In this document: piece by piece, positions 1-64,000 of the stretch | Layout of the letters: each line of letters opens with the position of its first letter | Position numbering within the stretch: the first letter of the stretch is position 1 | Source of the DNA: Apostichopus japonicus | Taxonomy: Eukaryota > Echinodermata > Holothuroidea > Aspidochirotida > Stichopodidae | Assembly (NCBI RefSeq): GCF_037975245.1 | Contig: NC_092569.1 | Coordinates: 28,994,668 to 29,058,667, forward strand | Direction of reading: 5' to 3' | DNA length: 64,000 nucleotides | The notes under the pieces: generated by a model | Seen by the model: the letters and a program-made list of their open reading frames with translations, nothing else | Databases searched by the model: none | What the model was told of the DNA's origin: nothing | Position numbers and translations under genes: made by a program

Positions 1-1002
1 GAAACAATTCAGACTGAATGTTCTACCACCGACTAATTACGATGGACGTTTAAGGGATGAGGGCGGTCACTTTATACGCATGCCGCACGATAGCAGGGCA
101 GTGTGTCACTGTTAAACGTTATTATTTCGCATATAGGTTTGCAGGGCCGCGGCGCTAACGTTGGGAGCTTTATAAGCCCTCTCACGAAAGTACCAGTTTT
201 ACTTCATCCCAATCCATCCTACGTGATTCTATAACAAATGCCGGCAAATTTTTCCCGTTCTGTAAACTTAAGGTAGAAAACACAAACCTTTTCGTACTTA
301 GTAAGTTCATACACAACGCAACTGACGACAACAGACTAGCCTATAACAATGTATCATATGCAGCGCGACCTTCTATTGATGCTTCGTGTTGTTCTTGTTC
401 AATACTTATGACGGCATATGCCTATAACTGTACCTATTGCCATAATGGAATAATTAGCGTCTGAATCGCTGGGGGTTTCCCGAAAAAATCACTGGGTTAT
501 TTTCTTCCGAAACCGTGACAAGTTGGTACTATAACTTTTTATGTAAACGTTTACGTTAAGTGGTTGCCATGTATAGGCCCTGTATACATGATGAGTCCAG
601 GTCCATAGCCAGAAATTCTAAGTTGGAGGAGAAACGTATGGCAGGCCATCTGTAGCAGATATAGGCATCACCATTTACCAATTTAGATGGGTATATGTCA
701 GTTTAAATTGAAGAAACTCCAGTTGAAATAGAATAATACCAGTTTACTGCAACATATAAACCAATTAAAATGGACGTTATATTTAAAATATTAAGTCTTT
801 TCGTCCTCGTGACCCTTTGAAAACGTTCCGGCATAATTTCACTCGTTATGAACTGAATTTATAAGCCAGGGTAATTCTCTGTAATACGTATACGGTATTA
901 ATGCTATAGTTCCATTACAAAAACTACAATTTCTGCTGAATAGTGCTATAGCAGAATTATTGACGGCCGTGGAAGAAGGAATCATGGTGTCTCTATCATT
1001 AT
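1..1002. other. no gene seen; unassigned sequence
   Basis: No open reading frame of useful length with a recognisable protein motif was found on either strand, and no tandem repeat stands out. It may be decayed upstream sequence of the LINE remnant that follows, but no reverse-transcriptase motif could be read in it. Confidence 0.4.
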
Positions 1003-1083
1003 AAAGAGTTGCACTGGCTCCCTGTGAAAGATCGTATTTACTTTAAAATCATGTTGTTTGTCTATAAATGTATCACCTTTAAT
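1003..1083 (+). pseudogene. LINE reverse-transcriptase C-terminal remnant
   Basis: A short open stretch reads KELHWLPVKDRIYFKIMLF followed by VYKCI. The 'LHWLPV..RI.FKI...VYK' pattern is the well-known tail of the reverse transcriptase in CR1/L2/Jockey-type non-LTR retrotransposons, where it follows the thumb region. Stops appear on both sides and no flanking RT motifs remain, so this is a dead fragment. The family is known from general motif knowledge. The exact clade cannot be told from 27 residues. Confidence 0.65.
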
Positions 1084-1335
1084 TGTTACTATAGAGCATT
1101 TGCCTTGAGAGGTCCGAAGCATTAAAATTTCCTTCTTATATCCTTATCCGCATGACCAACAAAATTGATGGCTTCTGCGGTCACCTAAACCACTCGTTCC
1201 TTTGTAAAAGCGTTGGATTTTATTAGTAAATTTAATATGTTAATTATTGTCGTGGTATACTTGTTTGTTTCTCACCAACCTATACGTGGGCGTGTCTATA
1301 TCATCTCGGTATAGACATAAGGTGATCTACACCAA

Positions 1336-1337
<2 letters not shown>

Positions 1338-1399
<62 letters not shown>
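1338..1399. repeat. (AT)n microsatellite
   Basis: About 31 uninterrupted AT units. It abuts a short inverted repeat (1437-1489), and the same pairing recurs in reverse order at 19144-19506. The open frames it produces (IYIYIY) are not coding. Confidence 0.95.
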
Positions 1400-1401
<2 letters not shown>

Positions 1402-1436
1402 TGGTATATTTGTTTACTTCAACGCATGATAGCTGG

Positions 1437-1489
1437 GACTTAGGTTTACTTCGGGGATAGGTTTACCTGACACCAGGTAAACCTAAGTC
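1437..1489. repeat. CTTAGGTTTAC inverted-repeat element, copy 1
   Basis: GACTTAGGTTTAC at 1437 is mirrored by GTAAACCTAAGTC ending at 1489. The sequence between this and the adjoining AT tract (TTGGTAT...GTTTACTTC) also matches, inverted, the segment near 19310-19340. The whole AT tract plus inverted repeat therefore appears to be one mobile unit. Confidence 0.6.
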
Positions 1490-2357
1490 TAGGGTCTTCT
1501 TGTTCAATCAATTTCACTTCCTTTGAGGAATGATTATTTCGAGTTAAGAGAAAACCTCATAAACCTTTCAATTCCGAAGTTACAAAAAAAAAATCGTTCA
1601 TTTAAAGGGTAAAATTTCCCCTCAAAAGTGGAGGTAATTCCGAAGGGTATATAACAGAATTACGAACATGGTATATATGTTGATCCCAACTTTACACATC
1701 GATTTTGACCAAATGCGGCTATATATAGTTCCGAAACTTAAAGGTTCCTCTAATTACACTGAAATCTTCGTAATTGTACTTTTTCTTCCATTAATTTGGG
1801 ATATTTAAGAAAATAAGAGTTTCTATTTTAACTGGCAAATTTACACGTAACGAAACAACGCCCCCACACATAAGCAGTTCTTTCTGTGTTCGGTGGCAGG
1901 GCAGTCGATCGGATCGTATCGTTGCTACTATCCCAATAGCCTACATTCAACGTTACTGTATGTGGCCTAGCCATGTAGTCTACAAAGGAAAGTGCCGCAG
2001 GTTACCGTAAACGTTGCCCATTTGAAGTTGGCTTTTGGACTTTGGTGCAGTATATGCATTGTAAGTAAATTCCTTAAAAGTGTTCCGGATATATTAATAA
2101 CATTTAGAGTAAATACCTTCATGCTGAACACAAATAAATTAAGACCATGGTTAGAGTTAGAGTAGACTAGCCTAGGCCTAACGTTAGCCCTAAATTGGAC
2201 CTATCAGTATTACTGGCTATGGTAAATCACAGCTGCCTGCAACTGCCTTTGCTGATACTCGGAATATAAATGTGATACATAAATTAAAGTATATACTTGT
2301 AACAGACTGGTCAACCTACACATTTTGCAGCCTGCTGATCTTCCAGATCTTTTAAAG
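1490..2357. other. no gene seen; AT-rich spacer
   Basis: No supported coding exon, RNA gene or clear repeat. Short runs of the AGCCTAGGCCTA type are present near 2165-2185, as elsewhere in this genome's noncoding DNA. Confidence 0.4.
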
Positions 2358-2785
2358 TAAAGGCTTAATAATTGACGCACCTCCAAATATTACTAGGCCT
2401 AGGCTACTAGGCTAGTACTACTATTACTGTATACTAGCCTACTACTACTGTAGCTAGTACTAGCAACTATACAGCAGGCAACCATAACTTTTTGCAGCCA
2501 AGCAGAGTTATATATTTCATGAGTTTGAATCCATTTCAGGTATTTGCTGATCAAATTGTTTCTGTGCATGTTTTGGGGCATTTGGAAATCTTACTCCCTA
2601 AAAATAACCAAAATTACCTCAATATAATACCACTAATCTCTGGGACCTGACCTTTCTGAAGTTAGAGGCTCAGAGCATAGCAAACAGCATCCAAAGATAA
2701 TGGATGTTTACTTAGGCCTTCACTACAGTAAGCTCATCGACAGATGTGTCAATTTAGGAGTATGAAAGAACTTGCATTCGTGCGA
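2353..2785 (+). mobile_element. AATTGACGCAC MITE, copy 1 (3' end lost)
   Basis: It begins AGTAAAGGCTTAATAATTGACG and then runs colinear with 17795-18195. Shared blocks include TTTTTGCAGCCAA, CATGAGTTTGAATCCATTT, GGCTCAGAGCATAGCAAACA and TGTGTCAATTTAGG. The other copy keeps an inverted terminal repeat at both ends. Here the right half after about 2785 no longer matches, so this copy is truncated. No transposase frame is visible, so it is non-autonomous. Confidence 0.7.
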
Positions 2786-5700
2786 TGCAATTTTGAACCA
2801 TTTCACGAAATATAAATCTTTGGGTATGTCTCAATCTCTCTGACATCAAATAAGGCAGTCAGAAAGTCACAACTCCACAAAAACAGATACACAAGCAAAT
2901 GGAACACTACAGTAAAAGAAAGGGCCTGACAGATTCCATAAACGAGTTACAAAAGTAAAAAATGTGAAAACGTTTGCCGTCTCAGTACAATATTCATCCC
3001 CACAATATTCTCTATATGTGTTAGTGTGCATCACTAAGCCCTGTGCGTACAGTAGTAGTGGTGTGTCATTGGTTCTGATTCAGAGAACTAAGTCACACAG
3101 GGCCTCAGTGTAGCAGTGTACAACAATTTTTTGTACTGTAACATGAGTTTTTTCCCCCTGCACCTATGGGATGAATCGTGGCTGAAGGTAAACAATTGAG
3201 TATTCATTTTAGAATAACAACGCAATCATGGCTAAGTAATTTAGGCATTTTGATATTAACGTTATGATGTGGGTAGTGTTAATAGTGCTGAAGTAATAGC
3301 TTGATCAAAAGTATTCCTCAAAGTCCCACAATGCCTTCACAGGGTGACCTACTGTACAGTCACTTGAGCACTTAGGAGTTTTTGCAAAAAGAGCAAATTC
3401 CTTGTCCAAAATTGCTAGGTTTGATCCAGTTTTACAGAGTCCCATAACAAAAAAACACAGTCTGTGATATATCAATGGAAAAGTGTAAAGATTCAATGTA
3501 ACATATTTGAAAGGATTAGAGTATGTTGAAAAACCACCAGCTATGCATTTTAAGGAAATAAACAGTACCTCATTGAACCTTGCATTGTGTTCACACTAAT
3601 GAGTTATGAAATTGTTATCAGTGTCTTCATCATTAAAAGCTATTAATTAGGTTGATCAATGGTCTCACATATTAGTGCAATCACAGAGGTTAAATTTCAA
3701 TCAGGTTATAATGCCAAGGGAATCCAGACCTACTTCATAAAAAATTAAAAAAAATTCATGGCTCCTATAAAAATCATTCATGATAAAAACCAGCATACAT
3801 ACAGTATGTGCAACTAAAGTAGTTTCATATTGGGTATCATGTCCAAATAAAAGCTCTTGATTGTATTCAGTTTGCATACTTTTAAAAATGACCATCTGTG
3901 TGCAGTAATTTGGTGTTAGTAAGTAACATGAAAATGCACAAGACTAATGTTCAACAGGCACTAGATAGTTCTCATGTCCATAGCACAAACCAGGGAGTTG
4001 TTCCATTACAACTCCCTGCACGAACAGGCTATTATGATCAGAGTTGTTATGGAACAAATAAAACTCCCTTGTATGATGTTAGAACTGTACTGTGTGACAA
4101 AACACTTATATGCATACATGTGGTAACATGTTGCTATGATCCGATACTAGCTGGTTGGGTGTATAAATAGATCACCATTATGCAAACTGCACTGCACATG
4201 GTTTCCATTATGTAATAAGTTTCATTTTATGAATTTGTCAATCTGACATGTATGCTACTGTATATGTGTAGGCTGCATGTACAACTTATTGTATCTTAAT
4301 AATATACGGCAAAAAACTATTGAGAACTGTCATAAACAACATTTTCAAAGTGACAGTTGGGGATCTAAAAAGACCACTGAAAGCCTTCTGTAGCGATATA
4401 ACATGATACTAAACATTATATATCTCTGCAAGCTAGTGTACCCTGCTTTGAGACGCATGGTTTAAATAAGGTTTTCACAAGTTTGCCCTGTTGACCCAAC
4501 CACTGGCCTAGACATACCAATAAATAGATCTATCCATGCTTCAAATTTTAGTTTTCACAATTTGACCATTTTTACCTAAATTACCTTTGACCTTCACCAA
4601 AAACAATAGGCTTCTTGTACTTGTGATGCATCTATACATATATACTGTACCAACTATGAGATCTGTCCAATAAAGCTTACTGTCATGAGAAACTGTGTTT
4701 ACAAGCTAGGATCACAAACACAGTACTCCTACCAATGCACACGCACACATATGCCATCGTGAGTGGAAAGTTTCAACATCATTGAAACCAAACATTAAAA
4801 ATGAACTCAGTCATAATGCCAAAGTCTGTGTACACGAGTAGTCCTGAGCTTAAACCCCAAATGATACGTTGAGGGACTAAATGTACCGGTATACATAGTC
4901 TAGGGTGCATGCAATTTTTTAGTAAATGAACTGCATGCGGGATGAGGCATTGAACCATGCATGAATACTCAGTCAATCTCTTGAAGTGATTGCATGCTAA
5001 ATTCCTGGGTACAACTTACATACCAAATAATAGATCAATATTCAAACTTAGTAGTGTGGTATTTTTCTCAATTGTTGCATATGCGGTTTCCATGAAAAAA
5101 GTGATAGCTAAATTAACTAAACTGACATGAATATTGGACAACATGTACACTAAGTATTGACATCAAATAGGGAACTGCACTGTCAAGACTTCCACTTGCA
5201 ATTTATGAAACAATTATCTGGACTTATTTATGTTCATTCTCTTGTCAGAAAAGATGGCTCAAATTTGGCACAATTGGAGGAATGCATGAATGCAGAATGA
5301 GAACACCACAGCAGATATGCTCCACTTTATTGCAAGAAGTACAGGGCTGCAATTTCAAGGTCGACACAGGATATCAAAATACTGTAACTTTGAGCTGCTG
5401 GTTCATGCTGACCATGGGATGCAGAGAGAAATGGCTTATATGGAAATAAGGAGCTCCCACAAGCATATATTGCAAACATCCCAGTTGTCTTTAATATTCA
5501 GTAAGTATTGACTGTGAGATATATTTTAAATCCCTATGACCTGAAGTTAGTTTTCTAAAGTCTTCCCTTTAATATCCTCTAAATCTGATCAACACACACT
5601 ATACATAATATAAATTTACTGTACTAAGTTTCAACACGAACAAAGATGATGAAAATTTGCTGTTTAGTTTCAAAAACTGTAAACAACTGTATACAACGGC

Positions 5701-6400
5701 TAACAAAGTAATGTAAGAAAGACTTTCCACTTCCCACCAAGTCCACTGCCAAACCTTTTGGTTTACTTTGCTACTTCCACCATCATAGAATGTTATCCGA
5801 ATTGAAATGACTTTATGTGTAGTCTTTGAAAACCAAATGTACTGTAAATCTGTCATCTGGCAGGCTGGAATGAATTGTAGGTAGGATTGTGAAGCAAAGA
5901 CTTGAGGTGTTAACACACCATCACATTTTAACCTTGATTATGATGTGTTTATTTGTACCTTTTGCAACAATGTCAATATCAAAATGTGAGGCTTTAAAAA
6001 AATATTTACATGGAATGTACTTCAGTGAAACTTTGACATATGATTGAAATGTTGTTTTGGTTCATTGTAGGTTAACGAGAGCTGATGGAATTTCTCCACA
6101 AGAGAAGGAAGTACTGTCATCAATAAAATCTGCAGACAGAAGAATATTTTTACTGAAGATCAAAATTTTCAATGAAAGGAAAGGCTTTCGATTAAAATTG
6201 GACAAACAACTTCTGTAGATATAATGAGGACTAGATTTATATGTCATTGCTTGGAGCCAGGTACGGTGCATTCTATGAGTTTGAATTTTTCTTTTTAGTT
6301 TCTGGACAGGTATATGACATGCAGCATACAAATTAAAATTTGTTAATGAATTTTCTTCCTTTACAGCATCATAAAATTCATTATTAATAATCCATTTATA
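2786..6400. other. no gene seen
   Basis: Several open frames of 60-113 codons occur on both strands, but none shows a recognisable domain, a convincing start, or flanking splice sites that join to a neighbour. The stretch is AT-rich with ordinary low-complexity runs. Confidence 0.4.
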
Positions 6401-6402
6401 CA

Positions 6403-6940
6403 AATTCTTATGTTGCTGTATTTGAGAATAATTTTCGTTAGTAAAACAAAGATTTTAATCATATTCATTGCATTAACTATTATTCATGTAACTCCCTTAC
6501 TTCACTGTATCAAATAAAACATTGTTTCACCAATCCATTATTCCAGTTGTTATACTGCTGGGAGGGGAGACACCAAGGTCTTTTAATACTTCAGTTACCC
6601 AATTAATGCTAACTAGATGCTCAATAATGCTTCCCACAATGGGGATGTTGGGTCTAGCAAACCTTAAGTCTAGTGGACCCTCAATGTAATGGGCATCCTC
6701 CCCCCCCCATGTTGGTACTGCATGTGGTATACTTTTGTTAGTGAAACTAAGAGTTTCATCCTAGTCATTACATTGAGGGATGCTCTTTATTAAACTCCTT
6801 TACTTCACTGCAGCGTATTGGTAATCAACTATTCTAGTTGTAATGTTGCTAGTACTGTATTTGAGAATCCTTTTGTTAGTGAAACGAAGAGTTTAATGCT
6901 ATCCATTACATTTAGGAGTACTCTCTAAGTGTCTACCTTC
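6403..6940. repeat. diverged ~130-300 bp repeats
   Basis: Three blocks share the pattern 'GTATTTGAGAAT..TTTTGTTAGT.AAAC.AAGAGTTT' followed by an ATTACATTGA-like run and CTCCTTTACTTCACTG (near 6413, 6730 and 6855). They look like old tandem or interspersed duplications of one segment. No coding content was seen. Confidence 0.5.
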
Positions 6941-6989
6941 ACAACATCATATCATAAATTATTAACAATCCATTATCTCTTTATATTTA

Positions 6990-7330
6990 TGGCAGAGCTG
7001 TAGTCGAGTCCAATTACCCAGAGCCCGATCCAAGTCCGAGTCCATCTTGTCTGAGCCAAATACAAGACCCCTCAAGTCCGAGCCGACTCCAGATACCAAA
7101 GATCACCTTTGGTAAAAATTCTTGAACTGTTATAATAATTATGCACCCAGGAGGAAATTTACCTCATGCTATAATTTTTTCGGACCAGATAAGTGGCAGC
7201 AAGCTTTTCCTGGTTCATAAATGTTCAGCCCGGGCGCTCAACTTTCAAACCATGCAGGGAGAGGCAAAATCATATTCAAACCACGACCACCGCCAGGTTA
7301 GAACCTGCTTGTGAGAACCCTGCTCTACTA
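6990..7330. mobile_element. possible MITE remnant rich in GAGTCC motifs
   Basis: The left end reads GCAGAGCTGTAGTCGAGTCC and is followed by repeated CGAGTCC/CAAGTCC words. CAGAGCTGTAG-type ends are common in hAT-derived short elements, but no matching right end could be found, so this is a tentative remnant. Confidence 0.3.
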
Positions 7331-10090
7331 AAAGTGAAATTCTAGTTACATTTAGGATTGCTCATTAAGATTTTCAAATCATCATCATTGTCATGGTTGC
7401 TACTTTTTCTGATGTCATCATCATTTGTGAATTATTGTGATTGTTGCCATGTAGAAGGAAGAAATGTTAGCTAATAGTTATTATACCATATGTTCTTGGT
7501 CTCTAAATTGTTTACGCTGAGGTCAGTATGAACAGAAGTGTTTATAATAGTTTTCCTTTCTGTTAAAGTATTTTCTGAATCATTTCATTAATTTTATATT
7601 TATACTGGAATTTTCAGTAGGTGTTGGCCTCATTGAGGGTCAAGGCTACTCAAGGTCAGTAGAGTAACATAGAGCATCTAACTCAACAAGGAAAAGTTGG
7701 TAGTCATATGTAGTGCATATAGGTTTCTGACATTGAGTACTATTCTATAAACAGTATAGCAGAAGCCCATGTGAGATAACTAGATATCTGAATCTGAAAG
7801 CCATGTTAATATGATAGTTCAATATTGGAATGATGAATGGAAGTTTGTATGCAGGTGTATCATGTGCTGAGCTCTTAGCCAAGTCAAAGGTTATTTGAGG
7901 CCAATATAGGTAAAATCTGAAAACCTTCATGATCCCATACTATCTAGTATCTGACTAGTAGCTGCTTTAATAGCTGAATCTTAGGGCAATTAATATATTT
8001 ATCAGAACAAGTAATGTACCTCAAAAGACTTCTTAAGCTCTTTTGAGCCCCATTCAATATTTCAGTGTATTAACTTCATCATTCTTTTAACAAATTTACT
8101 CCAAATTGCTAGTTTCATGTTCTGGCAATGAACCTTTGTCATATCATGTTGCATGAGTGCTGTAACTGGTTTACAAGCTTGCAAAAGTCTTAAAAGGAGG
8201 ATAGGGTGTTGGGATAAATAGTTCAAAATAATATTAACAAAATTGTACCATATTTTGCTTTTCTTTTTTCCCATATGTTGCCACTGCTTGAATAAGACTA
8301 GTTGATAGGACTTTTTGTGAGCTCCACCTTTGACAACAAGGTACAGTAGACTTCAACTGCATCTTGTTGGCAACATCCTAGGAAAGTTTCAATAAACACA
8401 GATGTTTCTATAAATGAGGAATCTGATGAACATTCCAATACTGCAAGTCTTTATTGGACATTTCAGCAGGAGGCAATAACCAATTCTGCTATCGTTACAT
8501 ACTGTAGGTCCTTCATAAAATGCCACTTAAAGAACTGTATTACTTCCTTGGAAGGTGAATTTTATTGTCAAATACAACATCTGTCAAATATTTAGTTTCC
8601 CAACCTGTCCAACACCTCCCCCCCCCACCCCTCCATTTATCCCGAGTAGAAACTGGGACAGAACATTTTTTTGTGGGAAACAAGGATAAATAATGTTGTT
8701 TGAGGTATCGAGCATTTATCTATATGTCCCTTTCGAAACTAGATAGGAGGAAGTAGCAAACAATGCAAGGAAAACATGAAGTTCAAGTGGATGCTTTAAT
8801 TGCTTTTACCCAAAACATTGCTATATTCATTGATAAATATAATCCACTTCAAATTCAGTACCGTTATACAACATGCAAAAGAGTTATGATATTGATGTAC
8901 TTTCTGAATTTAGACCATTGCAGGTGAACAAGTTTAACATTGGTTTTTAATTTGACTGTATGTAGAAAACACCGGTTACATAATGAACCTCAGATACAAT
9001 GTCGTGCAAATGCATATTACTGCTAGGAGCTGTTTAACAAACAGTGAAAGAAAAATTTATTACTTGACTATTAAAAGATTCGCAGAACTCCACTCCTTCA
9101 ACAATATTTACAGTGGTGCAGACTTCAAAGCAGTGCAAGGGCAACAACTGTCTATCTCTTTAAGAAATTTCCAAGTGCTTTCATTTCTAGCATTTGCATA
9201 TGTTCAAAAGAAAAATGACAAATTAAAAGATGTGGTCTTTTCAACATGTTACCACATCTCCCCCCCCCCCCCTCTCTCCCCCATCAAAAAAGTATTGCAT
9301 GTACAGCAGTAACCCTTTTTGTACATGTGCAATATATGGGGCAGAGCCTTATTCATGACTTGACCAAGCCCTTTATCCATTTGAATAGCACAAGTTATGT
9401 CAGTGGTATTCACATCAATGCCTCATTGAAAATGTGCCTCATGGTGAATTTTCTAGCTGATAGCATGAATGTGAATGAGCTGAAGTTGTTGAAGTTGCTT
9501 TGTTTATATATTTCTGAAAGTAACATGAAATTTCATATTGATTTTTAATGAAAATATTTGCATTTATCAGTAATAAACAGAAAGAAGACATAATGATTTC
9601 TGCTAAAGTGTCTTATCTCTGCCTCTTATGTTACAAATGTGTTCATTGGTTGGTCCTTGTACTTCGAACATATTGCTCCCTAACTTAGCAAACCCATATT
9701 CGATCTGAAGATGCTAATTCAGACAGCTTACTGTTCTAGCAAGTTCTCGACCAATTATATTGATGAATTTGCATCTGGATGAATTTGCACTGGATGAATT
9801 TGAATCATGCCAACTATGTAAGGAGCCATTTCTTTTAACCTTGCAAGACTGTGCGAAAAATATATCATTCATTGGTCTGCATGGTATCGAATCTCCATGA
9901 TGACCACTCATGAACGACCCTTCGACCGCGGACCGGCAGTAGGCTATAGTTGCTGAAAAACCTGACGTGACATAGCGCATAGGCCGAGATATGTCATGAT
10001 ATTTCAAAGCAACTTACCAGATTGTCTTTTTTCTTCTATTTCTCTAAACTATTTGATGACCATATCAAGACATGGGGATCTCAAAATAAA
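7331..10090. other. no gene seen
   Basis: Open frames up to 109 codons exist on both strands but carry no recognisable motif. A C-rich run near 9262-9275 and another near 8618 are simple sequence. The minus frame at 9714-10007 is richer in GC than its surroundings but could not be assigned. Confidence 0.4.
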
Positions 10091-10097
10091 GGATGCT

Positions 10098-10305
10098 GTG
10101 AAACTTTAGAGCAGCTTACAAGGCCTGGGAAGTGTTATTTCCAACGATCTAGGAGGTCTTTATAGCTGAAAATTTCCCGTATGTTGAGCGCCAACCCATA
10201 TGGTGGCACTCCACTCAGGTAGTAACAAGACGCCCTCCCAGAAATTGTTCAAGCCCCCCCCCAAGCGCCCACCCCCTCCACTGGAACAATCCTGGCTACG
10301 TCACT
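10098..10305. mobile_element. hAT-like MITE fragment (related to 51608-51900)
   Basis: It shares CTTACAAGGCCTGGGAAGTG, a CGATCT.GGAGG block, GCTGAAAATTT, a GCGCCAA.CC.TATGGTGGC block and the terminal TGGCTACG with the complete element at 51608-51900, in the same orientation. It ends in CCTGGCTACGTCACTG. The matching left end is missing. Confidence 0.6.
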
Positions 10306-10505
10306 GCATGTACCACAGGTTTATCTGGTATCAAAGTGAAAGCGGCTTTCCACAAGAATAAAGAAAGCATATCTACATTTTTGTGCAACACCTACACAAC
10401 TCAATCCCCACGCAAACAAGACTACCTACGTATAGTTTTCCTTGAGGATTCCAATAATTCCTGCAATTTCCTACCAATAACATATGGAAAGTCACTCCTG
10501 TTATC

Positions 10506-10877
10506 GTGGCGGAGCTAGGGGTATTGGTAAGAGGGGTGAGAATGGTCTGTATGGGCGCTTTCGACTTTATCTAAGCGGAGCGCCACCACAGGTTGGCGCA
10601 GAGCGTACAGAAATCTTTTGAGTAAAGATACTCCCTATATGGCCGGAAATGACCCTTTCCGGGCCTTGCTAATTTGCAGATAAACGAAGAATAAATAGGT
10701 GTCATCGCCAACAAACTGTGACAAATGTCAATAGGTAGATGAGAGCGCCATAAAAAAGTCAATACTCGCGAATAAGTAAAATAAGTGATCAATAGCTGAA
10801 AAGGGCGCCAGCAGTCCATATTAGTCCGTTTAGGGGGGGGGGGCATCCGCCCCCTGACTGTATTGACGCTCCGCCAC
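10506..10877. mobile_element. GTGGCGGAGC-ended MITE, copy 1
   Basis: The 10-bp terminal inverted repeat is GTGGCGGAGC at 10506 and GCTCCGCCAC ending at 10877. The interior matches 12602-12935 closely, including a GGCGCTTTCGACTTTATC block, AAGCGGAGCGCCACCACAGG and GGCGCAGAGCGTACAG. No transposase frame fits in about 370 bp. An 8-bp target duplication was not found. Confidence 0.75.
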
Positions 10878-10879
10878 TG

Positions 10880-12600
10880 TTGGGAGCTCAGTGTAGGAAG
10901 AGAAGGGGGGAGAGGGAGGGTATTTTTTAACGGTTTGGGTGAGCGTCTGCAATGATTCGTAATGACATGTTATCACAAGCGTTCAACATGCTCAAATAAA
11001 AAGAATGAATGAGGAGGAATTCATATCACTTTTCAATCATTTTTTGAAACAAATTGAGCGAATTGATCGCTAGTAATCTTGAAATTGGTTTTACCACGGT
11101 CATTGTCATGTTTCTCATATGTACCTTTCTCATATAAAAGAATTCTGTACGTAATGTTATCAGAAATACTTTAAAAATGACACCAAAGAGATTAAAAATT
11201 CTTTTCGAATTTGTTAATAATATTGTCTTTTAAGAGACACCGTAGACACGTTGCTCGGTTGGGTTTACTGCAATAGTGGCAAATGGAGACCAATATCCGC
11301 ACTTAGTGGACCTAATGTTATAGTCGTGCACTGACCTTGAACAGAGGGGCCTACCGTGAAAACGTACGGAAAATTCATCCTTTTATATCTCAGCGAGACA
11401 ATTCCACTGGATACAATAATACGACTCAAAAGTCCTTAGATGTGGTTATCATAACAATCACAATAAAAGATATGTATGAAAAGCAGAACAAAGATATGAT
11501 GGAAACTCAAATGTGGACCAAAAAACGATGTCCCTACGGATGCCGTTTAGTGACATTTACATAATTTGTGTGTAGTAGGTTCCGTAGCTCTTTTGTGGAA
11601 AAACTTTGTAATATGCTTAAAGTTGGTAGTTCATCCATGCTTTAGATTAATGAGAGACATAGATCATCACGTTTTATGAGGAGGGAGGCTATTTTTAAAA
11701 ATCTGGGTAATAGGTACTGTAAAGCTTTTCTTGGAGAAAGCTTGGAATAGGCGGATAAGGAAGAAAGTTTCGAGTTCCTTCCACGCATTAGATAAATGAG
11801 GGACCTAGTTCATCACGCTTTGCGAGGATATCTCATATATTAGGTGTAAGAGAAGCGGTGATTGTAAGGAAGGGAAGGGGAGAATGGGGGGGGGGGTAAA
11901 TGATGTTACCAGGGGACCTAATAATTTGTCCTCAATGAGATTTAAAAAATTCATTAATGTAAGTAAATTTCATTACTGCCTGCTCTCGCCGATTTCTTTT
12001 AACCCTATAGAGCGGAGTGTGTGAGGTGAAGAAGGGTAGGGCAGGATGGGGGAGGGATGATAAATGACGATGTAACCAGGGGGCTAATAATTCGTTCAAT
12101 AAGAGATTTGAAAATATATATATATATATATGTAAGTTAATATTATTACTGCCTGCTCCCATTGATTTCTTTCAAACCTAAGTTACGCTTATCGGAAGAC
12201 TATACGCCGATAATACAATTCTTTAACAAGGAGATGCTTCTAATTTATTAAACTGTGTAACTTTCACTAATCTATTTGGAAAAAAATATGCTTTTAAGTT
12301 GAAAGACTCAGTAAGGATCAATTAAGTAGAACAAGGATCGTTGCGTGCTGCGTGTAACGATGAAGTTTCCTACATTGGGATGGAAGAGTATCAGGGAGTG
12401 TAAGATTGAGTGGGAAGTTAAATGACGGTGTAACTGAGAAATAAAAAAAATCTAAGTGATAAAATCATTATTGCTTGCTCTTTGCTGATTTAACATTAGA
12501 ATAAGTTTCTCTAATCATTAGATATTCCTTTAACATACGAGGTTCGGTTGGGGAAGGGGGGGGGGGTACTAGACGTATTGACGGGGAAGAAGATTGGGAG
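10880..12600. other. no gene seen; G-rich runs and short repeats
   Basis: Three diverged blocks here share words such as GATGTTACCAGGGG.CTAATAAT and CTGCCTGCTC (near 11903, 12070 and 12475), suggesting old local duplications. A short (AT)n lies at 12115-12131. No coding exon is supported. Confidence 0.4.
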
Positions 12601-12601
12601 C

Positions 12602-12935
12602 CAGTGGCGGAGCTAGGGATATTGGTCAGAGGGGCGAGAAAGGTCAGTACAGGCGCTTTCGACTTTATCTAAGCGGAGCGCCACCACAGGTTGGCGCAGA
12701 GCGTACAGAAATCTTTTGAGTAAAGATACTCCCTATATCGCCGGAAATGACCCTTTAGGTATAGGTGTCATCGCCAACAAAATGTGACAAATGTCAATAG
12801 GTAGATGAGAGCGCAATAAAAAAGTAAATAAATCGCGAATAAGTAAAAAGTGTTGAATAGCTGAAAAGGGCGCCAGCTTCCCATTTGAGTCCGCCCCCCC
12901 CCCCCCCGCCTGACTGTATGGACGCTCCGCCACTG
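12602..12935. mobile_element. CAGTGGCGGAGC-ended MITE, copy 2
   Basis: It begins CAGTGGCGGAGC and ends GCTCCGCCACTG, a perfect 12-bp terminal inverted repeat. The interior is a near copy of 10506-10877, shortened by a deletion after AATGACCCTTT. A poly-C tract lies near 12894-12907. CAG...CTG ends fit the hAT superfamily, but no target duplication could be seen. Confidence 0.8.
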
Positions 12936-13104
12936 GCTGCCTGTTATGACATTAGAAACAAATACTGATATGAGATGAGTGTGGTATATACCTACTGGCG
13001 ACTGATAACAGTATTATAGTGCATGTTCTAGCCTTTTGACATCGTATGAATCTAGCAGACAACGTACAGGTACCGTCTGGTACCATTATCCGTTTTGAGT
13101 GATA

Positions 13105-13995
13105 TTTAGGGGTTCTAGGACAAAATCCCCCGGACAAAATCCCCCCAGACAATATCCCACTGACCCATACAAAGCCTGCCTGCAACAACCAGCGATGGCC
13201 CAGGTGTGACAGTCAAGGCATGGGACATTGCACTGGTTAGGGTACCGTTCAGGGGATTGGTCAGGGTACTAGTGAGGGTACTGGCGAGTGTAACTGTGAG
13301 GGCTCCTGTTAGGGTACCTGTGAGGGTACCGGTCAAGGTACTGGTCATGTGACTGGTCAGGGTACCGGTCATCATACTGGTCACTCTACCAGTCAGGGTT
13401 CCACTCAGTGTACTGGTTAGGGTACTGGTCAGGATACTGGTCAGGGGACTGGTCCGGAGTTCATTGAGGGTAATTGCAAGGCTACCTGTTAGTGTGGCCA
13501 TGGGATATAGCTCCATGTTGTGACATTTAAGGGACCGGTCAAGGTACTGGTCAAATTACTGTTTATTGTACCAGTACTTGTAAGGGTACGTGTCAGATTA
13601 TGTGTCAGGGTGCCTTTCAGGATACCAGTTGGGATACCGGTCGAGGTACCGGCCGGGGTACAGTCCAGGGTACTGGTCAGGGAGGAGCACCGGTGGGGGT
13701 AACTGTCAGGCTCACTATTAAGGTACCGGTCGGGGTATGGTCGGAGTACTGGTCCGGGAACCACTGAGAGTACCAATGGAAATACTGGTGAGGGTACCGG
13801 ATGACGGTACTGGATGACGATACCGGGGACCGGGATGACGCATTTTTGTAAAGAATTGATGGGATTATTTATAGCTTGGGGAGATTTTGGCTTGGGTGGA
13901 TTTTGTCCTAGGGGGATTTTGTCCAGGGGGATTTTGGCTCTGGGGGAATTTGTCCTAGGGGGACTTTGTCTGGGGGATTTTGTCCTGTCACCCTA
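13105..13995. mobile_element. minisatellite flanked by inverted GGATTTTGTCC arrays
   Basis: The left flank (13118-13150) has two to three units of GGACAAAATCCCCC. The right flank (13870-13992) has about six units of the complement, GGGGGATTTTGTCC. Between them lies a long array of 12- and 24-bp units built from GGTACTGGTCAGGGTACCGG. The arrangement looks like a foldback-type element. Open frames here on both strands (repeats of T-L-T-G or V-P-V-R-V) follow from the repeat period and are not evidence of a gene. Confidence 0.6.
13225..13830. repeat. GGTACYGGTCAGGGTA minisatellite
   Basis: Imperfect 12/24-bp units alternate GGTACTGGTCA and GGTACCGGTCA for about 600 bp, with one non-repeat interruption near 13440-13530. 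The many GGTACC words make it locally palindromic. Confidence 0.9.
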
Positions 13996-16108
13996 TTTAG
14001 GTATTAGTATTGGACCAAAAACAGTATTAATGTCGGCACAAAACAAACGTTAAAGAAAGCTCAAATGTTGTTTGTCCATCTCTAACATCCCTGGTGGAAC
14101 CATGGAAATATTTGAAAATTGTCAGCACTGTGGCAAGTCCCCAGACATTTTGATATGTTACCATTATAGTTAACAAATTGGGTAAGCCTGTTCAGGGAAT
14201 GATGATAAGCAGCCCCTCCACTTTTATGTTTTGACAAAATACTATACACTCAAAGCCAGATTTTTAAAGCAAAAAAATTATGGCTCAGGAACTAATGGTA
14301 TACTGGCAGTTTTGAACTAAAATCGACAGTGAATATTACATGAATTTCATCAGAACATAATTTAAGTAATGTATAAATGCATGCGCAGTTGCAATTGTTC
14401 ACTGTATGTTTATTTTTTCTTCACTCCTCAGAGGAATACTGCTACAAACAGTCAAACAACAAACAATTTTCAATTGATCAGGAATACAACAGAAAGTGTC
14501 CCTTTCTGTACACTACTGTACAGTATACTGTGTTGCTGACTCAAAACATAAACAGAGATAGAGGCAGTGAATGTCATTGCTTAAAATTCATCAAAAATTG
14601 TTGACGATTTGCTTTTTTAAACTTCTACCCAGAAATCTGGCTTATTACCAAACACATACAGTAGTGGAGATTAGCATGATATTAAAAGACGAGACACAAT
14701 AAAAATTGTACAATCATATTCAAGCAGTTGATTGTAATTTCAATCCCAGTTTATATTTTCCACAAGATTTATTTCACATAAACCAGGATACTTGCACTAT
14801 TACATTACCTCAATTTACTGACCTCTCTCATACATGAGAAACATTTTGGGAACTAACTTATACCTCAAGTATTTATCTAGACTAACCAGTATAGGCTGTA
14901 CAGTATCTAATACCGTAACCAATGCAAATTACCACAATATCATGGAGTTTCCATGCTTGGAGGGACAAAAGTATACACAATACCCCTGGATTGCACAATT
15001 TCATACCTATAGTTACAAATGTTGTGGTTTTACAGTATGTTTCATTGGGCTGCACTAGGTTTCCATGACATTGGTGCTAGTTGCATGTGCCTTTGCTGTA
15101 TTCACTCCCCTCAATTTTGAGGGGAAATAATTTAATTTTGTTTAAAGAATAAACTGGTTCTTGGTGTAACAAAAGACCACAAGCTTTCAGTAATTAAGTC
15201 AGGCCTAACATTGTAAACTTTTCCCATAGCATAACCCCTGAAGCCCACTTGTAGAATTGTGAAACTGTGGTTCAGGGACAATGCAGTGTACCCCTGGAGA
15301 TTTTGAGGGATAAAAGTTTGAAAGATTTTTATAATAGTAATCTGCTTAACAAATACCCTTAGTCCTGCACAAGTATCTGTGTGGTGGTTGTTGAAAATTA
15401 CTGTACTATGGCTTGCTGATCTTGCTTGGAATACAAAATTAAAACATCTTAAAACATGAGAAATGCATTTAAGAACAGTTAAAGCAAGGTAAGGCAGCAA
15501 AATATCCAGTAACCTCAACACTTAAGCATCAGGACCACTTCAGTTGTATAACAAGTTCCATGTTCTTGACAAGCAGCTGCAAATGTTCCCTAATACTTAC
15601 AAAAGCATGTAGTGCCACAATGTCACCAAACTAAAATATTTCAAGAAGTACATTGCAAAAGAATGAGTCCATTTATACAGTTAAATATGTAGAAGACTTC
15701 CCATGAAGACTGGTCTGCATTCTCTTGGTTCTGTCTGCTTGAAGCTTATACTATTAATTTCCTCTATCTTTTATATGGTGTAACAGTGTAACATATCCTG
15801 GAACTAGTTAGTTTTCTGTTACTGCTACTACATTACTGTGCCAATCCAACAACTATTCCCAGCAACTTCCTAACTCCATTGAAAGATGTGCTGTGTCCCA
15901 GAGGATATACATGAGATGTGTGAATCTACTTCGCGATTTACAGGACATACTTTTGCTTTGCTTGGCATCGGCTTCTATGCAAGCTTTTAATTGATAAGCC
16001 CAACAAGGAGCTACTGTATACCACTATGTACAGCATGATGAAAAGCTTGGTTGATGATTGTATTCACCCCACTGTAAACTGTGTGATAATCTTGCCTGGC
16101 ATTTCTAA
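13996..16108. other. no gene confirmed
   Basis: AT-rich spacer. On the minus strand a short segment (15533-15634) reads open after an ATATTTTAG acceptor-like site (..GDIVALHAFVSIREHLQLL..) and ends in a stop, but it could not be linked to a neighbouring exon. An ATTAAA word on the minus strand near 15988 could serve the putative gene ending at 16109. Confidence 0.35.
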
Positions 16109-20124
<4,016 letters not shown>

Positions 20125-21394
20125 GATTTCCGTCTCTATAATTAGGCTAGTTATTGCTGTGTTAGCCTACGTGTTAGCATTATCTTTACATATTAGCGTA
20201 AGTGAAGCGTACCTTCCACGATGCAGCACCAATATAACTTACTCTCTGCATAGGCAGTTAACGCAATGTCAGAACAAAGGACTATTTCTAAAACGAAGGT
20301 ATAGGCATACTAAACTACGAAAGCATGGCACAACTTTGAATTACTTGAAAAGTTCGAATAAAAAGGGTATTGTAAATTTTTCAACGTATGATAATTGAAT
20401 TATAAAGATCTTTATAATTATTGTTCTATGGTCCTTTACAGTGAGATTCACTGACAGTGAGACACTGTAGATTTAATATTTCATCTACTACGGCATTTGT
20501 AATGTATGAAACCTGTTAGGGAGGGAAGGAAGGAGGGGCAGTGGCGGCCCTACCCGGATCCGAGAGCCCCAAGTTTTAGGGGCCTCACTAGTACCAATAG
20601 CCTGCTAACCCAATGCGATATTTCGTATACTTGTGTGGTCACTGATTCAAAGTTTGTACCAATTCTATGTGCTTTTATCCTTAAGAAAGCAGACTGTAAT
20701 TAAATGAAAATTCTCTAAACCACACAGCGCATCCAGGTGTAACAAAATGAACCAGTATGAATCAGTGTACAAATACACAGTTCAAAATTTCGACTTCTTT
20801 AGAAGAGCGGATGCGATCAAGAGTCGTAAAGGTATATAAATCCACTTTATTATCACGGTTAGGCTTCATTGTAGGAATATATCCAATATCTAGTGCCTTG
20901 AACGTGAACAAAAGGACATTCTTCTTTCCAATATATCCTTCACAGTGGCAAACAATTCCTATGGATATTTCCTATGTGTATTACCTATGGATATTTCCTG
21001 TGTATTTCCTATGGACATTTCCCACTGAGGGGGTGGATAATTGGGTGATATACGAAACCATGTAATGCATATATAAAGTTTAGTACATAGCCAGCTTACT
21101 GCCCTAAAAGCTCAGTGAAAATAACACCGTTCTATGCAATTTTCAAATTAATCATCATTATTTTTATTGGGTTACCTGTCATTAAACATTTTGAGCTGAA
21201 TAAATTTCGCCAGTTTTAGAGAGTCCGTAGATTCTACACACTTCAATCAAACTTTGAAAGTACTGCCCAACAGATCATGCGCCAATCAAATTTCTGTTTT
21301 GTTTACGACCGTTAGGCCTAGGACTTACTTTCACTTTCGTGGCTAGCCTGTGTTAGGTCCATTCTCTTGAAAAGTATCTTTCTTTCGGTCTTAC
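20125..21394. other. no gene confirmed; upstream region of putative secreted gene
   Basis: The plus-strand frame at 20123-20398 has a hydrophobic start but overlaps the better supported minus-strand signal exon head to head, and has no partner exon. A CAGTGGCGG word at 20538 followed by GGATCCGAGAGCCCC looks like a decayed MITE end. A run of CCTATGGATATTTCC repeats lies at 20958-21022. Confidence 0.35.
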
Positions 21395-21469
21395 CGATGT
21401 AGCTTGCGAAGTTGTGTCATTTCCTTCCATTGCAAGGAATAAACAGATATTCTTCCCAGACGTTTCCAT
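21395..21469 (-). CDS. possible first coding exon, unknown product
   Basis: On the minus strand an ATG opens 25 codons (METSGKNICLFLAMEGNDTT..) that end at TCG|GTAAGACC, a fair donor, in phase 0. No downstream exon could be attached and the sequence is not recognised. It lies within 1.3 kb of the signal-peptide exon, so it could be an alternative or unrelated first exon, or chance. Confidence 0.2.
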
Positions 21470-21707
21470 CGTGAAATTGGGTAAAAAATGTGGACGATAC
21501 GAGTAGCCTATATGGAGGTTACATTTGTGAAATGAACATGCTGATATGGGCGGTCGCAGTGCTTTTAGGGTAAATCGTTTGCGCCATAAGGGCAACAGAA
21601 AATAATTTTTTCATTCGATTGCGACAGTGTTTCTCCATTAAACCCACCTGGTCACCTGTATTGAAATTTTAACAGAAACAAAACAAAAACATCTGAAGAG
21701 ATAAATT

Positions 21708-21718
21708 TTTATTTTATT
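21708..21718 (-). terminator. candidate poly(A) signals for LMBRD1 (distal)
   Basis: Two overlapping AATAAA hexamers on the minus strand, about 1.46 kb beyond the LMBRD1 stop. A nearer AATAAA lies at 22644-22649. Which one is used cannot be told from sequence. Confidence 0.3.
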
Positions 21719-22090
21719 TAAACAACCTTCAAGTCACATCAATATTTTTTAACTGTAAAATATTGTAATACATTCCCTATAAAGTTTAAGGCAACCACTT
21801 AAAATATTAAGGGTGAATATTTACAAGAAAATCTTGACCATATCTATTATTTCAAGTATACTTTGCCAACCATTTCAGAACCTAAGGTGAGACAAATTGT
21901 AATCACATGGGCACTTTCTTCTATTTACTTAAAAATCGATAAACATTTCAAATACATACAATAAAACAACTGGTTCACCTTAAATGATTACAGCCACACC
22001 TCTCTCATTAAAGATGGGCAGCTCTTAAAATGGGCTAAGCAAATCTTTAGGTTCAAACTTATCATAACTATATAATGATAAAATCGAACA

Positions 22091-22174
22091 TATATATATA
22101 TATATATATTTCGAATTCCGGTGGAGGCTGGAAGTTTTTTCACTATTCTAAATTTTCCAACTCATTACGTTTTC

Positions 22175-22269
<95 letters not shown>
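22091..22269. repeat. paired (AT)n tracts
   Basis: A short TA run at 22091-22110 and a longer one at 22179-22269, separated by 68 bp of ordinary sequence. Both lie within the presumed LMBRD1 3' untranslated region or just beyond it. Confidence 0.95.
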
Positions 22270-22272
<3 letters not shown>

Positions 22273-22643
22273 GCAGATCTGTAGCATGAGTTTTATCCAT
22301 ATTTTTGGGTTGTGGGGGTGGGGTGGGGTGTTGGCACAAATACTGGCTGTCTGTACTGAGGAGAGTCTAAGTGGGGGGCCATACACTCACCTGTAAATAA
22401 TTGTTGTTTGCATAAGAGGGCTTAGATACAAAATCATGATATCTTTTTAACTACATTTCTGTGGTACAAGCTTTTCCTTTCTTAGTGCATGCTGTTAAAA
22501 CTAAAGCCATTTGGAAGAAAATCTATGGAAAAAAATACATGTTTGGTAGTTTAGATAGTTGACGACAATTACAATGGACCCTCCAGAGAAATAGTAAACT
22601 GCTGCTTAAAAATGTACCAAATTCATCACTTTTTGCTCATTAA

Positions 22644-22649
22644 TTTATT
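22644..22649 (-). terminator. candidate poly(A) signal for LMBRD1 (proximal)
   Basis: AATAAA on the minus strand about 530 bp after the LMBRD1 stop codon, which would place a 3' UTR of roughly 0.55 kb. The choice between this and 21708-21718 is open. Confidence 0.35.
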
Positions 22650-23174
22650 AATTTTTTTAATCAAATTTAGAAATTTCTCTGTACACATCCGAACTTCAAA
22701 GCAATAAAAAGTGGCAAGTATAGGAAAGTTAATTACCCCTGCAGAGATACTAAGTACCTGGTGTGTCCTAGGTACATTACATGGTGCAAAAGAACAATCT
22801 TACATGAAATATTATTATATATGTATTCATATTAACACTGTAGGTATAATTTGTAGATGTTCTTGATGGTTGTAACAAAGTCTTATCTTTAACACCATCT
22901 AACACTCTTCTCGACATATTGACAAAATTCTTCATCCAAATTGAAACTTGGTATGTGTTGTTTGGAAACCTTGAACCTTCAAATTTTTACAAGTAAATAC
23001 AAGATATTTCTTGAGATATAAATATAAAACACTAATGATAAACAAAATAAAATAAAATAAATAAAACGAAACAATGCATGCTGGTGATTTTCTTTTGTGA
23101 AGTTGAAAATGTTTTGTTTCAGACACAGTAGGCTTCTTTCAAAATGTGAACCATTGCCTGGCTTGTAGGGACAT

Positions 23175-26100
23175 CTACGGCTGCACTAACTCGTCATCAC
23201 TATCATCCAAGTCTGATGAATCAACAGCGCCCTCAATAGACGAGGTCGGTTTCTTCAAAATGGCCACCACGATGGAAATGACCACAAACTGAAATGTTGC
23301 AAAGAGAAAAAAAAGAAACCAGAGACAATTATATTGACATGTTACAGCATTCCTTGCAAGTTTGTGAAACTAATCTTAGGTTGACAAAATTCAAGCCTCT
23401 GAAGAAGGCTATTGTGAATGACTAACCCTTCAAGAAGTGAATTTAGTGAATCCTCAAATGCTTCAGTCATCTCCCCCTGCACTCCATTGCCTCCCGATAT
23501 TGCAAACTGTACCTAATGCCAACTAATAGCATGCACCTGCCCAGACTATGCTCCTAGGCCAGGCCTGACCAGTAAGTAATTTCCCTCGAGCTGCTGCAAG
23601 GCCGTAAATTCACACATAGCCATATAAGAGGCGAAGTATAACCAGGTATACTTATGGTGAACCAACCATCAAGTGACAAACGGCTACCTAACCTAGGCTA
23701 TAGTAAACAGCACAAGAGGCATGCATGCCTATACAGTAACAACACAGGGCAATATAACAGAGAGGTCCTATCTCTATGACAGCAGATAGGAGACACAGAG
23801 AGAGATTGCTACCACATGGCATCAACTTATGTGCTAGGTCACTGTGAGGTCAACCTAATTAGCATGGACCATACCAAATATGCATGGACCATACCAAAAT
23901 CCAGATGAGGTTGTGCAAAATTGCTATGTTTTGAATGGTTTGGGCCACTACACCTCTCCTAAAGTGGGAACAAATTATTCCTTTCAAAAGTAAATCAAAA
24001 TTCTGTGGATTGGATTGAAAGCACTACTGTTAAGTACTCACAGCCATAAAGAGCCATGTGGTCCAGTAGTAACAGGCACCAAAGAACCAAAAGTTGAGAG
24101 TAAAAGTGGCCAAAAGAGCTGTTGTCACCGTAAAAATACATTCTGCAGGTTTAAACGAAAAAAATGTCTATCTTTGATAGATGGACTTCTCATGTACACA
24201 TAGAAAGAGATGTTGACAGTTAACCATAAAAGCTTGCATCTATGAAGTAATAGATTCAAGGCCTTCATCGATGACCCTAAATTACACTACCTCTCATCTC
24301 ATGGAGATTATAAATTATATGTTAAACCCACTCATACTGGAATGTAAGCTGTTGCCTTTCTCATCGCTAATTTTGTCCATATTAAGAGTGATTTTGACCA
24401 AGCGCAATTACGTTTGAGAATTTCGGAGATGTACCTGTACTGTACTGTTGAAATGGTGGTTCATGTTTAAGGTCATTAACATTTAAACCAAGAAAAAACT
24501 GTGCTTGTAAAGTGGAAAACATTGCTTTTCAACCTGATGAAATATCATACATATAAATTTGTAAAAAAAGATATTACAGTCTTTGTTGAATAAACTGTGT
24601 CTACATTGATGAATGACAAAACAACATTGAGGTCAGAGAAAACAACTTTGAGGTCAGAGAAAACAACCGTGAGGTCAGAAAAACAACCTTGAGGTCAGTC
24701 AAAAACAAGAAAACAATTCATTGAAAGCTATTAACTCACGAACTGACTGAACACCATTTTTGAAAAGCGACATTTAAACACCACAGAGTACTGTGACAGG
24801 CTGACCTTTCTATGCTTGTTAGGAAATGATTCAATAATTATCATAATTCATAATTAATCATAATTAAAGCCACAGAGCACTGGCAGGCCACCACCCTTCA
24901 CAAAAAGTAGTCAAGCAAGCAGAGCAGACATTAGATTTTTTCCCAAATCTTTTGTTTTGATTTTCAAAGAATGATAAGATACATTTCTTCGATAAACTGC
25001 AAGTGATTCCAGTTAAAAATATCATGATATGGTTGCTCGTTTATATTATCTCTGGTTTATATTAAAGGGTACTACAGGGTTTTAAGGGGTATAAGGTAGC
25101 TATCCCGTATCAATTGTAGTATGTTTAGTTTAGCTGTGATTTATATTGAAGGGTAGTAGTACCGTAGTGAAGGGTATTCAAGGGTATGACAGGGTTTTAA
25201 GGGGTATGAGGTAGCTATCCCGTATCATTGTAGTATGTTTAGTTTATCTATGATTTATATGGAAGGGTATTACAGGGTATTAAAGGGTATGACAGGGTTT
25301 TAAAGGGGTATAAGGGCAGCCATCTGTCATCATGATATTGTAATATGTTTAGTTTATCTGTGATTTATATGGAAGGGTAGTACAGGGTATTAAAGGGTAT
25401 GACAGGGTTTTAAGGGGTATGAGGTAGCTATCCTGTATCATTGTAGTATGTTTAGTTTATCTATGATTTATATGGAAGGGTATTACAGGGTATTAAAGGG
25501 TATGACAGGGTTTTAAAGGGGTATAAGGGCAGCCATCTGGCATCATGATATTGTAGTATGTTTAGTATAACTGTGATTTATATTGAAGGGTAGTACAGGG
25601 TAGTACAGGGTATGACAGGGTTTTAAAGGGGTTTAAGGGCAGCAATCTGGCATGAACATATTGTAGTATGTTTATTTTATCTGTGATTTATATTGAAGGG
25701 TAGTACAGGGTATTTAAGGGAATGACAGGGGTTTAAGGTATAAGGGCAGCCATCTGTCATCATGATATTGTAGTATGTTTAGTTTAGCTGTGATTTATAT
25801 TAAATGGTTTGAAGGGTACTGAAAGGGTATGAAAGGGGTATAAGAGCAGCCATGCAGTAGTTTGTGTCTTTATAAATGTCATTTTGAAGGTAGGCATTGA
25901 ATGATATTCACCCTGGACAATTGTAATGTATGTTCATTTCATATAACATTTACACTGGCAGTCTAGGTGAGAGATAAACAGGTGGATTTGTACTTACCAT
26001 CCCCAGCCTCAATGGTACATTGTATAGCATGAGATCCATTCTATGATGCAAAAATAGTAAATATATAATGTACTTTCACTTGACTGCCAAGTATTGCTAT

Positions 26101-29100
26101 ATATAAATATATATATATATAATGAATATTGGCCACCATTATATGTGATATATATATATATATAATATATATTTTTAATATATTTATCATATATATACAA
26201 GAAAATACAAGAAAAAGGCAAAATAGATTTCCTAAATGCTAAATTTGTCAATTTTTAGCATTATCATATGTCATGCTTGTCTATAAATTGTGATGAAATA
26301 AGTTTAATGTTTCATCTGAGTTTCAATATCTATTCGATTAATTTAAGTTACAGACAATTATCAGAAAGCCATTAATGCTTATATATACCTGGAGAAAGAA
26401 CGAAAACCTCTCCCTCCCTCCAAAGCATCTCTGATAGGTTGTATTGATTCTTAGCAACTTAAAAAATATCAAAAAAGAACCTAAGACTTAGAACCTACAC
26501 TAAAAGTAACATGCAAAGGCAAGGTCTGAACAGAATGTGGTGGCGCTAGACCAGTAAAATTACTACTATTAAAATCAAAATCAAAATAAAACTGTGAGCA
26601 AACTGCTTATCCACTAGAGAGCCCTGTGTAAGAGAATGTGTAAAAGTAAGTTGGCCTGACGTTTCGATCCTAGCAGGATCTTGTTCAAAGGCTAAATGAC
26701 AAGTAACAGTAACAGTAACAGAAGGGACAAAAACACGCACAGAATACAGACAAGTTAATGAGCATGGTGAACACAAAGAGATAGATGTAAGGGGATTAGT
26801 AGACAAGGGATGGAGAGCAGAAAGATCCTATTAAAATCCTACAGGATAGGAAGAGATGGGGAGGCAATGGTAAAGCACCAGCATTACCTTAATTGGTCAT
26901 GTGTGGTTGCTTTTAAAGCAGCATTTTGCGTTTTGTCGCCGTTTTCCATTTTTTTGACAAGTCCATCAAGTTTTTTACATATATCAATCACAAAACAGCA
27001 AACTACGATAATGGCCAAGTTTTTCCCCTGCCAAAAGCATTAACTGGCGAGTAATTAAGGACATTTGCAGATAATGAGAAAAGTGTCCACCGACAAATTA
27101 CACATAATCACATACAGTTCCCCCAACCCACTAGTTTGAATTCAACCAATCAGAGATGCAGGTTAAGTTATGAGCCGTTGCTAAAAATAGATTCAAAACT
27201 TTGAGTTGGTAACTTGGTACAACCAGCGAGCTTGACTCTAACAGCTCCCTGGTACAACTGCCATAGACAATCTACACAAATCAAGCATGGTGTTGTATTA
27301 CGTATTGGCCAATGATGTTCGTAGCTTTTAAATATTCATATTATGGGCAAGGTTTATTTCTTCGAGAAAAACAACATTGAAATGTGTAAATTTTTCGACT
27401 TTTTCGCCACCATTTGAAGTAAGATTTGAATGGATAAGCTAGTTATGTATGTCGTTATGGTATCGTGGAATCAGTGAGGTTGAGAAAAACCATAGAAAAG
27501 GACGCAAAATGCTGCTTTAAGAGGATAAACCAGACCGAGCATTATCACTACGGCAAAATCTCTGGATTGATTTCACACAAAAATGATACCGTTTAGCAAT
27601 GTCACTGCATTTTGCTGTTAGTTTTACAGGTTTACTTGAATTGTCATGGCAGTATGAGCAACAAGCCTTTATTATAAAGAAAAGAAAAAAAAACAAATGA
27701 AGAAAGGAAAGTGCCAAAAATGGAAAAGCAGCCAAGACAATAGTAGGACGGGTGCTTACCACAGAATATTTCTGATTTCCAAAAGACAGATAATCGGGGG
27801 CCAGGGAGTACATCATAATGTTAAGAGCCATCAGTATGTACATCATAAACATACACATGAACAGAACTCCCTGAGCTTTGGTACGGTGTGGTCTAATCTT
27901 ATACATCTGTATGACATTGCGAGGAAAAGATCAAAATAAAAGAGAGAAAAGTGTTTGAGAGAGATATCTTGTAGCGAGAAAGCAAAGAGAAAGGGTACTT
28001 ATTGACGATTAAAATACGGGCACAAGACATCAATTAGGGGATTACCAATCTCTTTATTGCTTTATTATGGGATAACCAATTTATATGGCTATTTTATCGC
28101 CTGTAAATTTTGATCTAGAAGCAAGGGAGGGATATTAATGGGTTTAAAGGGAAAAAGGGAAAAATATCATAAGGAAATTCTTCTTCCTGACTAGCACTTT
28201 AATAGCAGAAGTTACTTCTTAAACAAGGAACTGTAGGGAAACCTGTTTGACAACCTCGCTGAAAGTATACAAAATGAACAATTTTGAAAGGTTTTTCTTT
28301 AAAAAAAAAAACAGAAGAGAGGTAACATAGACCCAAAATTAATCCACCCATACAGGATAAACTGTGCATCATTTTAACACAGGAGAAAGCTACATCTGAA
28401 ATTCCATCTCTAAGCGCATTTTGAAACTTGTTAAAAACAAAGACAACGTTGGTAACGTGTGCCCTCCTCTGTCTAAATACAATGTAATAGCTTCTACTAG
28501 ACAGAGTTTACTATCAAAGAGAAAATATATGAAACCAGTATAGGAGGACCAACACCATTACTGTTAGGGGGGGGGGGGTATCAAATGTTATGTCATCCAG
28601 GGGAAAGGGAAGAGGCAACACATCTTCCCTCTACCCTTTTGAGGAATTTTGGTCAAATGAAGGGTTGCTTCGATAGATGTAATATGGTGCTATATTTTGC
28701 CACTTTTCTAACAACTTTGAAGAATTTTCAACTTTGTATTGTGCTTTGATGTGTTTAATATATATTAATGTATTATGTACTGTAACCAAATCATATTTAT
28801 TTGTAATATTTGTGTCTGTTAGAGGGGAAGGGCTGAGCCCCATCCCATTCCCCTTTGCATTTATTCTGGAGGGTTTGAAACCCCTCCAAACTTTGAAGTA
28901 TACATTGTTGCACTTTCGGAATAAATAAGGGGTTAATCAACGGTCTAGCGTGCGTTACTCATAGGATTAATGCACGATCAGGGGATAATGCAAGCGATGC
29001 ACAAGGGCAGAGCCTGAGTGCATCCAGCGATAGCATTAACACCCGGAGTGCATTAATCATGTGAGTAACGCACGCTAGACCGTTGATTAACCCCGTTCAT

Positions 29101-32100
29101 TCATACACTACCATTTGTGTGGGGGAAAAATCATAAAACAAAACATTTTTGGTTACATATAACAAAAGATTTATTAAAGTGATGCCCCATAATTTTACCG
29201 TGCGTTACTCACAGGATTAACCACGGTCAGCTGACCTGAATGGACCAATAGGATTTAGGAATCTTTACTAAGTATGAATGAACAATGGATTAAACACCAC
29301 AGAAGGGTGAAATCTTCATTTACAAACTTCATTTTAAAGACCTCAAGCTGGCTTGAACAATTAGGGTTTATACAAAGTTGTATGAAAGAGGGCTCAGTAA
29401 ATATTTCAAACTCTGTTTTCTTCTGCTTTTACCCTCAGACAGCAGAACCAGATCCCGATCTTTCTGATACCGGCCATAGATGCCCACATGAAAAACATCA
29501 GGATGGAAAGAAAGATGATAAAATCCATGGGAAATATCTGTCAACAAATAAACAATCAACAACTAAATAAATAAATAAATAAATAAATAAATGGTCTCTG
29601 TGTCACAATACAGTACATATCAAGCAGACAACACTAAAGAATGGAACATAATATGCAACATAGCATGTGAATCTTAAATACAGATACATCATTATTGAGT
29701 GGCTTTGACAAGAAGTATCATATTTTATTTTCGGTATGCCTATTGATATATAAATGCATGATCATATTAAAAAAATCCATATCTAACCATAATATGAAAC
29801 TATAGCAACATTCCTTTTTTTTATTTATTTTTTTTTACTTTTCTTGACTTTTGGTAAAGTCTAGGACCTCTTGTCCATCTTACTATTCAATAACAGGAAT
29901 TACATCATCAAATTATCATAATATATTTTATACTTATAAATTATAATTTATTTAATAATTAATATAATTAATAATAATAGTAATCATTTATTTATTTAAA
30001 GTGCTCAATATCAATATAAACAATAGGTAACAGGAAAGTAAATCAAATTGTGAAATTTAGGCTAGAATGAAAAACAAAAACCAATCTAAAGAAAAGACAA
30101 TGACCTCAAACAAAAGTAACGCCCAGGAGAAAATTTAAATAATGATATGCAAATGAGGTCAGATGAGAAACTGTTTACCTCTTGTGATAACACCAGAATG
30201 ATGTCCAATGGATTTGGAAGCACTCTCTTCGACAACATATACCCTGTCTTTGGACCGGAAGAATGCATAGCTCTATCCAGGCTGTACGAAACAGAGATAG
30301 TGCAATATCACCTTGAGACTTTAAAACTGGTTTGGATATTTAATATTCATATATCAAATATATGCAAACTCCCCAAAATGTATATATTATTTTTCTTTCC
30401 AGTCACTCATTAAAAATCCTTCGTTTTCGGTGGATTTATAGCTGGTGGAAAACATTGCTAGACTGAGTATGATAAGGTCTGGCAGATGACATTTGTATGG
30501 ATAGTTTTGAAAACCTACTCTCGGGCAGTGTGTTGCCAACATGCGCGATTTATGCAAATGAAATGACTATGAAGCCGATCAATGCTTAAAATGCAAAACC
30601 ACTAAATGTGGGAATTCAATTTAAATTCCTTGCAACTAGAACAAAAATGGTTTCAATAGCAGGTTTTACGCTTATAAATACTAAAACATAAAAGCTGTAA
30701 TGACAGTCCCTGATTCTTGAAGTGAACACACATCCATCGTAATATGTATTTTAGTATATTATTATAACAATTTAATTCAAACATTTCCATTTCACCAAGA
30801 CCAGATTTAACCTTCTTATAACCCATACTTTAGCCCTATCCTTTGGGAAAGACAACATCTCTACAAGTTTGATATCTTTAACCTTTTTTTCACCACCCTC
30901 ATAAGCTTAAGATTACCATGTCCCTAACCCCTCCTCCCCCACCTACACCCTCATGTCATCTTTCTGGGGAAACACATGATTTTGAAGTGTATCTATGTGG
31001 AAAAAGAACCACATTTTACATGAAATAGTTCCTTCTCTACATGAAATCAGACCGTTTACAGGAATGTCACTATTGACAATTTCACCTTCCATGCTCGATT
31101 TGAAATAGTCGAGAGTACAACTTTGTTGGATTACCTAAATATCTGAACACTTTTTCTTTTGTCTTTCTAAATTTTGTTAATATACTGTCACATTCAGACA
31201 AGGCTACCAAAAAAAAGGACATGTCCAGGAATGTCTGGAATTATGGTAACCATCTATTGGAAAACAGTGTAGAATGACACTAAAGGACATTTATGGCTAG
31301 AACAAGTGACCAGTGACCTCTGGATTACAACCAGTGACCTCTGGATTACAACCAGTGATTTCTGGATTACAACCAGTGACCTCTGGATTACAACCAGTGA
31401 CCTCTGGATTACAACCAGTGACCTCTGGATTACAACCAGTGACCTGTGGATTACAACCAGTGACCTCTGGATTACAACCCAGTGACCTCTGGATTACACC
31501 CAGTGACCTCTGGATTACAACCAGTGACCTCTGGATTACAACCAGTGACCTCTGGATTACAACCAGTGACCTCTGGATCTCTAGAGGTCACCGGTTCGCA
31601 GCCTGTCCTAACCGATACATTTCTTTGCTCCATATTCCCTTAACCTTTCCCAGCCGGTTGTCCATAATTCCGTTAATTATATCTTCAAAAAAAAAGAAGA
31701 AAAGAAAAATGACCTGGTCAGAAAGAGGGAGAGCACAATCAGCAGGTCGACTGTCAGCAAAGTCACTGCCACGATCACCCTGAAAGGCCACCAAAGAAGG
31801 GAACACTTGTGAAGGAAACCCCTTTGGTGGTCATCACGGATAGCCACGAGTCTTTCTTCACTTTGCTGGATCAACAACTCCTCATCTTCCAGGTCGTCCT
31901 GTCTGTTGCGATAACTGCTGGCCGTTGTTCTTCTTTCACTGTACTGCAACAGTCAAACCGATAAACGATACGATACGATTCATCGAAATTCAATGAAAAA
32001 AAAACAGGTGGTTTATGGATTAGAAAAGCTGTCAGACTAATACTCATTAATTACAATATATTTAATTTACTAGTACGGTCTTGCCTTTCCTCGTGTTTAT

Positions 32101-35100
32101 TTTTTCTGTAAACAAAATTTTACTTTTTTGTTTTTAAATCAAGTATTAAAATTAACAACAGAAAACTGATTCGAAAAGGATCATCTTGCGTCTGTCATGC
32201 TCATGGTAAACACTGGCTGCTGTTCTCCCTTACTGTCACTCTACTGTCACTTTGGCTTTACTGCAACTTACATTTTATATACATGAGATTTACTCATAAA
32301 CTTCAATGAAAACAGGTTCATAGATGAGAAGATTGCCAAACTTTCTCAAACATAAAAAAAAAAAAAAGAGAGCAAAAAAGGCGGGAGCACCTTCTTATAT
32401 ACATGTGTCTTGGTTAATTATAACTAACGTTTCATATTTATGTTTTTTTTTTTATCAAGTATTAATAAACAACAGAAAACTGACAAGGGAAATTTATAAA
32501 TATAACTGGGTCAAATTCCTCAAACCAACTTTTTGTATCCTGAGAAGTTAACATAATATTGGTTTAAAGTAATGGAAACCTAAGAGAGAGAGGAAGTAAG
32601 GTATTCTAGATTCTTCCTAGTTATTTTTAAATTTTTTTTTTCCATCTCATTTATTCAAAATTTGTGATTAGGTGGTAAACAACAATAATCATGGTTATTC
32701 TTTACAAAAGAATTATAATTGTATAAATAATACAGTATAGGGATAATGGATACGAAAAACGTTAACCTTGCATAGAATAGTTCTTCTTTGATATTGTTAG
32801 TGATTTTGAAATTTAAGATGTGTCAAAACAGAATGTGTTAACAGGTACGGTTTTGTACTCATAAAACAAAAATTGTACTATGCATTCTCACATCAGAAAC
32901 ACTGTGCTCTCTGTACTAGGGCCACGACCAATACTGAACGGGTGCTTTTGAGAGACAAGCTACTTCAGACAGGTTTCAGGAGTGTTTCATTGACCATTTT
33001 GTGTACAATTGTTAAAATTGTTTGTGGAGAAAAAGAAATAAAACAAATCCTTCAGATTTGTACTTGTCAAAATGTTGACCAAAGAATTGATTTTGTGCAA
33101 TTTGGAAAAAGTAAAAAAAAAAAAGTAAAAAAAAAATAAGGAAAGGGGTGTTCCTTTGGGAACCAAGTAATTACCAAGAATTTGTTGGTTTGTGGGTAAT
33201 TGGTTAAACTGCACTGACCTTTGGCAAGCAGCCACTCATCGAACAAGGCAAACACAAGCCTAGCGTGAATATTACTCAAAGTCACAATAAATACAAGATC
33301 AACTGCAATATTAATTATATGCATAATTATGCATGCAATTCTGCACAGTTTATATTTAATATGATAATCTCTTGCTGCATAACTATTAACCAAACAGGGT
33401 TAAATCTGTCACTGTATTTCTTTCTAACTAAACTACCTCCCATATCCCCTCGCCCCCACCCCCATCCCTCTCCATTCCATCTCTGTTTAGTTGTTTAAGT
33501 AGTGAGGATTACTCTTCTACAGTGAATGAATACCGGTTAAAGTAAGGATTCAGTCAGCTTTCAACTATGTTGCCCTCTGCTTGCACATAAAGCTCAGAAT
33601 CAAATGAAAATAAATGAATTTCCAAAGCAGAACTTTTTTGCATTCAGTCAAAAAGTTTCTACCAAACATCAACAGAACCAATTCTCAAAAAAAAAGGAAA
33701 AAGAAGAAAACTACTTAAGACACTTTCTAGAAATTTCAAAGTAATGAACAAATATTGACGAGCAAATAAATACCTTTCCTAGTTGCTTCTAAACCAAATC
33801 TACAGCCCACTAATTTTTTTATCTCTTTCATTTTCATTTTTCAACTATGACACATGGAAATTGCTGACTAGAAACTTGAACAATTTCAACCTTTAACTTC
33901 ACTTTTTGAAATGGAACTTTAAATGAAAATCACTGTAGGGCAAAAACATAATTTTCGATAAATTGTACTAGGACTAAAGCCGTCCATCCCACAATTAAAT
34001 CTGGAAAAAAGGTCTGCATTGTTATGGTAAAGGAAACATTGGAAACATAAAGGAAACATAAAGGAAAACATAAAGGAAACATTGTCATTTTCAGAGAATG
34101 CTAACAGTTGCATTCCATTCAAATAATTCAGTTACTCACCCTTCTCTCCAGGCGTCTCCTTTGTTCCTCATTTCTCTCCCGGCGTGACCTCATCTCTCTC
34201 AACTCTTCCTCTGTGTCACGCTTACCCCGAAGCATATCAATAGGTATTATGATCATTCCGTACGACTGGAGGTATAAATAAGACAAAAGGGGAAAAAAAT
34301 TGAAAAAAAAAGAACAAAAAAAGGCAGTTAGCTTTGTGATTCCTTGCAATACAATTTGCTCAAAACTCAATATAAGTATCCGACTAATGTAGAGTAAGTG
34401 AGTTAAATTTATCCAAGAATTATAAAGTGAAACAAAGAACAACATTTGTAGCAATCCCTTGTGGGCATCAACCATGTCATTCACTCATATGAAGGAACCC
34501 CGAGGCCCTCACATAAGTGCCCCCCCCCCCCGATACTTCCCGGTTTCCTGGTGGGCCAGTTCGCCCATAACCCTTCTTGGAGTCGAAGCATTTTGTCATT
34601 TCTCACAGTTTTGCACTGGACGTCAAAGGAGAAAAAGGAATTTCCGGGAGTGACTTTCTTTATATACAATAAACAGGTAAGACAAATTGATTTGTTAAAA
34701 TTGAAATTAGACTAAGGCTTGCATCGGCCAATACTATTAATAACTATTTTATTTTTCTCCCATAAACTCATAAATTAAAAAAAAAAAATCTGTTTATTTT
34801 GCCTGGAAACAGCATCAGAGGCTTAGCTGTACATGACTGACGGTATGACATAATTCATGAACTAAATATCCCACAGCATAACGTTATTATTTTCTGACCG
34901 ACAATCAGTAGCACTTCCTTACTGTGTATATGACAATGGCCAACATGCCCACCAAGGTAACAAAGCTGATGAGGAAGTACAGAGCATTTTCACCTCCTGT
35001 TGAAAAAAGGCAAAAAGGAAAGTGTAAAATTAAAAAAATTAAAAATTAGAATATGTGGTTAAATGAATATTGCATTTTCATGACAGGCATTTAAGGAAAA

Positions 35101-38100
35101 ATGAAGAGTGCAAATAGGGTAATGAGAGTGGTGGGAGGTTGGGGGGGGGAGGGGGGTGGGTAATTACATAATTCTCCCTGGGTAATGCTCTTTTTCAACT
35201 GCAGTGCTTGGTATTTTCAGTCTGAAGAATATACCATTACCGATGAGGGTATGAAGTTTAATACTGTATTACTATAAGTAAACATTTAAAATAATGTACA
35301 GGGTTTAAGACCTTTTTGTACAGAAGATTGTATATACTGTATTGTCAACTTTAAATGAAAACTCATAGAACTTGAATTCAGGACTCCAAAGCCTGTTTTC
35401 TCTGTTAGGTAACACAGCACATCGTGGTTATTTAACGAGGGTTTCACGTACTACTTTCTCCGATCTCTTTGATCAGGTGCTGGAATTCCTCCCAGGCAGA
35501 ACCACCTGATTTAGCCGATGAAGAATCGGGAATGAATGCTCTGAAAAGACACATAGTACAGTATGTAAAATATGGAGCAACCCACATTAGTTCACTTTTA
35601 ATATGCATGATTTCAATATCAGAAAAAAAGGTATACAGTATATTGCTTTGATTGTATTATAAACCAACCTTTAGTGACTTTGTATCCAGGGTAATATTGT
35701 TGTTTACTGTCGGGAAACACTTTTAATACATTCTAAAGATTTAGTTAATGGGATGGATTATTCAGACGTGTAGCCAGGAATTTGCCAAGGGAGGGGCGAA
35801 ACTGTAGATTCGGCATTGCAAACTATCTAAGCGTAGCGCCACCATGGTTGGCGCGAAGCGTACAAGAACATTTTGGCTGAAAATGACATATTTGTCAATG
35901 ACGTTCGTAGTGTTTACAGTAAATATTCATATTATGGGCGAGGTTTATTGGGATCCCAACGGAAAATATCTTGGAGAAAAACAAAGTTGCAAATTTTTTC
36001 GACTTTTATGCCACCATTTGAAGTAAGATTTAAATAGATAAGCTAGTTGTGTATGTCGTTATGGCATAGTGGAGTCAGTGAGGTTGAGAAAAATTATAGA
36101 AAGGACGCAAAATGCTGCTTCAAGTTAAAAAACAAAAGCATTAACAAACATATCAAAACCAACTAAATACAATCCACTCTAAATAGCAATACAGGTATTC
36201 TCCATTCTTTGCAGCCTAGAGGTCACTGCCATTCTGTAATAACCAAGGCATTTCATTTACAGTAATGATAACAAGTTTTTCTCTTACGGTAAGTGCATAT
36301 CATTTTCAATGTGACAAGAAAATAATCCAAGGTTAAATTAAATGTACATATCAGATTTCAATGAAAACAAAAAGCAATTCTTTTCCCTACGTTTTAACCT
36401 CTTATTCCTTTTTTATGTTTATATGTTAGTACTTTAATACAGCTTTTCATGGCACAAATATTGCAAGACTGCCGTGGTAAAGATATTTTTAAATGTGCAA
36501 CATAATGAAGTAGGATCATGATACTATCACACCTCCTACATAGTATGGCTCAAAATCCTAAATGTTTTATCAAGGAAAAGTTTGGAAAGCTTAAAGTCCT
36601 TAACTATCTTAACTTGACAAGAAAAAAGGTTTGCTACCTACCCAACAAGTAACAAGGTGACAGCAAAACCAACAAAGCACGCAGTAAACTTTGAGGCCTG
36701 AAAAAGTCTCTGATCAAAAAAAGAAAAGAAAAAGAAAGATTCGTTCATATAAGTGTAAGACTAGTTTGTATACCTTTTTGCATATCAGTAAAGCTGACAG
36801 AAATATCCCCAAAGAGAAAGCTTTGTTCATATTAGTGTAAGACTAGTTTGTATATCGGTCTGCATATCAGTAAAGCTGACAGAAATATCCCCAAAGAGAA
36901 AGCTTCGTTCATATAAGTGTAAAACTAGTTTGTATACCGGTCTGCATATCAGTAAAGCTAATAGATATATCCCCAAAGAGAAAGCTTCGTTCATATAAGT
37001 GTAAGACTAGTCTGTATACCGGTCTGCATATCAGTAAAGCTGTCAGAAATATCCCCAAAGAGAAAGCTTTGTTCATATAAGTGTAAGACTAGTTTGTAAA
37101 CCTGTCTCCATATCAGTAAAGCTGACAGGAATATCCCCAAAGAGAAAGCTTCCTTCATATAAGTGTAAGACTAGTTTGTAAACCTGTCTCCATATCAGTA
37201 AAGCTGACAGGAATATAGCCCCTCAAAAAAGGAGCTTTTTTTCAAACATAGGTCAGTTATGTCATTATGACTGCATACAGTAGACCTGCACATGTACCTT
37301 TTAAGATATATCTAGATAAGAATTCACTGCACCCTGTTCGGTTTGCTAATATTGGCTAGAGATATATGATACTTCGGTTTGGCTGCAGAGCAATAGAATT
37401 TGTTGAAAATATATTTATAAAGGAATATGAAAAAAAGAGAGAGCAGACTGCTACATTTGAACGTGGGGCAACTATAAATGATTGTCTTGGAATGACGGAA
37501 CATAGAAGAAATACTCACAGATTTTAGAGTTATGTCTTCATCCTCTTCTTCGTAGAAGAATATTGCAAACGGAATGACCAGAAACAGGAAAGCTATAATC
37601 AAGCTGTACAGGACTGAATACGACAAGACAATGAGTCAATTAGCATAATAATCTAGCATGAATTGTAAAACCAACTCATAAAGGGTGGATGAGAGAAGCA
37701 TTCTGCATGCAATAATAGGGTGGACCTCTCTGTTAAATGCATCTCCTATAACCATAATAATAATAGCCTGACATAGCAAACTATGGGATGGGTCCTGTGA
37801 TGAGCAATTTGAGGGGAAAGTGGAGGGGGATGGGGATAGGGAGTTACAAGCAAATGAAAGGGGAAATTAAAACATACTGTAGATACCGCAACAGGTCACA
37901 AGTTTGTAACAGGACCATTGCCAAATTGGGGCACAGGGGGAGCTTCTGTTTATTGGTTTTTTTTTTTCCTTCTGTACATTTAAGTTAACTGCCTCCTTTG
38001 TAAAACTTGCTTTGTGAAATGGCTCTTATATAGTACTGTACCTCCTTGTAGGACAAACACAATTAAACTGAAACTGAAAATACAGTCTACACTGTATATT

Positions 38101-41100
38101 GCACTATCAGTTCACACAACAATACTCAGAGAGCTCTCAAGGGAAATGGATATATTATTCAATAGAACATCAACTCACTGTAGTATGTATACAAGATGGC
38201 TGTCTCCACTTTAGCTCTGGTTTCATTGTTACTTGCCCATTCCTGGCGACAAAATTAAGTAACGAAATATCAATACATTTAAAATTTCATACAGTTGGCA
38301 CACTGCCATGCATTGTATGTATGCAAATTAAGACTGAAATTTTGTATAAGGGTAATAAGTGATTGACCCTTTCCTTTCATGTATATACTGTACTTATATA
38401 GATATAATTGAAATTAAAGTGAGTTGGAAAATCCAGAACAGTGAAAAAATTCCAGACACCACCGAGATTCGAACCCGGGCCTCCCACTTTATATGTCAAC
38501 ACCATACTACATATATAGATAGTTTAATAGAAAAATATTTTCTTTTTTTGGCTGTATTCTTTAATTCTGCTCTTCAAACAGATATGATTTTATATAATAT
38601 AATATAATATAATATAATATAATATGATATACTGTACATACTATAAAATATATATTATAAACAATGATTTATATTTATATACAAATATTTATATACAATA
38701 TATACAATACAAAAATATTTATATACAAATATATATATTGTATACAAATATATATATACAAATATATACAAATTTATATACAAATTTATACACAAATATA
38801 TACAAATATTTATATTTATATACAAAAAACAAAATAAATATATATCAAAACAAATATATATATAATATAAAATATAAAAAAATTTAATATGTGGACAGTA
38901 TCATACCTTGAATTCTCCATCAGGGTCTTTCATGTACGAAACAACAAAGATGTCGACTGGAATCAGGGCCAGTGCTCCCAGCGTCACCATCAGTGAAATG
39001 ACACCTGTAATATAAGGGGTTACCTTCCGTAAGAGTTGAATTATTTTATTATTACGACGTTATTTATATAGCGCATAATCCACAAGTTCTATGCGCTTTA
39101 CAATTAACCCTTGTCATAGGTACAGTAACTTGTCACACCTACACACCAAAGTGTGCACAATTCAAACAATCTCTCCTGGGGCACAACAGTGCACCACAGC
39201 CACGTGTCCCCTGGGGGACTTCCCATAGGGTGCAGCCACAAACCGGGCGCACACAACTATATTTACAAGTCACCTCGCAAGTCCCCATTTATACAACTGG
39301 GTGAAGAGAGGCAATGGAGGTGCCTTGCCCAAGGACACAACGCAATGATCTGGCCAGGGCTCGAACCTGTAATCCTTAGATCACAAGTCCACTGCCTTAA
39401 CCACTTGACCACAATGCCCCGAATTAAAACAGATCATAAATGATACCATTGTCTGATTGATCATCATGAAAACTAAAGGCACCAATTTTACTGAGTCATA
39501 AATGGTGCAATTTAATACCACCCTGCAAAGTTAATGACTTTTAGGCAGGCTTCGTTGTGGACCTTTTGTCACAAATTTCCAACTATCGCATCTTATGTAA
39601 TTACCTCAAAACTGTAAGATTAAAACAAATCAAATTATAAGGCACCTTCCAAAACAAGAATATGCTTCTTTTAACAACAATGATTTTTATTTTCTATTAC
39701 TATTCAAGGGACACAAACCAAAATCATCATCTTTGGATTTTACTGTAAGTACTATATATATGACAAAGATGTCTGTGAACTCCCCCCCCCCCTACAGTGT
39801 AGGGCCCATTGATATAAACAATGGTCAAGGATACAATATAGGGTCAATTGATATAACCACTGATCAAGGCTACAGTGTAGGGCCCATTGATATCACCACT
39901 GATCAAGGCTACAGTGTAGGGCCCATTGATATTACCAATGATCAAGGCTACAGTGTAGGGCCCATTGATATAGCCACTGACCTATTTCATTCAAATAGGC
40001 CTAGATATCATATCCCAAATTTCCTACGAGCTCTCATTGTCCCCCTCCATATTGTAATATACGGAAAATGTCATTTATCATCAACGACTTATAAAAAGAC
40101 TAAATACAATTTGTCAGCTTCAACGATCGTTAGAGAATAGGCCTAGTGTCACAGAATATGCACATATGCATACCGTTCATTGTGCAAAACGTTCAGTGAC
40201 CTGTACTGCACAGTGCATCTTATGAGTATATACTGTACAGTAGTGGTTACTGTTTGTGAGTCGTACAAAGGGCAATAACTTATGATAGCCGAATACAATT
40301 TGAATATGTAACTGAACAGATTTAAATGCATGCAAAGAGAGGTTTTATTGTTTGTGACATTGAGGGTTTTTATAGTTTTTGAAGATTTTTCATTTTTTTT
40401 TATTATCATTAACATATTTTTTGGTGATTTCCTTGTTGAACTCATCATTGACTTCTCTAGCACTGGCGTGTAAATTGGTCTGGACTTTTTTGACCAGTAG
40501 GTATAGTTCTAGACATATTGTGCAGTGCAATCATTATTTACAGTAGCTAATGGACAGCAGTTTGTTCAATGTTGGTAGAATCAAAGTTTGAATTGCATGG
40601 AAGCTAGCAAGAATCAAAGATAGTTGCAGCTCTCCAAAATCTGTAAATAAATTTTCAAAAGTATGGAAAATCCCTGTGACCAGGTGACCCACTCTTGGGG
40701 TCACACACTCCACAGTTTGCGGGCAATTGCCCTAGGGTATAGTTAAACACAAACGTGAACTACTGTACACACCAGTGGTTGTGGAACTACAGACACTGCT
40801 TCTCTTGTTGCGATAATACCGGATGTAGAATGTTGACAAAATTCCAGATACCTGAAATAAAAGGAAAAAATTGTTTAAAATTGTGTTTATTTAGTAAATT
40901 TGAGCCCAATTTTACATGGATAATCATGCATGCACAGGTATGATGTATGGTCTTTCAGTAGAAATTCCCTGCCATGTAAAATTCTTTTGGTATGGGTCTA
41001 GGGCAGGGTTGTCCAACCTTTTGCAGAGGAGGGCCACATGGAATGATTATGATGAAGGAGGGGGCCACATGAACCCTACGCTCGATCTTTTGCCCGAAGC

Positions 41101-43298
41101 CCAAGGCAACAAAATGTGAGCACTGCGCGCGGAGCGCACTGATTTATTTTCCTTCCTGATAAAACAGATGAATAAAGTACAGCCGCCCCCCCCCCCCTCC
41201 TCCGCTGAGAGTGTCACACAAACTGACCTGTATGCAGTTTTTTGGACCAAGAAGGTTCGAATGATTGATTATATAGCTTCAAATTGTTATCAATAAATCT
41301 GCTCACTTAAATTTCGCACCGTACAGCATCTCTGGCGGGCCGGACGCAACCTTGCGGCGGGCCAGACTGTGGCCCGCGGGCCGTAGGTTGGACAACCCTG
41401 GTCTAGGGTTACAATATTTCCTTCCTTGAAAAGTGGGACACTAAGTCCCTCCATCCACATTGAAGGGATTGGATTTCAAGAGCACTACACTATAGTAGAG
41501 TTGCTTTTCCTGCCCAAGATTAAATATGACGTACACATGGTAAATTCTTAATATGCCAACTTTATATGCCAAATTCACACTTATGGTATCACCTTCTATT
41601 AGTGTGACAATTTTCAGGATTTTGAACTTGACATGTATTTGAGGAATGACGAACACATAGATTATGTTGTAAGTCAAGGCGTCAAGCTTATGTACAATAC
41701 ATTTTGATGAGTTGTCAACTGGGTACTGTACATCCCGTTTTGTTGTTCATGATGTTAAAGCCCAAATTTGTAAATTTACCCTATTTGCAAAATTGGATAA
41801 TTTATGCTGTTTTACAAGTTGGTCAGCAGCAAAGTCAATTATGATACAGACAAGAAGTTTGCCAGTATAATTTGTTAGCCAGCCCTCATTATCCAAGTTA
41901 TTTAGCCTGGTGTTGAAGTCACCTAGCATATGGAAGCAAGGTTGCCTGTTAGTTCTATGTTAAGACATGATTTTGTTTAGTTGATCCCAGACTAAAAAAT
42001 ATACATGTGCTCAATTTGAGCATCTGAGTCCCTATACCATGAGGGAGTCAACATAGTGCTTAACCCATTTATAAAAAACTCAGCCCGTACAGATTCGGAT
42101 CCTCCAGAAAGATCTGAAGGCTCTTGAATCCTGGGCTACACTTTGGGACATGAAATTCAATCCCTCTATATGCCTCATGATGATATAAAGCGTAGCGGGC
42201 AAAATCTGTCTTTTTTTATGCCATATACTGTATACAATCAAACATTGGGGTGCGTCACAGCGCAACCTTACAATATCTTGGTATCCTGTTTAGTGACAAT
42301 TTATCTTTCTCTACACATATTGATAGGATATGCTCTAGGACCAGCAGAACCCTTGGCTTCCAGAATAGGAATTTGTGCTCTTGCCCACCAGAATTGCGTG
42401 AATTGGCTATGTGTCATTCTACTTTTAAATATGCAGCATATGGCAATCCAGTGTCACTGAGACCTTAAAGACTTTGAAATGGGAACCCCTCATAGAAGGA
42501 AAACGGCCAGACTCATGCTTTTATATCAAATTATTAATATCCTAGTTGCAGTCCCAAACGAGACTAATCCCTTCTTGAAACCAGGGAGGCATGGCCGATA
42601 TACTAAAATTATACATAATCATCGTGCTTTTCAGTATAGTTTCTATCCTAGGATTAAAAGACTAGAATAAGCAATCATTGGATGTTAAGGAGAGCCCTAG
42701 TCTTGAGGTGATTCCCGAGAGCCGTTTTTAACGAGTACTTAACAGAAACAGAAGCCCTCTACAGTCAGACAACAAATTCATACAGCCCGCCCAGAAACAC
42801 TGAGCTAAAAACCACAGATTACAGCCCACCAACACAATAAATATAAACACCCCAGACAAAAGGCCAGAGAATCCCACAAATTATGGAAAGTAGCCGAACA
42901 GAAAAAGGAAAGAAAGGAATCAATAAAAACCTGTCCGACCAGCTTGATGCAACCTCTCTTTATTCTGTACACGTACATCATAGGCATAGGCTAGGAGATT
43001 TTTTGCTGGATTCTGAGGCCTTTTGAAATTTATTCTAATATTGAACTGTACCAATAGAAAACAGTTTTGTACTAGGCTATCTGTAGCTTAACGTTAGGCT
43101 AAATTTGGCTTACAGTTATTGTAAGCAGTACAATACAGTATTCTCGGAGTCGGAGCATTGCACCTACACTAAGTAACGTTAGGCCTAACTTATGCTCCCT
43201 CACAAATCCAAAATTGCAGCAACCCTAACCTGACTTACCAAAAGTACAATTGCGAATCCTCCCCATCCCACTACGGGAAGTAAAGAAGGAATTGCCAT
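23175..43298 (-). CDS. LMBRD1: LMBRD1, lysosomal cobalamin transport escort protein (16 exons, complete)
   Basis: Coding exons, 5' to 3': 43298-43239, 40851-40773, 39004-38907, 38242-38179, 37613-37519, 36697-36642, 35540-35452, 34996-34923, 34265-34140, 31943-31714, 30281-30179, 29537-29433, 27906-27760, 26040-25998, 24142-24042, 23288-23175. All junctions are GT-AG, the phases close, and the sum is 527 residues plus stop (human about 540, also 16 exons). Landmarks are the PVDIFVVSYMKDPDGEF loop (about 63-79), the IPFAIFFYEEEDED segment (about 115-128), the charged RRERNEEQRRRLERR linker (about 233-247), SMAGIRKIGIWF (about 378-390), MMYSLAPDYLSFGNQ (about 424-438), LNFWFFGACYYW (about 472-483) and an acidic DSSDLDDSDDE tail. 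In the known family this multi-pass LMBR1-type protein sits in the lysosomal membrane and works with ABCD4 to move vitamin B12 to the cytosol. Exon 7 has two possible donors 3 bp apart. Identification is firm. Confidence 0.95.
24612..24705. repeat. ~24-bp tandem repeat in LMBRD1 intron 15
   Basis: Four imperfect units of the form AACAAC.TTGAGGTCAGAGAA lie just upstream of exon 15 in the sense of transcription. Nothing suggests a function. Confidence 0.75.
25051..25860. repeat. ~110-bp tandem array in LMBRD1 intron 14
   Basis: About eight units of 104-112 bp, each containing GTGATTTATAT, several GGGTATTA(C/A)AGGGTA words, GGGGTATAAGGGCAGCCATC and TTGTAGTATGTTTAGTTTA. Within each unit the GGGTAT word is itself repeated, so the array has two levels. 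It lies between exons 14 and 15. Confidence 0.9.
26100..26200. repeat. AT-rich microsatellite cluster
   Basis: Short TATATA runs separated by non-repeat spacers, immediately upstream (minus-strand sense) of the 43-bp exon 14 of LMBRD1. Confidence 0.85.
26654..26692 (-). ncRNA. decayed hammerhead-like hairpin
   Basis: On the minus strand GCCT, a core-like TTGAACA, a perfect 5-bp hairpin (GATCC, loop TGCTA, GGATC), GAAA, a CGTC cleavage-like triplet and AGGC follow in hammerhead order. GCCT and AGGC would form stem I. The conserved CTGANGA box is changed at its first base and its G, so catalysis is unlikely. It is a probable fossil of a hammerhead-bearing retroelement in LMBRD1 intron 13. Confidence 0.35.
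26917..27516. mobile_element. TTAA-flanked MITE in LMBRD1 intron 13
   Basis: The ends AGCAGCATTTTGCGT (left) and ACGCAAAATGCTGCT (right) are perfect inverted repeats, each flanked by TTAA. TTAA duplication is the mark of piggyBac-type transposition. The 600-bp interior has no transposase. The right half (ATATTCATATTATGGGC through GTATGTCGTTATGG) recurs at 35895-36120. Confidence 0.75.
28929..29094. mobile_element. palindromic MITE with 33-bp perfect inverted ends
   Basis: GGGGTTAATCAACGGTC begins a 33-bp arm (28929-28961) that is repeated exactly in inverse at 29062-29094. Beyond it the pairing resumes with GATTAATGCAC. The whole 166 bp could fold into one hairpin with a roughly 65-bp loop. 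It lies in LMBRD1 intron 12. A fragment (CGTGCGTTACTCACAGGATTAA) lies 100 bp further on at 29199-29220. Confidence 0.8.
31309..31578. repeat. 21-bp minisatellite in LMBRD1 intron 10
   Basis: About 13 units of ACCAGTGACCTCTGGATTAC plus A. Two units have an extra C that shifts frame. Because 21 is a multiple of three the plus strand reads as a long open frame, which is an artefact. It lies about 140 bp downstream of the donor of exon 10. Confidence 0.95.
35767..35884. mobile_element. hAT-like MITE end fragment
   Basis: It carries TAGCCAGGAATTTGCCA, GGGCGAAACTGTAGATTCGG, CAAACTATCTAAGCGTAGCG and GTTGGCGCGAAGCGTAC, the inverse complement of the right part of the complete element at 51608-51900. 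The other end is missing. It is joined directly to part of the TTAA-type element that follows. Confidence 0.65.
35895..36120. mobile_element. 3' part of the TTAA-type MITE
   Basis: From CAATGACGTTCGTAG to GACGCAAAATGCTGCTT it parallels 27310-27517 at high identity. The left terminal repeat is absent, having been replaced by the hAT-like fragment at 35767-35884. It lies in LMBRD1 intron 6. Confidence 0.7.
36731..37222. repeat. 82-bp tandem array in LMBRD1 intron 5
   Basis: Six units at 82-bp spacing. Each contains TTCATATAAGTGTAAGACTAG, a CATATCAGTAAAGCTGACAG block and AATATCCCCAAAGAGAAAGC. The array starts about 30 bp from the acceptor of exon 6. Confidence 0.95.
38396..38516 (-). mobile_element. 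tRNA-derived SINE fragment in LMBRD1 intron 3
   Basis: On the minus strand GGCCCGGGTTCGAATCTCGG contains a good RNA polymerase III B box (GGTTCGAATC). It is followed by GGTGTCTGGAATTTTTT. No A box is recognisable upstream, so only the 3' part of a tRNA-like head and its tail remain. Confidence 0.6.
38588..38890. repeat. AT-rich simple repeats (ATAAT, ATATACAA)
   Basis: Successive tracts of TATAA repeats and of ATATACAAATAT-type units fill about 300 bp next to the donor of LMBRD1 exon 3. Frames of mixed Tyr/Ile/Asn are artefacts. Confidence 0.9.
39044..39420 (-). mobile_element. tRNA-derived SINE, full length
   Basis: On the minus strand it opens GGGGCATTGTGGTCAAGTGG, containing an A box (TGGTCAAGTGG). 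About 45 bases on comes GGTTCGAGCCC, a good B box. A body of about 290 bp follows (including CCTTGGGCAAGGCA and ACACTTTGGTGTGTAGGTG), then an A/T tail. GAATTA repeats at 39038-39043 and 39421-39426, a likely target duplication. It lies in LMBRD1 intron 2. A second copy is at 59541-59867. Confidence 0.85.
39785..39985. repeat. 39-bp minisatellite in LMBRD1 intron 2
   Basis: About five units of GGGCCCATTGATATAACCAC plus TGATCAAGGCTACAGTGTA. The plus strand reads as repeats of GPIDI..DQGYSV because 39 is a multiple of three. No start, splice or homologue supports a gene. Confidence 0.9.
41004..41400. mobile_element. hAT MITE with perfect 8-bp target duplication
   Basis: It opens CAGGGTTGTCCAACCTTTTG and closes with TAGGTTGGACAACCCTG, a 15-bp inverted repeat with one mismatch region inside. 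GTCTAGGG flanks it at 40996-41003 and again at 41401-41408. An 8-bp duplication and CAG...CTG ends are diagnostic of the hAT superfamily. The right end is GC-rich (GGCGGGCCGGACG, GGCCCGCGGGCCG). It is non-autonomous and lies in LMBRD1 intron 1. Confidence 0.9.
42085..42670 (+). pseudogene. LINE reverse transcriptase remnant (CR1/Jockey-like)
   Basis: Pieces in shifting frames follow the order of a non-LTR retrotransposon RT: LQKDLKALESWATLWDMKF, then LQYLGILFSDNLSFSTHID, RTLGFQNRNLCSCPPELREL, a break at a stop after SLRP, then RRKTARLMLLYQIINILVAV and YSFYPRIKRLE. These match the YLG...W..HI, LGFLRRNL and RR..RL.LLYKI segments of that family. The part between the SLRP stop and RRKTARL is deleted and frameshifts are present, so it is dead. 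It is antisense within LMBRD1 intron 1. Confidence 0.85.
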
Positions 43299-43465
43299 AT
43301 TTATGACCGTCTAAATGAAATGACTTTCAAGTGTGTGTAATTTGACGAGATTCAGACCTGTTTTGCGAAATTTTGATTGTAGGGTGCACGCAACTCTCGA
43401 AACCGCCTCATTTTGACCATGAGATTACCTAGTTAGAGTAGCCACAGTTTACCTACTCAATTCCA

Positions 43466-43507
43466 CTTCACGACCGCTTTCGTCCTTTTTGGACTCATCA
43501 GGCGAAG
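43466..43507 (-). ncRNA. minimal type-I hammerhead ribozyme
   Basis: On the minus strand the order is CTTCGC, CTGATGA, GTCC, AAAAA, GGAC, GAAA, GCGGTC, GTGAAG. CTTCGC pairs with GTGAAG (6 bp, one G-U) as stem I. GTCC/GGAC form a 4-bp stem II with an A5 loop. CTGATGA and GAAA are the invariant core boxes. GTC before GTGAAG is the classic cleavage triplet. Stem III is reduced to the A15.1-U16.1 pair around a 4-nt GCGG loop, as in the small-stem-III hammerheads known from Penelope-like and retrozyme elements of animals, which are thought to act as dimers. All core bases are intact. Activity is inferred. Confidence 0.8.
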
Positions 43508-43724
43508 GTGGGAATAGACCCCCCCCCTACCCCTTCCTTGCAGACGACAATAGTCCCTCCATTATTTAGGTTACAAAGAATGTATGTATGTATTTTAGGA
43601 ACTCGTGAAGCCATCATTGGTTTATCAAAGCCACAAGCTGACCGAAGTCAGTCTCTTAGATTCATATTTACCGTCCATGATTATGAATTGTCAACAACTC
43701 TGTAACTGGACGACATCCATTAAT

Positions 43725-43814
43725 CTTGGAGTGACTCAAACTCGGGACCTTATGATTGAAAGGCACCGGCGTTAACCCATCAACCGGCGTTAACCACTGA
43801 GCTAACACTCCAAG
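43725..43814 (-). mobile_element. decayed tRNA-like SINE head
   Basis: The minus strand starts CTTGGAGTGTTAGCTCAGTG and ends GAGTCACTCCAAG, so an acceptor-type stem closes. It has an A-box-like TTAGCTCAGTGG and a weak B box (GAGTTTGAGTC, C changed to T). A 17-bp segment (GTTAACGCCGG plus spacer) is duplicated in the D-arm region, so it is not a working tRNA. The hammerhead lies about 220 bp downstream on the same strand, which suggests one composite retroelement. Confidence 0.55.
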
Positions 43815-45006
43815 AATATTCCTAGTATATTTGGGGCATAGTCAAACCAAAAAGACGTTAACAAAATGGAATGAAACGATAACCGTCATCATAGCTAATG
43901 TGACAAAACCAAAGATTGTAACTATAAGTTTAAGCATTGCCTTACCTGTAGAAGACTTTTATGAATTCAATTGCTTAGTTTAGCAATGTGAAATCCCATC
44001 GACCAGCCCACCATGTATGTGGTCCAGCTTTGTTAAATATTTAAGTTCAGTTCGAACAAAAACATCCACCGACCTGAAACGTATAAACTGATGGTGCTGT
44101 ACAGTGTCTGATCAGAAGAATAACTAAGGCATTAGTGTAGCCTACCGAAGCTTTGGGTGTAAGCGGGCGAGTTACTAGCATGCGCCTATTACAAGCCCCA
44201 CAAATCATAAAAGAAATGTGGTCTCTTAGTCTAGTAACTTAGAACTTCGCACTAGCTAAACACTACCCATCACTTGATAGCTGACAAGTTTGACATTCAT
44301 GGCACCGTCAATTTTCTGTATGACCATGTAGATTTTTTGCTATGAAAGCCTAAGTTTTCCATCACTTTTAAACAGACCTCTTTACTCAGTAGCAAACAAT
44401 TTCCTACAACTGTTCCTGGGAGGCCTTAAGTGGTCTAAAATTGCATGATGCATCAACCCAATTTTTGCACCTTTCATTCATGCTTTTCAACATTCAAGCC
44501 ACAGACCCCAATTGATATAGACTCTAATAGGAGTATAATTCATGATGTATTTTTTAGAAAGTGAATGACAGGAATTTCTTAATTTCAGCGATGATCCACT
44601 GAAAAGTAGACGATTTATCCCTCTTTGGCAATTAAATTGGCAAGCTGTTATTTGAGCATTTGGTTTGGAGCAAGACATTACCCAAAATTGGTTGGATACA
44701 TATGTACCAAATTTTAATTAATATTTACCCCTCTTTTAGAGTTTGATGGTTAGGCAATTTACCAAGTGGAACATATTTCAATCTGGGTTTTTTTGTGTAT
44801 GTGTGTAAATTAAAAGTTTTAACATCATATTTGCTGATTAAATTCAGTTTGAACAATCATATTCGTTCGAATGGATAAAGTCAGGATAACCAGATGATGC
44901 ACAACATGACAGTTTAATATGCAACTAGAATTGATATGAACACAAAACGAGTAAACGAGGATCAAAGAAATCAAAGCGCAACATGGAAACACAAGTTGGT
45001 GTCAAT

Positions 45007-45012
45007 TTTATT
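45007..45012 (-). terminator. candidate poly(A) signal of MRPL15
   Basis: AATAAA on the minus strand about 285 bp after the MRPL15 stop codon. It is the nearest canonical hexamer. Confidence 0.45.
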
Positions 45013-45296
45013 CTCCAGGAAGTTGCAGAGGAGACAGCAGTAATTATGATGAAAAATGTTATTTCAAAAAATGGATCAATATCCAAGACAATGGTATTGC
45101 ATTACAACTGACCCCTCCCCCCCCCCAGCTCCTATCCCCGGGTATGTGCCTGACCTCGGATTCTCAGGAGAATCTACAGTTAAGTTTGTACTCGAAACTT
45201 TACATGCAGCATGAAAGCAATTCTCTTCCAGTTCTCCAACACTTCCATTTCTAGTCCATGGAGTTAATAGCAACTTTAAAACCAAATTACACATTT

Positions 45297-48200
45297 TCAC
45301 GCCCTGTAAAACTCTTGTAACTCTGCATCGACCGGTTTAAGCACAGCTCTGTCTGTCAAGTTGATGATCCAACCGGGTTGTAATCCAAAGAATATTTGGC
45401 GAGGGTCTTTTCTTAACCGGTGAAGGGCTCGCCGGGAGCCCTTCGTGAGATCCGGAAGTTCGTATCCAAACTTTTGGGCTAATAGTAATCTGTCTTCTTT
45501 GATTTGGTTCGGATCTGACAAGTAGCCTCTCTTAGAAGGATCTGTGTACATATCGACCAGATCCTTGGGGGGTAAAAGTCTTTTAGGAATAGGCTGGCCT
45601 CTCCTGAAGAACTGCAATGGGTGTGAGAGAATATCCAAGCTCTGTGGGTCATAGTATCCGAGACTTATCGTTCCCCCGCTCCGCTCTACGGCCGCGATGG
45701 ATAATTCAGATGTCCACTGTACTTCTAAATTGACAGGGGCAACAAACTTATCAGCACCCTGTGAATGAAGACAGTATTGCAATAATTAGCCTTATTTGAT
45801 ATATATGAATATTACCATCTTGGACACTTGCTTACGGTCATGATAGAACCTCAGAAATTCAAAAACGGTAGCAAATTTGCAAATTCGGTTTACGCTTTGC
45901 ACAGTTACTACTTCTCGCCAAAACAACGATTTCATATTTATGATGTTTTGACATGATGGTTGCAAGTGTGCACAAACGGCAACTTTCAGATTGATTTCCA
46001 TTTTGAGAAAAAGGAGTACGGTATGTGTGCAGACTATGTGTGCAGACCCTATGTTTTACCAATTTTCAATGTGTGTTAGTCGTCAATGTGATATCCCTCC
46101 TGCAGTTTAGTCACCATGTACACTACAGTATGTTTCTGTATTTGCAAGCAAAAAAATTTCATGATATGAAAGAGAGAGAGTAAAAATATCAAAACATTAA
46201 GACTAGAGCATCTCCAGAAATGATCGATAATATTTAACTGCTTGCCACTCTCTCTATTACTCCATTTGAAATGTTGCTAGAAATGGCAAAGGATCATCAA
46301 GATACTAAACTGAATTATCACAAATTCACTGAGCAACTTATCGGCCACTGAAATTTATGTACTGAAGTGAACTTTATGGTGAAAGTTTACAAGAATATTG
46401 AACTATTACTACTAGTTTAGTTGAACAAATCTAGATTTCAAATGAATATGTTTTGGATGTTACTTTCTTTCTACATATCATTTTGTCCATGAACCATGGT
46501 TGCATACAGTGCAGGCTTCCACTTAGTACTATGGTACACAGTACTTGAAGAGGAAACCATGGTTGCATACAGTGCAGGCTTCCACTTAGTACTATGGTAC
46601 ACAGTACTTGAAGAGGAAACCATGGTTGCATACAGTGCAGGCTTCCACTTAGTACTATGGTACACAGTACTTGAAGAGGAAACCATGGTTGCATACAGTG
46701 CAGGCTTCCACTTAGTACTATGGTACACAGTACTTGAAGAGGAAACCATGGTTGCATACAGTACAAACTTCCACTTAGTACTATGGTACACAGTACTTGA
46801 AGAGGAAACCATGGTTGCATACAGTGCAGGCTTCCACTTAGTACTATGGTACACAGTATTGAAGAGGAAACCATGGTTGCATACAGTGCAGGCTTCCACT
46901 TAGTACTATGGTACACAGTATTGAAGAGGAAACCATGGTTGCATACAGTGCAGGCTTCCACTTAGTACTATGGTACACAGTATTGAAGAGGAAACCATGG
47001 TTGCATACAGTGCAGGCTTCCACTTAGTACTATGGTACACAGTACTTGAAGAGGAAACCATGGTTGCATACAGTACAGGCTTCCACTTAGTACTATGGTA
47101 CACAGAACTTGAAAGGAAAACTTCTGTGAGACAACAGGTTTGGCTTACACTTTGGCAATACCACTTTACCTCATCTGTTAGGTGTATCCCATAAACTCTA
47201 TCGAATACATTGATTCGCACAGCCCCAGCATGTACAAAAGAGGTGACATCAATGGGCTCTTCTGGGTCGATTCGGCCCATGTCAATTAAATGTTGCAACT
47301 TCTCCAGGGAGACAGGTAAGTACTGTCTTCTTGTGCTGAGGATAGAGAAAAGCAAAGAGGGGTGTAACATCTAATAATAGAAACAGTACATACATAGCCA
47401 TGTACACAATTACAAAGTTACCTTGACATTGTAAATACTTTTTGGAAATACCAGACAATTTTGAACCAAAATGTACACTGCTAATTGTCATCAGGAACTA
47501 GAGTACTAGCGCTAACGGTGCTAAACCAAGCTTGAGGAGAGGAGTGTCCAGAGGGGGTATCATAACCAGGGCAGAAGTCTGGGGGCCAAGGAAAATGTGA
47601 TCATGAATATGCATTCTCATTTGCAAAATCGACTTACGGAAGAATTAACATATACTACTGTAAGGTAGGATTTTCGGGGACAGTCCCCAATTACAGTGTG
47701 CTGTCCTCGATGAACAAGTGTCCCCGAAAATGTCCCCGATTCGTCAAAATGTTCAGGAATTTCGAAAATATCCGACATAATTAGTAAAATAATTGCTAAA
47801 ACAAAACTTAGTCAAGTGTGCAGTCGCAGATTGGAACGGAACACAAATTTATGACACAAGCAACTCACAAGCTCTTAAGAACCATGTAAAGTAAGTGAAT
47901 TTCATCTAAGAAAAAGCTACATTTTTGAAAATAAAAGTGATTTAAAAAGTGCTTCTAAGTATCACCATTTTACATCTACTGTAAGCACCTTAGGCACTTG
48001 AAAATTTTGCAAAGAGGAAAGGGACACCCCTCCCCTTAAACCCCTACCCCATATCAGTCAAGCAATAAATGTCCCTGATTCCAGTCAGGAAAATATGGTC
48101 ACCTTATACTACAGAGTGCTGTACTTGTACCCGGGGGTCCCATCTGACTCTCTATGCTCCTGTGTGAATTTGACAGCCTTGAACTGATTATTATTGTAAT

Positions 48201-51138
48201 GCACAAACATTGGTGGTTTTGAAGATAACAATGACTTCAATGTGTGGTAAGATTTTATTTGTTGTAAAATGTTACAGCAAGATAGTTATTTGGTGTTTCT
48301 TTTTGATTTTTCATAACCAATATGTTGTAATTTTAACTATATTTCTTTTATTCCACAAAAACATTTGCCGTATCATATGGCCAGACGAGGTCCATTTGCA
48401 ACTCCAGCAGCAAAACCCATTTGGGTCATTCCATATCAAATCACCAAATTTTGGGGTATGTTGTAGTTCGACATCTTTGAAAAATTCCCAAATTTATTGT
48501 ATGAGTGGACCACCATAAAATAAGCATATTCTGAAAATTTCAGTTGCATTGCTTTACAATTGGCCGATTTAAAATTAAAACTAACACTAATATACACACT
48601 GTACATATACAATTGGTTGAATTAAAAGACTTTACTATAGAATTAATTTCAACCAGTACATAGATGTATGTACAGTACAAAACTGTACTGGGTGTACATG
48701 TACAGTGTGTTAGTGTTGTTTTAACATAGTCTTCTGGCACTCATGGCACTCCGTACATATACACTCAGTACAGTGTATGTACTGTACACACTGTACATAC
48801 ATATGTGTGTACTGGTTGAAATTCATTTTATAAGTCTTCTAATTAAATGAATTCAACCAGGAGCAGACAAGTACATTGCAAATAGTATTTTGTTATATGA
48901 AATTAAAAACTGCACATTATTGAACTGAATGACCTTGAAGTACAGTACAATACCCAGGCTCAAAACACATGGAACATCAAAACAAGCAAAAACGTTTTTT
49001 GTAAAAATCCCAAACTTTGAGGATTTTTCATTTCAAAATAAGGCAAAACACCCTCCTGAAATTTTTTGCACAAACAGGGTGGTACTATATCTCTTCCAGA
49101 AAAAATTATCAATTTTTTTTAATTTGACGCGTTTTGAGTTATTGGCCGTCAAAAACGACCTCTTTTGTACATCGGAGCAACTTAACAACTTCATAAATTA
49201 ATATTGAGAACAGCTAGAACCCTGAAATTTGTTAATGTGTAAGAACTTTATACTTATTAATAAAGCATAAACCCTGACACCTCTAACATGGTTACTTTGG
49301 TAAAAAATTGGCATCAAAACCCCTACCTCATGCTGAATCACAGCATAAAATAGCAACTTTAGAGTTGCACAACTTGCAAACATATTCTAGGAAAGCATTG
49401 TAATCATTATTTTGTAATATTTGTACTAGACATAATAACCTCTGAAAGAATCAAGTACCCTGAAGCAATGGTTTAGGAGCAATTCATCACTCAAAATAGC
49501 ACATTTTTTAGTGAAAAGTACAAAAATCAAATATTTTGACACTTTTAAGTTGACCTAACTCCACAGGACAATATTTTTGTAGCCAAATTTTTTATTTTCC
49601 TGTTCTATGGGATAGACTCTTTAGGCATCTGTAATAGAAAGGTAGTAGAATGTTCAATTGCTGAGAAATGAGACCTCAAAAGTCAAGAAAATGCCAAAAT
49701 GCCATGGTGGCGACAAATTGCGGAATTTCAAAGTGTGATAAATCGGCCGATTGTAAAGCAATGCAACTGAAATTTTCAGAATATGCTTATTTTATGGTGG
49801 TCCAATCATACAATAAATTTGGGAATTTTTGGAAAGGGTGCAGCAACAGCCATCCGTGATTTGACACGGAATGACCCATTTGTCTCCTGGTGTACACTCC
49901 AAGTATGTAACTTTAGCCAAATGTGAATTGTTAATAAGACATATTTTTTTAACTTGACTTTCTTATTCTGACAATCAATTTTTCAAACCAGCTTACATGC
50001 AACAGAAGAAACACCACCATCATTAAAACACATCACAATCAGTACGAACCAGATACAGCTGTCATCTAACCACATCACGAAACTATATATCACTAGTTTG
50101 AGTTCTGTTGTCAGCAAAACATCAGATTCACTGCACGATTCATTATAAAGTATACGTACATTTTATTTGTATTGATACCTGTTTGGAGTTATAGTCTATC
50201 TATAGGTGTGATAGTCTGAGTAAATTAAAATATTGTGATTCATCATTTTGGCAGGTATGGCATATGATATTGGAAACAAAAATTGATTCATTGATACCGC
50301 CAATACCAGGTACTACAAAAACATTAGTGCTTTCCATTATATCTATAACCACAAGTCAAATGACTTTAAGATATGCTTACGCAAAGTTTTTGTAGAATGG
50401 AAACATAGGTATTCTCAAATAGAAAGGTGTCGTCCCTCCTTCATATCCAATAGGTGGTCTGGTATCGCGCTTACTTTTTCCACTCCTGCCCCTTCCACTT
50501 TCACCGCCTCTTGATCCACCTTGACCTCTTATCTTTTTCTATGATATGAAAAATATGACAAGAAAATTAGATAGAAATAGATCAAAGACTAAGCACATAG
50601 GTTAGACATTACTGACACAGAGCTGTAGACCCTAACTTAAGTTGTTACACAATATAAATTATAATTCTAAAAGACAGTTCACTTAAATACAATTTTCAAA
50701 GACAATTTTTGAGAGTGAGCCAACTGGCCAGAGCCATATTATGAGCCTAGTACAGTATATGGCTCTGAGTAGTACAAGAAGGTATGACAAAAAGCAATGG
50801 AATCCTACCTATCTTAATAATATTGCTTCTTTTCAGTCTGTATGGTAATTCAAACAAACATGGCCTTGCCATACTGATTTACAATCCGTAACCTACCCGA
50901 TCGAGGTTAGGACTAGGCCTAGGGAGTGAACTGCGTAACTTAGGCTACCGTATGCCTACAGTACAGGCTACAGTAAGTTAAATTAGACCTAGGCCTAACT
51001 TTGTTTATTACAACCAAAACTAAGCTAACGTTACAGTACTTGTTTTTTAGATCCGGGATTGTCTCTGATATTCACGAAAGAGACCCTAGGCATGCTTCGA
51101 ACCATCTCTAAAGCTTTTCGATTTCCCATTGACCCCAT
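45297..51138 (-). CDS. MRPL15: MRPL15, mitochondrial ribosomal protein uL15m (4 exons, complete)
   Basis: Coding exons: 51138-51040, 50538-50381, 47335-47170, 45758-45297. All introns are GT-AG, the phases close (0, 2, 0), and the product is 294 residues (human 296). Landmarks are RVSFVNIRDNPGSKK (18-32) at the start of the mature protein, a Gly/Arg-rich tract with RGQGGSRGG (about 37-45), GYEGGTTPFYLRIP (about 65-78), RRQYLPVSLEKLQHLIDMGR (about 88-107), LSIAAVERSGG, YDPQSLDI, RGQPIPKRLLPP and KDPRQIFFGLQPGWI near the C-terminus. uL15m is a structural protein of the large subunit of the mitochondrial ribosome, encoded in the nucleus and imported. The short basic N-terminus would fit a targeting sequence. 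A second in-frame ATG lies three codons downstream and could also be the start. Identification is firm. Confidence 0.96.
46485..47112. repeat. 63-bp tandem array in MRPL15 intron 3
   Basis: About ten units of 62-63 bp, each with CCATGGTTGCATACAGTGCA, GGCTTCCACTTAGTACTATG and GTACACAGTACTTGAAGAGG. Several units are identical and others differ by a 1-bp deletion (GTATTG for GTACTTG). Both strands read open over the array because 63 is a multiple of three. The last unit ends only about 60 bp from the donor of exon 3. Confidence 0.97.
48423..49877. mobile_element. GGGTCATTCC long-TIR element, copy 1 (MRPL15 intron 2)
   Basis: The left end is GGGTCATTCCATATCAAATC; the right end, read inversely, is GGGTCATTCCGTGTCAAATC. 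The inverted similarity continues for about 150 bp (for example AAGCATATTCTGAAAATTTC and CAGTTGCATTGCTTTACAAT on the left, inverted near 49755-49800). ATTT flanks both sides. No transposase frame is visible. A block rich in GTACAGTGTAC words lies near 48590-48800. Confidence 0.8.
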
Positions 51139-51607
51139 TGTTTACGAAACATGGACACCATTTGGTAGTTTGTAAGCAGTGTTAAACTCTAGTCTCTACT
51201 ACGTTGGGTCCGGTAGCACGGTTTGATGCATGTCTTCCAGATTGTGTGTAATGCCAAAACATGCATGACATGCTGAATAGATGTACACTACTCTAATTGT
51301 GGTGCGGTACCTAGTACTAGTGAAGGTGAGGTCACGTTTCAAGATAGCAGTCATAGAAAATGCTTGTCAGAAGCTAGCAGTCATAAAGAGCAGACAATAA
51401 CAGCGGATAATAATGATTAGGACACTATTGCATATCATGAGTGTACCGGCAAATTAATATTAAAAATATTAAACGTCCATTATTATCCATTATATATAAC
51501 TCGTGTTGTGGAGGAATTTCTGAGCCCATAATAGAAGTTTAAACCTTTCTCTTTCCTGAGGTATACGTCAACTCATCAGGTTAAGGCTATATAATGGCGG
51601 TTCATAA

Positions 51608-51900
51608 CAGGCGCGTAGCCAAGGGGGGGCCGGGGCGAAGGGGGCAGCCGCCCCCCTTGAGCATATTTTTTAATTTTTTTTTAATGTTTTTATGATATCG
51701 CTAGTATTTTCAAAAGAGAAAATGCTAAGATGCAACTTACAAGGCCTGGGAAGTGCCATTTCTAGCGATCTGGGAGGCATTTTCAGCCAAAATTTTCTTG
51801 TACGCTTCGTGCCAATCATGGTGGCGCTACGCTTAGATAGTTTGCAATGCCGAATCTACAGTTTCGCCCTTCCCGTGGCAAATTCCTGGCTACGCGCCTG
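51608..51900. mobile_element. complete hAT-like MITE
   Basis: The ends CAGGCGCGTAGCCA and TGGCTACGCGCCTG are inverted repeats of 14 bp. The flanks GTTCATAA (51600-51607) and GTTCATAT (51901-51908) are an 8-bp target duplication with one difference. CAG...CTG ends plus an 8-bp duplication are typical of hAT. Fragments of the same family lie at 10098-10305 and 35767-35884. Confidence 0.88.
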
Positions 51901-52174
51901 GTTCATATAAGAATCGTGATCCTATCTGATATAGCGTCGATAAATTGGTGAAGGGGACACAGACCCAAAAGTGGGGGTAGATTTTCTGAGGTGGGGTGGC
52001 CCCCCGGGGGGGTGGCTCAACCAGTCGGATCTATCAAAGATGGCGTCGCACGGACGCAGAATGACGTCAAACTACAAACTAGTGACTGCCATCAAAGCCT
52101 ATGACACATCAACAGTAGTCGTGAGACATTGGACGATATTGCCAGGACATGGCAACACTTATTTCAAAATCATA

Positions 52175-52325
52175 TAATAATAACAATAATAACAACAATG
52201 ACATCAACAACAACAACAACAGCAGCAACAACATAGCAACAACAGCAACAACAACAACAGCAACAACAGCAGCAGCAGCAACAACAGCAGCAGAAACAAC
52301 AACAGCAGCAGAAACAACACCAACA
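52175..52325. repeat. (CAA/CAG/AAT)n trinucleotide array
   Basis: About 150 bp of AAC/CAG/AAT triplets, grading from AATAAC units to CAGCAGCAA units. The Asn/Thr-rich and Leu/Val-rich frames on the two strands are artefacts of the repeat. It lies 0.5 kb upstream of the presumed CC2D1 leader. Confidence 0.92.
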
Positions 52326-52836
52326 TCATCAGGAGGGATTAATAGAAATCGATGCAAACGGAATAGTAGAGTTAACTTCAGTTTGTAAGTTCGTCAAAAA
52401 CATCCAATTGAAAAAAAAAGCATAACCTTGTTGCGCGGCTCCCAAGTTACATCCAAAAAATGTACGATGTGCTTCAACTCAAGGGATCATATAAAAAAGC
52501 ACCCCTTTAGTGATATACCAATGATCCAAAATATATAATTATTATTCAAACCTATATATATACGCGGTTCCATTTGTCGTCTCCAACAACCTGCTATGAA
52601 ACGAATCTGGGTTCCCTCACTAAAAAGATCATGGACTTCTTTTGACCACTTCCTCTTTTCTTTAAGAGGAAGGTCTCATTTCTTCTCTTGTGCGTGCTAT
52701 TCCGGTGTCCACAATTCCTCTACTTTAATCTCATGTCAGGTCTCTTATATGTTGCCCATTGGCACGTTCGGCCTCTGTTGGGGTACGCGCTTGCGTCATA
52801 CAGTAGTATCATTTTCGCTATAGTGTCTGCTCTTAA

Positions 52837-52857
52837 ATGGCTGCTAGTTTCAAGCCG
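52837..52857 (+). CDS. possible upstream first coding exon of CC2D1
   Basis: ATGGCTGCTAGTTTCAAGCC plus G reads MAASFKP and ends at a good donor (CCG|GTGAGT) in phase 0. The next acceptor (CGTCATAG at 53028) opens onto nine codons in frame with the MFGRKK start at 53056. The exon could therefore extend the protein by 16 residues (MAASFKP plus CSLNASETI), or it could be a leader exon with translation starting at 53056, as other family members would suggest. Confidence 0.45.
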
Positions 52858-53055
52858 GTGAGTAACAACCTTGTGATTATGTAACGATTAAAAAGGTAAG
52901 TCTGTGTGCTGTTGACATTCTAGATATACCAAAAATAAAAAATCTACAGTATCATTGGCCCTATGTGATGACAACCAAGGAAACTCAGTTTCCGTCAAAT
53001 CTACCACGTCCTTCTTATTCCGTCATAGTGCTCTCTTAATGCTAGTGAAACAATC

Positions 53056-56000
53056 ATGTTTGGAAGAAAGAAGCAGAAAGATGTCCTCGATGAGAATGCT
53101 CAGAGTAAACTTGCCAAGGTAACACTTACTAATATTACTAGTTACAGTTATGTGAAGACTAGCCTTATGGCTACACCCTAGCATAGGCCTAGCCTATCTA
53201 TGTTAGTTTAGTAGGGGAAAAAAATGATCAGGAGGGACACTCAATTCCTCATCAAGGACCCTTTAGGAGAGAAAAAAAAAACTGAAGACATAAACACTCA
53301 GATCCGATTACAATGCTTAAAGTGCTTATCCAAAGCATTCGTAAACCCATTCACACTACAGTACTTTCCTTGCTTTCAAAATGCCTATAAGCACCTCCAG
53401 AGTTCAATAGAAATAAAATCCTTATCAAAATTTATGCCTCACCCCATCTCCCCCAATTTTTTAGTGTTATCATGTGCTAATATACACATTGGTTATTGTT
53501 AACCCTCAAGGTGCAATGTGTACAGTACTACAAATGTATTTGAAGACCAACTGTGCTATATATACATCCACCAAAGAGTAAATACAAATACTCCTACTAG
53601 GCCTAGGAGTAGTAGGACTAGCCTAGTCAAGTTAAGTCTTTAACTTATACTAGTTACTACTAGGCTAGGCTAGTTGCGAGACAGATAAACCAGGACAAGT
53701 CACTTCAAAATCTTCAATGTTGAAGCTCAGTGTCAACATGGACATCTTAAAGTTAAGCCATTGAAGTGCATGTGATCAGAGTTTATCTGTAGCCTGAACG
53801 TCACAAGATTGATCAACTGTGTGTGCTGTTGCCTTTTCATCTCATAGCAATTGGGAATCTCACTCCCAGGCATGGAAGACCTGGAAGAAACAGACGATGA
53901 TGACCCAGATGAAATGTTGGAGGCAGAGTTACTGGCTTTAATGGAAGAGGAAGCAGATAGCTCACCACCTCCATCTGGTCATTCTTGTAAGGGCTTGACA
54001 GCTTGTCTATAACATGTCGGTTTATTCGTCTTACATAAGTTTGCCTTAATTATCATTTACATTTATTTGCTCTTGGTTGTGAGCTTTATACCATTGAACA
54101 AGTTCTCTGATAACTCTTGCATGTTTCTTGGATCATTATCAGAATGTCAAACACATATTCTCTCAATTTCAGAGTCTATCTCAGGGGTCATTCCATGTCA
54201 TATCAACCAGTGGTCCCCAGGTGACCTCTTAGATTTTGATGAAACTTCATCATGTCCCAAATGAACACATACAAAAAAGTAAAATCATATATACTTCATG
54301 TCGTTTCGAGATACAGCACATTGAAACTTGGCCAAGACGGCCAATTTTTTTAAGTTCGCGATTTCCGTAAGAAGTGCCATTTGTGATATTTCCGACTTTG
54401 AAAGCTCATAACTCAGTCTTTGTACCTGGTAGAGAGCTCGAATTTAGTAATCGATCTTACTTCTTGCCAAAATTCATGAATCTGCACTCAATTTAGCTAT
54501 ATCTTCTTCATTTCTCTGGTTATGATCACCCAAAGTAGGCACTTTATTCAACTGAAAATGTTTTCAGAAAATTGGTTGATATGAGGCGGAATGACCCATC
54601 TTAGGAATACTCGGTTTTCAATTGTAAGAGGTTATTTGTGCATGTTAGGCCGTTTAGATCATTAATTTGGAATAGGCAGGTTATTATTGTTGTTAATTGC
54701 TAGTTTCCAAACATTTTACCAACCCTGTCGAGTCATACTGTAGCTTTGCAAATTTTGCCCTTGTTTCAGCTACTGTAAGACGAACACCTCAACGTTCTAT
54801 TCAAGGATATATCAATTTGTAGACAGTACAGAATTATACAAGTTTCATTTGGCAATTATTTCAAGGAAACTTAATCAGTCAAACAATGAACTGCATTGTT
54901 GTGTGGCTCTGGTGTCGAAAAAAGAAATCATTCTTGAAAATTAACCTTTTAAGTCATTTGCAAACAGTTTCTTTATCAGCATTGAACTATTCATTACAAA
55001 TTAGCAACAAGAAGTAAATAAATAATGATAATAATAATCGGGCAGTTTACTTTTTCAACCACGAACATGGGAGAAGCCCATAAGGGCTTACAAGTGGATT
55101 ACAGCTTTCACATTGGGTGGCTTCCAATACAACATTTTAATTCAAATTTGGAATCTTTTCAATTTACAAAGTCATTTCATATGGGAAAATTGTGGATTGC
55201 TCTTCGATGAAAAATCCACCATACAGTGGCCCAGCCGGGGATCGAACCATGAATCACCTGATTGCTAAGCCTCATTGCTTCAAATGCCACCGGCTTTATC
55301 CACTCAGCCACAGCACTGGTACCCTGAAACACAGGGTAGAGTAGTGCTGGAGTAGTCTTCATAGCATTTAAAACTATAATATTCAGCCTGGAATTAATTA
55401 TGTCTGGTATCTGAGTACTATGAACAGGGCAAAAGTTCTTTATAAATGCAATGATGCATACTGTAGTTACAGTTACTTTGTTTAGTATTTAGTACATCAG
55501 GACCTTTGTAGCTTAATGTTGTATGACACATGCATTATTTGAAAAAACTGCTATGTGAAGAATAAAATTGTTCTCTGAACTTGATTTTAGATTCATTTGT
55601 CTCATTTTTAACCAGCAAGGAAACAAGAAATGGAAATAGATGAAGCAGAGGATGATGAAGATATATTGGTAGGTGCTATTAATTATTAAATTCATGATTT
55701 TTCTTTGTTGTTTTTATTGTTTTGTTTTCGGTCTTGTCTTGAAGCCTTCCAGAGTTATACAAATATATTCTATGGGTCATTCCATGTCAAATCAGGGATG
55801 GCTGTTGCTGGACCCTCTCCAAAATCCCCCAAATTTATTTTGTATTCTTGGAACACCATGAAATAAGCATATTCTGAAATAAGCATATTCTGAAAATTTC
55901 AGTTGCATTCCTTCAAAAATGGCCAATTTATCACACTTTGAAATTTGGCAAATTGGCGCCACTGTGGCATTGCATAAATACATGTATATACATAATAAAT

Positions 56001-59000
56001 GTATATAGTATTTGCTTATATGACATTAAAGTCTGCACAGAACTGAATTGAATGACCTTGAAGGCTCACAAACATGTGGAACATCAAAACAGGCAAACTT
56101 TGAGGATATTTCATATAAGTATTTAAGGCAAAACACCCTCCTGAAATGTTTGTACATACAGGGTGGTACTATATCTCTTCCAGACAAAATAACAAATTTT
56201 TCAACACAACGTGTTTTGAGTTACTGGCTGTAAAAGACGACCTCTTTTGTACATCAGAGCAACTTAACAACCTCATAAATTAATACTGAGAAATGCTAGA
56301 ACCCTGATATTTGGTAATGTGTACTGAAAGAATACTTATAATTAAAGTACTAAACCCTCACATCTCTAAAATGATTACGTCGGTAAAAACTTGGCATCAA
56401 AACCCCTTCCTCATGCTGAATCGCAGCATGAAATAGCAACTTCAGAGCTGCAAAACTTGCAAATATATTACAGGAAAGCAAAAATGTGATAATATAAAAT
56501 ATCTTTAGTATTGTTTGTACTAGACATAATAACCTCTGAAAGAATCAAGTACCCTGCAGCAATGGTTTAGGAACAATTCATCACTAAAAAAAGCACATTG
56601 AAGTTCACTCCACAATGCAATGATTTATAGCCTTAATTTTTTATTTTCCATTTCTATTGTATAGACTCTATAGGCTTCTGTAATGGAAAGGTAGTAGGAT
56701 GTTTTATTGTTGAGAAATGATACCTCAAAAATCAAGAAAATGCCCAAATGCCACGGTGGCAACAAATTGCAGAATTTCAAGTTTGATAACTCTGCCAATT
56801 TTGAACCAATGCAACTGAAATTTTCAGAATATATGCTTCCTTCATGGTATTCCATGCATACAATTAATTTGGAATTTTTAAAAGATGTTGAAACTACAAC
56901 ATACTCCAAAATTTGGTGATTTGATGGAATGACCCATATCTTCATATTCAGAATTTGAAGAGAGAAAGAATGAGTTATGTTTTAAAACATCAAGTTTTGG
57001 TTTGGATTTATGACCGATTCATATTAATCAAATTTATTGCTTTAGGACAGTTGCGTGCATTGGCGTCTTTAAATGTTGTAATCCTATTTTGTACTAAATG
57101 TCTATTAAGTTATTGCAAAGTTTTGCTCTGAAAAAATTGTGAAAGATGTCAAAATTTGGTATTGCAAATGAATAGTAATACAATAGTTCACTAGCTACAA
57201 GTAGGCTAGAGAGTCCAGTTATGGTCACTCTTGAGGAATAATTTATTTTGTATTGTAAAGCATTGAATCAATGTGCCAGAAAATGAGCAATTTGCTACAT
57301 AAATTAAAATATATCAGTTTGGTATTGTACAAGGGACCAGGGTTGCCAGATCATCTACTGTATTTTGTAACTAGCCAAATTGGCCTCAAAATTGGGTGAG
57401 ATAATGTCAAATTTATAGGAATTTGCTAACATTATTTAATGACAGTTTACCTTGTGGGTAAGAAAGTTTGTGTGTAAGTAATTGTATCGTAATTGAGGGT
57501 GTCTTAAATGAAACATGGAGTAAAACATGATTAAAAATTGCCAATTAATATCCTTACATGCTGGTAGGCTCTGATGTGCAACTTTAAATGGGACTGAACA
57601 GCATAAAATAATTGAAATTAATGTTTCTTTGGGGAATTTAGCAATTTTTAGCTACCTGTACTGTACAACCTTTTTTTTTTTTTTTTTAAATTGGTAGACC
57701 ATTCAAATATATGCCTAAATTTGTCAACCCTGCACTGAACCATTTAACGCTTTATTCAGTATTTATATTCCATTGTCACTCCTGCTAAAATTTCAGAAAG
57801 GATCTTACTATCGGGATGAGAACATGAAACAATCTGTTTCTTCATGAGGCATTTAATTGGACATGACAAAATTGACAACAAACAAAAGGCAAATTCTTCA
57901 AAATATGAAGTGTAGTGAGCTTTCTGATCTAGTTATGTTGTCCTGTTGGGTCAAGCTTTGGGGATTACCAGCTGTCTACTGCTTGACCAAATGTAAGAAA
58001 ATGTAAGAAAACAAGTCTCGTGTCCGGAAACCGAAGAGAGTTTGGTATAGTAGATTCAGGTGCGACGAATACATCCACTCATGACACAGTCATGTCACAG
58101 ATCGTTGTTCAAATCTCAAAATTGACTTACTGTGTTCTTAACTTAAATGAAGAAGCTTGGATCTGATATTAACCTTATACCTAATTAATGGGTTGTACCA
58201 GTATGATTATTATTATAATTTACTATAAATTTGAATTTACCTGTATGTAACAACCAGTCAGTTGTATCATAACTAGTGGTTGTTCATACTGCATAACTTC
58301 AAAATAAAGTACTCAAGAATTCAATATTTTATTTTCAATAGGCGGAGCTTGCTGGAATTGAATCTCTGAAAGGTGACAGCCCGTCTCCCGAGCCGCCTCC
58401 CCCGGCATCAAAGCCAGGGGTGGTTAAACGAGAAGCGCCCCCATCCAAAGAAGAAACACATGTAGCTCCTCCGTCAAGACCGCCCGTGGCACAGCCTAGA
58501 AGCAATGTTTCCCAACCATTGAATATTCAACCTCTGGAACCAACCCCTGCTGTATCCCCGGCTCAAACAACAGTCGCCGGTGTCCATAGGCCTGCGCCGA
58601 TTCACAAGCCACCCGCCGTCCCCGAGACTCGTAAGCAGGAGGACCACCAGTCAACGTTTGTGCCAGCAGTAACGCATCAACCTCAGGTTGTGATTCCCCA
58701 GGGCAATGCCGGGGTCTACCCTAGACCGGACTACCCAGGATCTGATAGGATTATGGCGTCAGTCCCTAAACAGGTAAAACCCATTTCTTGCTGTAATATT
58801 AACTGAAGAAGAAAGGTACAGATTCGGTCATTTCGGTCATTCAGATTTCGGTCATTCAGATTTCGGTCATTCAGATTCGGTCACAAATAACAAGATATAT
58901 GCTTCATTAAACTTCCAAAGTTATGGTCTATCTTAAATCAGAATTGAAATTCATTTTGAAAGAATGTATCAATGGTTGGTGTAATGCTGTGTACAGTTAA

Positions 59001-61297
59001 AGATTTAGACTTTCTCCAACTTTCATTAGATATGATTTATAGCTAATATTTGTTTTGACTCAAAGTCAAACTTTGCAATCTAATGCAGTTCGCTTGATTC
59101 TTTCATCATATGTCATAAATTAACAGTAAAAACGTTAATATGAGTTGACGTTAAGTACGCCAACTACTATACATCACAATATACCCTTTCTTGATAACTA
59201 AGATTTTAATCTGTATGTTTTGCTCTTTGGTAATGAATATGGGTTTCAGCAAAGGGGATGATGTTTGTGGATATTACCCTTGCTTTGTTCCTCAAACGGA
59301 TAATTCATACAAGATCATTTCAATCAATCATTTTCACATTTCTGTGTACATATTGAATTTTTCTAGACCAAAATTTTTTCTCTTACAGCCAATAGGCCCC
59401 GGTGGTGTGACAACAATTATTGAATCTCGCATCAGAAATTACGAGACAGCTCTTTCGAATGCTCGTTTGAATCACCAAGATACAAAAGCAAGGCGATATG
59501 ACAGAGGATTGCAGGTGTGTAGTATCATCAATGATTTGATAATAATAATTAATAATTAACATTTCTTATATAGCGCAACTTACAATAAAGTCTCCCCGCG
59601 CTGTACTTAACCCTGGTCATTGATAACTTGTCAAACCTACACACCAAAGTGTGCACAATCCAAACAATCTCTCCTGGGGCACCACAGTGCACCACAGCCA
59701 CGTGTCCCCAGGGGGGACTTCCCATAGGGTGCAGCCACAAACCGGCACACGCAACTATATTTACAAGTCACCTCGCAAGTCCCCAGAAGAGAGGCAATGG
59801 AGATAAAGTGCCTTGCCCAAGGACACAACGCAATGATCTGGCCAGGTTTCAAACCTGTAATCCTGGAAGTGTTAATTGTGGTAGTAAGTTTATATGTCAA
59901 GATATGTCAGATTGTGAAGGACCTTATAGAACTGTGAGTGAGTGTACCCAATGATCTCTGCATGGTCATCCGCATGGTCAACGCTGAAGACTCTCTGATG
60001 TCCTGGTTCTGACTTTATTTTCGGACAAATTTAAAGGGTGTGAAGACTCGCGCAAAAAGAAATGTCTAAAGCCGGTAATCTGACCTAGTTTCGAATGAGG
60101 TGTAACAGAAGTGTTAGACACCACCATCGATCCCAGAAAATACACACACAGCTTGCTACCGTCAGTAATTAGACACTAGTGTACTTACAGCTGCGGTCAA
60201 TACCCACAGCACAGTGTACATATAATAGCAGCAATGGACATCTCAGGTCTAGATAAAAGATAACAAGGTATCACCTTTCATTACTGTACTGTCTGCATTT
60301 TGTCGCGACATGAACAAAACGTCACTTGCAAGCAACGGAAAGTTAACTTTTTCAGATGGCCGCACGGTTTGGGGCGAGTCTTCAATACCTTTAACTCGGT
60401 TGTTTTATACTGAGATGAAACTAACAATATTTTATTGCAAGGAATCGCAAAGCTTCTGGTTGAATTTTCTCTGGTTAATCATGATTTCTTTGCTCAATGT
60501 AATTTTTAAATCTTAGCCAAAAATTACGACTGAAGATGGGAAGAGTAGTTTAGCATAACTTTGCCCCCCAGTAAAGCAATCTGTTTTCGAACAGATAGTA
60601 ATCAATATGAAATCTACATGACACAGAATTGATTTAACGGTGATATCCTAAATATGTCATAACTTTATGATCACTTGGTACGAAGTATAGGAATGAGAAA
60701 GACAATAGTCTAAAGACAATACAAGCTCATTTGTCCAAAGAGAGTGAATTTACATTGTATGATCGGACTGCAAAGGCGTAGTGGTGTCATTTGTGATTTC
60801 AATGCAGTCCTTGGGATTTGTGATTTAAGGATATGTTAGATTATCTTGGTTTGAAAGATTAACTGTGAATTTGAACTTTGGCATTCTGTGATTGTCTTTA
60901 ACTAGTGCCTCACAAAGGGAGTAACTAAAAAATTAAGTTGAAAGCAATTATCATGAAGTTTATGACTTTGTTTATGGTATACAATTTTGACTTGTTTACA
61001 ATTATGTATAGATTCGTCCATGGGACTTAGTACTAATGTTCTGCTGTGCAATATTTGATGAATTATTTTCCAAGTCTTAAATGATAAAGTTCTTTCCCAT
61101 TTAACGTCGTCTTCTGACATCACCGTTGAAAATCTGCTTCTAACAACAGACACTTAAAGACCTTCATAAGAGAGCCAAAGCAGGACGGCGAGTTGATGAA
61201 TCAGAGGTCCCGCCAGAAGTGGCTGTAGGGATCAGCCAAGAAGTGGAAAGGCCACCAATGGATGCTACTACCACAGAACCCCAGACTACAGTCCCAG
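53056..61297 (+). CDS. CC2D1: CC2D1 (Lgd family), 5' six exons, truncated by window end
   Basis: Exons: 53056-53118, 53848-53986, 55616-55668, 58342-58773, 59389-59514, 61150-61297. All are GT-AG and the phases agree, giving 320 residues before the gene continues beyond the window or beyond the array. The start MFGRKKQKD and the acidic DPDEMLEAELLALMEEE (about 40-56) match the family N-terminus. Exon 4 is a Pro-rich linker. Exons 5 and 6 encode a DM14 domain (YETALSNARLNHQDTKARRY, DRGLQ, KAGRRVDESEVPPEVA). Known members have four DM14 domains and a C2 domain, bind CHMP4/Shrub of ESCRT-III, and control endosomal sorting and Notch trafficking. The gene could be CC2D1A or CC2D1B; invertebrates usually have one. 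The last exon ends in TTTEPQTTVP, the source of the array that follows. Confidence 0.93.
54185..54597. mobile_element. GGGTCATTCC element, copy 3 (short; CC2D1 intron 2)
   Basis: It begins GGGTCATTCCATGTCATATC and ends GGCGGAATGACCC. Only the outer 12-20 bp match the other copies; the interior differs, so this is a deletion derivative or a sister subfamily. No transposase is present. Confidence 0.7.
55040..55345 (-). mobile_element. tRNA-derived SINE in CC2D1 intron 2
   Basis: On the minus strand GCTGTGGCTGAGTGGATAAA (A box TGGCTGAGTGG) is followed about 45 bases later by TTCATGGTTCGATCCCCGGC (B box GGTTCGATCCC). The spacing and the long variable region resemble a class II tRNA such as tRNA-Leu or tRNA-Ser. 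A non-tRNA body follows. It is not the same family as the SINE at 39044-39420. It is antisense to CC2D1. Confidence 0.75.
55774..56935. mobile_element. GGGTCATTCC long-TIR element, copy 2 (CC2D1 intron 3)
   Basis: The ends are GGGTCATTCCATGTCAAATC and, inverted, GGGTCATTCCATCAAATCAC. The inner arms share AAATTTCAGTTGCATTC and the GCCACTGTGGCATTG block. The central region is colinear with copy 1 (for example AGGGTGGTACTATATCTCTT, GAACCATTGCTGCAGGGTAC in inverse, and ATAATAACCTCTGAAAGAAT). It lies just after exon 3. Confidence 0.8.
59541..59867 (-). mobile_element. tRNA-derived SINE, 5'-truncated, in CC2D1 intron 5
   Basis: Same family as 39044-39420, sharing CACACCAAAGTGTGCACAA, AATCTCTCCTGGGGCAC, GGACTTCCCATAGGGTGCAG and AAGGACACAACGCAATGATC. 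Its B box is mutated (GGTTTGAAAC on the minus strand) and the A-box part is missing. Confidence 0.8.
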
Positions 61298-63874
61298 GTA
61301 AGCACCTAGAACCACAGAACCCCAGACTACAGTCCCAGGTAAGCATCTAGAACCACAGAACCCCAGACTACAGTCACAGGTAAGCACCTAGAACCATACT
61401 ATTGCTACTACCACAGAACCCAAGACTACAGTCCCAGGTAAGCACCTAGAACCATACTATTGCTCCTAACACAGAACCCCAGGCTACAGTCACAGGTAAG
61501 CACCTAGAACCATACTATTGCTACTACCATAGAACCCCAGACTACAGTCCCAGGTAAGTACCTAGAACCATACTATTGCTACTACCACAGAATCCCAGAC
61601 TACAGTCCCAGGTAAGCACCTAGAACCATACTATTGCTACTACCACAGAACCCCAGACTACAGTCCCAGGTAAGCACCTAGAACCATACTATTGCTACTA
61701 CCACAGAACCCCAGACTACAATCACAGGTAAGCACCTAGAACCATACTATTGCTACTACCACAGAACCCCAGACTACAATCACAGGTAAGCACCTAGAAC
61801 CATACTATTGTTACTACCACAGAACCCCAGGCTACAGTCCCAGGTAAGCACCTAGAACCATACTATTGCTACTACCACAGAACCCCAGACTACAATCACA
61901 GGTAAGCACCTAGAACCATACTATTGTTACTACCACAGAACCCCAGGCTACAATCACAGGTAAGCACCTAGAACCATACTATTGCTACTACCACAGAACC
62001 CCAAACTACAGTCACAGGTAAGCACCTAGAACCATACTATTGCTACTACCACAGAACCCCAGACTACAGTCACAGGTAAGCACCTAGAACCATACTATTG
62101 CTACTACCACAGAACCCCAGACTACAGTCACAGGTAAGCACCTAGAACCATACTATTGCTACTACCACAGAACCCCAGACTACAGTCCCAGGTAAGCACC
62201 TAGAACCATACTATTGCTACTGCCACAGAATCCCAGACTACAGTCCCAGGTAAGCACCTAGGACCATACTATTGCTACTACCACAGAACCCCAGACTACA
62301 GTCCCAGGTAAGCACCTAGAACCATACTATTGCTACTACCACAGAACCCCAGACTACAATCACAGGTAAGCACCTAGAACCATACTATTGCTACTACCAC
62401 AGAACCCCAGACTACAATCACAGGTAAGCACCTAGAACCATACTATTGTTACTACCACAGAACCCCAGGCTACAGTCCCAGGTAAGCACCTAGAACCATA
62501 CTATTGCTACTACCACAGAACCCCAGGCTACAGTCACAGGTAAGCACCTAGAACCGTACTATTGCTACTACCACAGAACCCCAGACTACAATCACAGGTA
62601 AGCACCTAGAACCGTACTATTGCTACTACCACAGAACCCCAGACTACAATCACAGGTAAGCACCTAGAACCGTACTATTGTTACTACCACAGAACCCCAG
62701 GCTACAGTCCCAGGTAAGCACCTAGAACCATACTATTGCTACTACCACAGAACAACAGACTACAATCACAGGTAACACCTAGAACCATACTATTGCTACT
62801 ACCACAGAACCCCAGACTACAATCACAGGTAAGCACCTAGAACCGTACTATTGTTACTAACACAGAATCCCAGGCTGCAGTCCCAGGTAAGCACCTAGTA
62901 CCGTACTATTGTTACTACCACAGAACCCCAGGCTACAGTCCCAGGTAAGCACCTAGAACCGTACTATTGTTACTACCACAGAACCCCAGGCTGCAGTCCC
63001 AGGTAAGCACCTAGAACCATACTATTGCTACTACCACAGAACCCCAGACTACAATCACAGGTAAGCACCTAGAACCGTACTATTGTTACTACCACAGAAC
63101 CCCAGGCTACAGTCCCAGGTAAGCACCTAGAACCATACTATTGCTACTACCACAGAACCCCAGACTACAATCACAGGTAAGCACCTAGAACCATACTATT
63201 GCTACTACCACAGAACCCCAGACTACAATCACAGGTAAGCACCTAGAACCGTACTATTGTTACTAACACAGAACCCCAGGCTACAGTCCCAGGTAAGCAC
63301 CTAGTACCATACTATTGTTACTACCACAGAACCCCAGGCTACAGTCCCAGGTAAGCACCTAGAACCGTACTATTGTTACTACCACAGAACCCCAGCCTGC
63401 AGTCCCAGGTAAGCACCTAGAACCATACTATTGTTACTACCACAGAACCACAGGCTACAGTCCCAGGTAAGCACCTAGAACCATACTATTGCTACTACCA
63501 CAGAACCCCAGACTACAGTCACAGGTAAGCACCTAGAACCATACTATTGTTACTACCACAGAACCACAGGCTACAGTCCCAGGTAAGCACCTAGAACCAT
63601 ACTATTGCTACTACCACAGAACCCCAGACTACAGTCCCAGGTAAGCACCTAGAACCATACTATTGCTACTACCACAGAACCCCAGACTACAATCACAGGT
63701 AAGCACCTAGAACCATACTATTGCTACTACCACAGAACCCCAGACTACAATCACAGGTAAGCACCTAGAACCATACTATTGTTACTACCACAGAACCCCA
63801 GGCTACAGTCCCAGGTAAGCACCTAGAACCATACTATTGCTACTACCACAGAACCCCAGACTACAATCACAGGT
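61273..63874 (+). repeat. 58-bp array duplicating the CC2D1 exon 6 end and splice donor
   Basis: About 45 units. Each holds CTACTACCACAG, AACCCCAGACTACAGTCCCA plus G, then GTAAGCACCTAGAACCATAC and TATTG. The first unit is the genuine 3' end of exon 6 and its donor. Units two and three are about 41 bp and the rest 58 bp. Two main variants (GACTACAATCACAG and GGCTACAGTCCCAG) alternate in blocks, which shows higher-order amplification. Nearly every unit keeps CAG|GTAAGC, so the array carries dozens of strong 5' splice sites. The period is not a multiple of three, so reading through would shift frame. Confidence 0.97.
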
Positions 63875-64000
63875 AAGCAGTGTTCGACTTATGGTCAAAA
63901 CATTGCATAGCAACAAATTTGGACAATTGCTATACAATATTTTTGTTGCATAGCAGTTCCCCAATATTGAATAGCAGTTTTGAAATTACCACAAAACGGA
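63875..64000. other. intron continuation after the array
   Basis: Ordinary AT-rich sequence with a repeated GCATAGCA(A/G) word at about 35-50 bp spacing (near 63906, 63948 and 63970), possibly the edge of another repeat. No acceptor or exon of CC2D1 was recognised before the window ends. Confidence 0.4.

Follow-up and report, generated by a model that had tools for sequence, protein, structure and literature searches.

A minisatellite of 47 splice donors at the end of a CC2D1 exon in Apostichopus japonicus, and similar arrays at other apparent exon ends

The end of a CC2D1 coding exon, its splice donor and the start of the following intron have been amplified into a tandem array of 47 donors in Apostichopus japonicus, only the first of which keeps the reading frame, and the same anatomy recurs at further exon ends in the genome. 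We consider it probable, judging from the sequence, that the array is an exon-end minisatellite that has grown on the intron side and is tolerated while donor 1 is chosen. What is new here is the recurrence of exon-end donor minisatellites in one genome. Positions are those of the window, the whole stretch of 64,000 nucleotides that was analyzed; extended numbering is used for positions beyond it (Table 1).

Structure of the CC2D1 array

When the array-bearing exon was joined with the two exons upstream of it, the protein matched CC2D1A-B_DM14 (E = 5.4e-20), and extension through the two following exons brought in a further DM14 domain, indicating that the exon is real. The array is located in the linker ahead of that next DM14 domain.

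Within the window, 46 GGTAA junctions are present on the forward strand between 61297 and 63872, and one more donor, beyond a mobile element and outside the window, brings the total to 47. A preliminary description of this DNA had counted about 45 consecutive 5' splice sites at 61273..63874; the array is real, but the correct count for the window is 46 donors. The junctions are separated by 58 nt in 42 of 45 cases, by 41 nt in the first two and by 57 nt in one, and TRF reported a period of 58 with 43.6 copies (score 4363). Each unit combines 33-35 nt from the exon end with 23-25 nt from the intron start, and is shorter in the first two copies. The last 35 nt of the exon (61263-61297) are identical to the unit consensus, and the donor word is CAGGTAAGC (CAG|GTAAGC) in 44 of the 46 donors, with CAGGTAAGT (GTAAGT) and CAGGTAACA (GTAACA) once each, which bears out the earlier proposal that the unit copies the 3' end of the CC2D1 exon with its donor and keeps the junction. 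No CAGGTAAGC was found on either strand of bases 1-61200, and all 31 exact genome matches of a 28-nt word from the unit fall at the CC2D1 locus, such that this head-to-tail array, its unit being tens of bases long, constitutes a single-locus minisatellite.

Table 1. Positions of the CC2D1 exons, the donor array and associated features.
Feature	Position	Strand	Description
Upstream CC2D1 coding exon, proline-rich	58342..58773	+	Open frame between AG and GT; donor CAG|GTAAAA; contributes to the joined protein
CC2D1 exon, first half of DM14 domain	59389..59514	+	Phase 0 end at CAG|GTGTGT
CC2D1 exon with amplified 3' end	61150..61297	+	Second half of DM14 and linker ...ATTTEPQTTVP; phase 1 end
Minisatellite	61263..63877	+	Exon copy and 45 further copies; 46 donors; last copy cut by mobile element
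Donor 1	61295..61303	+	CAG|GTAAGC; alone among 47 donors in frame through the next exon
Two short 41-nt units adjoining the exon	61298..61379	+	17-nt segment with flanking ACC missing (by eye)
In-frame TAG	61348..61350	+	Met by every transcript using donor 3 or later (donors 3-47)
Five-unit block GHHIH, first copy	61612..61901	+	Unit types; multi-unit duplication with 63583-63872
Five-unit block GHHIH, second copy	63583..63872	+	Unit types
Mobile element, left end	63878..64000	+	Whole element 63878-65437 (extended numbering), 1,560 bp; sits in the last unit
Next CC2D1 exon	65853-65968 (extended numbering, outside window)	+	Starts in phase 1

The insert in the last unit has short inverted repeats at its ends (CAGTGTTCGA/TCGAACACTG) and is flanked by an 8-bp target duplication, CAGGTAAG, which is the donor word itself; we take it to be a hAT-like mobile element. 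Support for its ends comes from 39 further copies, scored out of 171 candidates, which are 98-99% identical and all begin at its first base. The duplicated CAGGTAAG created donor 47, whose last exonic-side base is 65440, and the likely ancestral intron start, GTAAGCACCTAGAACCATACTATTG, past the element, continues into DNA unlike the unit. A long array of near-identical units can easily be assembled with a false number of copies, yet an assembly artefact or a wrong copy number is most improbable, as there are 26 distinct unit types among the 45, the right edge is interrupted by the element, and the flanks differ on the two sides.

No fixed higher-order period was significant at lags 1-15 (lowest p 0.07), and the predicted fold of five units (MFE -34.8) revealed no special RNA structure when compared with shuffles (-35.8). 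Among 42 units, one of nine donor positions is variable versus 16 of 49 in the rest of the unit (p 0.26); because this difference is not significant, we rejected donor conservation as a mark of function, and its absence is expected if the donors are passengers.

For the birth of the array, we infer a tandem duplication of the exon end and intron start, probably via a TG common to the exon (GGATGCTAC) and the intron (CTATTGGGATGG). Slippage and multi-unit unequal exchange would have brought it to about 46 units, and the high-copy mobile element entered the last unit at a later date. The growth is entirely on the intron side, which has left the original exon and donor intact at the upstream edge of the array.

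Reading frame and choice of donor

The phase of the next exon, the acceptor of which lies 412 nt from the last donor and 4,555 nt from the first, shows that donor 1 alone of the 47 is right. Use of donor 2 shifts the frame, and a premature stop follows from 44 of the 46 donors in the window, all of them reading into the TAG at 61348. According to the preliminary description, use of a donor n units downstream would add n x 58 nt and shift the frame unless n were a multiple of three; this rule fails, since the array opens with two intervals of 41 nt, donor 2 is off frame and all later donors meet the TAG.

Donor 1 is not distinguished by its donor word, because predicted U1 pairing is equal (-11.0 kcal/mol) in 44 of the 46 window donors and stronger in donor 6 (GTAAGT at 61553; -13.5 kcal/mol). 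Donors at -11.0 kcal/mol are the joint strongest of the eight read in the gene. Such near-equal donors would suit a source of multiple isoforms like IFI6, in which transcripts would use more than one of the early donors, and the extended or truncated products, or the decay of these, would adjust the output of CC2D1. Turri et al. (1995) reportedly described a minisatellite in human IFI6 (6-16, G1P3) whose repeat units provide splice donors. In IFI6, two downstream repeat units are said to be used (PMC4526556); such use lends support to the isoform reading and is a point against the predicted choice of donor 1. The CC2D1 array resembles IFI6 in that repetition begins where a coding exon ends and its units carry the donor consensus, but it differs in having 46-47 donors of which the first alone is in frame, in that ten exon ends within a single genome share its anatomy, and in its longer unit. 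With donors 2-47 either out of frame or stopped, use of several donors would mean loss of product and not protein isoforms, and we regard a multi-donor isoform source as unlikely.

We predict instead that donor 1 is picked in most transcripts, as it would be the earliest donor to reach U1 while the gene is transcribed, and as exon definition from the upstream acceptor would favor the shortest exon (148 nt). The exon-definition argument is weakened by the poor score of the exon's own acceptor (-2.22, left out of the matrix described below). In donor-competition experiments, the donor nearest the acceptor, which here is donor 47, is often favored. The remaining donors would be passengers, and their occasional use would yield transcripts open to nonsense-mediated decay. 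Copy number is likely to vary between individuals.

An acceptor-like word in every unit

An AG occurs 21 nt ahead of the donor in 45 of 45 repeat units and, as the preliminary description had noted, it resembles an acceptor. Using a small matrix built from eight acceptors of the CC2D1 gene, we obtained rather good scores of 5.99-8.89 (mean 8.27, 43 units); the mean is higher than the score of any of 109 intronic AGs (maximum 8.23) and lies between the extremes that the real acceptors gave when each was omitted from the matrix (-2.76 to 10.13). The units could serve as a bank of 21-nt mini-exons, open and in frame in 45 of 45 cases, which would lengthen the linker preceding the next DM14 domain by EPQTTVP-like heptads. 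Splicing of neighboring mini-exons would, however, require introns of 37, 36 or 20 nt, and no branch-point consensus (yUnAy) is present 60-10 nt upstream in any of 43 units, whereas one is present for seven of the eight real acceptors. None of four other arrays (HECTD3, KRI1, the C17 gene and the VPS39-like gene) has a comparable AG, defined as one giving an in-frame mini-exon of at least 12 nt with as many pyrimidines upstream (at most 9 of 17 in the four, 11 in CC2D1). Variants in the frame of donor 1 are not biased toward synonymous changes (2 of 10, null 2.64, p 0.84). A weak signal in another frame, which reads NPRLQSQ in 40 of 45 units, points the other way: six of ten variants are synonymous within the 21 nt (p 0.050 for the frame by itself, 0.098 when the three forward frames are taken together), as are nine of 15 within the 35 nt derived from the exon (p 0.026 and 0.040, respectively). 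We rejected coding selection as an explanation for the mini-exon variants because the NPRLQSQ frame is not that of donor 1 and an opposite-strand frame did better (21 nt, p 0.011). A mini-exon bank is accordingly a rather improbable reading.

The preliminary description further suggested that the units act as recursive splice points or as a sponge for U1 snRNP, which we consider very improbable. The window's transcript would contain 46 U1 sites, but the nascent transcripts of one gene would be few relative to U1, and we found no evidence for a sponge. The CAG|GTAAG word of the units is the core of a recursive site, and the best zero-nt acceptor (3.43) surpasses the 90th percentile of intronic AGs (0.43); the mean (-4.54, 43 units), however, is close to the intronic median (-4.70). 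The recursive motif is given as at least five adjacent pyrimidines, 0-4 nt and then YAG|GT (PMC10156609). By eye, the units have no more than three pyrimidines in a row (TCC) immediately ahead of CAG|GT, so they differ from that motif.

Relation to other repeats

Ordinary intronic minisatellites share with the CC2D1 array a single locus, a unit of tens of bases and multi-unit duplication, but the founder of the CC2D1 array took in the end of a coding exon together with the donor. In the fission-yeast genes SPOG_01682 and SOCG_00815, 24-bp repeats form tandem copies with both AG and GT, as at CC2D1 (PMC4974935). CC2D1 differs in that its copied segment spans an existing exon-intron boundary, and no new intron is therefore needed; instead, the distance from donor to acceptor has lengthened from 412 to 4,555 nt. 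Because the segment spans that boundary, and because the intron start is preserved downstream, the array is not a case of intron gain by tandem duplication (Rogers), in which a wholly exonic segment gives rise to a new intron.

Recurrence across the genome

Of 19 CAGGTAAG arrays in the genome with a start that could be read, 10 begin at the end of an apparent coding exon, and for six of these a database match identified the gene (CC2D1, KRI1, HECTD3, PDE9, DNAH2 and PIGU). In these ten and in a RhoGEF-like eleventh, a stop begins at most 99 nt past donor 1, and the repeat donors ahead of that stop, at +41, +49, +98, +44 and +56, are never a multiple of three away. The restriction of the frame to donor 1 was read from the next exon for CC2D1, and from the exon frame and unit lengths for the other arrays. 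A stop that close past donor 1 is also often given by chance.

Choice of the spliceosome among identical donors is usually tested with few artificial copies. Ten apparent cases in one genome, several with tens of near-identical donors, amount to a natural test of donor choice, with the coding frame telling which choice is productive. At CC2D1, the intron would have grown about tenfold without touching the message. Our data tentatively suggest that exon-end donor minisatellites are a recurrent class and not isolated accidents, comprising ten genes so far with up to 47 near-identical donors; as the first donor alone keeps the frame, splicing would have to settle reliably on the first donor of a near-equal series. 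We find this reading doubtful. In its boldest form, the proposal would hold that minisatellites arise preferentially at 5' splice sites, or that arrays survive there shielded by first-donor commitment. Several exon-end arrays could be plain by-products, given the very many donors per genome: besides the CC2D1 array, two arrays with a unit of 33-63 nt occur in 93.9 kb, which by rough reasoning places about 0.1% of positions in a founder unit.

Array places were also counted for donor words and for the reversed words, giving 61 versus 54 for CAGGTAAGT, 66 versus 0 for CAGGTAAGC, 192 versus 131 for CAGGTAAGA, and 458 versus 204 with no ninth base. We do not claim enrichment of donor words in arrays, as the places follow array length and the control arrays were uninspected. 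Two arrays of the CAGGTAAGG or non-CAG kind were seen.

The donor array in CC2D1

The amplified CC2D1 exon finishes a DM14 domain that the exon at 59389-59514 starts (Pfam CC2D1A-B_DM14, E 5.4e-20) and then passes into a linker, ...MDATTTEPQTTVP. The donor at its last base, CAG|GTAAGC, is the start of an array of 46 junctions running from 61297 to 63872, with donor words CAGGTAAGC (44 junctions), CAGGTAAGT (one) and CAGGTAACA (one), and with a spacing of 58 nt in 42 of the 45 intervals, 41 nt in the first two and 57 nt in one. The last 35 nt of the exon are found unaltered in the unit consensus, bearing out the preliminary description of an exon 3' end amplified together with its donor. Exact CAGGTAAGC does not occur on either strand in window bases 1-61200. 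The 42 units of 58 nt differ pairwise by 5.7% on average, and the 45 units comprise 26 distinct types, with a block of five units present twice. We consider this anatomy near certain.

The CC2D1 gene is interrupted by the window's edge, and positions beyond 64000 continue the window numbering into flanking DNA (extended numbering). In the genome (671.6 Mb, 35 contigs), every one of the 31 exact matches to a 28-nt unit word falls at the CC2D1 locus, and one of them lies 1.6 kb beyond the array because an insert splits the last unit. The insert ends in CAGTGTTCGA/TCGAACACTG and is flanked by an 8-bp duplication, CAGGTAAG, that is the donor word itself; from this duplication we take it to be hAT-like. 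Searching the genome with the insert's first 139 nt gave 171 candidates and 40 scored matches, its own copy included, all 40 at 98-100% identity and beginning at base 1; the near-identity of these copies suggests a recently active mobile element. Downstream of the insert are a further donor and then GTAAGCACCTAGAACCATACTATTG, likely the ancestral intron start, leading into DNA dissimilar to the unit.

Features of the CC2D1 locus, the window and arrays elsewhere in the genome (L031 and L056, stretches taken from the same genome; C11, a contig)
Feature	Position	Strand	Description
Amplified CC2D1 exon	61150-61297		array at its 3' end
Insert in last array unit	63878-65437, extended (63878-64000 + L031:1-1537)		1,560 bp
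Next CC2D1 exon	65853-65968, extended
KRI1			Kri1_C, E 7.5e-29; 4.9e-32 with next exon added
HECTD3			75 residues (next exon joined) match PDB 9r85 residues 470-544, E 4.5e-32
PDE9			8bpy, E 5.7e-11
DNAH2			8j07, E 1.9e-19
PIGU			Pfam E 8.3e-14; 8imx E 2.6e-12
RhoGEF-like array (L071)	C11:18561800-18563000	minus
Surroundings of KRI1 array	L056:1-287 and 5678-6581		several more tandem arrays, units 21, 39, 66, 104 nt
Hammerhead ribozyme, Type I	43466-43507	minus	35.4 bits (Rfam cut-off 34)
tRNA match	39346-39418	minus	29.1 bits (cut-off 29)
Array of 63-nt unit	46492-47119		10 copies
Array of 82-nt unit	36729-37216		six copies; GTAAG x5 on plus strand

Reading frame and donor choice

Numbering the donors from the exon, donor 1 is the exon's own, donors 2-46 are the repeat copies and donor 47 lies past the insert. 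The next exon starts in phase 1, its junction with donor 1 reads ...TTEPQTTVP-D-ENTYKMLCQRRDLYKMAALKSKREGDPAMAMEYLKVSK, and this join, with the next and following exons, leads into the next DM14 domain. When each donor was tested singly, donor 1 alone of the 47 remained open through the next exon, so the expectation that every third donor would restore the frame fails: donor 2 (+41 nt) puts the next exon out of frame, with a stop inside it, and donors 3-47 all run into the TAG at 61348. Measured to the acceptor, the distance is 412 nt for donor 47 against 4,555 nt for donor 1, an enlargement of the intron of about tenfold that leaves the message unaltered provided that donor 1 is used.

The common array donor is predicted to pair with the U1 5' end at -11.0 kcal/mol, tying the strongest of the seven other donors read in the gene (-6.5 to -11.0 kcal/mol), and donor 6 (GTAAGT) at -13.5 kcal/mol. 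No feature of the donor word favours donor 1, and we therefore infer that its choice must stem from order or context.

An AG lies 21 nt 5' of the donor in 45/45 units, and the preliminary description proposed that the 21 nt between them could serve as mini-exons. On a tiny acceptor matrix, built on eight acceptors of the CC2D1 gene, these AGs score a mean of 8.27 (range 5.99 to 8.89, 43 units). The highest score among 109 intronic AGs, 8.23, lies below this mean, as do six of the eight genuine acceptors when each is scored leave-one-out; the amplified exon's own acceptor scores just -2.22. All 45 mini-exons would be in frame, but adjacent ones would demand introns of 37, 36 or 20 nt, yUnAy is missing 60-10 nt 5' of the AG in 43/43 units (found in 7/8 real acceptors), and synonymous variants in the frame imposed show no excess (2/10, null 2.64). 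We count the last three points against mini-exon use. The suggestion of recursive splicing is not supported: by eye, the units miss the motif in PMC10156609, and the zero-nt acceptor scores (best 3.43) have a mean, -4.54, close to the intronic median of -4.70.

Similar arrays elsewhere in the genome

Three copies of CAGGTAAG at gaps of 25-55 occur at 289+169 places, compared with 110+94 for the reversed control; these are bare place counts, from which we claim no enrichment. Subsets by donor word (gaps 24-54), listed completely for CAGGTAAGT and CAGGTAAGC, resolved 61 and 66 places, respectively, into six arrays each; CAGGTAAGA, covered in part, has 192 places, with at least nine arrays among about the first 100 listed. 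The survey of these three words lists 21 arrays, and the start is readable in 19, namely the window's and 18 others read in part; the stretch taken at C13 is array interior, and C8:42294511 is outside the set of arrays read. Ten of the 19 start where an open reading frame ends, with its final bases copied in the units, and an acceptor-like AG heads the frame in 9/9 inspected (DNAH2 left out); one more is the RhoGEF-like array described below, and the other eight show no exon in the frames inspected, the case at C9:13271142 among them being doubtful.

Database matches, based on short exons, name six of the ten genes: CC2D1, KRI1, HECTD3, PDE9, DNAH2 and PIGU. For the other four the open frame is the sole basis, since database searches gave no match for the exon of the gene that we presume to be VPS39-like or for the genes on C17, C4 and C18. 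The VPS39-like array has GTAGGT at donor 1 and GTAAGT in its copies, and on C18 the first copy is mismatched at a base 5 nt away from its junction. Outside the ten, the RhoGEF-like array (exon match E 0.0004, under the family cut-off) begins exactly at its exon's donor, its unit and exon having 5 exonic nt in common, and is perhaps an intron-side variant of the exon-end event.

In all ten exon-end arrays and the RhoGEF-like array, a stop begins 1 to 99 nt past donor 1, a proximity often expected by chance. The repeat donors ahead of the stop lie at +41 (CC2D1), +49 and +98 (HECTD3), +44 (PDE9) and +56 (VPS39-like), none divisible by three.

Relatives and origin

The CC2D1 array is of an already known kind, the IFI6-like donor minisatellite. 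A minisatellite in the human IFI6 (6-16) gene is reported to act as a source of several splice donors (Turri et al. 1995), with two downstream units said to serve as donors and give three mRNAs (PMC4526556), and AGGT-bearing tandem repeats are described as having turned into introns in two fission-yeast genes (PMC4974935). The literature searched by title or abstract opening, with partial coverage, yielded no additional donor minisatellite, and we found no published description of one recurring over many genes in one genome.

The simplest account, which we think probable, is that minisatellites are born in a repeat-rich genome and sometimes catch an exon end; the splicing outcome is one we infer. 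Eight tandem arrays (period >=15, copies >=3.5, score >=150) occur in 93.9 kb. Copies pile up 3' of the exon and therefore leave the exon and its own donor untouched, so such arrays can persist provided that splicing picks the first donor.

Other features of the window

The tRNA match is perhaps part of a SINE, and peptides like those at this site reappear in frames 59589-59954 and 69896-70225 (extended numbering). The 63-nt array lies ~50 nt inside the apparent intron that follows a minus-strand exon resembling ribosomal L15 (Ribosomal_L27A, E 7.6e-06), and it leaves out that exon's apparent donor.
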